A DNA stretch of 34,420 nucleotides from OCS155 cluster bacterium AG-349-E07 (GTDB lineage: Bacteria > Actinomycetota > Acidimicrobiia > Actinomarinales > Actinomarinaceae), in NCBI GenBank assembly GCA_003281085.1, contig QCCZ01000008.1:1-34420 (forward strand). The letters are read 5' to 3'. The position numbers were made by a program, and so were the translations under genes. Positions within the stretch are counted from its first letter, which is position 1; each line of letters opens with the position of its first letter. Below, in pieces: positions 1-34,420 of the stretch. The notes under the pieces were generated by a model. The model had not been told where the DNA came from. It was given only the letters and a program-made list of their open reading frames with translations, and ran no database searches.

Positions 1-61
1 ATTATGTTGGATTACTGTATTTCAAAGAATTAAAATTTTAATAACCAACCTAGATAAATGA
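1..61 (+). CDS. C-terminal end of a CDP-alcohol phosphatidyltransferase (PgsA-like), partial
   Basis: The reading frame with codons starting at base 2 stays open and stops at TGA 59-61. It encodes a 19-residue tail containing W-I-T-V-F-Q-R-I, which resembles the W-x-T-x-x-Q-R end of actinobacterial phosphatidylinositol(-phosphate) synthases. The stop overlaps the next start as ATGA (58-61). In actinobacteria the gene directly before patA and pimA is the CDP-diacylglycerol:inositol-phosphate transferase, so position and residues agree. Too little is present to identify it from sequence alone. Confidence 0.6.
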   Translation, partial: LCWITVFQRIKILITNLDK

Positions 62-903
62 AATTTCAAATAATACGAATTCTTCACAACATGTTTAAAA
101 AGTTATCACCTAATTTCATATATGTTATTTCATATTTTATTGCACTCTTATATTTTATTTTTACTCCTTTTTCAAACATAAAACTTAAAAAGAGAAAAGA
201 TAGGATAGATAATTATTCAATATTCAAAGTTAAATTAAATTATGTAAGATACTGGCTTGAAACTATTTGGTTAACTAAAGAAGGTTATAAAAATCATATA
301 GAACCAAAAGTTGAAATAATTAATGAAGATATAGTTCGAAAGTTAAATAAAAATTACTCTTCATACATTATTGCACTTCCTCATCTTGGTAATTGGGAAT
401 TTGCAATTCCAATGGGTAAATTTCTAGATTTAAATTTAGTTGCTGTTGCTGAGCCTTTAGATGATGAAAAGATTTTACATTGGTTTACTGAATTAAGAGA
501 AGATCTTGGATGTAAAATAATTTTAGGTGGTAAAGGTCAAAATACTTTTGAACGAGTAAAAGAATTTCTTAAAAACGGACATCACGTATGCTTGTTATCA
601 GAACGTCACGTTGGTAAAAGTGGTGTAGGAGTTGAATTCTTCAATCAAATGGCAGCATTTCCAAAAGGGCCGGTATCTCTTTCACTGGATACACAATTGC
701 CTATTGTTCCTGCAGCTTTTATAAAGAATGGTAATAAATATCAATTACATTTTGGGAAACCCTTTATAGTACCTTATTTTGATAATCAAGCTCAAAGTAT
801 TCAACACGGACTTAAAGTTTTAAGTAAATCATTAGAAAATTTAATAAAGCTCGATCCTAACCAGTGGCATTCTATCCAACCTGTATGGACAAGTGAATAT
901 TAA
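58..903 (+). CDS. LpxL/HtrB-family acyltransferase, likely phosphatidylinositol mannoside acyltransferase (PatA-like)
   Basis: 281 residues. This is a membrane-associated acyltransferase expected to move an acyl chain from acyl-CoA or acyl-ACP onto a glycolipid at the cytoplasmic face. An N-terminal hydrophobic segment (about residues 20-38) is followed by the family's H-x4-E catalytic signature, H-L-G-N-W-E at 109-114. A second conserved block (S-E-R-H ... G-V-G-V-E-F-F, then a G-P helix start) lies at about 190-220. The start ATG overlaps the upstream stop by four bases, and the 3' end overlaps the glycosyltransferase by 11. The pgsA-patA-pimA order is the actinobacterial phosphatidylinositol mannoside cluster, so PatA is preferred over a lipid A enzyme. 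No other lipid A gene is in the window. The exact acceptor is inferred. Confidence 0.82.
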   Translation: MKFQIIRILHNMFKKLSPNFIYVISYFIALLYFIFTPFSNIKLKKRKDRIDNYSIFKVKLNYVRYWLETIWLTKEGYKNHIEPKVEIINEDIVRKLNKNYSSYIIALPHLGNWEFAIPMGKFLDLNLVAVAEPLDDEKILHWFTELREDLGCKIILGGKGQNTFERVKEFLKNGHHVCLLSERHVGKSGVGVEFFNQMAAFPKGPVSLSLDTQLPIVPAAFIKNGNKYQLHFGKPFIVPYFDNQAQSIQHGLKVLSKSLENLIKLDPNQWHSIQPVWTSEY

Positions 904-1879
904 CCTCTTATTTTTAACACCGTACAATCTATTAAATTATGGGGGAGTTCAACATCAAATAAATTTAATGAACGATTACATTAGTAAAACTTCAAACATA
1001 GAAAGTAAAATTGCTGGACCAAACTCTAAAGATTATGATTTAGGTAAAGTTTTAAATATTCCTTTTAATAACTCAGTTGCATCAATATCTTTATTTCCAG
1101 ATAGAAAATTACTTTTAAAAGCTATTGAGTGGTCAGATGTAGTACATATACACGAACCATTTATACCATTAATTTTTTGGAAATTACCAAAGAACAAAAA
1201 ATATATATTTACTCATCATGCAAATTTAAATAAACTTTATACATTTTTCATGAGCATTATATACAAAATTGTAAAAATTAAAGGGATAAGTGTTTATGTT
1301 AGCGAATCAGCATTATCAAATGCAAAAACATTAAATAAACAACCAATCTTGATTCCTAATATGATAGAAATTAATAAAAATATAAAATTTAACAACACAA
1401 AAAAATTTTTATTTGTTGGACGCAATGAAAAAAGGAAAAATTTTAACTACTTTAATTTATTATCAAAAGAAAAATCATTTCAAAATTATGAATTTGAAGC
1501 AGTTACGAATGAAAATATTGAAAATTTTAATGGCGTTATCTATCTAAAACCTAATGATGAGGAGAAAAATGTTATTTTCAAAAACTCTTCTATATATTTA
1601 GCACTAAATACAAAAAATGAAAGTTTTGGAATTACTCTAATTGAAGCAATAAATTCAGGGAATATTGTCATCTCTAGTGATCTAGCTGCATTTAAAGATG
1701 TCTTAGAAGAGTCAGGTATTTATTATGAACGAAATTCTTATAAATCATTGGTAAATTTATTAACAAATACATTAAAAAGTGATTTACATTTTATATGGGA
1801 AAAACAATATGAATGTATACAAAAATATGATATTGAAAAAAATATGGAGCATTACGTTTTATTGTATTCAAACAATTGA
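893..1879 (+). CDS. GT4-family glycosyltransferase, likely phosphatidylinositol mannosyltransferase (PimA-like)
   Basis: 328 residues, shorter than mycobacterial PimA (about 380). It is expected to transfer mannose from GDP-mannose to phosphatidylinositol at the inner membrane face. The GT-B features are visible: G-G-V-Q at 17-20 in the N-terminal Rossmann domain, the F-V-G-R-N-E-K-R-K nucleotide-sugar loop at about 173-182, and the retaining-GT4 E-x7-E motif with E243 and E251. After this comes S-D-L-A-A-F-K-D-V-L, very close to PimA. The GTG start at 893 overlaps the acyltransferase stop. Without genome context it could be called a general GT4 enzyme, but the neighbours and the motif wording favour PimA. 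Confidence 0.8.
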   Translation: MNINLLFLTPYNLLNYGGVQHQINLMNDYISKTSNIESKIAGPNSKDYDLGKVLNIPFNNSVASISLFPDRKLLLKAIEWSDVVHIHEPFIPLIFWKLPKNKKYIFTHHANLNKLYTFFMSIIYKIVKIKGISVYVSESALSNAKTLNKQPILIPNMIEINKNIKFNNTKKFLFVGRNEKRKNFNYFNLLSKEKSFQNYEFEAVTNENIENFNGVIYLKPNDEEKNVIFKNSSIYLALNTKNESFGITLIEAINSGNIVISSDLAAFKDVLEESGIYYERNSYKSLVNLLTNTLKSDLHFIWEKQYECIQKYDIEKNMEHYVLLYSNN

Positions 1880-1881
1880 TG

Positions 1882-1891
1882 TACTATATAA
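1882..1891 (+). promoter_or_regulatory. Candidate -10 element for leaderless pdxST mRNA
   Basis: The 15-base gap before pdxS holds TACTATATAA. TACTAT (1882-1887) fits the actinobacterial TANNNT -10 and would start transcription within a base of the pdxS ATG at 1895. No Shine-Dalgarno is visible there. A weak TTGTAT at 1862-1867 lies 17 bases before an alternative TATATA hexamer (1885-1890). This is inference from spacing. Confidence 0.4.
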
Positions 1892-1894
1892 CTT

Positions 1895-2779
1895 ATGAAG
1901 ATTGAGTCAACATTTAAAGTTAAAAAGGGATTAGCTGAAATGCTAAAGGGTGGCGTGATTATGGATGTAGTCAACGCCGAACAAGCAGTTATCGCAGAAA
2001 AATCTGGAGCTGTTGCTGTAATGGCTTTAGAAAGAATACCAGCAGACATAAGAGCTGACGGTGGAGTAGCAAGAATGTCTTCTGTCGGTGTTATTCAAGA
2101 AGTAATGGACGCTGTATCGATACCTGTAATGGCAAAAGCAAGAATTGGTCATTTTGTCGAAGCTCAAATTTTAGAATCTATCGGAATAGACTTTATCGAC
2201 GAATCAGAAGTTTTAACCCCTGCTGATGATGTAAATCATATAAATAAAAACAATTTTAAATCTCCTTTTGTTTGTGGAGCTACTGGACTTGGTGAAGCAT
2301 CAAGAAGAATAGCAGAAGGTGCTGCAATGATACGTACCAAAGGTGAAGCAGGTACAGGAAATGTTATTGAAGCTGTTAAACATATGAGAACAATAACTAA
2401 TGAGATTAATGAAGTACTAACATGCGATACAAATCAGTTAGTTGCTTTGAGTAAAAAATTTAGGGCACCATTGAATGTATTAGAAATGATTAAAGAGTTA
2501 GGAAAACTTCCAGTAGTTAATTTTGCAGCTGGTGGAATTGCTACACCAGCGGATGCCGCTTTAATGATGCAACTAGGATGTGATGGAGTATTTGTAGGTT
2601 CAGGTATATTTAAAAGTGGTGACCCCGCTGAAAGAGCTGAAGCTATCGTTGTTGCGACTACTAATTATAATGATCCAAAAGTTCTCGCAGATGTCTCAAA
2701 AGATTTAGGCGAACCTATGGTTGGAATAAACATTGATACTCTGACAGAAGAAGAGAAATTAGCTAAAAGAGGTTGGTAA
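1895..2779 (+). CDS. pdxS: Pyridoxal 5'-phosphate synthase subunit PdxS
   Basis: 294 residues, full family length. This TIM-barrel synthase condenses ribose 5-phosphate, glyceraldehyde 3-phosphate and ammonia into pyridoxal 5'-phosphate, with ammonia delivered by PdxT. Visible catalytic residues are D24 in V-I-M-D-V-V, K81 in M-A-K-A-R-I-G-H (the Schiff-base lysine) and K149 in R-T-K-G-E-A-G-T-G. Numbering matches the Bacillus enzyme, so there are no internal indels up to there. The gene is better conserved than its neighbours. It is followed immediately by pdxT and lies between pimA and yebC as in mycobacteria. It probably has its own promoter (see 1882-1891). Confidence 0.98.
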
Positions 2780-3361
2780 TTGAAAGTAGGGATACTTTCT
2801 TTACAAGGTAGTTTCTTTGATCATCAAAAAAGTTTAGATCTTATTTCTTTAGAGTCATTACTAGTAAAAACACCTGAAGATTTAGATAAAGTAGATGGAA
2901 TTATACTTCCAGGTGGGGAATCTACAGCTATGTCGAAAATATCATCATATAATAATTTGTATAAAAAGTTAGATATAAAAATAAAACAAGGATTGCCAAC
3001 TCTTAGTACTTGCGCAGGAACGATAATTCTTGCAAAATCAGTTATTGACGGAGATACTCATATCCCGAATATTGATATAGAAATTCAAAGAAATGCATAT
3101 GGCAGACAAAATGAATCATTTGAAGCAGATGTAAAATTTTTAAATAATAATGACATATATTGTTTTATACGTGCACCAAAAATTATAAGAACGTTAAATA
3201 ATGATGTTAAAGTTATTGCTACACAGATTGACGATATTGTTGGTGTTTCACAAAACAATATAGTCTCACTTACATACCATCCAGAATTGACAAATGATAA
3301 CTATTATCTTGAATGGTTGCTTGCTTTTATGAAAGAAGGAAAATATGTCGGGTCATTCTAA
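2780..3361 (+). CDS. pdxT: Pyridoxal 5'-phosphate synthase glutaminase subunit PdxT
   Basis: 193 residues. This class I glutamine amidotransferase hydrolyses glutamine and channels ammonia to PdxS in the 24-subunit PLP synthase. The catalytic triad is visible: C78 in S-T-C-A-G-T, and H167 and E169 in Y-H-P-E-L. The substrate loop G-G-E-S-T-A-M is at 45-51. The TTG start directly follows the pdxS stop, with purine-rich AAAAGAGG just upstream as a plausible ribosome site. The 3' end overlaps yebC by 17 bases, unusually deep for this window. The family match and pairing leave little doubt. Confidence 0.96.
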   Translation: MKVGILSLQGSFFDHQKSLDLISLESLLVKTPEDLDKVDGIILPGGESTAMSKISSYNNLYKKLDIKIKQGLPTLSTCAGTIILAKSVIDGDTHIPNIDIEIQRNAYGRQNESFEADVKFLNNNDIYCFIRAPKIIRTLNNDVKVIATQIDDIVGVSQNNIVSLTYHPELTNDNYYLEWLLAFMKEGKYVGSF

Positions 3362-4088
3362 ATGGTCTACCATAAAGCGAAAAAAAGGAGCTAACGATGC
3401 TAAAAGAGGACAATTATTCGCAAAATTAGTTAAAGCTATAGAAATTGCTGCACGTAATGGAGGCACTGACCCAGCAAATAACGCATCGCTCTACCAAGCT
3501 ATACAAAAAGCAAAATCTAATTCAGTACCTAACGAAAATATTGAACGAGCTTTAAAACGTGTTGATGGAAATTTAGAAACTGGAGAAATATTCGAATTAT
3601 CATACGAAGGATACGCACCGCATGGTGTTGCTCTATTAATTAGTTGTCTTACTGATAATAAGAATAGAACTTCATCTGATGTAAAAGCTACTCTTACTAA
3701 ACATGGTGGCTCGATGGGTACACCGGGTAGTGTTAATTACTTATTTGAAAGAAAAGCTGTATTTCAATTTGATAAATATAACGATGAATTAATCGACTTA
3801 GCTTTAAACTCTGATTGTTTAGATATTCTAGAAAGTAATCAATCAGTAACATTTGAATTCCCACCATCTGATTTTAAGAATATGAATGAAAAATTTAATA
3901 ACAATTCGTTTGTTCCATCAAATGCTGAAATTGCTCAGATTCCGAATGTCGGTGTAGTCATTGATATGGAAAAATTCAAGTCAGTATCAAAATTGATTAG
4001 TGCATTAGAAGACCTTGATGATGTCCAAGATGTTTATGCAAATTTTGATATTGAAGAAAAAGAGTTAGAAGCGTTACTTTCTGAATAA
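3345..4088 (+). CDS. yebC: YebC/TACO1-family translation-associated protein
   Basis: 247 residues, usual length. The signature start M-S-G-H-S-K-W-S-T-I-K and K-G-A-N-D-A-K-R-G mark the YebC family. It was long annotated as a transcriptional regulator; recent work on the family supports ribosome-associated relief of stalling at proline-rich stretches. That role is family knowledge, not seen here. In many bacteria yebC is followed by ruvC-ruvA-ruvB; here it is followed by a small unrelated nuclease. The start is fixed by the MSGHSKW block despite the 17-base overlap with pdxT. Confidence 0.96.
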   Translation: MSGHSKWSTIKRKKGANDAKRGQLFAKLVKAIEIAARNGGTDPANNASLYQAIQKAKSNSVPNENIERALKRVDGNLETGEIFELSYEGYAPHGVALLISCLTDNKNRTSSDVKATLTKHGGSMGTPGSVNYLFERKAVFQFDKYNDELIDLALNSDCLDILESNQSVTFEFPPSDFKNMNEKFNNNSFVPSNAEIAQIPNVGVVIDMEKFKSVSKLISALEDLDDVQDVYANFDIEEKELEALLSE

Positions 4089-4094
4089 AAAAAT

Positions 4095-4100
4095 TAAAAT
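4095..4100 (+). promoter_or_regulatory. Candidate -10 (TAAAAT) for a leaderless nuclease mRNA
   Basis: The 18-base gap between yebC and the nuclease gene holds TAAAAT at exactly -12 to -7 relative to the ATG at 4107, matching TANNNT. No Shine-Dalgarno precedes the ATG. The local sequence is A-rich, so chance is a real alternative. Confidence 0.35.
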
Positions 4101-4106
4101 AAATAC

Positions 4107-4463
4107 ATGGTAAATAAGGCAAAAAAACAGGGAACTATGTACGAAACAAACATAGTTAATAGATTGAATAAAGAAATTAATTTTAAAGCTCAAAGGTTTG
4201 CTGAAGGGGGATCAAAAGATCTGGGAGATATACAATTATTTGTTAAAAATGAAGAATATTTTCTTGAAGCAAAATCTAGACAAAATTTAAATATTCATCA
4301 ATCTTTAGAAAAAGCTATTGAAAAATCAGGGAATAAAAATACAGTACTTTTTTGGAAGAAATTAAAAAGAAAACAAGGGAACTCCAGACGCACAAATGAC
4401 GGAATGCCAGAAGTTGTAACTATGTCTTATGATTTGTTTATTAAATTGCTAAATAGTAAATAA
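4107..4463 (+). CDS. Small PDDEXK nuclease, phage-type Holliday junction resolvase-like
   Basis: 118 residues. The layout is that of a minimal PDDEXK (restriction-endonuclease-fold) nuclease: K-K-Q-G-T then E13 on the first helix, D41 in K-D-L-G-D-I, and the E-x-K pair E54 and K56 in F-L-E-A-K-S. The K-x-G-T-x-x-E opening and the G-x-x-D-x-G-D-I block recall the small Holliday-junction-resolvase-like proteins of actinobacteriophages and, more distantly, archaeal Hjc. The C-terminal part is lysine/arginine rich (about 84-96), suiting DNA binding. It lies exactly between yebC and queA, where ruvC-ruvA-ruvB normally sit, suggesting a junction-resolving job. Fold assignment is fairly firm; the substrate is inferred. 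It could also be another small DNA nuclease. Confidence 0.7.
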   Translation: MVNKAKKQGTMYETNIVNRLNKEINFKAQRFAEGGSKDLGDIQLFVKNEEYFLEAKSRQNLNIHQSLEKAIEKSGNKNTVLFWKKLKRKQGNSRRTNDGMPEVVTMSYDLFIKLLNSK

Positions 4464-5452
4464 TGATTAAAAGTAGTTTACTAAACTACGAGTTACCAAA
4501 TTCATCAATAAATCAAGAGCCATATGAAAATCCATTAGATTCAAAACTTTTAATTGCTAAAAATAGAGAAATAATATCATTTAAACAGTTCCCTGAATAC
4601 GTTGAATCTGATTCTCTATTTATATTTAATAAATCTACTGTACGTAAGGTAAGAATTTTGACAGAGAAAAATACTGGAGGATCTTTAGAAATATTTATAA
4701 CTAAAAAATTGAATGATTTTGAAGCAATATGTCTATTAAAATCTTCCGATAAAAAAAGTAAAAATAAAAAATATCAAACAAATTTATTTAATTTTCAAAT
4801 ACAAGAAGTTTTAGATGAAGCATTTAGATGTATTTTTGATACGAAAATTGATGACATTATAAATAAACATGGAATACTTCCGTTGCCACCATACATTAAA
4901 GATAATCCCAATAAAAGAAAATTCTATAACAATCAATTCTCAGATAGCGGGTTTTCGATTGCTGCACCAACAGCTGGTTTACATTTCACTAATGAATTAA
5001 TTGAAAATTTTAAGAACAAAAATATTGAAACTGCATTTATTAATTTAGATGTAAATCTTAATACGTTCAAACCTGTTAAATCAAAAAATTTAATTGATCA
5101 TAATATTCATAAGGAGTTTTATTCAATAGATAAAACTGAATATAACAAAATAATTACTTATAAAGAATCCAATAAAAATATTTATTGCGTAGGAACTACA
5201 ACTCTTAGAGCAATTGAAACAGCATACAATACAGAAAATCTTGTTGGTTATACAGATCTTTTTATTTTGCCTGATACAAAAATTAATTTACCTACACACT
5301 TAATTACGAATTTTCACGCTCCAATGAGTTCACTTCTTTCAATTGTTCAAAATGTTTATGGAGATAACTGGAAAGAATTGTATAAATATGCAATTGATCA
5401 AGGTTTAAAATTTTTAAGCTTCGGTGATGCTGTATTATTTAAATATAAATGA
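4463..5452 (+). CDS. queA: S-adenosylmethionine:tRNA ribosyltransferase-isomerase QueA
   Basis: 329 residues, slightly short of the usual 340-350. QueA transfers and rearranges the ribose of S-adenosylmethionine onto preQ1 in the tRNA anticodon, forming epoxyqueuosine. Family blocks visible are P-L-P-P-Y-I-K (about 141-147), A-A-P-T-A-G-L-H-F-T (about 168-177) and the closing T-N-F-H-A-P-M-S-S-L-L block (about 283-293; usually TNFHxPxSTLL). The start overlaps the upstream stop by one base (TAATG) and tgt follows with an ATGA overlap, so the two are almost certainly co-translated. The region is more divergent than average, but block order and the partner gene fix the call. Confidence 0.93.
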   Translation: MIKSSLLNYELPNSSINQEPYENPLDSKLLIAKNREIISFKQFPEYVESDSLFIFNKSTVRKVRILTEKNTGGSLEIFITKKLNDFEAICLLKSSDKKSKNKKYQTNLFNFQIQEVLDEAFRCIFDTKIDDIINKHGILPLPPYIKDNPNKRKFYNNQFSDSGFSIAAPTAGLHFTNELIENFKNKNIETAFINLDVNLNTFKPVKSKNLIDHNIHKEFYSIDKTEYNKIITYKESNKNIYCVGTTTLRAIETAYNTENLVGYTDLFILPDTKINLPTHLITNFHAPMSSLLSIVQNVYGDNWKELYKYAIDQGLKFLSFGDAVLFKYK

Positions 5453-6534
5453 ATAACATCAATTTAGAATTGCTTGCAGTAGATGGTAAAGCAAGAGTAA
5501 ATAAAGTAAAAATAAACAATCATGAATTTAATACTCCAATTTTTATGCCTGTTGCTACAAGAGGTTCAATTAAATCAGTTAACTTAGAACAACTTTCAGA
5601 TACAAAAATTATCCTAGGAAATACATATCATCTTTATTTAAGACCTGGTTTAGACATCATCAAGGATTTTGGAGGATTGCATGAATATATTAATTGGGAT
5701 CAATTAATTTTAACTGATTCAGGAGGATTTCAAGGTTGGTCTATTCCAAACTCTCAAACAGATGACGGTATTTTATTTAAAAACATATATGATGGAACAA
5801 AATTTTTAATGACTCCTGAATTATCAATTCATATACAAGAAACATTAAATAGTAATATTGCAATGATACTTGATCAATTAATAGATATTAATGCTTCAAA
5901 AGATATGCAAAAACAAGCAATAATCAATACAAATATTTGGGCAAAAAAAGCACGAGAAATTCACAACAATAAAAATCAATCGTTATTTGGAATCATTCAA
6001 GGTGGTAAATATAAAGACTTAAGAGAAATTTCTACAAAAAATATGTTAGAGATTGACTTTAATGGTTATGCAATAGGTGGACTTGCTATTGGTGAAACTG
6101 AAAAAGAGAGGAATGAGATTGTATCATTTACTACAGATTTATTACCTGTTGATAAATTACGATACGTTATGGGTGTTGGAGATATAAAAAGCCTAATTAA
6201 TTTGATTGAGTTAGGTGTTGACATGTTTGATTGTGTTTGGCCGGCAAGAATTGCACGCCATGGAAAAATTATAAATAGAGCAAAATATTTCAATTTAAAG
6301 AACAGTAAATACAAAAATATTAAAGACCCGTTAGTTGAAGATTGTAATTGCAATACGTGTTTAAATTTTTCAACATCTTATATGAGACACTTGTTAATTA
6401 ATGAACCGACTTCATCATGGCAATTTCTAACAATTCACAATATATATCAGACACAAAATATCATTAACGAAGTAAGAGAAAGTATATTAAACTCAGATTT
6501 TGATAATTATAAGGAAAAACTTTTAAATGAATGA
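5449..6534 (+). CDS. tgt: tRNA-guanine transglycosylase Tgt
   Basis: 361 residues. Tgt exchanges guanine 34 of GUN-anticodon tRNAs for preQ1. Visible are D90 in T-D-S-G-G-F-Q, D142, Q184 in I-I-Q-G-G, the G-G-L-A-I-G-E loop at 210-216, and nucleophile D261 in M-F-D-C-V. The zinc site is C299, C301, C304 and H330. Odd points: the residues matching the preQ1-specificity pair of bacterial enzymes (Cys158 and Val233 in Zymomonas numbering) appear to be L144 and I214. The usual P-T-R-N-A-R-N-G reads P-A-R-I-A-R-H-G, and F-Q-V-F-S reads F-Q-G-W-S. Base preference may therefore differ. The queA-tgt-yajC-secDF order is classic. Confidence 0.95.
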   Translation: MNNINLELLAVDGKARVNKVKINNHEFNTPIFMPVATRGSIKSVNLEQLSDTKIILGNTYHLYLRPGLDIIKDFGGLHEYINWDQLILTDSGGFQGWSIPNSQTDDGILFKNIYDGTKFLMTPELSIHIQETLNSNIAMILDQLIDINASKDMQKQAIINTNIWAKKAREIHNNKNQSLFGIIQGGKYKDLREISTKNMLEIDFNGYAIGGLAIGETEKERNEIVSFTTDLLPVDKLRYVMGVGDIKSLINLIELGVDMFDCVWPARIARHGKIINRAKYFNLKNSKYKNIKDPLVEDCNCNTCLNFSTSYMRHLLINEPTSSWQFLTIHNIYQTQNIINEVRESILNSDFDNYKEKLLNE

Positions 6535-6775
6535 AATCATAACTTTGTTACCTTTAATTACTGTATTTATTATCTTTTACGTTATTTTGTATATTCCTCA
6601 AAGAAGGAGACAAAAAAAACATAAAGAATATGTAGAGAATTTAAAAATTGGTGACAATGTAATAACTGATTCTGGTATTTTTGGACGTGTTGTAAATATA
6701 AAAGAAGAAAAAGTTATTTTAGTTGTCAAAAAAGGAGAGATTGAGATATTAAAGTCAAACATATCTTATAAATAA
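6527..6775 (+). CDS. yajC: Preprotein translocase accessory subunit YajC
   Basis: 82 residues. A single N-terminal membrane helix (about residues 5-22, ending Y-I-P-Q-R-R-R-Q-K-K-H) is followed by a small cytoplasmic domain with I-G-D-N-V-I-T-D-S-G-I-F-G, the YajC signature. YajC associates with SecD and SecF at the Sec translocon. The ATG at 6527 overlaps the tgt stop by eight bases, and secD starts one base after the stop, the standard operon arrangement. Confidence 0.95.
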   Translation: MNEIITLLPLITVFIIFYVILYIPQRRRQKKHKEYVENLKIGDNVITDSGIFGRVVNIKEEKVILVVKKGEIEILKSNISYK

Positions 6776-6776
6776 C

Positions 6777-8222
6777 ATGAAATCTTTTTTGAAACTTATA
6801 TTTTTACCCCTACTTTCCGTTGGATTATTTATTTTTGTATATATAAATAATATTCAACCAAAACTTGGATTAGATTTACAAGGAGGTGTATCAGTAATTC
6901 TAACTGCTGAAGAGGGAACAGATCCTGAATTGATTGAACAAGCAGTTGAAATTATGAGAACAAGAATTTCAGCTTTTGGTGAAGTACAAGAACCTGAGAT
7001 TTCAATTAGTGGAGAAAATTCAGTTTTAGTTCAATTGCCAGGTCTCACAGACCAGGAAAAAGCAATTGAAGCTGTTGGAACTACTGGGCTACTCACATTT
7101 AGACCTGTTCTCAACTCCTCATTGAATTTAGGTTATTCTCCAGCTTTAACAATAACTCCAAATGAGGATGACCCTGATAATCCATCTGTTACTGCACCAG
7201 CTGGTGTTGATCAATTAACTGGTTTAACTATAGACGACAATCCCGACACAGATTCTTATTTACTTTCACTGTCTGACGGATTTCCAATAATCTATCATTT
7301 AGGTCCTGCTGAATTGACAGGTAATGATATAGATGACGCCTTAGCTGTTTATCCTCAAAATGAATGGATAGTTCAACTAGTTTTAAAAGACACTTCGGAG
7401 CAAAAATTTACTGATTTAACCAAAAAATTGGCAAAGTTAATGGGGGAACAAAGACGCTTAGCTATTGTTTTGGATGGTCAAGTTATTTCTGCACCTGGTA
7501 TAGCAATGGATGTTAACCCAGAAATAGGTATAACAGGTGGAACTGCTGCAATATCAATGGGCAATTCTGATCAAGGTGAATCTGCAAACAATTTAGCGGT
7601 TATTTTAAGATACGGAGCTTTACCTGTAGCTTTTGAAAGATCTTCAATTCAGAAAGTTTCTGCGACTTTAGGTGAGAATACATTATCACTTGGATTACAG
7701 GCAGGATTTGTAGGTCTTATTATTGTTAGTCTATTTTTATTATTTTATTACAGACTATCTGGAATTATTGCAATACTTGGACTAGGTTCCTTTGGTGCTC
7801 TTTTTTATTCTGTTATTGCATTATTAGGTGAGTATCAAGGATATACGTTAACTTTAGCTGGTATAGCTGGTGTAATAGTTTCTATAGGATTAACAGCAGA
7901 TTCTTATATCGTTATTTTTGAAAAACTAAAAGACGAGCTTAAAGTAGGTAGATCATTTAACTTTGCAGCTGAAAAAGCAGTTACTGAAGCATGGAATACT
8001 ATATTAGTAGCTGACTTTGTATCAATTATTGCATCAGTTATTTTATATATACTCGCAATCGGACCTATTAGAGGATTCGCCTTAACTTTAGGACTTGCAA
8101 CAGTATTTGATCTCTTTTATACAAGAATGTTCATAAGAAACGCTGTTCCACTATTTGGAAATATAACTGATAACCCTCGTAGTTATTTTCCTTTAACAAA
8201 GAAAGATATTGAAAATGTTTAA
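6777..8222 (+). CDS. secD: Protein translocase subunit SecD
   Basis: 481 residues. SecD works with SecF to drive late steps of protein export using the ion gradient. It has an N-terminal membrane helix (about 4-24), the L-G-L-D-L-Q-G-G-V motif right after it, a large extracytoplasmic domain (about 40-300), and five further helices from about 305, starting A-G-F-V-G-L-I-I-V. The G-I-A-G-V-I-V-S-I-G-L-T-A-D-S block in the fourth helix region is the SecD hallmark; the asparagine of the common G-x-x-A-D/N form is absent here. Length is below that of most high-G+C actinobacterial SecDs. The reading frame is intact. Confidence 0.96.
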   Translation: MKSFLKLIFLPLLSVGLFIFVYINNIQPKLGLDLQGGVSVILTAEEGTDPELIEQAVEIMRTRISAFGEVQEPEISISGENSVLVQLPGLTDQEKAIEAVGTTGLLTFRPVLNSSLNLGYSPALTITPNEDDPDNPSVTAPAGVDQLTGLTIDDNPDTDSYLLSLSDGFPIIYHLGPAELTGNDIDDALAVYPQNEWIVQLVLKDTSEQKFTDLTKKLAKLMGEQRRLAIVLDGQVISAPGIAMDVNPEIGITGGTAAISMGNSDQGESANNLAVILRYGALPVAFERSSIQKVSATLGENTLSLGLQAGFVGLIIVSLFLLFYYRLSGIIAILGLGSFGALFYSVIALLGEYQGYTLTLAGIAGVIVSIGLTADSYIVIFEKLKDELKVGRSFNFAAEKAVTEAWNTILVADFVSIIASVILYILAIGPIRGFALTLGLATVFDLFYTRMFIRNAVPLFGNITDNPRSYFPLTKKDIENV

Positions 8223-9120
8223 GAGATTGTTTCTAGGTAATACAAATATTGATTTTCATAATATTGGCAGTCGATTTTATAAAATATTTATTATTGAATT
8301 TATAATTTTTTCTGCTGTTTTGATTGGATCCATATTTGGTTTCTTAAATTTAAATCTTTCAGTTGATTTTACTGGTGGGACAACATATCAACTCGATACT
8401 GAATATACAGATAATGATATAGATGATGTATTAAACAATACAATCCTCCCAGTATCTAGATATCAAACATTCGACAATTCAAATACAATGATATTTAGAG
8501 CAGTTGAGTCTACGCAGGAGCGTGAAACTGAGTTGTTAAATTATTTATCAAACAAATTCAGTGTAGAAAAAAATGAAATAGAGTTTCAAAGAGTCGGTCC
8601 TACTTTTGGTGAGGAAATAACAAACAAAGGGATTAGAGCACTTGTTATATTTTTATCCATAATTGCACTTCTTATATCATTCAGATATGAATATAGATTT
8701 TCATTCATCGCATTAACGGCATTAATGCATGATCTTTTATTAACCTTTTCTGTCTATGTAATTTTAGGTCTCGAGATAACGCCATCTACAATAATTGCTC
8801 TATTAACAATATTGGGTTATTCCTTATATGACACGGTTATTTTATTTGATAAATTAAAAGATTCTCAAAAATCATTTAAGAGAGATACGCTTACGAGTGA
8901 AATACTTAACAAAACATTTAATGAAGTGTTAATGAGAAGTATTAATACTTCTTTTACATCAGCTATTCCGATTATTTCAATAATTCTTATTGGTAATTAT
9001 TTAGGTATTGAAGGAAACCTATCTGATTTTGCTATTCCTTTATTAATTGGGATATTATCTGGTACATACAGTTCTATATTTGTTACTGTACCATTTTTGT
9101 CAAAGATAATTAAAACTTAA
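8215..9120 (+). CDS. secF: Protein translocase subunit SecF
   Basis: About 301 residues from the ATG at 8215, giving an eight-base overlap with secD. A TTG at 8209 would add two residues and cannot be excluded. It has an N-terminal membrane helix (about 20-42), the family motif V-D-F-T-G-G-T, an extracytoplasmic P4-like domain, and five C-terminal helices, including a Y-S-L-Y-D-T-V-I-L-F-D-K block typical of SecF. It acts as a complex with SecD and YajC. In mycobacteria apt follows secF; here rel comes next after 21 bases. Confidence 0.96.
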   Translation: MFKRLFLGNTNIDFHNIGSRFYKIFIIEFIIFSAVLIGSIFGFLNLNLSVDFTGGTTYQLDTEYTDNDIDDVLNNTILPVSRYQTFDNSNTMIFRAVESTQERETELLNYLSNKFSVEKNEIEFQRVGPTFGEEITNKGIRALVIFLSIIALLISFRYEYRFSFIALTALMHDLLLTFSVYVILGLEITPSTIIALLTILGYSLYDTVILFDKLKDSQKSFKRDTLTSEILNKTFNEVLMRSINTSFTSAIPIISIILIGNYLGIEGNLSDFAIPLLIGILSGTYSSIFVTVPFLSKIIKT

Positions 9121-9129
9121 GAAATTTAG

Positions 9130-9135
9130 TACCAT
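9130..9135 (+). promoter_or_regulatory. Candidate -10 (TACCAT) for a leaderless rel mRNA
   Basis: The 21-base gap before rel contains TACCAT at exactly -12 to -7 from the ATG at 9142, fitting TANNNT and a transcript starting at the A of the start codon. No Shine-Dalgarno and no convincing -35 is seen. The call rests on exact spacing, repeated at 1882 and 4095. Confidence 0.4.
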
Positions 9136-9141
9136 TAATAT

Positions 9142-11307
9142 ATGTCGACTAAAAGTCCTGTGAAAACAGCTGATGAACTATTTAATAGTATTTTAGAAAA
9201 CTATCCAAAATCTTCTCATAAGCTTTTAAATGAAGCATATAAGTTTGCAGCTAATGGACATAAAAACCAAAAAAGAAAATCAGGTGAAGACTACATTACT
9301 CATCCACTACAAGTTGCTCTATATCTCGCTGAATTGAATCTTGATAAAGAAACAATCATAGCTGCATTTTTGCACGATTTGATAGAAGATACTGATGTAA
9401 CTTATTCTGATATAAAAAAAGATTTTGGTAAAGAAGTTGCTGATATCGTTGATGGTGTAACGAAATTAGATAAAATAAATTACAACTCAAAGGAAGAAGC
9501 TAAAGCAGATGCAATAAGAAAAATGGTTATTGCTATGTCAAAAGATATTAGAGTGTTAATTCTCAAATTAGCTGACAGACTTCATAATATAGAAACAATA
9601 CAATATCATACTGATTGGAAACAAGAGAAAATCGCTAATGAAACACTATACGTGTACGCACCATTGGCACATAGATTAGGTTTGCAATCAATTAAACATA
9701 AATTAGAAGATACTTCCTTCAAGATCCTTTTTGATAAACAAAATAATGAAATTCAAGAACAGATAACTCAAACAAGGCCAGATAGAGAAAATCAACTTGA
9801 AGAATCTTTAAATATAATTAAGTCATTGTTATCAGATAACTCAATTTCTGCAGAAGCATACGGCAGACCAAAACATAATTATTCAATATACAAAAAAATA
9901 GTTAATAATGGATTAACGTTTAATGAAATTAATGATTTAGTTGGAATAAGAATAATTACTGATGATGTTAAAAATTGTTATACGATACTTGGATTAATTC
10001 ATGCAAATTTTCAACCTGTTCTAGGACGATTTAAAGATTTTATTTCAATGCCTAAATTTAATTTGTATCAAAGCCTTCATACAACAGTTATTACCTCTGA
10101 TGGTAATAAAATGGAAATTCAAATTAGAACTCATGATATGCATTACAGAGCAGAATTTGGAGTGGCTGCACATTGGAAATACAAGGAAAAACCTTCTAAC
10201 GATCTTACTAGATGGACTAATGAGCTTACAGAGATGTCATCAGAATATCCTGATCCTAATGAATTTTTACAGCATATGAAGTTAGATTTGTATGAAAATG
10301 AAGTATTTTGTCTTACACCTGAAGGCGATGTCTTATCTTTGCCACAAGGTTCCACACCAGTTGATTTTGCCTTTGCCATTCATACACAGGTAGGTGAGAA
10401 ACTGATTGGTGCGAAAGTAAATGGAAAATTAGTAAATTTAAGTAATGAACTAAAATCTGGGGATACAGTAGAAATACTTACAAGCAAAGATAAGAACAAA
10501 GGACCTAGTAGAGATTGGTTAAATATAGTAAAAACTACAAGAGCAAGATCCAAAATAAAACAATGGTATCAAAAGCAACTTAAAAATGAAGACATCCAAA
10601 AAGGAAAAACAGTATTAAATACCTGGTTAGACGAGAATAATGATGTTTTGGAAGTAAATTCAAAAGACCAAATATTAAATGAATTGTTATTAGAAATGAA
10701 GCTTCCTAATATCGAAACTTTGTATCAAAGTCTTGGAAATGGAAATACAGGTATAAATATTGTTGGTAACAAGATACGGAAAATAGTATTTCCAAATGAA
10801 ATATCTGTTGATGACGATTTATATTCGCCTGAAATTAAGAGTGATAGTAAATCGGATTTAATTATTGTTGAAGGATATGATGACATACAAGTCAGAATGG
10901 CAAAATGCTGCGTACCCGTACCTGGTGACGATATTTTAGGATTTATAACTATATCAAATGGTATTGCAATTCATCGTTCTGATTGTTTAAATATAAAAAT
11001 TGATCCAAATAAAGGGGAAAGAATTTTAGATGTAAGTTGGGGATTTGAACCTAATACTGGAACTATTGTTTGGCTTGAAATAGAAGCTATTGACAGACCT
11101 TATTTACTTAGAGATGCGACTATTGCAATTTCTGATAATGGAGGAAATATATTGGTAGCAAAATCTGTTACAAGTAGTAAAAGAATTGTGAGTTTGATAT
11201 TTCAGATTGAAGTTAGTGATGTTACTCAATTAGATGCAATATTAAATGATGCTAAAGATATTGAGAATGTTTTTGAAGCAACAAGAATCTATCCAGGAAG
11301 AAAATGA
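9142..11307 (+). CDS. rel: Bifunctional (p)ppGpp synthetase/hydrolase Rel
   Basis: 721 residues. It makes and degrades the alarmone (p)ppGpp and is the single long RSH protein expected in actinobacteria. Domains in order: HD hydrolase with H54, H78-D79 in F-L-H-D-L-I-E-D and D145 in D-R-L-H-N; synthetase from about 225 with G-R-P-K-H-N-Y-S-I-Y and E-I-Q-I-R-T at 325-330; TGS at about 387-447; a zinc-finger-like C-C-V-P region near 590; and a C-terminal ACT domain. R296-F-K-D299 is the RxKD form typical of bifunctional Rel rather than synthetase-only RelA, and the intact HD site agrees. It overlaps the next gene by ATGA. A leaderless promoter may separate it from secF. Confidence 0.97.
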   Translation: MSTKSPVKTADELFNSILENYPKSSHKLLNEAYKFAANGHKNQKRKSGEDYITHPLQVALYLAELNLDKETIIAAFLHDLIEDTDVTYSDIKKDFGKEVADIVDGVTKLDKINYNSKEEAKADAIRKMVIAMSKDIRVLILKLADRLHNIETIQYHTDWKQEKIANETLYVYAPLAHRLGLQSIKHKLEDTSFKILFDKQNNEIQEQITQTRPDRENQLEESLNIIKSLLSDNSISAEAYGRPKHNYSIYKKIVNNGLTFNEINDLVGIRIITDDVKNCYTILGLIHANFQPVLGRFKDFISMPKFNLYQSLHTTVITSDGNKMEIQIRTHDMHYRAEFGVAAHWKYKEKPSNDLTRWTNELTEMSSEYPDPNEFLQHMKLDLYENEVFCLTPEGDVLSLPQGSTPVDFAFAIHTQVGEKLIGAKVNGKLVNLSNELKSGDTVEILTSKDKNKGPSRDWLNIVKTTRARSKIKQWYQKQLKNEDIQKGKTVLNTWLDENNDVLEVNSKDQILNELLLEMKLPNIETLYQSLGNGNTGINIVGNKIRKIVFPNEISVDDDLYSPEIKSDSKSDLIIVEGYDDIQVRMAKCCVPVPGDDILGFITISNGIAIHRSDCLNIKIDPNKGERILDVSWGFEPNTGTIVWLEIEAIDRPYLLRDATIAISDNGGNILVAKSVTSSKRIVSLIFQIEVSDVTQLDAILNDAKDIENVFEATRIYPGRK

Positions 11308-11924
11308 CTGATATAAAAAAATTTACAAGTTTTGCAACATCAAACTGTTATCTAATAAGCCCTTTTGATAATGAAATTGTATTTTTAATAGATTTACCAC
11401 CAAATATTGATGAAGTAATTGATTACATAAATACAAATAATTTAACTATTGGAGGTGCATTTATAACACATGGTCACTGGGATCATGCAATAGGACTATC
11501 TTCTTTTGATTCAAAGGCTTATATCAATCTTGATGACGAACATTTAGCAAGAAATCCAAGCGAGCAAATAGGAGATTTTCTTGGTGATAAGGTATCTGTA
11601 AACAAATATGAAGGTAATTTACATAACGTTTTAGACCATGAATATGATTTTTTAAATGTTTATATAAACCCTGGACATACTAAAGGTAGTGTATCATTTG
11701 AATTTAAGGATTTAGGGGCAGTTTTTACTGGAGACTTTATATTTAAAGATAGTATTGGAAGAACAGATTTGTATTCAGGGGATAATAATGAAATGATTGA
11801 TTCTATAAACAATGTTTTCACTCTCTTTCAAGATGATTTTCAATTATTTCCTGGTCATGGAGATGATGACACTGTAATAAATATTAAGAATAACAATCCA
11901 TTTATTAGAGAGTATTTGAAATGA
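11304..11924 (+). CDS. Metallo-beta-lactamase-fold hydrolase, glyoxalase II-like
   Basis: 206 residues. It has a di-metal hydrolase core: T-H-G-H-W-D-H (H56, H58, D60, H61), N-P-G-H-T-K-G-S for the next ligand, G-D-F-I-F with the bridging Asp followed by G-R-T-D, and F-P-G-H-G for the last His. The size and G-R-T-D wording match the short YcbL-type hydroxyacylglutathione-hydrolase-like proteins, which lack the long C-terminal glutathione-binding domain of true glyoxalase II. A similar gene follows rel in mycobacteria. The substrate is unknown; a thioester is the usual guess. It has ATGA overlaps on both sides. Confidence 0.85.
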   Translation: MTDIKKFTSFATSNCYLISPFDNEIVFLIDLPPNIDEVIDYINTNNLTIGGAFITHGHWDHAIGLSSFDSKAYINLDDEHLARNPSEQIGDFLGDKVSVNKYEGNLHNVLDHEYDFLNVYINPGHTKGSVSFEFKDLGAVFTGDFIFKDSIGRTDLYSGDNNEMIDSINNVFTLFQDDFQLFPGHGDDDTVINIKNNNPFIREYLK

Positions 11925-13093
11925 TAGATCAAGTTAAGGGAACAAGAAATTTATACGGTAAAGATATAGATAATTATTTACACATAAAAGATAAATTTTT
12001 AAACTGTTATGCAAGTTATGGTTATAAATTTGTTGAATTGCCAAACATTGAACACAAAGATTTATTTACAAAATCTATAGGTGAAAATTCCGAGATAGTT
12101 ACTAAGCAAATGTATGAATTTGAAGATAAAGCTGGACGAAGTCTTGTATTGAGACCAGAAGGAACAGCTAGCGTCGTGAGGTATCATAACGAATTTCATA
12201 AAGATCAATCAAATAAATACAGTTATTTTGGAAAAATGTATAGATATGAAAATCCACAAAAAAATAGATACAGAGAATTTCATCAAGCGGGGGCTGAACT
12301 AATTGGAACATTAGATAATTATTCTGACGTTCAATTAATTAAATCTTCATTTAGATTTCTTAATTCACTTGAATTAAATTTTAAATTAAAAATTAACACA
12401 ATAGGTAGTGTCGATGAAAGAAAGGAGTATGTAAGTGTTTTAAAAAAGTATTTTGATAAAAACAAAAAAGATTTGTCTAAAGAGAGCGTTGAAAAGATTG
12501 AATCAAATACATTAAGAATATTAGATTCAAATGTACAAGAGGACTTACAGATTATTGATCTGGCCCCACTAATTACAAATTATCTAGAAGATGAAACATT
12601 ACAGAAATACGAAGATATAAAGAATATGCTAAATAATATTAATATTCCTTACTCCGAAGATCATAAGTTAGTTAGAGGTTTAGATTATTACAATGATTTA
12701 ACTTTTGAATTTGTAGCCGATGGTGTAGTTATTGGTGGTGGTGGTAGATATGATAAATTGTCACAAATACTTAACATAGGTCAATCTCAAGGAGTGGGTG
12801 TCGCTTTCGGAGTAGACCGTATAATAAACCAACTTCAACTTGATACTCATAAAGAAAAAATATTTTTAATTTCTCAATATGAAGAAGAAATGTATGACAT
12901 TTCTGATGAATTAGATAAAAATCATATACCTTATGAAGTACCTATAAGATTCAGTAAGGAAAATACTCAGTACAAAGAAGCTATAAAGAATAATGCGACA
13001 TTAGTAATTAATTGTTCTGAAAAAACTATTAAGATTATCAGCAGCAATAAAGTTGTACCATTCGATATTAATAAATTAAAGGAATTAATTTGA
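11921..13093 (+). CDS. hisS: Histidyl-tRNA synthetase
   Basis: 390 residues, about 30 fewer than most bacterial HisRS. It is a class II synthetase charging tRNA-His. Motifs visible: L-R-P-E-G-T-A-S near residue 80, motif 2 around Y-R-Y-E ... R-Y-R-E-F-H-Q-A-G, the histidine-specific R-G-L-D-Y-Y block near 248, G-G-G-G-R-Y-D, and motif 3 G-V-G-V-A-F-G-V-D-R. The C-terminal anticodon-binding domain is the shortened part. It overlaps the hydrolase by ATGA and aspS by TTGA. Confidence 0.96.
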   Translation: MIDQVKGTRNLYGKDIDNYLHIKDKFLNCYASYGYKFVELPNIEHKDLFTKSIGENSEIVTKQMYEFEDKAGRSLVLRPEGTASVVRYHNEFHKDQSNKYSYFGKMYRYENPQKNRYREFHQAGAELIGTLDNYSDVQLIKSSFRFLNSLELNFKLKINTIGSVDERKEYVSVLKKYFDKNKKDLSKESVEKIESNTLRILDSNVQEDLQIIDLAPLITNYLEDETLQKYEDIKNMLNNINIPYSEDHKLVRGLDYYNDLTFEFVADGVVIGGGGRYDKLSQILNIGQSQGVGVAFGVDRIINQLQLDTHKEKIFLISQYEEEMYDISDELDKNHIPYEVPIRFSKENTQYKEAIKNNATLVINCSEKTIKIISSNKVVPFDINKLKELI

Positions 13094-14793
13094 ACATTAA
13101 CGAATTAGTAAATGCAAAAAACAATGCTGAAGTTCAAAATGTTAACGGTTGGGTTTCATCTATAAGAGATCATGGGGGACTTACTTTTATTGATCTTCGT
13201 GATTTTTATTCTTCTATACAAATTGTTTACGAGCAAAGCAAAAATATGCCTTCTGATATAAAGAATGAATATTACATTTCTGTATCAGGTGTATTTAAAG
13301 AGCGAGATAAAGAACTAGTTAATAAAAATACTCAATTAGGCATGTATGAGATTCAGGCTTCTGAAATAAATATTATAAATAAAAGTAAGACTTTGCCATT
13401 TCAAATAGATAACAATATTGATACTGACGAAAGTATAAGATTGAAATATAGATATCTTGATTTGAGAAGACAATCTATGAAATCAAACATAATCGGCAGA
13501 TCTAATACTTTTAAATCTATAAGAAAGATTATGGACAAAATGGATGTGTTAGAAATAGATACACCTACTCTTATCAAATCAACTCCTGAAGGTGCTAAAG
13601 ATTTTTTAGTACCTTCGCGTAAAAACAGCAATACTTTTTATGCCTTACCACAATCACCTCAGATGTATAAGCAACTATTCATGATGGCTGGATTTCCAAA
13701 TTATTACCAAATTGCAAAGTGTTACAGAGATGAAGACTCAAGAAAAGATAGACAACCTGAATTTACTCAACTGGATGTAGAATTTTCGAATGCTAATCCT
13801 GAAATAGTTAAAAAAAATATTGAAACTATCGTTAAATTTGTCTTTCAAGATGCATACGATATAAAAATAGACTCTGCATTTAAAAATATGACTTTTTCTG
13901 AAGCTATATCTTTGTATGGAACTGACAAACCTGATTTAAGAATTAAAGAAACGATAAGTGATTGTACTGAAGTATTTAAAGCGACTGAAATTAATTTTTT
14001 GAGTGATATTTTAAATAAAGAGGGTGTAATCAGATTTTTAAAAACTGACGATTCGATTACTCGAAAAATAATTGACCAGTTAGATCAAGAATTAAAAGAA
14101 TTAGGTTCAAATGGTCTAGGCTGGTTTAAGATTGAAAACAAAGTTATATCAGGTCCTTTATCTAAATTAATTTCAGAATCAGAGAAAGAATTTCTGATAA
14201 GTCAGGGTAACGGATTATTTCTTTTTCAAGCTGGACAAGAGATGGAAATAGCACCATTTCTTGATCATATTAGAAGATATATTTTCAAACCTACCACCGA
14301 AGAACAGTTTACTTTTTGCTGGATTGATAATTTCCCATACTTTGAAGTCGAAAATGGTAATTTACAACCATCTCATCATCCATTTACAGCCCCAACAAAT
14401 GAAGACGATTTTATTGATAATCCAGAGCTTTCGACAGCTTTACATTACGATTTAGTTCTTAATGGGGTTGAGCTTGGATCAGGTTCTCAAAGAATAAGTA
14501 ATCCAGATTTACAACGTATTGTTCTTGAAAAATGGGGTTTAAGTAATGAAGAAATTCAGGATAGGTTCGGTTGGTTTATAGAAGCACTTTCATATGGGAC
14601 ACCACAACATGCAGGATTTGCTATAGGCATAGATAGATTGATTGCTGAAGTATATAATCAAAATTCAATAAGAGATGTAATACCATTTCCTAAAACACAA
14701 TCTGGACTAGATCCACTTACTGATGCGCCTTCATATATCAATGAAAATATATTAGAAGAATATAATTTAAAGTACATTAACAAAGATGAATAG
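13090..14793 (+). CDS. aspS: Aspartyl-tRNA synthetase (bacterial type)
   Basis: 567 residues. It has an OB-fold anticodon domain at the N terminus (V-N-G-W-V-S-S-I-R-D-H-G-G), a class II catalytic core with motif 2 C-Y-R-D-E-D-S-R-K-D-R-Q-P-E-F-T-Q, the bacterial GAD insertion in the middle, and motif 3 near the end (I-G-I-D-R-L-I-A, then R-D-V-I-P-F-P-K-T). The TTG start sits in a TTGA overlap with hisS. Whether it also charges tRNA-Asn cannot be judged here; no asnS or gatCAB is in the window. The hisS-aspS pair is normal. Confidence 0.97.
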   Translation: MNINELVNAKNNAEVQNVNGWVSSIRDHGGLTFIDLRDFYSSIQIVYEQSKNMPSDIKNEYYISVSGVFKERDKELVNKNTQLGMYEIQASEINIINKSKTLPFQIDNNIDTDESIRLKYRYLDLRRQSMKSNIIGRSNTFKSIRKIMDKMDVLEIDTPTLIKSTPEGAKDFLVPSRKNSNTFYALPQSPQMYKQLFMMAGFPNYYQIAKCYRDEDSRKDRQPEFTQLDVEFSNANPEIVKKNIETIVKFVFQDAYDIKIDSAFKNMTFSEAISLYGTDKPDLRIKETISDCTEVFKATEINFLSDILNKEGVIRFLKTDDSITRKIIDQLDQELKELGSNGLGWFKIENKVISGPLSKLISESEKEFLISQGNGLFLFQAGQEMEIAPFLDHIRRYIFKPTTEEQFTFCWIDNFPYFEVENGNLQPSHHPFTAPTNEDDFIDNPELSTALHYDLVLNGVELGSGSQRISNPDLQRIVLEKWGLSNEEIQDRFGWFIEALSYGTPQHAGFAIGIDRLIAEVYNQNSIRDVIPFPKTQSGLDPLTDAPSYINENILEEYNLKYINKDE

Positions 14794-17305
14794 TAACCAA
14801 ATAAGAACAGAGTTTTTAAATTATTTTGAATCTAAAAATCATGACGTTATCAAGTCTGCATCTTTAATACCTCACGACAATACTTTGTTATTCACAGCTG
14901 CAGGAATGGTACCCTTAAAAGATTATTTCTCTGGAAATAAAGTCCCTGATAATCCAAATATGGCTTCTTCACAGAAATGTATAAGAACAATTGATATTGA
15001 TATTATTGGAGATACTGACAGACATCTTTCATTTTTTGAAATGTTAGGAAATTTTAGTGTTGGAAAGTATTTTAAAAAAGAAGCAATACGTTATTCGTAT
15101 GAATTTATAACAGAAGTTTTATCAATTAATCCAGAAAGATTATGGTTCACAGTTTATAAAGATGATAAAGAGTCTTTCGATATTTGGCTCAATGAAATAG
15201 GCGTTCCGGAAGAAAGAATACAGTATGGCGATAAAGATAATTTCTGGCATATGAATATCCCTGGACCCTGTGGGCCCTGTTCAGAAATTTTTATTGACAG
15301 AGGTTCAAAATATGGACCAGATGGGGGACCAATTGGAGGGGGAGAAGACCGATTTGTTGAGATATGGAATCTTGTATTTATGGAATCTATACAAGATAAA
15401 CCTTTTGAAGTAGTAGGAACATTACCAAGTAAAAACATAGATACTGGTATGGGTTTAGAGAGAATTGCAATGATTATGCAAGAAAAAGAATCTTTGTTTG
15501 AAACAGATTTATTTAGTTCAATACATAAAGAACTATCAAAAAAAATAAAAAACTCAGATGCTAAATACGAAAAAATTATTTTAGACCATATAAAAGCATC
15601 CACTTTTATGCTTAGTGATGGTGTTGTTCCTACTAACGAAGGTAGAGGTTATATCTTAAGAAGACTCATTAGAAGAGCTTTAAGAGCTTATAATAAATTA
15701 ACTGATGAGCCATCATCACTCGATTTTCTTATCAAAGAAGTTACAAAATTGTACAGCGAACCTTATCCTGAACTTGATAAAAATATTGAAAAAATAACAA
15801 AATTATTTAAAACTGAAGAGGATTTATTCGGCAAAACATTAAATAAAGGAATCCAAGAAATTAATACAATTCTTGAAACAGGTGAACTATCTGCAAAACA
15901 AGCTTTCTATCTATTTGAAACATACGGTTTTCCTTTTGAATTAACACAAGAAATTGCTCTTGAGAACAACATAACTTTAAATGAAGAAGATTTTCAACAA
16001 TATTTTGAAAATCATAAGATTAAATCTAAAGGTTCCTCTACTAAAATAGATCAAAATATGAAATTAGATATAGATTCCAATGATTTTTGTGGATATGAAA
16101 CAATAGATACCGTATCTGAGATATATCACGTAGAACCTCTAGAAAATAAATCTATAATATTTACTAAAATAAATCCATTCTATTTTGAAGCAGGTGGACA
16201 AATTTCTGATGAAGGAAAAATTAGAATTGATGAAAGAGAATATTTTGTTGAGAAAGTTGTTCAGAGTGAAAATGGAGCAACAGGATTAGTTGTTGATGTA
16301 AATAATGTAAACATTGGTGATGAAGTTCAATTAACAGTAGATGATTCTTTTAGAAATGCAGTATCTAAAAGTCATAGTGCAGCACATATTGTACATTCTG
16401 CTTTAAGAAATATTTTAGGGGATCATGTTGCACAAGCCGGTTCTAACGTTGCGCCTGGTAGATTTAGATTTGATTTTAGCCATACTCAGAAAGTCTCTGA
16501 TGAGGAGTTGTCAGACATTTTCGAAACAGCAAACAAAGTAATTTTTGATGATCTCGAAGTTAATACAAATATTATGAATATTGATAAAGCTAAAGAGGAA
16601 GGTGCTTTAGCATTTTTTGGCGATAAGTATGAAGACGATGTGAGGGTAGTTAATATTGGTTCATTTTCAAAAGAATTATGTGGTGGTACTCATGTTAAAA
16701 ATTCTCATGACGTTGGATTGGTTGTATTAACTCAAGAATCTTCAATTGGTTCAAACTTAAGACGTGTAGAAATGCTATCTGGCTCACATGCTTATGATTT
16801 CTTAAATACAGCTTATAAATCTTATCAAAATGTTGCTGATATTCTTAAAGTACAAACTAGTGAAGTATCAACTAAATTAAAACAAAACCTTGAAACACTT
16901 GAAGAATACAAATTAAAAATATCGAATTTTAGAAAGGATGAGTTAACAAAGTTAACACAAGATTATTCTTCTAAATCTTCAAAGATTGGTAAATACAATG
17001 TAATCGTTGAAACCATTTCTTTAGAAAATTCCAATGAGTCTAGAGAAGTTGCTTTAAATATAGTTAACAACTTTGATGTTGATATTTGCATATTATTTTC
17101 AAATATATCTGGTAAAACTACAATCGTTGGCTCAACTAAACCAAGTATTGATCTTGATATCTCAATAATTACCAATGACCTATCATCATTGTATAGTGGA
17201 GGAGCTTCAAAAGATCCAAATCTATCTATAGGTGGAGGTCCTGGCAAATATGATACAGCTAAAGCAATTAATGCCGCTAAACAATTCTTAACAAAATTAC
17301 TTTAA
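14786..17305 (+). CDS. alaS: Alanyl-tRNA synthetase
   Basis: 839 residues, slightly below the usual 870-890. Domains in order: class II aminoacylation core (F-T-A-A-G-M-V-P, C-I-R-T, N-F-S-V-G), tRNA-recognition helices, the editing domain with S-H-S-A-A-H and the later C-G-G-T-H zinc site that removes mischarged Ser and Gly, and the C-terminal C-Ala domain (G-G-A-S-K-D ... G-G-G-P). All are present, so the enzyme should be fully functional. It overlaps aspS by eight bases. The alaS-ruvX-mltG order is actinobacterial. Confidence 0.97.
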   Translation: MNSNQIRTEFLNYFESKNHDVIKSASLIPHDNTLLFTAAGMVPLKDYFSGNKVPDNPNMASSQKCIRTIDIDIIGDTDRHLSFFEMLGNFSVGKYFKKEAIRYSYEFITEVLSINPERLWFTVYKDDKESFDIWLNEIGVPEERIQYGDKDNFWHMNIPGPCGPCSEIFIDRGSKYGPDGGPIGGGEDRFVEIWNLVFMESIQDKPFEVVGTLPSKNIDTGMGLERIAMIMQEKESLFETDLFSSIHKELSKKIKNSDAKYEKIILDHIKASTFMLSDGVVPTNEGRGYILRRLIRRALRAYNKLTDEPSSLDFLIKEVTKLYSEPYPELDKNIEKITKLFKTEEDLFGKTLNKGIQEINTILETGELSAKQAFYLFETYGFPFELTQEIALENNITLNEEDFQQYFENHKIKSKGSSTKIDQNMKLDIDSNDFCGYETIDTVSEIYHVEPLENKSIIFTKINPFYFEAGGQISDEGKIRIDEREYFVEKVVQSENGATGLVVDVNNVNIGDEVQLTVDDSFRNAVSKSHSAAHIVHSALRNILGDHVAQAGSNVAPGRFRFDFSHTQKVSDEELSDIFETANKVIFDDLEVNTNIMNIDKAKEEGALAFFGDKYEDDVRVVNIGSFSKELCGGTHVKNSHDVGLVVLTQESSIGSNLRRVEMLSGSHAYDFLNTAYKSYQNVADILKVQTSEVSTKLKQNLETLEEYKLKISNFRKDELTKLTQDYSSKSSKIGKYNVIVETISLENSNESREVALNIVNNFDVDICILFSNISGKTTIVGSTKPSIDLDISIITNDLSSLYSGGASKDPNLSIGGGPGKYDTAKAINAAKQFLTKLL

Positions 17306-17306
17306 A

Positions 17307-17687
17307 GTGAATAATTTATTATCAATAGATTTTGGCGAACGTTATATGGGATTTGCAATAAGAACAGTTAAAACACAGATACCTATACCAATAGAAGTCG
17401 TAGACATTAAAAAGGATAATATTGCAAACAAAATATCTACATACGTCGATTCCTATGATATTAATAAATTTATTATTGGCTATCCATTAGGTATGAATCT
17501 TTCTGAAAATAGAATGACTAATAATGTTGATAATTTTATTGAAGAAGAATTAAAAAAATATAATTTGCCAATTTCAAAAGTAGATGAAAGATTCACTTCT
17601 GAATTAATCAAAAATAGTAAAAAAGACAGAGTTGATGATTTGTCAGCATTAGAGATATTAGAAACTTATATTAAAAATAATGATTAA
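17307..17687 (+). CDS. ruvX: YqgF/RuvX-family RNase H-like protein
   Basis: 126 residues. It has an RNase H-like fold with D8 in S-I-D-F-G-E-R-Y-M-G, I-G-Y-P-L-G-M, the catalytic-type D-E-R-F-T-S and a final acidic D-D-L-S-A. The family acts in 16S rRNA 5'-end processing, and a Holliday-junction nuclease role has also been suggested for some members. Because ruvC is missing from its usual place here, that second role deserves thought, but the sequence does not show it. The GTG start lies one base after the alaS stop. It overlaps mltG by eight bases. Confidence 0.9.
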   Translation: MNNLLSIDFGERYMGFAIRTVKTQIPIPIEVVDIKKDNIANKISTYVDSYDINKFIIGYPLGMNLSENRMTNNVDNFIEEELKKYNLPISKVDERFTSELIKNSKKDRVDDLSALEILETYIKNND

Positions 17688-18750
17688 ATTTCTATTTAAA
17701 AACAGAACGGCTTTACAAATATTTCTTGTAACTACTTTTTTATTAGTTGGGTACAATGTTACAAATTCAATTGCAGATAATGTAGAAATTAACACAATTG
17801 ATGGATCTCAAAATATTGATGATTTACAAATTATAAACGTAAATATTCCCCAAGGGAGCTCTGCTTCTGAGATATCTTCTATCTTAGATTCAACTGGTGT
17901 AATAACATCTAAACTTGCCTTTGAGCTATATTTACGTAATGAAAATCTTACTGATAAATTAAGATCAGGCACTTATGAAATACCAAATAATTTAAATTTT
18001 GAAGAACTTACTTCAGTTCTATTAAAAGGGCCACCTCTTAAAACATATACAATTACAATTCCAGAGGGATTATGGCTGAGTGAAACATTAGAAACTGTTT
18101 CGGCTCAAACAGGTTATGATGTTATTCAACTTGAAAATTCACTAATATCAGGAAGCGTTAAGAGTTCATATTTACCTGATAATGATTTTTCTAAATTACA
18201 AAATTGGGAAGGCTTACTTTTTCCAAACACTTACCAAATAGATATTGAAGCTAACGGTGAAGATATTTTGCAAATTCTTGCAAATGAATTAGAAAATAGA
18301 TTTGAAAATTTACTTTCGGCTAACTCTATACCTTCTTGGATATCTTCACCAAATGAGTTCTTTACTGTAGCAAGTTTGATTGAAGCTGAAGCTAAATTAG
18401 ATGAAGATAGACCATTGGTGTCTTCTGTTATTAGAAACAGACTTGATCAAAATATGCTTTTACAAATAGATGCAACTGTACTTTATTCATTACAAAAAAG
18501 AAAAACACAAGTACTGTTAATTGATTTACAAGTAGACAGTCCTTACAATACCTATAAATATACATCACTTCCTCCAACCCCAATATCTGGATTTGGTGAA
18601 AAATCTATGGAAGCTATTTTTAATACACCGGAGAATCCATTTATTTACTATCTATTAACAGATATAAATGGGAAGATGACTTTTACAGATAATTATGAAG
18701 AATTTATTAATCTTAAAAATAAAGCTAAAGATGAAGGAGTGATACCTTAA
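17680..18750 (+). CDS. mltG: Endolytic peptidoglycan transglycosylase MltG (YceG family)
   Basis: 356 residues. A membrane anchor (about 10-30) is followed by a LysM-like domain (I-P-Q-G-S-S-A-S-E-I) and the YceG catalytic domain. The catalytic glutamate lies in A-S-L-I-E-A-E-A, near 228, followed by V-S-S-V-I-R-N-R-L and L-Q-I-D-A-T-V-L-Y. Later S-P-Y-N-T-Y and L-P-P-T-P-I complete the site. MltG cuts nascent glycan strands outside the cytoplasmic membrane and sets their length, so the organism keeps a peptidoglycan wall. In other actinobacteria aroE-C-K-B follow; here efp starts within the stop codon. Confidence 0.94.
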   Translation: MIKFLFKNRTALQIFLVTTFLLVGYNVTNSIADNVEINTIDGSQNIDDLQIINVNIPQGSSASEISSILDSTGVITSKLAFELYLRNENLTDKLRSGTYEIPNNLNFEELTSVLLKGPPLKTYTITIPEGLWLSETLETVSAQTGYDVIQLENSLISGSVKSSYLPDNDFSKLQNWEGLLFPNTYQIDIEANGEDILQILANELENRFENLLSANSIPSWISSPNEFFTVASLIEAEAKLDEDRPLVSSVIRNRLDQNMLLQIDATVLYSLQKRKTQVLLIDLQVDSPYNTYKYTSLPPTPISGFGEKSMEAIFNTPENPFIYYLLTDINGKMTFTDNYEEFINLKNKAKDEGVIP

Positions 18751-19307
18751 TGGTTTCTACAAACGATATACGGCCTGGACAGTCAATATTAGTTGATGGA
18801 ATTATCTATCAGATAATTGAATACCAACATGTAAAACCTGGTAAGGGGAAAGCATTTGTTAAAACAAAACTAAAGAATCTAACTAATGGAGGTGTTTTAG
18901 ATAAGACCTTCAGAGCAGATGAAGATGTTGAGCAAGCATATATTGATAAACAAACATTTCAATATTTATACAATGACGCTGATAAATATTTTTTTATGAA
19001 TGCTGATAGCTATGAACAAATTGAATTATCTAAAGATCAACTTAATGATAAAGAATTATTATTAAAGCCAAATCAAGAAGTAACTCTATCAATGTATATG
19101 GGTAAACCAATAGATATACAACTCCCTGCAACAATCAACTTGTTAGTAACGCATTCAGAGCCTGCTGTTAAAGGTGATTCGATTAATTCCAACAACAAGG
19201 AAGTTACCTGTGAAACTGGGTTAACAATCCAGGTTCCTATGTTTATAGAAGAAAACGATGTTATAAAAATTGATACTAAAGCAATAAGTTATATTACAAG
19301 AGTATGA
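18750..19307 (+). CDS. efp: Translation elongation factor P
   Basis: 185 residues with three OB-like domains. EF-P relieves ribosome stalling at consecutive prolines. The tip loop of domain I reads K-P-G-K-G-K with K32 at the position that is modified in many bacteria. Many actinobacteria carry an unmodified P-G-K-G-P loop; here the last proline is lysine. No EpmA/EpmB-type modification gene is in the window. A clear Shine-Dalgarno (AAGGAG) precedes the ATG, which overlaps the mltG stop by one base. Confidence 0.97.
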   Translation: MVSTNDIRPGQSILVDGIIYQIIEYQHVKPGKGKAFVKTKLKNLTNGGVLDKTFRADEDVEQAYIDKQTFQYLYNDADKYFFMNADSYEQIELSKDQLNDKELLLKPNQEVTLSMYMGKPIDIQLPATINLLVTHSEPAVKGDSINSNNKEVTCETGLTIQVPMFIEENDVIKIDTKAISYITRV

Positions 19308-19669
19308 AACACGATTTTAGACATTATTCATTCACTTCGCTTTTTTCGTCAGATAGCTATACAGACAACATACTTCTTGTTGAAAATGATTTATCAGAAA
19401 ATCAGCTACTTAGAGCACAGCAATTAATTACTTACTTTAATGAGAATGCTCAGCAAATTATGTTAAAGATAGATGAATTATCTCAAAATTGGTCATTTGA
19501 AAGAATTGCAAAACCTGAAAGAACAGCATTAATGCTTGGAATAGCTGAGTTGAAAATGAAATTAACTCCTAGAAAAGTAGTAATATCCGAATGGGTTAAA
19601 TTAGTCGATAAGAACTCCTCATCGGATGGTGCAAAATTTGTTAATGCAATCTTGGATAACTATGAATGA
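19304..19669 (+). CDS. nusB: Transcription antitermination factor NusB
   Basis: 121 residues. It is an all-helical RNA-binding partner of NusE (ribosomal protein S10) in rRNA antitermination. The C-terminal half carries the family pattern: P-E-R-T-A-L-M-L-G-I-A-E-L, P-R-K-V-V-I-S-E-W-V and K-F-V-N-A-I-L-D. The N-terminal half is divergent. Position directly after efp (ATGA overlap) is the actinobacterial order. Confidence 0.9.
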   Translation: MKHDFRHYSFTSLFSSDSYTDNILLVENDLSENQLLRAQQLITYFNENAQQIMLKIDELSQNWSFERIAKPERTALMLGIAELKMKLTPRKVVISEWVKLVDKNSSSDGAKFVNAILDNYE

Positions 19670-19952
19670 TAATCATCTTTCTAATATTTTAGATATTAAA
19701 AATTATAGAAAATCATTTATAGAGTCTTTTGATACAAATGACATAGAAATTAAAAATAAACTTATAAATGCAGCTAATGATATTAATTTACAATCTATAA
19801 GAATCCATAAATTAATAACTCACAATGGCAACATTGGAAAAGTTTTATTTGCTAGATTTCTTTCGACAATAAATTTAGATGAACAAACACGTATCATGGA
19901 ATTGAATATTTCAAATATTGAAGATATAGTAAATTTTATAGAGAATATATGA
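19662..19952 (+). CDS. Putative actinobacterial integration host factor (mIHF), highly divergent
   Basis: 96 residues from the ATG at 19662, which overlaps nusB by eight bases. An in-frame ATG at 19626 would give a 44-base overlap and is less likely. By sequence alone it is almost unrecognisable. Position is telling: the gene immediately before gmk-rpoZ-coaBC in actinobacteria is mIHF, an essential nucleoid protein of about 105 residues. The second half aligns with the mIHF core: N-I-G-K at 57-60 matches the G-V-G-K hairpin, followed by a helix (A-R-F-L-S-T-I-N-L) and then T-R-I-M-E-L-N-I-S where mIHF has R-R-V-R-G-L-G. The glycines and arginines expected for DNA contact are reduced. Confidence 0.62.
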   Translation: MNDNHLSNILDIKNYRKSFIESFDTNDIEIKNKLINAANDINLQSIRIHKLITHNGNIGKVLFARFLSTINLDEQTRIMELNISNIEDIVNFIENI

Positions 19953-20479
19953 TATTTATTATTACTGGTCCATCTGGAGTAGGAAAAAATACGATTATTA
20001 ACGAGCTCTCGAATCATATTGACTTTCATTTTTCAACTTCTTATACAACAAGACCTAGAAGAGACAATGAAATAGAAGGTCAAGATTACTATTTCATTAC
20101 CCATCAACGATTTAATGATCTGATTGATAAAAATCATATGCTCGAATATGAAGAATATGGAGGTTATTTTTACGGTACACCAAAATCTGAAATTGATAGA
20201 GATGGAATTGTAATATTAGACCTAGAAGTTAATGGTGCTACAAAATTACTAAAATCTAATAGTGATTATATAGGTATATTTATTGATATAAATGATGATG
20301 AATTAATAAACAGATTAGTTTCTAGAGGCCATGATGAAGATTTTATAAATAAAAGGATGATTCTTGCAAATTCTCAAAGAGAACACAGTGCTGAATACGA
20401 TTACTACATAGAGAACCAAGATTTAAATACTGCAGTTAATAATATAATTGATATAATATGTAAGCTGGAGGAACAATGA
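19949..20479 (+). CDS. gmk: Guanylate kinase
   Basis: 176 residues. It phosphorylates GMP to GDP. The P-loop reads G-P-S-G-V-G-K-N-T (residues 7-15); the residue after lysine is Asn instead of the usual Ser or Gly. The GMP-binding block S-Y-T-T-R-P-R-R ... E-G-Q-D-Y-Y-F and the later G-Y-F-Y-G-T are intact. It overlaps the mIHF-like gene by ATGA and rpoZ likewise. The gmk-rpoZ-coaBC order is conserved in actinobacteria. Confidence 0.96.
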   Translation: MIFIITGPSGVGKNTIINELSNHIDFHFSTSYTTRPRRDNEIEGQDYYFITHQRFNDLIDKNHMLEYEEYGGYFYGTPKSEIDRDGIVILDLEVNGATKLLKSNSDYIGIFIDINDDELINRLVSRGHDEDFINKRMILANSQREHSAEYDYYIENQDLNTAVNNIIDIICKLEEQ

Positions 20480-20703
20480 TAAAACCACCTATTGAAGAAT
20501 TACTAAAAGAAACACCAGGAAGATTTGCCCTAGTGATTACTGCATCTAGGAGAGCAAGAGATATAAATTCATATTTTAATCAACTCGGTGAAGGTATTGG
20601 TGCATATACACCTCCACAAGTTCAAAGTTTAAGCAGGAAACCTCTGACAGTAGCATTTGAAGAAATTGCAGCAGGGAAAGTAGAAGTTTCCGAAGAAAAT
20701 TAA
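20476..20703 (+). CDS. rpoZ: RNA polymerase omega subunit
   Basis: 75 residues. Omega helps assemble RNA polymerase by binding the beta' subunit. It starts I-K-P-P-I-E-E-L-L, followed by F-A-L-V-I-T-A-S-R-R-A-R-D-I-N, then the actinobacterial-style stretch with P-P-Q-V and K-P-L-T-V-A-F-E-E-I. One of the best Shine-Dalgarno sequences of the window, GGAGGA, lies a few bases before the ATG, within the end of gmk. That may raise its output over that of its neighbours. Confidence 0.96.
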   Translation: MIKPPIEELLKETPGRFALVITASRRARDINSYFNQLGEGIGAYTPPQVQSLSRKPLTVAFEEIAAGKVEVSEEN

Positions 20704-21812
20704 TGAAAAAAAATATACTACTTGCTGTCACAGGTAGTATTGCTTGTTCTAAAGCTGAATTGTTTATAAAGCAGTACGGAAGCCTATATAATTTTAAAGT
20801 AATATCTACATTTAATGCCTTACAATTTCTAAGCGATGAATTTAAAAAAAATAATCAAGTCTTAAGTGACTGGGATGATTTAAAAGGAACTCCGCATATA
20901 GAATTAGCAAGATGGGCTGATATTTTTTTGATTTACCCAGCTACTGCTAATGTTATCGCCAAAATGGCAAATGGTATTGCAGATGATTTGTTAACTTCGA
21001 CAACACTTATGTTTGGTTCTGGAATTTATATATGTCCAGCGATGCATGAGGAAATGTATTTAAACAATACAACACAAAACAATCTAAAAAAACTGTCACA
21101 GGATAATTTTATAGTAGGTTCAAGATATGGAGACTTAGATATTGGTGATAGAGGTTACGGTAGATTAATTGAACCTATTGATTTAAAGAACAATATTGAA
21201 AAAACATTGGGGAAGGTAATAGTGACATCTGGACCTACTACAGAAGCTATTGATGATGTTAAAGTAATCACAAATAAATCATCAGGTAAACAGGGGAGGG
21301 CAATAGCAATTGAACTTTCAGCTCGTGGTTATGAAACTATATATATTCATTCAAGTCAGATATTACCAATACCAGGCATTCAAAATGTAGCCTTTACATC
21401 ATCTTCAGAATTGCTTACAAAAATAAATGAAAACATAGATAATTGTGAATACTTGTTTATGACAGCAGCAGTTTCAGATTTTACAACGAAAAAAGAGAAT
21501 GGAAAGATAAGTAGAGATTCAGGAAACATTCAACTTAATTTAACACCAAATATCGATTTAGTGAAGACAATTAAAGATAAAAATGAAGATATAGTCACTG
21601 TTGCATTTTCAGCTCAGGTTAATGATGATCTTAATTTTGACAAAATTAAAAGTAAAAATTGCGATTACTTAGTAATAAACAACATATTAAAAAATAACTT
21701 TGGAAGCGATCAAAATAAAATAAAAATCATTAATAGGAAAGAACTTATATACGAATCGAATGAGAAGTCAAAATCAGATATAGCGTATGAGTTATTAGAT
21801 GTATTACTTTAG
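20703..21812 (+). CDS. coaBC: Bifunctional phosphopantothenoylcysteine synthetase/decarboxylase CoaBC
   Basis: 369 residues, a little short. The N-terminal flavin domain (CoaC) decarboxylates and the C-terminal domain (CoaB) adds cysteine to phosphopantothenate in CoA synthesis. Visible: T-G-S-I-A near 10-14, H65 in P-H-I-E-L-A, the A-T-A-N-V-I-A-K-M-A-N block, P-A-M-H-E-E-M-Y at 112-119 (actinobacteria often have His where others have Asn), and CoaB blocks G-P-T-T-E-A-I-D, K-S-S-G-K-Q-G and A-A-V-S-D-F. Odd: the A-C-G-D motif holding the CoaC catalytic cysteine appears as D-I-G-D, with I147 at the Cys position. It is followed directly by priA, not metK. Confidence 0.94.
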   Translation: MKKNILLAVTGSIACSKAELFIKQYGSLYNFKVISTFNALQFLSDEFKKNNQVLSDWDDLKGTPHIELARWADIFLIYPATANVIAKMANGIADDLLTSTTLMFGSGIYICPAMHEEMYLNNTTQNNLKKLSQDNFIVGSRYGDLDIGDRGYGRLIEPIDLKNNIEKTLGKVIVTSGPTTEAIDDVKVITNKSSGKQGRAIAIELSARGYETIYIHSSQILPIPGIQNVAFTSSSELLTKINENIDNCEYLFMTAAVSDFTTKKENGKISRDSGNIQLNLTPNIDLVKTIKDKNEDIVTVAFSAQVNDDLNFDKIKSKNCDYLVINNILKNNFGSDQNKIKIINRKELIYESNEKSKSDIAYELLDVLL

Positions 21813-21814
21813 TA

Positions 21815-23158
21815 ATGTTTGCTGATGTAGAAGTAATTTCAAATAATACATACGGTTACAATCAATTTACTTATTCTATTCCTCATAAGTTTAAGACAAA
21901 ATTAAGTATTGGTTCTTTCGTGAAAGTTGAATTTAGAAATAAGATTGTTGACGCATTAGTTGTAAATTTAAAATCAAAAACTGAAATAATAAATCCAAAA
22001 GATATTTTAAAAGTATCAAATTTTACTCTTGATAATGAACAAGATCTGTATTGCAAATATATAGCACTTTCTAACAGACTAAATTGTGGAATATTATTAC
22101 ACAATATAATTGATTTAGATAATTTAAGAAAACAAAATATTTTAAAAACAAAATCTGTTTCAAATATAAATTTTCAAGAGTTTAATAATTTTAAGTTTGT
22201 AAATGATAATGTTTTTTTTGTGTCTTCAATTAAACAAGCGAATGAATTATCAAAAAATTTGAAAAATAAACTAAAGATCGACTTTTATCAAAAATTTGGA
22301 GGGAAAGATGAACTTATCAATGTATTAAACAACAAAAAATACAGAAATATAATAATTCTTTCTAATAATTTTGAAAAAGTAATATTAAACGATCATACTA
22401 ATTATTTTTTTTATGACAGTAATTCTCCCGCTTATAAGTTACCAAAATTAAATAATCTGAACATTGTTGAGTCATCTTATCTGAAAAATCATATATTTGG
22501 AGGTAAGTTTATTTATATAAATGAATTTCCCAATTTGGAATTCAATGATTTTTATAAATTTAATATTGAAGAGATAAATTATGGAATTGAATATTATTTT
22601 TCAAATAATTTAAAAGATAATTTAGAGTTACTTAATCATAAATATCCAAATAAAGTTTTCAAAGTCTACTCAAAAGAAACATTTGCAGAAAATAAAAATA
22701 TTTCACAACATGATGATATAAATAATAAAGAAGTAAATACAGTTATTATAAGTAATCCAACTATATCTTCGAAAGGTCTTCTTAATTCATACAAATTAAT
22801 ATCACTTCTAAGAACATTAAACTTTTGTATTAAAAACAATTTAAAAATCATAATTTTCAATAATAAAAAATTGAATATAGAAAGTTCATTAAATAGCTCC
22901 TCTTTAACTAAGTGGGCAAATAAGGAGTTAGAAACTAGATTAAAATATGGACCAAACAAGTTGTTAAAAGTTTTTCAATTTGAATTACAACAAAAACTTG
23001 AAGATAGTAATGAATTGGTTCTTGGTCCTATAAAAACTGAAAGCGGTTTCAAGTATGAAGTTCAAATAAAATTATCAAAAGATGTAAATTACATAAAATT
23101 TATAAATCTATTTAAAAGTCTTAATAAAATTGATTTAACAAGAGTAAGGTATATTTAA
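21815..23158 (+). CDS. priA: PriA-like primosomal protein N', helicase-dead and shortened
   Basis: 447 residues against about 650 in mycobacteria and 730 in E. coli. The N-terminal roughly 65 residues fit the PriA 3'-DNA-binding domain (F-x-Y-S-I-P ... I-G-S-F-V-K-V-E-F-R-N-K). No Walker A G-x-G-K-T/S, no DEAH box and only three cysteines in total are present, so the ATPase and the zinc-binding region are gone. Actinobacterial PriA is already known to lack helicase motifs; this copy is further reduced. It sits between coaBC and def-fmt, the conserved actinobacterial site. The middle is very Asn/Lys rich. It is an intact ORF, so it is probably expressed, perhaps as a DNA-binding scaffold. Confidence 0.72.
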   Translation: MFADVEVISNNTYGYNQFTYSIPHKFKTKLSIGSFVKVEFRNKIVDALVVNLKSKTEIINPKDILKVSNFTLDNEQDLYCKYIALSNRLNCGILLHNIIDLDNLRKQNILKTKSVSNINFQEFNNFKFVNDNVFFVSSIKQANELSKNLKNKLKIDFYQKFGGKDELINVLNNKKYRNIIILSNNFEKVILNDHTNYFFYDSNSPAYKLPKLNNLNIVESSYLKNHIFGGKFIYINEFPNLEFNDFYKFNIEEINYGIEYYFSNNLKDNLELLNHKYPNKVFKVYSKETFAENKNISQHDDINNKEVNTVIISNPTISSKGLLNSYKLISLLRTLNFCIKNNLKIIIFNNKKLNIESSLNSSSLTKWANKELETRLKYGPNKLLKVFQFELQQKLEDSNELVLGPIKTESGFKYEVQIKLSKDVNYIKFINLFKSLNKIDLTRVRYI

Positions 23159-23652
23159 TGAACGATATAGTTGTCTTCGGCCATCCATCATTAACAAGTA
23201 AATCAGAAAATATAATCAATATAGATGATTATGTTGTAAATTTATCAAAAAAGATGATCGATATTATGTATGCTGCTCCAGGGGTTGGTTTAGCTGCCCC
23301 TCAAATAGGTATAAATAAAAATATATTTGTATTTGATGCTGGAGATGGGCCTAAAGTTGCTATAAATCCAAAACTTGTTAAAACAGAAGGTTCTATAGTA
23401 TTTATGGAAGGATGTCTATCTTTACCAGGTTATTATTGGGATATTGAAAGACATGAATACGCTAAAATTCAATGTCTCAATGAAAATGGTGATGAAACAA
23501 TATATGAAGGTGACGAACTGATGGGTCGAGTGTTGCAACATGAACTTGATCATTTGAAAGGAAAATTACTTCTCAAATCTATGACACGAAAACAACGAAA
23601 AGAAGCTTTGAAGGAAATTTCAATTAAAGGTTTTCCTGGTGATAAAATATAA
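23158..23652 (+). CDS. def: Peptide deformylase
   Basis: 164 residues. It removes the formyl group from new proteins. All three signature motifs are intact: G-V-G-L-A-A-P-Q at 42-49, E-G-C-L-S-L-P with metal ligand C86, and H-E-L-D-H with H128, E129 and H132. The short C terminus is the form common in actinobacteria. It starts within the priA stop codon (TAATG) and overlaps fmt by 14 bases. Confidence 0.97.
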   Translation: MNDIVVFGHPSLTSKSENIINIDDYVVNLSKKMIDIMYAAPGVGLAAPQIGINKNIFVFDAGDGPKVAINPKLVKTEGSIVFMEGCLSLPGYYWDIERHEYAKIQCLNENGDETIYEGDELMGRVLQHELDHLKGKLLLKSMTRKQRKEALKEISIKGFPGDKI

Positions 23653-24451
23653 ATATTTTTTCGGTTCAGATGAACGAAGCTTAAATTTTCTAAATACTAT
23701 ATATACACAGTACAATAAAGTTAAAGTTGTAACCCTTGAACCAAAGAAAACTGGTCGAGGTAGAAAAATCACATCAAATCCGGTTCAAATTTACTGTGAA
23801 CAAAATGATATTGAATATTCATACTATCAAGAGGAAAATATATATGAAGATATGGAGTATGGAATAGTTGCTAGTTTTGCAAAAATTTTTACAAATAATT
23901 TTATAACTAACAATAAACCACTATTTAATATACATTTAAGTTTGCTCCCAAAATACAAAGGACCTACTCCAGTTGAGAGTGCTCTATTAAATTTAGAAAA
24001 ATTTTCAGGTTATACAATTTTTAAAATAAATAAAAATGTTGATACTGGAGATATTATTTATCAAAAAACATTAAATATAGAAGGCAAATATGCAACAGAG
24101 GTTTATGAACAAATTTATGAATCTTTTCATATTGATATTTTGAATATAGATTTTTACAAAGATGGACAAATTCAAGAGAATATTGTTTCTAATACAAGAA
24201 AATTTTTTAAAGAAGATTTTAATATTCAAAATTTACCTATTCAAAATGCTAAATCAAAAATAAGGGCTTTCGACTATCTAGGTCCTGCTTTTATAAAATA
24301 CAACAATATAAATTTAAAAATTCTTAACTACAGTGAAATTGAACAAGGAAGTAGTATTGAACTAAGTGATGGATTATTGTACCCACTAAATGTAATTCCG
24401 GAAGGTAAGAGTAAAATGCTATTTGAAGACTATTTAAGAGGACTTAAATGA
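23639..24451 (+). CDS. fmt: Methionyl-tRNA formyltransferase
   Basis: 270 residues against the usual 305-315. It formylates initiator Met-tRNA, partnering Def next door. The catalytic domain is clear: N97 and H99 in N-I-H-L-S-L-L-P-K-Y-K-G and V-D-T-G-D at 134-138. The missing length comes from a shortened N-terminal part and a trimmed C-terminal tRNA-binding OB domain. The GTG start at 23639 has AAAGG eight bases upstream and overlaps def by 14 bases. The following rsmB of other actinobacteria is absent. Confidence 0.93.
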   Translation: MIKYKYFFGSDERSLNFLNTIYTQYNKVKVVTLEPKKTGRGRKITSNPVQIYCEQNDIEYSYYQEENIYEDMEYGIVASFAKIFTNNFITNNKPLFNIHLSLLPKYKGPTPVESALLNLEKFSGYTIFKINKNVDTGDIIYQKTLNIEGKYATEVYEQIYESFHIDILNIDFYKDGQIQENIVSNTRKFFKEDFNIQNLPIQNAKSKIRAFDYLGPAFIKYNNINLKILNYSEIEQGSSIELSDGLLYPLNVIPEGKSKMLFEDYLRGLK

Positions 24452-25035
24452 TCATTTCGGCAAGTATTCAAGCAGCAGATCAACTAAACATCTTACAGAG
24501 TATTCAACAACATTCATCTGAGTTTGACCAAATACATGTAGATATTACTGATGGTCATTTTACAAATAATATTTCTATGTCATTTAGTCACATCAAAGAA
24601 GTGAAGAGTCAAACTGATTACAAAGTAGACGTACAATTAATGGTTGAAGATAATGTAAAACTTGCACCATTAGCATTTGCACATGGAGCAGATTTAGTAT
24701 CAATTCATCTTGAATCAACACCTATTAAAGACTTTATTAATTTAAGTAATGAATTTACAAACCTTGGTGTAGCTACATTGCCAAATACCGATAATTCAAA
24801 ATTAGATGAATATTTAGAATATTCTTCAGCCATTTTATTTTTAGGCGTAAATCCTGGATTTTCAAATCAAGGTCAGTCTGTAGATTTAATTGATAAAATT
24901 AAGAATTTTAAAGTTTTATACCCCACATATGATGGATTAATAATTGCAGATGGTGGCATTCAGAAGAACCACTTAAATTCACTAGAGGATATTGGAGTAG
25001 ATATAGCTGTTCAAGGTGGAGCAATTTTTGGCTGA
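24448..25035 (+). CDS. rpe: Ribulose-phosphate 3-epimerase-like protein, altered metal site
   Basis: 195 residues against about 220. It has a TIM-barrel epimerase fold linking ribulose 5-phosphate and xylulose 5-phosphate. Recognisable: I-S-A-S-I-Q-A-A-D near the start, H30 and D32 in H-V-D-I-T-D-G-H-F, V-N-P-G-F at 134-138 and D168 in A-D-G-G-I. Of the four metal ligands of the family (His, Asp, His, Asp), the second His (normally D-V-H-L-M) is Q63 in D-V-Q-L-M; the codon is CAA. The first block has T for the usual M, and the last has V-Q-G-G for V-A-G-S. Position before ribD fits rpe. Activity is uncertain. Confidence 0.82.
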   Translation: MIISASIQAADQLNILQSIQQHSSEFDQIHVDITDGHFTNNISMSFSHIKEVKSQTDYKVDVQLMVEDNVKLAPLAFAHGADLVSIHLESTPIKDFINLSNEFTNLGVATLPNTDNSKLDEYLEYSSAILFLGVNPGFSNQGQSVDLIDKIKNFKVLYPTYDGLIIADGGIQKNHLNSLEDIGVDIAVQGGAIFG

Positions 25036-26062
25036 CCCTTCACACTTTTTAGAGTATCCAAATAGCATGTATTTAGCAGTTATTGAGGCATTAAAAGCTG
25101 AAACATTTCCTAATCCTAAAGTAGGTGCCGTACTCTTAAACAAGAATAATAAAGTAAAAGCAATAGGGCATCATAAGGGTAAAGGTACAAATCATGCAGA
25201 AATTGAGATAATTAATAATACATCAATAGAATCTACTGATACTTTATATGTAACTTTGGAACCTTGTTTTCATACAGACTCGTCACCTTCCTGCGCTGAT
25301 GAACTTTTAAAAACTGAAATTCAAAACGTTGTAATAGGTGACATTGATTCTGATAAAAGAACCTCTGGAAAAAGTATTGAAAAACTTAAAAACAATGGTT
25401 TAAATGTTACGTTAATTGAAGGTGTGAACAATTTTGTAAATCCAAACTATAACAAAAAAAACTATGGTGACAATTCTATTACCTACATAGGGAAAATAGC
25501 TACGAGTAATAACAATAAAATTTTTGATTACTCTAATTCATCTAAATATATTACGAATTCTGAATCACTTGATTTTACGCATTTACTTAGATCAACTGTT
25601 GACGCTATTTTGATAGGTAAAAATACACTCATAATAGATAACCCTCAGTTAAACATAAGATTAAACCCGCTTAGCCATATTGATATCTATAAATATGTTC
25701 TTTGGGGAAATGATCATAATGACATAGAGAAATATGCAAAAAAACATAGTGAAAAATTATTTCTAACATCTTTTGATAACAAGTTATCTAATGTTGTTAA
25801 TATCAATAACTTAACTTTTGAAAATATAGACTCCCACATGAAGAATCAAAATATAAATTCATTGTTAGTTGAAGGAGGAAATTATGTACATAAATTATTC
25901 ATTTCTTCACAAATATACGATTATTTTTATAAATTTGTATCAGAAAATACAATCATAGAAGGATTATCCATTGACAATCATATTCTTGAATATTTGATGA
26001 ACGATTTGATTCAGATTAAAGAAATTCAACTTAAAGATAATTCATTACACATTTATAATTAG
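25028..26062 (+). CDS. ribD: Riboflavin biosynthesis deaminase/reductase RibD
   Basis: About 344 residues from the TTG at 25028, which has AAGGTGGAG (25013-25021) six bases upstream and overlaps rpe by eight bases. A GTG at 25016 is the in-frame alternative, and ATG 25067 would trim the N terminus. The deaminase domain has the zinc motif H-A-E plus P-C-F-H-T-D-S-S-P-S-C. The reductase domain has G-K-I-A-T-S, D-A-I-L-I-G-K-N-T and L-V-E-G-G-N. It catalyses the second and third steps of riboflavin synthesis. The reductase domain is the more divergent half. Confidence 0.93.
   Translation: MADPSHFLEYPNSMYLAVIEALKAETFPNPKVGAVLLNKNNKVKAIGHHKGKGTNHAEIEIINNTSIESTDTLYVTLEPCFHTDSSPSCADELLKTEIQNVVIGDIDSDKRTSGKSIEKLKNNGLNVTLIEGVNNFVNPNYNKKNYGDNSITYIGKIATSNNNKIFDYSNSSKYITNSESLDFTHLLRSTVDAILIGKNTLIIDNPQLNIRLNPLSHIDIYKYVLWGNDHNDIEKYAKKHSEKLFLTSFDNKLSNVVNINNLTFENIDSHMKNQNINSLLVEGGNYVHKLFISSQIYDYFYKFVSENTIIEGLSIDNHILEYLMNDLIQIKEIQLKDNSLHIYN
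26054..26059 (+). promoter_or_regulatory. Candidate -10 (TATAAT) ahead of ribE
   Basis: A perfect TATAAT lies within the last codons of ribD, eight bases before the ribE ATG. A start seven bases on would leave a leader of about two bases. No Shine-Dalgarno precedes ribE, which fits leaderless translation. The -35 candidate (TTAAAG, 26031-26036, 17-base spacing) is weak. No FMN riboswitch is possible in so short a leader. Confidence 0.35.
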
Positions 26063-26067
26063 TTTAC

Positions 26068-26643
26068 ATGTTCACTGGAATTGTAAAATCTGTAGGAAGT
26101 GTAAAAACACTCGAAGAAGATCATCTATTGATCTCAACTGATGACGATAATTTTTATAATCTAGAAACAGGGACAAGTATATCAATAGATGGATGTTGCT
26201 TAACGCTAAGAGAATATATTGACAAGGACTTACTATTTCAAATATCTGATGAGACAATATCAAGAACATCTCTTAATAAAGATCACTGCGGATTTGTAAA
26301 TATGGAGTTGCCTTTAACTGTAAATTCTCTTCTTAGCGGTCATATTGTACAAGGACACGTTGATGGAGTTATTGAGTTAGATGAAGTTACTAAATTAGAT
26401 AATGAGTTATGGAATTTTCATTTTAAATATGCTGATGAAAAATATATTGTAGATAAAGGATCTATTACAATTAATGGAATATCTTTAACTGTAGTAGAAC
26501 CAGATAAAGATAAATTTAGTGTTGCTGTTATTGAAGAAACTTATAAAAGAACCAACTTAAAAAATTTAAAAATAAATAGCTCAGTTAATGTTGAGTACGA
26601 TATTGTAATAAAGTATTTAGAGAAATTAAATTATGATAAGTGA
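26068..26643 (+). CDS. ribE: Riboflavin synthase alpha chain
   Basis: 191 residues. It has two tandem lumazine-binding repeats (about 1-95 and 96-187), each with the G-x-S-I/T-x-x-x-G/N-x-x-L-T pattern. It starts with the family hallmark M-F-T-G-I-V, and H-I-V-Q-G-H-V-D-G links the repeats. It dismutates two lumazines into riboflavin. A five-base gap follows ribD and an 11-base overlap leads into ribBA. The ribD-ribE-ribBA-ribH order is standard. Confidence 0.96.
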
Positions 26644-27835
26644 CATAAAAGAAATAATTAACCTTTTTTCAAAAGGGGAAATGATAATTCTCATCGACGA
26701 TGAAGAACGTGAGAATGAAGGAGACTTGGTTATATCATCTAAGTACTTGACTTCAGACCATATAAATTTCATGATTACTTACGGTAAAGGTTTAGTTTGT
26801 GCTCCAATTTCTTCTTCTATTGCAAAAAAATTGAAATTGCCACTTATGGAAGGTGTGAATAACGAAATGCAAACACCATATACACATTCAGTTGATTTAA
26901 AGGGTGATGGTGTTACTACTGGAATCTCTGCTGAAGACAGATTTAAAACTATTAAAGGTTTAGCTAGTGATGATTCAACGCGTGAGTCATTTAATGTACC
27001 GGGTCATATCTTTCCTTTACAAGCAATGGATGGAGGTGTACTTAGGAGAGCAGGCCATACAGAAGCAGCTGTTGATTTATGTACAATTTCAAATCACAAA
27101 CAAGTTGCAGTTATATGTGAAATTATAAATGAAGATGGAACAATGGCTAGATTAGAAGATTTAATTAAATTTTCTCAAGTTCACAAAATTCCAATAGGTA
27201 CTATTAAAGACCTTATACAGTATCGACTTGATTCATCTAACCCGGTTGAATTTGTTTCAAAATCTAAGATACCAACAGACTACGGTGAATTTATGGGTCA
27301 TGTTTTTAAAGATAATGTAGATAATACAGAACATATCGCTTTAACTTTTGGCGATTATTTGTCAGGAGAAGACACAATGGTTCGCGTACATTCAGAGTGT
27401 TTAACAGGTGATACTCTTTTTTCAAAAAAATGTGATTGTGGCTCACAACTTTCAAGCGCACTTGAAGCTATATCTAATAATAAAAGCGGTGTCTTACTTT
27501 ATATGAGAGGTCACGAAGGAAGAGGTATTGGTCTTGGAAATAAAATAAAAGCTTATTCACTTCAAGATGATGGTGAAGATACTGTTGATGCAAATTTAAA
27601 ACTTGGTTTTAAAAATGATCAGCGTGATTATGGAACTGGTGCTTTGATTTTAAGAAATTTAGGAATAACTAATATGAATCTATTAACAAACAATCCTTCC
27701 AAAAGAGCTGGTTTAGAAGGGTACGGTTTAAATATTACGAAAAGAACTCCACTTTTAGGCAAACAAACACCTGAAAATTCTAAATATCTCGAAACTAAAA
27801 AAGATAAAATGGGTCATGATTTCGATGAAGAGTAA
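26633..27835 (+). CDS. ribBA: Bifunctional DHBP synthase/GTP cyclohydrolase II RibBA
   Basis: 400 residues. The N-terminal half makes the four-carbon unit (3,4-dihydroxy-2-butanone 4-phosphate): [10 protein letters not shown] near 22-31 and R-A-G-H-T-E-A near 140. The C-terminal half is GTP cyclohydrolase II: R-V-H-S-E-C and the zinc cysteines in C-D-C-G-S, then G-R-G-I-G-L and T-N-N-P-S-K. Both active sites look complete, so the gene supplies both entry steps of the pathway. It is one of the better conserved proteins of the window. Confidence 0.97.
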
Positions 27836-28223
27836 TGTTGCTATTGTTGTTTCTGATTATTACGAAGATATATCTAATGGATTGGTTAATGGTTTTACTA
27901 ACTCTTTAGATCCAAAATTTACAATTGATTCTCATAATGTAACTGGAGCGTGGGAAATTGTTCATAAAATTAACTCTCTTACAGATAAATATGATAAGTT
28001 TGTTGCAATAGGTGCAATTATTAAAGGTGGTACAGATCACTACGAATATATCTCACAAGGAGTAATAGATGGTTTAATAAAATTGACGATTGACAAAAAT
28101 GTATATATTGCAAATTGTGTTTTAAATGTTCATGATATAAATGATGCTTATGATAGGTCTAAAGAAGACGCTAACAATAAAGGATCTCAAGCTGCATTTG
28201 CTATAAATAATCTTTTTACTTAA
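27825..28223 (+). CDS. ribH: 6,7-dimethyl-8-ribityllumazine synthase RibH (short form)
   Basis: About 132 residues from the ATG at 27825 (11-base overlap with ribBA); an ATG at 27816 adds three residues. The family usually has about 155, and the N terminus is trimmed. It joins the RibA/D product with the four-carbon unit. Recognisable: [26 protein letters not shown] with the catalytic-type His, and N-N-K-G-S-Q-A-A. Odd: G-G-T-D-H replaces the usual G-E-T-x-H, and G-A-W-E-I-V-H replaces G-A-x-E-x-P. It is the last gene before the only long gap. Confidence 0.9.
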
Positions 28224-28241
28224 TTTATTTAGTATTTACGT

Positions 28242-28247
28242 TATAAT
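28242..28247 (+). promoter_or_regulatory. Candidate -10 (TATAAT) of the infC operon
   Basis: A perfect TATAAT stands 18 bases after the ribH stop in the only long gap of the window. Transcription would start near 28254 and give an infC leader of about 85 bases. No good -35 sits at 16-18 bases; TTTATT at 28224-28229 is too close. Confidence 0.5.
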
Positions 28248-28269
28248 TTAATTAAGCGAACAATGTTCC

Positions 28270-28293
28270 ACCTACTGTGAATAATAGTAAGGT
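28270..28293 (+). promoter_or_regulatory. Leader hairpin 1 upstream of infC
   Basis: ACCTACT (28270-28276) pairs with AGTAAGGT (28286-28293) around a nine-base loop, with A28289 bulged. It lies inside the predicted infC leader, five bases before the terminator hairpin. It could be an anti-terminator partner or a protein-binding element; nothing in the sequence decides. Confidence 0.4.
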
Positions 28294-28298
28294 TAAAC

Positions 28299-28322
28299 AA
28301 ACGGCTTCGTGCCGTTTTTTTT
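28299..28322 (+). terminator. Intrinsic terminator or attenuator between ribH and infC
   Basis: AAACGGC (28299-28305) and GCCGTTT (28311-28317) form a seven-pair stem with a TTCGT loop, running into a T tract at 28315-28322. This is a textbook Rho-independent terminator and the only convincing one seen in the window. It may end the long upstream operon. Because a -10 box lies upstream of it and infC starts 17 bases later, it may instead act as an attenuator. Confidence 0.75.
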
Positions 28323-28324
28323 AT

Positions 28325-28332
28325 GAAAGGGG
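28325..28332 (+). promoter_or_regulatory. Shine-Dalgarno that decides the infC start
   Basis: GAAAGGGG matches the AGAAAGGAGG complement of the 16S 3' end over GAAAGG (28325-28330), eight bases before ATA 28339. Spacing to ATT 28333 is only two bases and to ATT 28354 is over 20, so ATA is favoured. Confidence 0.6.
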
Positions 28333-28338
28333 ATTAAT

Positions 28339-28854
28339 ATACCAGAACTTAAGATTAATGAAGATATAAAATCTAAGGAGCTTAGAGTAATAGCACCAGA
28401 TGGTGTACAGGTTGGAGTTCTAGAATTAAAAAAAGCTTTAATTATAGCAAATGAATTAGAACTTGATTTAGTAGAAGTATCTCCTGAAAGCAAACCGCCT
28501 GTTGCAAGATTGATGGATTATGGAAAATATAAATACGAACTAGCTCAAAAAGCTAAAGAATCCAGAAAAAATCAGGTAAAAATATCTGTAAAGGAAATAC
28601 AGTTAAAACCCAAAATAGATACAAATGATTTCAAAATTAAGTTGCAAAAATCAAGGAAGTTTTTAGAAACTGGTGACAAGGTTAAATTTACAATGAGATT
28701 TAGAGGTAGAGAAGCAGAACATCCAGAATTTGGACAAAAAGTATTAGATAATTACAAAGAGGAGTTATCTGACATTGCAGAATTAGAATCTACATCAAAT
28801 CCTGACGGTAGATCAATAACTATGGTTTTAGCACCAATTGGAGGTAGAAAATGA
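28339..28854 (+). CDS. infC: Translation initiation factor IF-3, rare (ATA) start
   Basis: 171 residues if started at ATA 28339. IF-3 keeps the 30S subunit free and rejects wrong start codons. The N domain is clear: P-E-L-K-I-N-E-D-I, L-R-V-I-A-P-D-G-V-Q-V-G-V, L-D-L-V-E-V-S-P and P-P-V-A-R-L-M-D-Y-G-K. The C domain has K-E-I-Q-L-K-P and F-R-G-R-E. In frame, TGA 28324 bounds the gene and no ATG, GTG or TTG follows until TTG 28510, which would delete the N domain. The start must therefore be ATA 28339 or ATT 28333/28354. infC is the classic gene with a rare start (ATT in E. coli), allowing IF-3 to repress itself. Confidence 0.95.
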   Translation: MPELKINEDIKSKELRVIAPDGVQVGVLELKKALIIANELELDLVEVSPESKPPVARLMDYGKYKYELAQKAKESRKNQVKISVKEIQLKPKIDTNDFKIKLQKSRKFLETGDKVKFTMRFRGREAEHPEFGQKVLDNYKEELSDIAELESTSNPDGRSITMVLAPIGGRK

Positions 28855-29039
28855 AACATAAAACTCATAAAGGAATGTCGAAAAGAGTTCGAGTTAGTGG
28901 GACAGGCAAATATATGCGAAGACGCTCTCACAGATCTCATTATAAATTGGCAAAGGGATCAGGAACTTGGTCACGTTTAAAAAGAGATGTTGAATCTTCA
29001 AAAGGAGATAGTAGAAAAATTAGAAAGTTGTTAGGTTAA
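28851..29039 (+). CDS. rpmI: 50S ribosomal protein L35
   Basis: 62 residues, very basic. It starts [12 protein letters not shown] and continues [10 protein letters not shown], the L35 pattern, with a lysine/arginine-rich tail. It overlaps infC by ATGA and is followed by rplT after two bases, the universal infC-rpmI-rplT operon. Confidence 0.96.
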
Positions 29040-29041
29040 TC

Positions 29042-29401
29042 ATGGTTAGAATCAAAAGATCCGTACATAGTAAAAAATCTAAAAAGAAAGTTCTTAAAAA
29101 TGCAAAGGGTTATACGGGTGCAAGAAGTAAAAGATTAAGAGCAGCAAAAGAACAGGTAATGCATGCAGGAGCTGATGCATTTACCCATCGTAAAGATAAA
29201 AAAGCTGATTTTAGAAAATTATGGATATCAAGAATAAATGCAGCAGCAAGACAAAACGGTTTAACTTATTCAAAGTTCATTAATGGACTAACCAAGGAAG
29301 GAATTAAAGTCGACAGAAAAATTCTTGCAGACTTAGCTGTTAATGATCCAAAAGGCTTCTCTAAACTTGTTGATGTTGCAAAAAAGAATCTAGATGCCTG
29401 A
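29042..29401 (+). CDS. rplT: 50S ribosomal protein L20
   Basis: 119 residues, family length. It has a basic N-terminal extension ([14 protein letters not shown]), then [28 protein letters not shown] and [10 protein letters not shown]20 binds 23S rRNA and, in Firmicutes and gamma-proteobacteria, represses its own operon through the mRNA leader. The terminator upstream of infC could serve such control here (inference). It overlaps pheS by eight bases; tsnR, found here in mycobacteria, is missing. Confidence 0.97.
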
Positions 29402-30386
29402 GTTAAATCTTGATAAGATTTTAGCTTCTTTAGATTTAAGAATTTCAGAAGTTACTTTACCAGATGAATATGATCAAATTTCTAAAGATTATTTAGGTAA
29501 GGATTCTCTTTTAGCTGAAGAACGTAAAAAACTTCCTACCTTATCAAATGAAGATAAGAAAAAATATGGAAAAAAACTTACTGAATTATCTAAAGAAATA
29601 GAATCGAAAATCGAATCATCTAAAAAACAATTTATATTAGATACTTTTCAAAAAAAAGAGAAAGAAGAATTTACTGATATATCCATAGATTGGAATCGTA
29701 ATGAAGGATCATACAAACATATACTCTCATCAGTTATGGATGAAGTTGTAAATATATTCTCATCTATTGGATATGAAGTAGCTTATGGACCTGAAGCAGA
29801 GACTTCATGGCATAATTTTGATGCTCTAAACACTCCTGACTGGCATCCAGCTAGATACGAATCAGATACAATTTATCTTAATTCTGATTTAGAAACCCTC
29901 TTAAGAACTCAAACAAGCACTGTGCAAATAAGACACATGGAGCAAAATGATCCACCTGTTTATATAGTTGCTCCTGGTAGAGTATTCAGATCTGACCAAT
30001 TAGATGCAACTCATTCTCCAGTTTTTCATCAGTTAGAAGGCTTGGCTATAGATAAAAATCTTAGTTTTACAGACTTAAAAGGCACTCTTGAATACTTTAC
30101 TAAAGAATTTTTTGGTGAAAATATTGAAACAAAATTTATTCCTCATTTTTTTCCTTTTACTGAACCCTCCGCTGAAGTACTAGTCAAATGGAATGATGGA
30201 TCATGGCTTGAAATACTTGGTTGCGGTATGGTTGATCCTAATGTTCTTGAGAATGTAGGGTATTCAAAAGAATACAAAGGGTTTGCTTGGGGTGTAGGTA
30301 TTGAACGTTTGGCAATGTTAAGATACAAAATTGATCATATCAAAAATTTCTACGAAAACGATATAAGATTTTTGGAACAATTCTGA
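29394..30386 (+). CDS. pheS: Phenylalanyl-tRNA synthetase alpha subunit
   Basis: 330 residues. An N-terminal helical coiled-coil arm (about 1-85) for tRNA binding precedes the class II catalytic core. Motifs: [28 protein letters not shown] and motif 3 [11 protein letters not shown]. It pairs with PheT as an alpha2-beta2 enzyme. The overlap with pheT is one base (TGATG). Confidence 0.97.
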
Positions 30387-32725
30387 TGAAATTATTGAAA
30401 TCGTGGTTACAAGACTGGATAGATTTAACAGATATTGATGATGGTGACCTATCAACGGCTTTAGAATCGTTAGGTTTCGAAATTGAAGATTACAAATTAA
30501 TTAATCCGGATTACAAAAATATTATTGTAGGAAAAGTTATAGAAATATATCAACATCCTAATGCAGACAAAGTAAGAGTTACAAAAGTTGATGTAGGCAA
30601 TAAGATCTATGAGATTGTATGTGGAGCATGGAATTTTGAAGAAGGTGCAATTGTTCCTGTTGCATTGCCTAATTCATATATAAAAGATTCTTTTAAGATC
30701 GACAAGCGAGACATTAGAGGAGTAGAGTCGAATGGAATGATCTGCTCTGCTTCAGAATTAAACTTATGGGATGAACATGACGGTATTTTAGTTTTGGATG
30801 AATCATTCAAAATAGGATCAGATTTTTCAAAATCTTACATTTCTACAGACTCATACTGGGAAGTAGGAGTCACTCCAAACAGAGGTGATTGTATGTCGTA
30901 TCTAGGAATTGCTCGTGAATTGTCTACATACTTTAACAAAAAACTTAATAAGATTGAAAATCCATTAAATCCTAAATTAAAACCCGTATTAAAAGTTAAT
31001 AGTGGAAAGTCAAAACTTTGTTCATCCTATCAATCTATAGAAATTGAGAATATCTCGATTAAAGATTCATCCTTTCTTATTAAATACAGATTGTCGAATA
31101 TAGGTGTAAGAATAATAAATAATGTAGTTGATTATACAAATTATGTATTACATGACATTGGTCAACCCTTGCACGCTTTTGATAGAGATAAACTGTACGG
31201 AACCATATCAGTCAGAAAAGCTAAAGAAGGTGAAAAACTTAAAACTCTTGATGAGCAAATAAGAACTTTAGATAATGACGATTTAATTGTAACCGATAAT
31301 AATGAACCAATAGCATTAGCTGGAGTAATGGGTGGTTTTGATACAGAAGTAACTAATGAAACAGTCAATCTTCTTATTGAAAGTGCTTACTTTGACAAAG
31401 TCTCAATAATGAAAACTTCAAGGAAATTAAATTTAATTTCAGACGCCTCAGTTCGATTTGAACGCGGTATAGACAGAAATATACAAGCTTATGGCTTAAA
31501 AAGGTTTACTAATCTGTATGAATTAGATGAAAATATACAATACAGCGAAATTTCAGATAGCTCTAAACAAACTGAAAGTGAAAATTTTATTACTTTCGAA
31601 ACAAGTTTAATAGAATCTATACTTGGTCAAGTTATTGACAATAAATTCATTTCATCAACACTTAAATCATTATCCATAGAGAGTGAAATCAAAAAAGATA
31701 CTATAAAGTTTAAACAACCAAGTTGGAGATATGATTTAGAACGACCAATTGACTTAATTGAGGAGATAGCTAAACATTATGGATTTAATAATTTTAAATC
31801 AACGCTACCAATAGGAAATAATTTAAATCAAGTTGGAAATTATTGGAATGTACGTAAATATTTTATAGATAAATTAAGTTTAGAAAAATTTAATGAAACC
31901 CAATCTTTATCTTTTACTCAAAAAGAATACAATGAATTTTTTGATCCTGATAAAGAAGGAGTCAAAGTTTTAAACCCTATAGATCAAACCCAAGAGTATT
32001 TACGAACAAATTTATATTATTCGTTAATCAAAACATACAAATTTAATTACGATCAAAATAGTTTTTCTGGAAAATACTTTGAGATAAATAACATATATAA
32101 CAATTCAACAAACAAGAAATATAAAAAGATACCTAAACAGGATTATACGCTTGGATTTTTAGTCCCAGATAACAAGTCCGATATCAACCCAATGCAATAC
32201 ATTGCTTCTTTGCTAAGAAAAATTATACCTGGAGTAAGTTTCGATCAACTTTCAAAGCCTGGTTTTCATCAAAACAACTCATATGTAATCATGGTAGATA
32301 ATAAATTAATAGGACATACTGGACAATTATCTTATCTACTTAAAGAGGAACTAGATTTATCTGAAAATCTGTTTTTGTCCCAAATATATTTAGAAGAACT
32401 AAATTTAGAAGGTTTAAATACTTCTAATTACAAGCCATTATCGCACTATCCTTTTATTAAATTTGATTTGTCTTTCAAAGTAAATAGAGATTTAAATGCA
32501 AATGACTTAATTCAAGAAGTTGAAAACTTACTACAAAATAATGAAAATTCTATAAAAGTATTTGATGATTATGCTTTTGAGAAAACTCGTAATTTAGGAA
32601 TTAGAATAATTACTAGAAGCTATGAAAAAACTTACAATGAAAAAGAGAATACTGAGATACTTAATATGATTGTTGATAAATTAACTTCAAAATTTAATAT
32701 TACTCTCAATGAAAAAGGAGAGTAA
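30386..32725 (+). CDS. pheT: Phenylalanyl-tRNA synthetase beta subunit
   Basis: 779 residues, near family length. An N-terminal EMAP-like tRNA-binding domain (V-G-K-V-I-E-I, H-P-N-A-D-K, V-C-G-A) is followed by the B3/B4 editing domain, the B5 domain (R-F-E-R-G-I-D and P-S-W-R-Y-D-L), a catalytic-like core and a C-terminal ferredoxin-fold anticodon-binding domain (H-Y-P-F-I-K-F-D ... R-N-L-G-I-R). It forms the structural and editing half of PheRS. In mycobacteria the arg genes lie between pheT and mpg; here mpg starts in the stop codon. Confidence 0.97.
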   Translation: MKLLKSWLQDWIDLTDIDDGDLSTALESLGFEIEDYKLINPDYKNIIVGKVIEIYQHPNADKVRVTKVDVGNKIYEIVCGAWNFEEGAIVPVALPNSYIKDSFKIDKRDIRGVESNGMICSASELNLWDEHDGILVLDESFKIGSDFSKSYISTDSYWEVGVTPNRGDCMSYLGIARELSTYFNKKLNKIENPLNPKLKPVLKVNSGKSKLCSSYQSIEIENISIKDSSFLIKYRLSNIGVRIINNVVDYTNYVLHDIGQPLHAFDRDKLYGTISVRKAKEGEKLKTLDEQIRTLDNDDLIVTDNNEPIALAGVMGGFDTEVTNETVNLLIESAYFDKVSIMKTSRKLNLISDASVRFERGIDRNIQAYGLKRFTNLYELDENIQYSEISDSSKQTESENFITFETSLIESILGQVIDNKFISSTLKSLSIESEIKKDTIKFKQPSWRYDLERPIDLIEEIAKHYGFNNFKSTLPIGNNLNQVGNYWNVRKYFIDKLSLEKFNETQSLSFTQKEYNEFFDPDKEGVKVLNPIDQTQEYLRTNLYYSLIKTYKFNYDQNSFSGKYFEINNIYNNSTNKKYKKIPKQDYTLGFLVPDNKSDINPMQYIASLLRKIIPGVSFDQLSKPGFHQNNSYVIMVDNKLIGHTGQLSYLLKEELDLSENLFLSQIYLEELNLEGLNTSNYKPLSHYPFIKFDLSFKVNRDLNANDLIQEVENLLQNNENSIKVFDDYAFEKTRNLGIRIITRSYEKTYNEKENTEILNMIVDKLTSKFNITLNEKGE

Positions 32726-33297
32726 TGGAAACATTAGGTTTAAATAACAGAGTACTAAAAACACTTTCACAGAGCGCTGCAAAAGCTGCTGTCGATATTT
32801 TAGGAATGCGTCTTTCTACAACTATTAAAGACAAATTTGTTGAAATTATGATTACGGAAACAGAGGCCTATGGAAGAAAAAATACAGATAAGATGGCATT
32901 ATTTAATACCTATAAAAATATTCCCACATCATTAACATTAGGACCTCCTTATATGAGTGTATTAAGATCTTATGGTTCAAACAAAGGTTTATTTTTGTTG
33001 ACTGGTAAAAAAGGCTCTGGCGAAGCTGTCTTAATTAAATCTGGAAAAATATTGATTGGCAAAAAGCACATTGAAAAGAGACGTAAAACAAAAATGAAAA
33101 CTGATAATTTAAATGGTCCTGGCAATATAACAAAAGGTTTAGGCATAGATGATACATTCGATGGATATAATTTACTTACTGGAATTGTGGATTTGTCACC
33201 AAGAATTCATCCTTTAGATCAAGCTATAGCTAGACCAAGAAAAAATGCAAAGAGGAATGATAAGAATCTTTGGAGATTCACATTAATTATAAAATGA
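32725..33297 (+). CDS. Divergent 3-methyladenine DNA glycosylase (AAG/Mpg family)
   Basis: 190 residues. The AAG fold is recognised from E-T-E-A-Y (E47 general base, Y49), L-G-P-P-Y-M (about 72-77), A-V-L-I-K and N-G-P-G-N-I-T-K-G-L-G-I (130-141). In human AAG the base pocket uses Y127, H136, Y159 and N169 and the wedge is Y162. Aligned here, Y127 and Y162 are kept (Y49, Y83), but His136 falls on A58/L59, Tyr159 on L80 and Asn169 near F90. Base choice is therefore probably changed or lost. A Shine-Dalgarno AAGGAG precedes the ATG. The mpg-tyrS pair is found in mycobacteria. Confidence 0.8.
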   Translation: METLGLNNRVLKTLSQSAAKAAVDILGMRLSTTIKDKFVEIMITETEAYGRKNTDKMALFNTYKNIPTSLTLGPPYMSVLRSYGSNKGLFLLTGKKGSGEAVLIKSGKILIGKKHIEKRRKTKMKTDNLNGPGNITKGLGIDDTFDGYNLLTGIVDLSPRIHPLDQAIARPRKNAKRNDKNLWRFTLIIK

Positions 33298-34420
33298 AGT
33301 ATTTAATTGAAAGAGCAAGTGCAATTACACCGAAAGATTCTCTTGATGATTTATTAAATAGTAAAAAATCTTTACGAATTAAGTTAGGTGTAGATCCAAC
33401 AGCTCCTGATGTAACTCTAGGATGGTATGCAATATTAAGAGCTTTAAGAAAATTTCAAGATTTTGGTCACACTGCTGTTTTAATACTAGGCGAATTCACT
33501 GCTCAAGTTGGTGACCCATCAGGTAAGTCAGAAACTAGAACTCAATTAGAAGAAAATCAAATAGATGATAATTCAAAAGGAGTGCTTCCAATAATAAAAG
33601 GTATCTTAAATGAAGAAAATCTAGAAATTGTAAGTAATAAAGATTGGTTATCAAAGTTGTCAACTTCAGAATTAGTTCATCTATCATCATCAACAACTTT
33701 GGCCCAAATGCTAGAACGTGACGATTTCGCTAATAGGTACAAAGAAGGAAATCCCATATCCTTAATGGAATTCTTTTATCCACTATTTCAAGGTTACGAT
33801 TCTGTAGCTGTAAAAGCTGATATTGAAATTGGTGGCCATGATCAACTTTGGAATTTAATGTTAGGCAGAGAGGTACAAAAATTTTACAATCTAGAACCTC
33901 AAATTGCTATGACATTTCCATTATTAGTCGGAACAGATGGAAATAAAAAAATGTCCCAATCTCTCAACAATTATATTTCAGTTACTGATACTCCATCTAA
34001 TATCTATGGGAAAATTATGAGTATACCTGATGATATTATGTGGGAGTATTTCACTATGTTAACTGATTTAGATCTTGATGAAATTAACAAGATGAAACAT
34101 AGTGTAATTAAAGATAAACAAAATCCATTTGAATATAAGAAACTACTTGGTGAATTAGTAGTAACAGAATTATATTCTAAGAATGATGCACTAGAAGCTG
34201 AAGATCGATTTAAAAATGTCACAATTAACAAAGATGTACCAGATGAAATACCTGAATATTTAGTAGATGACATTGAAATTCTTCATTTACCTAAGGTTTT
34301 TACTGAATTAAATATTACAAAATCTAACTCTGAAGCAAGAAGATTGATAACAGCTGGTAGTTTTACCATAGACGGTGAAAAACATAACCAATTGGATATT
34401 GAGCAAAGCCTTATTTGTGG
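33294..34420 (+). CDS. tyrS: Tyrosyl-tRNA synthetase, 3' end cut by the window
   Basis: 375 complete codons to the window edge, frame open; only the tail of the C-terminal S4-like RNA-binding domain is missing. It is a class I synthetase of the shorter type: K-L-G-V-D-P-T-A-P-D, then the signature site, Q-G-Y-D-S-V-A-V-K-A-D-I-E-I-G-G, and K-M-S-Q-S at 219-223 for KMSKS. The HIGH motif reads T-L-G-W (41-44) from ACT CTA GGA TGG, so both histidines are replaced. An S4-type start is seen near the end (S-N-S-E-A-R-R-L-I). It overlaps mpg by ATGA. Confidence 0.95.
   Translation, partial: MKYLIERASAITPKDSLDDLLNSKKSLRIKLGVDPTAPDVTLGWYAILRALRKFQDFGHTAVLILGEFTAQVGDPSGKSETRTQLEENQIDDNSKGVLPIIKGILNEENLEIVSNKDWLSKLSTSELVHLSSSTTLAQMLERDDFANRYKEGNPISLMEFFYPLFQGYDSVAVKADIEIGGHDQLWNLMLGREVQKFYNLEPQIAMTFPLLVGTDGNKKMSQSLNNYISVTDTPSNIYGKIMSIPDDIMWEYFTMLTDLDLDEINKMKHSVIKDKQNPFEYKKLLGELVVTELYSKNDALEAEDRFKNVTINKDVPDEIPEYLVDDIEILHLPKVFTELNITKSNSEARRLITAGSFTIDGEKHNQLDIEQSLIC

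Follow-up and report, generated by a model that had tools for sequence, protein, structure and literature searches.

The window analysed here is the whole 34,420-nt stretch (positions 1–34,420, forward strand) of contig QCCZ01000008.1 from assembly GCA_003281085.1 of OCS155 cluster bacterium AG-349-E07. The host, whose genome measures 0.95 Mb and is 85% complete, is a Candidatus Actinomarina of the order Ca. Actinomarinales, and the named relatives of the contig are Candidatus Actinomarina or OCS155 contigs, many of them from single cells. Between yebC and queA, both confirmed by Pfam as the genes they had been taken for, lies a single gene for a protein of 118 residues (Table 1). It starts 18 nt behind the stop of yebC, and its own stop overlaps the ATG of queA by one base. 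The original prediction had assigned positions 4089–4463 to this feature. The coding part of that span, 4107–4463, stands, whereas positions 4089–4106 are an intergenic stretch that holds the promoter candidate.

Table 1. Features of the resolvase-like locus and a second nuclease candidate in the window, with the evidence for each.
Feature	Position	Strand	Basis
Hjc-type PD-(D/E)XK protein, predicted Holliday-junction resolvase (118 aa)	4107..4463	+	ORF, PHROG_244, A4 profile, AF2
yebC (TACO1/YebC), upstream neighbour	3345..4088	+	Pfam PF01709 E 6.6e-46, PF20772 E 2.2e-29
queA, downstream neighbour	4463..5452	+	Pfam PF02547 E 2e-77
TAAAAT, candidate -10 element, 6-nt spacer to ATG	4095..4100	+	TANNNT-N6-start in 20/20
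E13 codon, motif I glutamate, helix 1	4143..4145	+	invariant in Actinomarinales and phage relatives
D41 codon, motif II aspartate, start of strand 2	4227..4229	+	invariant in Actinomarinales and phage relatives
E54-A55-K56 codons, motif III, strand 3	4266..4274	+	invariant in Actinomarinales
RuvX/YqgF (126 aa), second nuclease candidate	17307..17687	+	PF03652 E 9.6e-24 (genome search), 1.2e-23 (window Pfam)

In six outgroup genomes the corresponding neighbourhood reads pdxS-pdxT-yebC-ruvC-(ruvA)-ruvB and continues with queA and tgt and/or yajC-secDF-relA. Here, (ruvA) denotes a space for ruvA between ruvC and ruvB, and pdxST lies beyond the end of one short contig. As these outgroup Acidimicrobiia carry ruvC-ruvA-ruvB between yebC and queA, the 118-residue gene fills the ruvCAB slot. 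Profile searches were run on 42 Actinomarinales genomes, eight of which are at least 90% complete. RuvC (PF02075) was matched in none of the 42; it is present in 198 of 205 other Acidimicrobiia genomes, and the seven outgroup genomes without it are mostly fragmented assemblies that also give no strong RuvB match. RuvA_N (PF01330) and RuvB_C (PF05491) were each matched in 0/42 genomes of the order and in 10 control genomes. The RuvB_N profile produced only weak AAA+ cross-matches in Actinomarinales, with a best E of ~1e-10, whereas nearly every other Acidimicrobiia genome scored between 1e-26 and 1e-80. Since the profiles fail genome-wide, and since 42 misses of a universal gene would be very unlikely, the ruv genes are missing rather than moved. 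Thus, no intact RuvA, RuvB or RuvC was found by profile in the host genome or in the order, and the proposal that one 118-residue protein occupies the ruvC-ruvA-ruvB site has been borne out.

The closest family match of the protein is PHROG_244, a profile of phage Holliday-junction resolvases, which covers residues 1–117 with an E of 2.9e-11. The profile also matches the archaeal controls from Haloferax and Sulfolobus, as a profile of Hjc proteins should, and the 118-residue protein has no match to any RusA family of Pfam at E up to 10, its predicted fold being PD-(D/E)XK; the label 'RusA-like' is therefore misleading. The PHROG_244 members that we examined are PD-(D/E)XK, Hjc-like proteins, against the printed label. 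The Pfam family of archaeal Hjc gives no match even at E 10, and neither does NCBIfam match the protein. PF24608 (PDDEXK_15, 'phage putative PDDEXK endonuclease') matches all 24 order members with a best E of 3.3e-5, the window member scoring below the curated cut-off and the Pfam family thresholds remaining unpassed. When the order was compared with 13 phage members profile to profile, the match scored 97% with an E-value of 7e-11. A mixed profile of order and phage sequences (A4) matched S. solfataricus Hjc over 112 positions (E 9.4e-7), the PDB entries 4tkd/1hh1/4tkk (E 9e-7 to 3e-6) and the Thermus phage enzyme Hjc_15-6 (7bgs; E 4.6e-4), and all its PDB matches with E <0.02 are Holliday-junction resolvases. 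A phage-only profile (A5) reached Hjc with E 4.7e-4. As the phage members alone raise the A4 score, the order-only profile (A1) is the stricter test; in the PDB, its top match is Hjc, with E 0.04. The phage relatives are annotated as Holliday-junction resolvases, and their genes adjoin DnaB/primase genes. In line with the original prediction, the nearest relatives detected are thus Hjc and phage Holliday-junction resolvases.

The catalytic layout that had been read from the sequence, E13, D41 and E54-x-K56, is present at these positions, and the four residues are invariant in 24 members of the order. Across the order and the phage relatives, G9, E13, R30, D41 and K56 do not vary, and position 54 is Glu or Gln in the phages. 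The motif spacing (G9-x3-E13, D41, E54-A-K56) is conserved and aligns with the residues of S. solfataricus Hjc, and E10, D40, E53 and K55 of Hjc_15-6 are spaced almost identically (PMC8805305). The first structure prediction reached a pLDDT of 60 with insignificant fold matches. With diverse phage relatives added, the AlphaFold2 model attained a pLDDT of 85.1 and a pTM of 0.78. Its core runs helix-strand-strand-strand-helix-strand (H4–20, E26–30, E42–46, E49–57, H63–74, E79–84), D41 directly preceding strand 2 and strand 3 carrying E54 and K56. The top PDB fold matches are Hjc chains (probability 0.9–1.0, TM ~0.45), with a best E of 2.7e-3 that does not reach 0.001. Among viral folds, annotated Holliday-junction resolvases match with TM 0.64–0.67 and an unnamed phage protein with TM 0.72 and E 1.3e-5. 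The model agrees with the PD-(D/E)XK assignment, Hjc being the nearest fold, and by profile and predicted fold the 118-residue protein is a member of the Hjc-type PD-(D/E)XK family.

The replacement gene was detected by profile search in 37 of the 42 Actinomarinales genomes. Since the five remaining genomes are also devoid of yebC, the locus is probably unassembled there, and loss of the gene in these five was judged unlikely; the search for yebC was run without a separate positive control, but yebC was recovered beside the gene in 35/35 other loci. Synteny held in 30/30 loci and then in 35/35 contigs with a name, a large share of which come from single-cell genomes. That a phage contig was fused to a bacterial one, or that the arrangement is a misassembly, has a probability close to nil, and this artefact is ruled out by the same gene order in all 35 independent contigs across the order. 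Compared with the window copies, the resolvase-like protein retains 75–99% identity, QueA about 46–98% and YebC about 50–100%; the resolvase-like protein is better conserved than QueA throughout, and than YebC in the deeper comparisons. Values of dN/dS for the gene lie mostly between 0.02 and 0.16 (0.29 in one short pair), and judged by these comparisons it is under strong purifying selection. The best reading of the sequences is that the replacement is old and would go back to a single in-place event in the ancestor of the order.

Where the gene came from can be approached through its relatives. In a tree of 27 sequences the order forms a single clade whose stem is long (3.45 changes per column). 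When this tree is midpoint-rooted, with archaeal cellular sequences left out, the clade stands beside actinophage-type sequences, a placement that is weakly supported (80/77). When viral contigs were scanned with the Actinomarina sequence, singly or as an alignment, no close phage copy was returned, and the order-only profile found no relative among 396 other Actinomycetota genomes. With the phage profile, eight other matches were obtained among 296 genomes, one of them strong (E 2.4e-19) and situated in a prophage-like locus. From the idea of a phage-derived resolvase, the kinship has been retained, as the nearest relatives are phage Holliday-junction resolvases; on the other hand, the donor phage did not emerge from the viral-contig scans, and the branch is long and old. 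As an alternative, the gene could have been acquired directly from archaea, as a marine archaeal Hjc, with the same function; such a transfer overlaps with our preferred explanation and disputes the donor only. The best solved-structure matches are indeed archaeal Hjc proteins. However, the best family matches are with phage proteins (PHROG_244 and PF24608, the latter up to 3.3e-5) and not with the Pfam model of archaeal Hjc, the C-terminal K-x-D-G...M pattern is common to the phage relatives, and the rooted tree, for all its weak support, points in the same direction. We regard an archaeal donor as unlikely. The phage profiles fit better than the archaeal Hjc model of Pfam, and a phage is the better-supported source.

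A prophage-like locus of another actinobacterium (L099, 5126–9377; G288:C25) has a setting like that of the phage genes, with genes for an exonuclease-like, a possible ssDNA-binding-like, an Hjc-like resolvase and a primase/helicase-like protein in a row. The gene names were read from the sequences, the resolvase alone being assigned by profile.

The resolvase-like gene had also been proposed to possess its own leaderless promoter, and a motif geometry in keeping with this proposal is conserved in the order. In 20/20 distinct upstream sequences a TANNNT hexamer ends exactly 6 nt before an ATG or GTG, an arrangement that occurs in 6.9% of shuffled sequences by chance and at 2.8% of the ATGs in the window. 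No Shine-Dalgarno-like motif was present within 25 nt upstream in these 20 sequences. It is important to note that they are related and therefore not independent; yet hexamer, spacer and start codon vary and the geometry stays constant. A leaderless transcript that would begin at the start codon is thereby supported, though not proven.

Other genes of the window deserve mention in their own right. infC (IF3, 173 aa; window 28333–28854) has an ATT start, and common start codons alone would give a 114-residue fragment. The infC gene of E. coli is also started by ATT, and this unusual start seems to have been kept in the streamlined genome. A PriA-like protein of 447 residues (window 21815–23158) has the Pfam 3' DNA-binding domain (residues 16–69) and no helicase domain, and is possibly a primosome protein that lacks the helicase. 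A protein of 108 residues (window 19626–19952), encoded between a nusB-like and a gmk-like gene, has no Pfam match; judged by its position and wording, it may be a mycobacterial-type integration host factor (mIHF).

The order has kept other components of homologous recombination. RecA and RecG are each retained in 39 of the 42 Actinomarinales genomes, and joint molecules should therefore be made and can be migrated. Since strong signs of an important role of homologous recombination in Actinomarinales have been reported (PMC7771536), some resolvase is to be expected. RusA can efficiently take over from RuvABC in E. coli provided that RecG is present (PMC5055574), and the archaeal-like phage relative Hjc_15-6 cleaves Holliday junctions (PMC8805305). 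We propose, with a probability of roughly 0.78, that in Actinomarinales RuvABC has been replaced by a phage-type Hjc resolvase that is expressed from its own leaderless promoter, with RecG migrating the branches. According to this model, the three genes ruvC-ruvA-ruvB that lay between yebC and queA would have been swapped in the ancestor of the order for a single resolvase gene from the phage branch of the Hjc type, whose product would now be the dedicated resolvase of the order. By analogy with Hjc, we infer that the protein would bind the four-way junction as a homodimer and introduce two symmetric nicks, with an active site that depends on Mg2+ and consists of E13, D41, E54 and K56. RecA would form the joint molecules, and RecG would take the place of RuvAB in branch migration, so that Hjc cuts and RecG moves; the resolvase itself would be translated from a leaderless mRNA. 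The best reading by analogy is that the Hjc-type protein and RecG work functionally like RusA and RecG in E. coli ruv mutants. With RuvABC gone and one small Hjc-type gene in its slot, the recombination toolkit of these tiny ocean bacteria is probably much simpler than that of nearly every other bacterium.

Two other assignments of function have to be weighed against this resolvase model. PD-(D/E)XK folds serve many functions, and the 118-residue protein could be a nuclease with a restriction-like or defence task, or else a general endonuclease that has been domesticated, and stand at this site by chance; RecG, which is kept, would then handle the junctions alone, or junctions would be avoided. 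However, PADLOC gives no match for the protein, there is no adjoining methylase or partner gene, and the close profile and fold matches are all Holliday-junction resolvases. Moreover, defence genes are usually patchy in distribution, whereas this is a single gene in a housekeeping operon that is fixed throughout the order. A defence nuclease is, in our view, highly improbable. The main rival candidate is RuvX/YqgF, a protein of RuvC fold encoded on the same contig, which occurs in 36/42 genomes including all eight that are at least 90% complete. It could resolve the junctions itself, leaving the Hjc-like protein to trim or degrade, for example, branched phage or replication DNA. Rocha et al. 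suggest that YqgF may act as resolvase where RuvC and RecU are missing, but RuvX accompanies RuvC or RecU in most bacteria and is thus not a simple analogue (PMC1193525); its status as a resolvase is disputed. Furthermore, this assignment leaves unexplained why a resolvase-type gene occupies the exact ruvCAB slot under strong constraint. We consider it rather unlikely, and slightly more so than an archaeal donor.

Replacement of a resolvase is already known as such; new is a whole order in which RuvABC has given way, at its own locus, to a phage-type Hjc. We are fairly inclined to believe that the swap would be permanent and would extend to the whole of this abundant order, that the complete post-synaptic machinery would consist of RecG and one leaderless-expressed nuclease, and that this would be the first order-wide case known to us of a viral gene displacing the bacterial resolvase together with its RuvAB motor at one and the same locus. 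The main text of the 2020 paper on Actinomarinales genomes is silent on Ruv and resolvases (PMC7771536), and no earlier report that links Actinomarina to RuvC or to Holliday junctions was found in the open-access literature searched. Few parts of bacterial recombination are as conserved as RuvAB, and a free-living marine order devoid of RuvABC tests the need for the motor: it poses the question whether a stand-alone resolvase plus RecG is sufficient outside suppressor strains. It is also a clear-cut case in which a core function of the host, located within a housekeeping operon, has passed to a phage-type gene, and 118 residues instead of three proteins fit genome streamlining.

Compared with known systems, the Actinomarinales protein shares with archaeal Hjc (S. 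solfataricus, P. furiosus, A. fulgidus) the small PD-(D/E)XK architecture, with G-x3-E in helix 1, D and E-x-K at near-identical spacing. It differs in its C-terminal half (KKLKR...RR-x2-DG-x-PEV-x-MS), in its low identity of about 13–24% in the fold matches, in escaping the Pfam Hjc model, and in the location of its gene in a bacterial chromosomal housekeeping locus. The Hjc-like proteins of phages (PHROG_244; Microbacterium phage Caron gp47, Cutibacterium phage gp32, Thermus phage Hjc_15-6, 7bgs/7bnx) align over most of its length with fold TM up to about 0.7, and the actinophage group shares the C-terminal K...DG...M. Whereas the phage genes reside in replication modules by DnaB/primase, the Actinomarinales gene is vertical, fixed and in the place of RuvABC. 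With the RuvABC resolvasome it has the operon position in common and the presumed role of resolving RecA-made four-way junctions; yet RuvC is an RNase-H-fold nuclease that works with the RuvAB motor, and none of the three was found in Actinomarinales by profile. In Firmicutes and Mollicutes, RuvC has likewise been replaced by a non-orthologous resolvase of PD-(D/E)XK type, RecU, but RuvAB is kept there, whereas Actinomarinales also do without this branch-migration motor. RuvAB-less genomes with RecG have been described for Aquifex and Wigglesworthia, and in a survey of 117 genomes RuvAB was missing from only two that bear RecA, both with RecG (PMC1193525). RusA, a small resolvase from a cryptic prophage, can substitute for RuvABC in E. 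coli as long as RecG is available (PMC5055574). RusA, however, has another fold, and rusA is normally silent and acts as a suppressor only, whereas the switch in Actinomarinales appears to be permanent and order-wide.
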